A stretch of 6,032 bases of DNA from Candidatus Hydrogenedentota bacterium (GTDB lineage Bacteria; Hydrogenedentota; Hydrogenedentia; Hydrogenedentiales; GCA-2746185): positions 1-6,032 of the forward strand of contig DTSJ01000018.1 in assembly GCA_012965445.1 (NCBI GenBank), in the 5' to 3' direction. Position numbers and translations under genes: made by a program. Positions 1 through 6,032 of this stretch are shown in pieces (the stretch's first letter is position 1; every line of letters starts with the position of its first letter). The notes below the pieces were generated by a model that saw only the letters and a list, made by a program, of their open reading frames with translations, had not been told where the DNA came from and did no database searches.

Positions 1-615
1 GGCGCGGGGGATCGGGTATGCGCCAAGGCTCGCGAGATGATCATTGTAGAGTTGACAGTCGACGAATTTGATACCGATCATCTCGCCATACTGCATCAGG
101 GCCCAGAACGCCAGCTTGGAGACATCGCTTTGCTTCGAGAACATCGATTCGCCGAAGAAGCAGTCTCCCAGAGAAAGGCCGTAGAGTCCGCCCACGAGTT
201 TATCGCCGTCCCAGCATTCGACGGAGTGGCCGATGCCAGATTCGTGCAATGCGAGGTAGGCGTTGATCATGTCTTCGGTGATCCAGGTTCCGTCCTGGCC
301 CCGCCTTGGAACGCGTGCGCATTGGCGAACAACGGCTTCAAAGTCCGTATCCATCGACAAACGATAGGTACTTTTCCCGTAGACTTTTCGAAGACTGCGC
401 GAGGGCCGAAACTCCTCCGGACGGATCACCATTCTCGGATCGGGGGACCACCACATGAGCGGATCGCCCTCGCTGTACCACGGGAATATACCCATCGAAT
501 AGGCCAGCACGATTCGTTCGGGAGTGAGGTCGCCTCCGACGGCGAGCAGGCCTTCTTCGTCAGCGTTCTCTGGCGACGGAAAGGACAGCGCATCGGATAG
601 CATGTAGACGGTCAT
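1..615 (-). CDS. aat: Leucyl/phenylalanyl-tRNA--protein transferase (3' end cut by window edge)
   Basis: Cytoplasmic aminoacyl-transferase that moves Leu or Phe from its tRNA to the N-terminal Arg or Lys of a protein, creating a primary N-degron. The first 205 residues are visible; the family is usually about 230 residues, so roughly the last 20 to 30 lie beyond position 1. Family motifs seen in order: FPSPE (12-16), GLLAVGGDL (22-30), GIFPWY (42-47), WWSPDPR (55-61), GTWIT (near 124-128), HSVE (about 150), LVGGLYG, FFGESMFS and DCQ (186-188). Asp186 and Gln188 match the residues implicated in catalysis in the E. coli enzyme. I chose the ATG at 615 because the N-terminus then aligns with E. 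coli Aat up to FPSPE; an ATG at 603 is a weaker alternative. There is no strong Shine-Dalgarno sequence. The start lies 8 bases after the clpA TAG, so translational coupling is likely. Identification is very secure. Confidence 0.97.
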   Translation of the reverse strand, partial: MTVYMLSDALSFPSPENADEEGLLAVGGDLTPERIVLAYSMGIFPWYSEGDPLMWWSPDPRMVIRPEEFRPSRSLRKVYGKSTYRLSMDTDFEAVVRQCARVPRRGQDGTWITEDMINAYLALHESGIGHSVECWDGDKLVGGLYGLSLGDCFFGESMFSKQSDVSKLAFWALMQYGEMIGIKFVDCQLYNDHLASLGAYPIPRA

Positions 616-623
616 TGCTTCGC

Positions 624-2864
624 CTACGATTGCTTCGGCGTATACGCAAACTCAAGCGCGTCGTCAGCGAGCGTTACCGCGACGTGTCCGCCATTGGCGA
701 GTTTGCCGAAAAGCAATTCGTCTGAAAGTTGCGTCTCGATTTCACGCTGCATGAGTCGGTCGAGCGGCCGTGCGCCCAGAACGCTGTCGTAGCCTTTCTC
801 TGCCAACCACTGTCGTGCGTCATGATGTAGATCGAGCGTTACGTTGCGCGATGAGAGTTTGGACTGAACTCGAGCCACGAACTTATCGACGACTTTCAGG
901 ACGACTTCCATCGGAAGGGATTCGAAACTGACGATCGCATCGAGACGATTGCGAAATTCGGGCGAGAAGGTTTTTTCGATGGCCTTTCGGCTTTTGTGTT
1001 GACTCTCGTCTGAAGCGGATGAAAATCCAATCGAATTGGCGGCGAGTTCGCGCGCGCCCGCGTTGGATGTCATAATCAAAACGACGTTGCGGAAATCCGC
1101 GTGCTTGCCCATATTGTCCGTTAGGGCCGCATGATCCATGATCTGAAGCAGAATATTATAGACATCGGGATCGGCTTTTTCGATCTCGTCGAGAAGCAGT
1201 ACACAATACGGATTCTTGCGAATCTCATCGGTCAACTGACCACCCTGATCATAGCCGACGTAGCCGGGAGGCGCGCCGATCAGTCTGGCGACGGCGTGTT
1301 TCTCCATGTACTCGCTCATATCGAAGCGGAGAAAGTTTACGCCGAGTACTGATGCCAATTGTTTTGCCAACTCCGTCTTGCCGACACCGGTTGGTCCGGT
1401 AAACAGGAACGATCCCACGGGACGATCTTCGGGACCAAGGCCCGCGCGTGAACGCTTGATCGCTGTTGCAATGACGTTGATAGCCTCCTCTTGTCCGTAG
1501 ACCTGCGCCTTTAAATCGGATTCCAGACTCGCGAGGCGATTGCGGTCATCATTGGATACGGTGCGCACCGGAATGCGCGCCATTTCTGCGACGATTTTTT
1601 CAATATCTAGGGGGCGAATCGTCTTGCGCGTTTTTTTCGTCATCATTCGTATGTTTGCGCCCGCTTCGTCGAGTACGTCGATTGCTTTGTCAGGCAGGAA
1701 GCGATCCGATATGTGACGCGCTGCAAGTTCCGCCGCAGTTTTCAGCGCGGAATCAGTAAACGTAATATCGTGGTGTTCTTCGTAGCGGGACTTTAGTCCG
1801 CGCAGAATACGCACGGTTTCCTCAACCGTTGGTTCGTCGACATCGATTTTCTGGAAACGACGGAGGAGCCCCTTGTCCTTCTCAAAACTCTGCTTGAATT
1901 CGTCGTACGTAGTCGCGCCGATGCACCTCAGTTCGCCCGAAGAAAGAATCGGCTTGAGCATGGTGGACGCATCCATCTGCGAACCTGTGGTTGAACCAGC
2001 TCCCACAACTGTGTGGATTTCATCGATGAACAGAATCGTTTTATCACGGTCTTTCAAGGCTTTGAGCACCGATTTCATTCGTGCCTCGAAGTCGCCGCGG
2101 TAGCGCGTCCCGGCGAGTAGCGCGACCATATCCAGGCGCAGAATCTCAACACCTTCCATAATCTTCGGGATGCGCCCTTCGTGGATACGCAGCGCAATGC
2201 CCTCAACCATCGCCGTTTTGCCCACGCCCGGTTCACCGACAAAGACAGGGTTGTTCTTTCGGCGACGGCACATGACGCGAATCGCGCGTTTCAGTTCGGC
2301 GTCCCGCCCAATCAGCGGATCGATCTTGTTTTCGGCTGCCAGCGTCGCCAGATTATCGGTAAAGCGCAGAATAGGATCTTTTTTGGATTCGGGGGAATCC
2401 TCGTCCAGCAGATCGTCAAATTCCAGCCCGGACTCGTCGTCATCGTCATGCGAGATCGCCTTCAATACGTCGAGTCTCGTAACCCCTTCTTCGGCGAGGA
2501 AATAAGCAGCATGCGAATCTTCCTCCTCAAAGATGGAGGCGAGAACATCGCCGTTGTCCACCTGCCCTTTTCCTGAGAACTGGACATGCGAGAGGGCGCG
2601 ATTCATCAGCCGCTCAAAGGATACGGTCTGCTGGACGATCAGTTTGTAGTCGTCGGGTACAGACTCCTGGTCGTTGTCCAGAAACGTATTCAGCCGTTCA
2701 CGCAGACTATCAATATCTGCGCCGCATTCGATCAGGACGTCCTGGCCGTAGTTGTCTTCCAGCAAGGCGTACAGGACATGCTCGGCGCACAAATATTCAT
2801 GACGCCGCTGCTGTGCCTCGTCTATCGCAGCCTTTAATACGTGTTCGGTTTCTTTACTTAACAT
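624..2864 (-). CDS. clpA: ATP-dependent Clp protease ATP-binding subunit ClpA
   Basis: AAA+ unfoldase, 746 residues, close to the family length. It forms a hexamer that unfolds substrates, including those handed over by ClpS, and threads them into ClpP. Layout: Clp N-domain (about 1-138), acidic linker (140-160), first AAA+ module with Walker A GEPGVGKT (210-217), pore-loop region GTRYRG (252-257) and Walker B ILFIDE (277-282), then a second module with Walker A GPTGVGKT (490-497), pore loop GYVG (534-537), Walker B VLLLDE (555-560) and sensor-2 GAR (697-699). The IGF tripeptide at 612-614 is the ClpP-docking loop. There is no long coiled-coil middle domain, which excludes ClpB, and no ClpC-type insertion; together with clpS and aat nearby this supports ClpA. 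The start ATG has only a weak upstream AGG. A 78-bp spacer separates it from the CDGSH gene. It ends in TAG, with TGA in frame four codons later, overlapping the aat start. Confidence 0.97.
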   Translation of the reverse strand: MLSKETEHVLKAAIDEAQQRRHEYLCAEHVLYALLEDNYGQDVLIECGADIDSLRERLNTFLDNDQESVPDDYKLIVQQTVSFERLMNRALSHVQFSGKGQVDNGDVLASIFEEEDSHAAYFLAEEGVTRLDVLKAISHDDDDESGLEFDDLLDEDSPESKKDPILRFTDNLATLAAENKIDPLIGRDAELKRAIRVMCRRRKNNPVFVGEPGVGKTAMVEGIALRIHEGRIPKIMEGVEILRLDMVALLAGTRYRGDFEARMKSVLKALKDRDKTILFIDEIHTVVGAGSTTGSQMDASTMLKPILSSGELRCIGATTYDEFKQSFEKDKGLLRRFQKIDVDEPTVEETVRILRGLKSRYEEHHDITFTDSALKTAAELAARHISDRFLPDKAIDVLDEAGANIRMMTKKTRKTIRPLDIEKIVAEMARIPVRTVSNDDRNRLASLESDLKAQVYGQEEAINVIATAIKRSRAGLGPEDRPVGSFLFTGPTGVGKTELAKQLASVLGVNFLRFDMSEYMEKHAVARLIGAPPGYVGYDQGGQLTDEIRKNPYCVLLLDEIEKADPDVYNILLQIMDHAALTDNMGKHADFRNVVLIMTSNAGARELAANSIGFSSASDESQHKSRKAIEKTFSPEFRNRLDAIVSFESLPMEVVLKVVDKFVARVQSKLSSRNVTLDLHHDARQWLAEKGYDSVLGARPLDRLMQREIETQLSDELLFGKLANGGHVAVTLADDALEFAYTPKQS

Positions 2865-2942
2865 AATGCTGTCTACCTGCGGCCCCGCAACAGCGACCGT
2901 CTGTCTAGTATGTACTACAACTCCCCAAAGGGATTCATTCGT

Positions 2943-3179
2943 TTAGAGCTTTCCGTGGCTTCCATCGCAAAACGGGGGCGATTTTGTTGCCTTGCAGTTG
3001 CACATGGTCCCTTTTTGCGGCTCTGTCACTTCCAGCATTTTGGGCGTAATCCCCGTGCCGCTGTGCGAGCCGTCGCACCAAGGCTGGTTTTTCGAACGAC
3101 CACACGCGCACCAGAAATACTTGCCCGGTTCCAGATCTACTGTTTCCGGTACCTTTGCATACACTATCGGCTCTGCCAT
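2943..3179 (-). CDS. Small dual-motif CDGSH iron-sulfur (NEET-type) protein
   Basis: Protein of 78 residues with two copies of the CDGSH zinc-finger-like motif C-x-C-x2-(S/T)-x3-P-x-C-D-G-S-H. The first has Cys24, Cys26, Cys35 and His39; the second has Cys60, Cys62, Cys71 and His75. In this family each three-Cys, one-His set binds one redox-active, labile [2Fe-2S] cluster, so two clusters per chain are expected. No signal peptide or membrane segment is visible, which suggests a cytosolic protein. Bacterial members of this tandem class are small and their exact roles are poorly known; electron or cluster transfer and redox sensing have been proposed. A strong GAGGAG ribosome binding site supports the ATG at 3179. 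The gene sits between clpS and clpA on the same strand, so co-transcription with the N-degron genes is likely. A functional link to proteolysis is only inference. It ends in TAA. Confidence 0.93.
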   Translation of the reverse strand: MAEPIVYAKVPETVDLEPGKYFWCACGRSKNQPWCDGSHSGTGITPKMLEVTEPQKGTMCNCKATKSPPFCDGSHGKL

Positions 3180-3185
3180 TTCTCA

Positions 3186-3191
3186 CTCCTC
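3186..3191 (-). promoter_or_regulatory. Ribosome binding site of the CDGSH gene
   Basis: On the minus strand GAGGAG lies 6 bases before the ATG at 3179. It is the best Shine-Dalgarno match in the minus-strand cluster and fixes the start of the CDGSH gene. The clpS, clpA and aat starts have much weaker matches, so this small gene may be the best translated of the four. Confidence 0.7.
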
Positions 3192-3203
3192 ATATCGTGA
3201 AAA

Positions 3204-3269
3204 GACTCAAAACTAGGTCAAACTTACCTCAAACTTACCTCAAAACCAGGTCAAACTTAGGTCAACAGC
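3204..3269. repeat. Six tandem 11-bp repeats between clpS and the CDGSH gene
   Basis: Reading the plus strand, six contiguous 11-bp units begin at 3204, 3215, 3226, 3237, 3248 and 3259. The consensus is ASSTCAAACTT (S is G or C). TCAA at unit positions 4-7 is identical in all six. Units 2 and 5 are identical (AGGTCAAACTT), unit 3 differs only by CC for GG, and units 1, 4 and 6 are more degenerate. The array fills most of the spacer between the two genes and touches the last base of the clpS TAG. On the minus strand each unit reads AAGTTTGASST, so TTGACC (resembling a -35 element) recurs. GG-type and CC-type units can pair as AGGT/ACCT, but only over 4 bp. It could be an operator with sites one helical turn apart, a slippage array, or a weak RNA structure. 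Function is unknown. Confidence 0.85.
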
Positions 3270-3583
3270 TACTCAGGTTCTATCGAACATTTCAATGGAA
3301 ACCCTTGTTTCTCGGCTGCCTGATGAACGGTCTTAATTTTCGTTTCTGCTATCGAGGCAGTATACACACCGGCAATTCCGATGCCTTTATTGTGGACGTT
3401 TAGCATAATTTCGATCGATTGCGTACTGGATTTGCGAAATATCGACTCCAGGATCATAATCACAAATTCCATCGATGTGTAGTGATCATTGTGCAGCAAT
3501 ACCTTATAACGTTTCGGCCGCTGGACTTCATTCCGCGGCTTCGTCTGCACCTCACCTTCATTTTCGTCTTCAAAATCGCTCAT
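3269..3583 (-). CDS. clpS: ATP-dependent Clp protease adaptor ClpS
   Basis: Protein of 104 residues, the usual size, that binds N-terminal Leu, Phe, Tyr or Trp and delivers the substrate to the ClpA N-domain. Residues 1-24 are a polar, acidic N-terminal extension, as expected for the flexible delivery tail. The folded core starts at YKVLLHND (26-33). Pocket residues by alignment with E. coli ClpS: Asn32 (Asn34), Asp33 (Asp35), Met38 (gatekeeper Met40) and His64 (His66). His34 replaces the second acidic residue of the usual NDD. Further core motifs are MEFV (38-41), the MLNVH segment (60-64), GVYT (72-75) and AETK (79-82). No alternative start exists between the ATG at 3583 and the preceding in-frame stop. 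The nearest Shine-Dalgarno-like sequences are weak or badly spaced. It is the first gene of the minus-strand cluster. It ends in TAG at the conserved family end point, with TAA four codons further on. Confidence 0.96.
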   Translation of the reverse strand: MSDFEDENEGEVQTKPRNEVQRPKRYKVLLHNDHYTSMEFVIMILESIFRKSSTQSIEIMLNVHNKGIGIAGVYTASIAETKIKTVHQAAEKQGFPLKCSIEPE

Positions 3584-3612
3584 GGCTCGTCGAGTTTGCC
3601 CCTTTTCACCCG

Positions 3613-3621
3613 ATCATACCA
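3613..3621 (-). promoter_or_regulatory. Candidate extended -10 promoter for clpS
   Basis: On the minus strand this reads TGGTATGAT, a TGn motif directly joined to a TATGAT hexamer one mismatch from TATAAT. Transcription would begin near 3606, giving a leader of about 20 nt before the clpS ATG. I see no convincing -35 at 17 bp, which is tolerable for an extended -10 promoter. This is a pattern match only. Confidence 0.4.
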
Positions 3622-3760
3622 TGTTTGGCCCTGTCGATTTTAGGCGGTGAGGGAGGCTATCAAGCGGAAGTGCTCCTATATATAAGCTGGCCTGTTGCAC
3701 ATCTTTGGAGAAATCTGGAAGCGAAAAGTGATGCCTTGCAGGTGAATTTGTATACTGTCG

Positions 3761-3766
3761 AAGGAG
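3761..3766 (+). promoter_or_regulatory. Ribosome binding site of the ECF sigma factor gene
   Basis: AAGGAG lies 6 bases upstream of the ATG at 3773. It favours that ATG over the TTG at 3770 or the in-frame ATG at 3782. A strong, correctly placed site suggests the gene was, or is, translated. Confidence 0.75.
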
Positions 3767-3772
3767 AGATTG

Positions 3773-4156
3773 ATGCTAACGATGTTACGAACAGATGCAG
3801 GGCTTGTCCGTCGGGTATTGGCAGGACATTCACGCAGTTTTGACGAGCTGGTTCGCCGCCATCTCACCATGACTTACGGGATCGCCTTCAGCTACACCCG
3901 CAATCACGCGGACGCAGAAGATTTGAGCCAGGAAGCAATGCTCAAAGCCTTCGTGTCTCTGGACACCCTGCGCGAGCCGAAGAAATTCGGACACTGGCTA
4001 AGCGTCATCACCCGGAATCTTGCACTGAGATACGGCCGAAAACTCCGCAATGAACGAAAAGCTGCGAAGGAAAGCGCCGAACAGCCCCGCGACCTCAACA
4101 CCGCTGCCTACGACGACATTCGTGAACTGCTCGAAGAACAAATCATCGAACTGTAG
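3773..4156 (+). CDS. ECF-type RNA polymerase sigma factor, region 2 portion ending at an in-frame TAG
   Basis: The 127 codons before the first TAG encode sigma-70 region 2, which binds the RNA polymerase clamp and recognises the -10 element. Seen: an N-terminal helix VRRVLAGHSRSFDELVRRH (12-30), the region 2.2 signature DAEDLSQEAMLKAF (47-60) and the region 2.3/2.4 segment with Phe72, Trp75 and ITRNLA (79-84). A polar linker then runs to EEQIIEL (121-127). Normal ECF factors continue into region 4. Here TAG intervenes, but region 4 follows at once in the same frame. As a stand-alone product this would be a sigma factor lacking region 4 and unlikely to recognise a -35 element normally. The start is set by AAGGAG at 3761-3766. 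It is transcribed away from clpS. The family call is firm; whether translation really ends at this TAG is open. Confidence 0.85.
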   Translation: MLTMLRTDAGLVRRVLAGHSRSFDELVRRHLTMTYGIAFSYTRNHADAEDLSQEAMLKAFVSLDTLREPKKFGHWLSVITRNLALRYGRKLRNERKAAKESAEQPRDLNTAAYDDIRELLEEQIIEL

Positions 4157-4339
4157 CCCATTCCCCGCGAAGTCCTTATGCTCCACTACTTCTCCGGAAA
4201 AACGACACGCGAAATCGCCTCGTCAATGAACGTCTCCTAGGCGGCCGTCCTGAAACGACTCCAACGCGCGCGGGAAGTACTCGGTGCTAAACTCATTTCC
4301 GATCTGAACGTACCACCGCGTTCAAAAGACGAGGCCGAC
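4157..4339 (+). other. Sigma-70 region 4 coding segment between the two interrupted parts
   Basis: In frame with the upstream sigma factor, this segment encodes PIPREVLMLHYFSGKTTREI, then ASSMNVS, a TAG at 4238-4240, and AAVLKRLQRAREVLGAKL. This is a recognisable region 4.2 helix-turn-helix, which contacts the -35 element. The TAG falls at the turn into the recognition helix, where family members commonly have a polar residue such as Glu or Gln. The segment continues in frame into the membrane-anchored part at 4340. No plausible independent start with a ribosome binding site is seen, so it is not a separate gene. Confidence 0.8.
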
Positions 4340-5938
4340 ATGAATCGCTCAGCCATTATGAAGTCGATCATCGCTACTGGAATCTCTTGGAATATCGCGG
4401 GCGCGACCTGGGCAGAAACTGCGGCGAGTACGCTGTTCAGCGGAAAGGGAATGGCAGCAGCCGTGTTATTCGCGGGCATCATAGCATCCTATCTTGCCCT
4501 GCCCTCCGCAAAGCCACTCCCGACTCCGGAACCGACGATCTCGACTGCTGGGGACGTAGTTGCGCCTTCCCCTGAAGAGGAAACCCCAATAACAATCGCA
4601 ACACCCTCAATCGAAATCGAAGCGGCCCCGGTCGTCGAAAATCTAGAACCAATCGCTGCCGTTTCTGTGGCAGTCCTGACTCCAGAACCGGAACTGCAAG
4701 TTGAGGCTAAGCCGGAAAGCCCATTGGCCGGAAATTGGACGATGTACACCCATGAAGGCAATGATCAGTTCGCAGACAATCGAGGCCAGATAAGATTTGT
4801 TGAAGAAAACGACACGCTGCATGTGGCCGGAGTTTCATATATGCACTTGGAAGGCGCGTTCGCGGGTGAAGAGGTCTACCTTGATTTCTCTCATGTAACC
4901 GAACCGGAACTCACCTACCGCGGGCGGCTGCAGGGTCGTCTGTCTGAAGATGGCAATGAGTTGAATGTATCTGGCTTCGTGACATGGGATTACAACGACG
5001 ACACTACATCGGTGTTCTATATTGATTTCGTCAGAATTGGCGATATGGAGAACCAGCGAAACGAAGGTATTGCGCTTGCAAAATCAAGGCTCAATACGCT
5101 GAAAGACGCCCTTCATGAATCCCTTAAACAAGAAGGGCGACCTGCAAAAAACCTGCGGGAATTGATACCCGATTATCTGGATGACAGGTCGCTGATCAAT
5201 TCCAATGCAGACGAGCGCATCGTCTACGCACAGGTCTGGGACGACTACAAGAAGCTACAGGAAGAGTCCTCGAACATCGGGCAATACTACGGTCCCCTCC
5301 ATCGGGAAGACCCAAGCGCCGAACTGCTGTTGAACTGGGAGCTAGAGCTGGAAGAAGCATGGGGCACTTACTTCCCCGGGGGATTCACCTTTCTCCACTT
5401 GACGAACACCGAGTTCAATTTCAGTTTAGCCGTAGACTTCTGGGGCTCGGCCTATGACGAGAATCCTTCCTATTCTTCCATCTACGTTGACACCTACGGA
5501 GAACAGGGCCAGACTGAGGCACGGCTTCAGGCTTGCGCGAACAACCTGAAGCAACTCGGACTAACAATCAAAATGTTTGAAGGTGAGCACCCGAACCGAC
5601 TGGTTCCTCCCGGATTTCGCCAGGTGTACCCTGAATATATGCCCGATGCCCGTGTACTCATCTGTCCCGGTCAATCAGACGAAATCCTGAGCTACGAAAT
5701 CATCTACCCCGCATCCAGCGAAGAATACAGACGACAGGTTTACATTGAAGTCGAAGGCATCCCGCTGGAAGATGTGGATCCCGGTGCTGTAAACAGTCGT
5801 ATACCGCTCATCGTCGAGCTCCGCGAGTGTTCTGAATCCGGAGGCCGCAACGTGGAATTCGTAGATGGCCACGTCGAATGGATCGCAGACGCAGACTGGG
5901 ACCGCATCATCGGGCCCTACCTGGATTACCGCTACTAA
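4340..5938 (+). CDS. Membrane-anchored C-terminal part of the sigma factor fusion, with prepilin-like H-X9-DG-type domain
   Basis: Open frame of 532 codons from the first ATG after the second TAG. Residues 1-32 resemble the post-region-4 segment of ECF fusion proteins (Met, Lys, then Trp17 and Trp24). A hydrophobic helix at about 36-54 is the only membrane segment. Residues 55-128 are a Pro/Glu/Thr-rich extended linker. Residues 129-232 look beta-rich (GNWTMY start, then GRLSEDGNELNVSGFV), like a lipocalin-type barrel. Residues 242-290 hold a helix followed by ELIPDYL, resembling a degenerate prepilin-like half. Residues 394-532 contain CANNLKQLGLTIKMF (399-413), VYPEYMPDARVLICPG (429-444) and GGRNVEFVDGHVEW (501-514), typical of prepilin-type processing-associated domains; Glu499 stands where the H-X9-DG His is expected. 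No prepilin cleavage site is present. The ATG has only a weak GACGAGG upstream, so it is probably not a natural gene start. It ends in TAA. Confidence 0.75.
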   Translation: MNRSAIMKSIIATGISWNIAGATWAETAASTLFSGKGMAAAVLFAGIIASYLALPSAKPLPTPEPTISTAGDVVAPSPEEETPITIATPSIEIEAAPVVENLEPIAAVSVAVLTPEPELQVEAKPESPLAGNWTMYTHEGNDQFADNRGQIRFVEENDTLHVAGVSYMHLEGAFAGEEVYLDFSHVTEPELTYRGRLQGRLSEDGNELNVSGFVTWDYNDDTTSVFYIDFVRIGDMENQRNEGIALAKSRLNTLKDALHESLKQEGRPAKNLRELIPDYLDDRSLINSNADERIVYAQVWDDYKKLQEESSNIGQYYGPLHREDPSAELLLNWELELEEAWGTYFPGGFTFLHLTNTEFNFSLAVDFWGSAYDENPSYSSIYVDTYGEQGQTEARLQACANNLKQLGLTIKMFEGEHPNRLVPPGFRQVYPEYMPDARVLICPGQSDEILSYEIIYPASSEEYRRQVYIEVEGIPLEDVDPGAVNSRIPLIVELRECSESGGRNVEFVDGHVEWIADADWDRIIGPYLDYRY

Positions 5939-5967
5939 ATAAACGGTGATCGAACGAAGACGAAAGA

Positions 5968-5986
5968 CGATTCCCGAAGGGAATCG
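5968..5986 (+). terminator. Perfect 8-bp hairpin downstream of the sigma locus
   Basis: CGATTCCC and GGGAATCG flank a GAA loop, giving a perfect 8-bp stem 29 bases after the TAA. No T-run follows on either strand, so it is not a canonical intrinsic terminator. It could act as a transcript 3'-end stabiliser, or be one arm of a palindromic repeat together with the next hairpin. Confidence 0.45.
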
Positions 5987-5996
5987 ACAACAATAG

Positions 5997-6016
5997 CCAG
6001 GGGTTTCAACCCCCGG
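5997..6016. repeat. Second compact inverted repeat, possible REP-like element
   Basis: GGGGTT-TC-AACCCC (6000-6013) is a perfect inverted repeat, extended outward by CC/GG around one mismatch. It starts 10 bases after the preceding hairpin. Two closely spaced GC-rich palindromes outside a gene resemble intergenic REP-type repeats, but only one copy is visible here, so repetition in the genome cannot be judged. Confidence 0.4.
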
Positions 6017-6032
6017 ATCAGACGACCCAACT

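What the first reader, a model, noticed from the sequence alone, without database searches (positions are those of the whole stretch)
3773..5938. ECF sigma factor fusion with two in-frame TAG codons and no other lesion
Sequence shows: sigma region 2, TAG at 4154-4156, most of region 4, TAG at 4238-4240, the end of region 4, then 532 further open codons, all in one frame (4340 minus 3773 is 567, divisible by 3). Both interruptions are amber; there is no TAA, TGA or frameshift. A gene decaying for long should show mixed lesions. The remaining explanations are two recent nonsense changes, amber decoding as an amino acid, a deliberately split product (truncated sigma plus membrane protein) or sequencing error. 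The second TAG sits in the region 4 helix-turn-helix, so readthrough would control whether -35 recognition exists.
Basis: partly seen in the sequence, partly recalled or inferred. Interest (0 to 1): 0.75.

Follow-up and report, generated by a model that had tools for sequence, protein, structure and literature searches.

The report
Recently broken membrane-tethered sigma factor gene
A gene for a transcription switch fused to a membrane sensor, in an uncultured Hydrogenedentota bacterium, carries two stop signals that most likely disabled it recently, and some of its relatives carry stops of their own at other places, so this looks like repeated gene loss and not a new way of reading the genetic code.

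Summary
In detail: frame 3773-5938 has exactly two interior stops, both TAG (codons 128, 156), and no frameshift. The window is a whole 6-kb contig of a Hydrogenedentota bacterium; its genome is not held. The gene encodes an ECF sigma factor fused to a probable membrane helix and sensor. Close relatives have Asp (Glu in one) and Gln at the two sites. Amber decoding is disfavoured: ClpS on the same contig ends in TAG at its conserved C-terminus, TAG ends 10 of 30 clpS genes read in the phylum, 0 of 68 phylum genomes has PylS above cut-off, and two ambers of two have a 14-22% chance. The decisive find is the relative beside clpS in G029: stops at other codons (TAA 123, TAG 538), again no frameshift. 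Another relative (P0087) ends at codon 121 although a 97% identical one reads on. So stops recur independently in a gene whose sigma part is still conserved. Best reading: young loss-of-function mutations in a fast-turnover family, the sensor half possibly still made from ATG 4340. Unexplained: three first stops fall within codons 122-128, leaving region 2 whole; convergent sigma2-only truncation is not excluded.

The parts
3761..3766 (+). Shine-Dalgarno AAGGAG before the first start; strongest of 33 ATG contexts in the gene (-8.8 kcal/mol)
3773..4156 (+). First open piece: sigma region 2 and the first helix of region 4, 127 aa, ending in TAG
   Evidence: the protein cluster of this piece (P0086) counts 2 contigs
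4154..4156 (+). In-frame TAG, codon 128; of 16 relatives aligned 12 have D, 1 E (P0008), 3 distant ones P
4157..4240 (+). Middle piece of region 4 (27 codons) ending in TAG
4238..4240 (+). In-frame TAG, codon 156, at the start of the last helix of region 4; of 16 relatives aligned 12 have Q (P0002-P0009, G029, G030, G003, P0035), 4 distant ones R
4241..4339 (+). Rest of region 4 and linker, open, in the same frame
4340..5938 (+). Longest open piece, possible restart ATG with GAGG (-5.9 kcal/mol, 4th of 33 ATGs); 532-aa membrane-sensor half
   Evidence: this Met is not conserved in relatives
4448..4504 (+). Most hydrophobic 19-residue stretch (residues 226-244), probable membrane helix
4730..5035 (+). 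All-beta domain (residues 320-421), perhaps a small barrel; only weak fold matches
5477..5935 (+). C-terminal domain (from residue 569) with NNxKQLGL-like and DGHV motifs; DUF1559 match below Pfam's cut-off
3269..3583 (-). clpS, divergent neighbour, ends SIEPE-TAG at the conserved C-terminus: evidence that TAG terminates here
624..2864 (-). clpA, ends in TAG; 75% identical to the G029 copy over residues 1-451

Best explanation
The locus is an ECF sigma factor gene, of a family with many copies in Hydrogenedentota, that has been inactivated recently by nonsense mutation. In intact relatives the protein is read as a one-piece regulator: sigma regions 2 and 4 in the cytoplasm, one membrane helix, an all-beta domain and a DUF1559-like C-terminal domain outside, so that the outer part would control the sigma in cis (inferred). 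In the window, translation from the strong start at 3773 would stop at codon 128 and give a 127-aa fragment with region 2 but no usable region 4 (inferred). The membrane-sensor half may still be made from ATG 4340 (inferred). The stops are young: the sigma part is still conserved at the usual rate, the frame is otherwise open, and relatives carry different stops of their own. Shown: the stops, their absence in intact relatives, their independent recurrence, TAG as terminator. Inferred: loss of function, restart, in-cis control.
For: Full-length uninterrupted relatives exist (P0002, P0004, P0005, P0006, P0008; G030; G003). The relative beside clpS in G029 has stops at other codons, TAA 123 and TAG 538, so the lesions arose separately and are not amber-only. 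P0087 ends after 121 residues although P0003, identical at 117 of those 121, continues. P0007 and P0009 have C-terminal tails unlike their relatives, which by eye look like frameshifts, and P0003 ends early. In G029 0 of 39 ABC_tran matches has a stop inside, and of 21 region 2 matches only this gene has an open frame under 150 aa. The sigma-to-C-terminal branch ratio is 0.24 for the window and 0.08 for G029 against 0.32 for the whole tree, so the sigma part has not decayed. TAG is an ordinary stop: window clpS and 10 of 30 clpS loci. PylS: 0 of 68 genomes above cut-off.
Against: Four nonsense codons and no frameshift in two genes is unlikely under plain neutral decay: 0.057, 0.011 or 0.0014 for assumed indel:substitution ratios of 0.05, 0.1 or 0.2 (the ratios are assumed, not measured here). 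Three first stops lie within codons 122-128, about 1.1% of the gene's nonsense target and 7% of that of codons 70-222, an interval chosen after the fact. An Asp codon cannot become TAG in one change, so codon 128 needs an intermediate. No close relative (core sequences are 58-68% identical in the sigma part) allows a dN/dS test. The own genome is not held, so a CUA tRNA there cannot be excluded.
Confidence: 0.74

Rival explanations
1. Convergent splitting: stops at the start of region 4 are kept because a free sigma region 2 protein, with or without a separate region 4-membrane-sensor protein, is useful, in the manner of the two-subunit SigO-RsoA sigma factor.
For: First stops at codons 128 (window), 123 (G029) and 122 (P0087) all leave a whole region 2 in a product of 121-127 aa. 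In G029 the next piece holds most of a region 4 match (PF08281 positions 8-54 of 54). A further sigma fusion, G005:C266, has a TAG in the linker before region 4. The SigO-RsoA precedent, with sigma4 and sigma2 split into separate proteins, is described in PMC8103513 (passages read).
Against: In the window region 4 is cut again at codon 156, and G029 is cut again at 538. Region 4 is not speeded up against region 2: branches 0.19 and 0.36 for the window, 0.041 and 0.057 for G029, tree totals 5.40 and 6.92. The search that found P0087 admits only short proteins. The possible G029 restart at TTG 702 has a weak ribosome site (-3.3 kcal/mol).
Confidence: 0.09
2. Amber decoding: TAG is read as an amino acid (glutamine-like, or pyrrolysine) at both codons, making or regulating a full-length sigma fusion.
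For: Frame open for 721 codons with only TAG inside; Q is the residue of close relatives at codon 156; the two TAG-terminated neighbours, clpA and clpS, each have a second stop four codons on.
Against: ClpS ends at TAG at the conserved C-terminus; G029 has TAA as well; PylS 0 of 68 over cut-off; no CUA among 23 tRNA genes read in G029, an incomplete set; codon 128 aligns with Asp, not Gln.
Confidence: 0.05
3. Gene fission: the sigma part is lost but the membrane-sensor half lives on from ATG 4340 as its own protein.
For: ATG 4340 has one of the better ribosome sites in the gene (4th of 33). The window breaks 10 of 83 sigma positions that are invariant in the other nine core sequences but 0 of 24 in residues 179-560. 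The same sensor part is joined to an anti-sigma zinc finger in P0085.
Against: The branch-length ratio shows no speeding-up of the sigma part; the 532-aa cluster counts one contig, the window; the Met is not conserved.
Confidence: 0.08
4. Assembly or sequencing error made one or both TAGs.
For: A 6-kb contig, probably from a metagenome, of unknown read depth.
Against: A second contig is counted in the cluster of the 127-aa protein; two stops 84 bases apart in one gene while 3.4 kb of neighbouring genes are open. No second contig is counted for the piece after the second TAG.
Confidence: 0.04

Closest known systems
ECF (group IV) sigma factors with C-terminal extensions (ECF41, ECF42 and CorE types)
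   Same: Regions 2 and 4 with a fused C-terminal part that may control activity; passages of PMC8103513 read
   Different: Here a membrane helix with beta and DUF1559-like domains, in an uncultured phylum; this copy is interrupted
Attenuating rpoS alleles of Escherichia coli, including an amber TAG at codon 33
   Same: Loss-of-function alleles recur in a sigma gene; K-12 strains may carry TAG, Glu, Tyr or Gln at one codon; passages of PMC2700278 read
   Different: RpoS is not an ECF fusion; here the stops fall inside region 4
[quoted passage not shown]
   Same: Regions 2 and 4 on separate chains is what the first stop alone would give; PMC8103513 passages
   Different: In the window region 4 is broken again, and there is no sign of a separate region 4 product
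Pyrrolysine or TAG=Gln (code 15) decoding
   Same: In-frame TAG in an otherwise open gene
   Different: TAG ends ClpS here, a TAA occurs in the G029 relative, no PylS above cut-off; the papers were seen only in a search listing with the start of their abstracts

Membership tests
ECF sigma factor (group IV) | Sigma70 region 2 | tested here: met
   PF04542, 61.5 bits against a cut-off of 24
ECF sigma factor (group IV) | Region 4 continuous with region 2 in one open frame | tested here: not met
   TAG at codons 128 and 156; PF08281 matches in full only when the stops are read as X
Pseudogene of a sigma-sensor fusion | Interior stops absent from intact relatives | tested here: met
Pseudogene of a sigma-sensor fusion | Relaxed constraint since the lesion | tested here: inconclusive
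   10 of 83 sigma invariants broken, the most of the ten core sequences, but the branch ratio is ordinary
Pseudogene of a sigma-sensor fusion | Mixed lesions, including frameshifts | tested here: not met
   No frameshift in the window or in G029; would fit a young lesion
Pyrrolysine-decoding organism | PylS | tested here: inconclusive
   0 of 68 phylum genomes over cut-off, 1 of 14 controls over it; own genome not held
Amber suppressor organism | tRNA with CUA anticodon | tested here: inconclusive
   None in the window, none among 23 tRNA genes of G029, an incomplete set
TAG reassigned throughout | TAG not used as terminator | tested here: not met
   clpS and clpA of the window end in TAG; clpS at the conserved end
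Two-subunit sigma factor (SigO-RsoA type) | Separate intact region 2 and region 4 chains | tested here: not met
   Region 4 is cut by the second TAG

The most novel reading that the evidence does not exclude
In a lineage of Hydrogenedentota, membrane-tethered ECF sigma factors are repeatedly cut by stop codons at the same structural place, the start of region 4, so that a free region 2 protein of about 121-127 aa is released, with the sensor half made separately or by leaky termination: a convergent conversion of one-piece tethered sigmas into split ones.
Probability: 0.09. Interest if true: 0.75.

Novelty: new member of a known kind. Interest (0 to 1): 0.3.

Why it matters
If the stops are plain loss of function, the locus is a clean example of rapid, repeated loss of an alternative sigma factor in an uncultured phylum, comparable to rpoS alleles in E. 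coli, and a warning against reading amber pairs in short contigs as recoding. If the clustering at codons 122-128 holds up with more copies, it would point to selection for a free sigma region 2, which is testable.

Tried and rejected
Amber or pyrrolysine decoding and reassigned TAG: disfavoured. Stops spread through the G029 assembly: not seen in the two families looked at (0 of 39 ABC_tran and 0 of 21 region 2 matches with a stop inside the domain). Region 4 decaying faster than region 2 on the window branch: not seen. Viral contigs: 14 pattern matches, none a relative. Plasmid records: 108 with distant sigma factors, all under 60% identity. Rfam scan of the window: nothing. Two apparent stops in the phylum survey proved to be ordinary gene ends: G003:C55 (a 718-aa open frame) and G004:C233 (after an ordinary sigma gene). 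An apparent TAG inside a ClpC-like match of G006 was also near its natural end; the one in G001:C133 was fetched but not examined. Fold search: 24 matches at E up to 0.001, sigma factors or their complexes; non-sigma matches were weak (PvdP tyrosinase 0.0019, GrlR 0.0055, a spirocyclase 0.0061, lipocalin and nitrobindin types 0.014-0.02). Literature: 0 papers hold 'ECF sigma factor' with 'hydrogenedent', 3 hold 'hydrogenedentes' with 'sigma factor' (listing only), 2 hold 'hydrogenedent' with 'pyrrolysine' (in PMC6146748 the passages show the words unconnected; PMC7203096 was not opened).

Full report
OBSERVATION. The frame 3773-5938 holds 722 codons with TAG at 128 and 156 and TAA at 722 and no other stop. 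The ORF list shows its two pieces of 60 aa or more: the 127-aa piece (listed as 128 aa, from a TTG one codon before the ATG) and 532 aa from ATG 4340. The window is a whole contig of 6,032 bases (the contig length given for P0001), and no genome is held for it. The first TAG lies inside region 4 and not before it: the PF08281 match begins at residue 118. In the AlphaFold model (mean pLDDT 72; blocks of the sigma part mostly 75 or more, but 49-56 around residues 101-120) codon 128 lies between helices 108-126 and 129-139, and codon 156 begins helix 156-178.

WHAT THE GENE IS. Regions 2 and 4 of an ECF sigma factor, a probable membrane helix at residues 226-244, a low-confidence stretch at 187-313, an all-beta domain at 320-421, and a C-terminal domain with a DUF1559 match below the cut-off and a DGHV motif. 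Fold matches at E up to 0.001 are sigma factors or their complexes; others are weak. P0085 joins the same C-terminal part (28% identity over 55% of the query) to an anti-sigma zinc finger, which supports a role of that part in controlling a sigma factor; this is inference.

THE ORGANISM. ClpA is 67% identical to G004 (a Hydrogenedentota genome reached through L004) and 75% to G029 over residues 1-451; ClpS is 66% identical to G029, the best of 56 genomes with a match.

THE TWO SITES IN RELATIVES. In the alignment of 16 relatives with the window, codon 128 is D in 12, E in P0008 and P in G003, P0035 and P0041; codon 156 is Q in 12 (P0002-P0009, G029, G030, G003, P0035) and R in 4. In the wider alignment more distant fusions have R, H, D or S at 156.

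IS TAG DECODED? ClpS and ClpA of the window end in TAG. In 30 clpS loci, taken from 56 genomes with a match, the protein ends at, or within a residue of, the same conserved place, with TAA in 10, TAG in 10 and TGA in 10. PylS (TIGR02367): 53 of 68 genomes give weak matches, none over the cut-off; 1 of 14 controls is over it. In G029, 24 tRNA-type matches were found, 22 over cut-off; ARAGORN reads 23 tRNA genes in these loci, none with CUA; the set is incomplete. Each TAG of clpA and clpS has a second stop four codons on, which I record as the one observation that fits leaky TAG.

RECURRENCE. A phylum search with an alignment of eight relatives matched 60 of 68 genomes; at most 16 candidates a genome were scored and 150 rows were listed (counted by eye), more not. 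Five of the 150 rows carry a stop; two of these are gene ends. The other three are interior: G029:C242 (TAA 123, TAG 538), G005:C266 (TAG in the linker before region 4) and G004:C207 (TAA just after region 4). G029:C242 lies beside clpS, as in the window, but in the other relative orientation. Of the 30 clpS loci, read with up to about 1.5 kb of flank and some cut by contig ends, only this one shows the sigma fusion. A search with the 127-aa piece found P0086, the window's own protein with 2 contigs counted, and P0087 of 121 aa, named as Hydrogenedentota by NCBI, on a 34-kb contig. P0087 agrees with P0003 at 117 of 121 residues and ends where P0003 continues. P0003 itself ends at 537 aa, and P0007 and P0009 end in tails unlike their relatives. 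The DNA of P0087 and P0003 was not seen, so that they end at stop codons, and not at a contig edge or frameshift, is inferred.

AGE AND CONSTRAINT. On a fixed tree of 17 sequences the terminal branches in the sigma part and the C-terminal part are 0.306 and 1.274 for the window (ratio 0.24) and 0.065 and 0.796 for G029 (0.08); the tree total gives 0.32. Region 2 and region 4 branches are 0.36 and 0.19 for the window (tree totals 6.92 and 5.40). So neither copy shows a decayed sigma part. Against this, the window breaks 6 of 50 and 4 of 33 positions that the other nine core sequences keep in codons 1-127 and 129-178, more than any other of the ten (the next, P0008, 3 of 47 and 2 of 32), and 0 of 24 in 179-560 (P0008: 7 of 31). 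This may reflect its early branching or a little relaxation.

CHANCE. 263 single changes in the gene give a stop, 97 of them TAG. With assumed indel:substitution ratios of 0.05, 0.1 and 0.2, two nonsense changes before any frameshift have a chance of 0.24, 0.10 and 0.04, and four, for the window and G029 together, of 0.057, 0.011 and 0.0014. Codons 122-128 hold about 1.1% of the nonsense target of the gene and 7% of that of codons 70-222. The clustering of three first stops there is suggestive but chosen after the fact, and P0087 was found by a search limited to short proteins.

CONCLUSION. Independent, different and apparently young nonsense codons fit repeated loss of function best, as is documented for rpoS in E. 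coli, where K-12 strains may carry TAG at codon 33 (PMC2700278, passages read). A restart at 4340 is possible. Convergent splitting at the start of region 4 is the boldest reading that remains open; SigO-RsoA shows that a sigma factor can work in two chains (PMC8103513, passages read).

Noticed in passing
window 3210-3265: About five copies of an 11-base repeat (AAACTTAGGTC) between the CDGSH gene and clpS, ending just before the clpS stop codon.
   Followed up: no
window 1-3583: N-end rule gene set aat-clpA-CDGSH-clpS in one row; a CDGSH gene also sits between clpS and clpA in L081/L167 (G004), L141 and L151.
   Followed up: partly
window 612-626 and 3257-3271: Both TAG-terminated genes have a second in-frame stop four codons later; that of clpA overlaps the aat start codon.
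   Followed up: partly
P0085 (protein, 632 aa): An anti-sigma zinc finger (zf-HC2) and a T2SSC-like part are fused to the same C-terminal sensor domain that the window gene has behind its sigma factor.
   Followed up: partly
L171 (G005:C266) and L170 (G004:C207): Two further sigma fusions of the phylum carry an interior stop, one in the linker before region 4, one just after region 4.
   Followed up: partly
P0087 and P0003: Nearly identical N-termini (117 of 121), one ending after codon 121 and the other at 537 aa: possibly segregating broken alleles.
   Followed up: partly
L108 2550-2661: By eye, a GC-rich hairpin with a T run follows the broken sigma gene of G029, so its terminator seems kept (sequence).
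   Followed up: no
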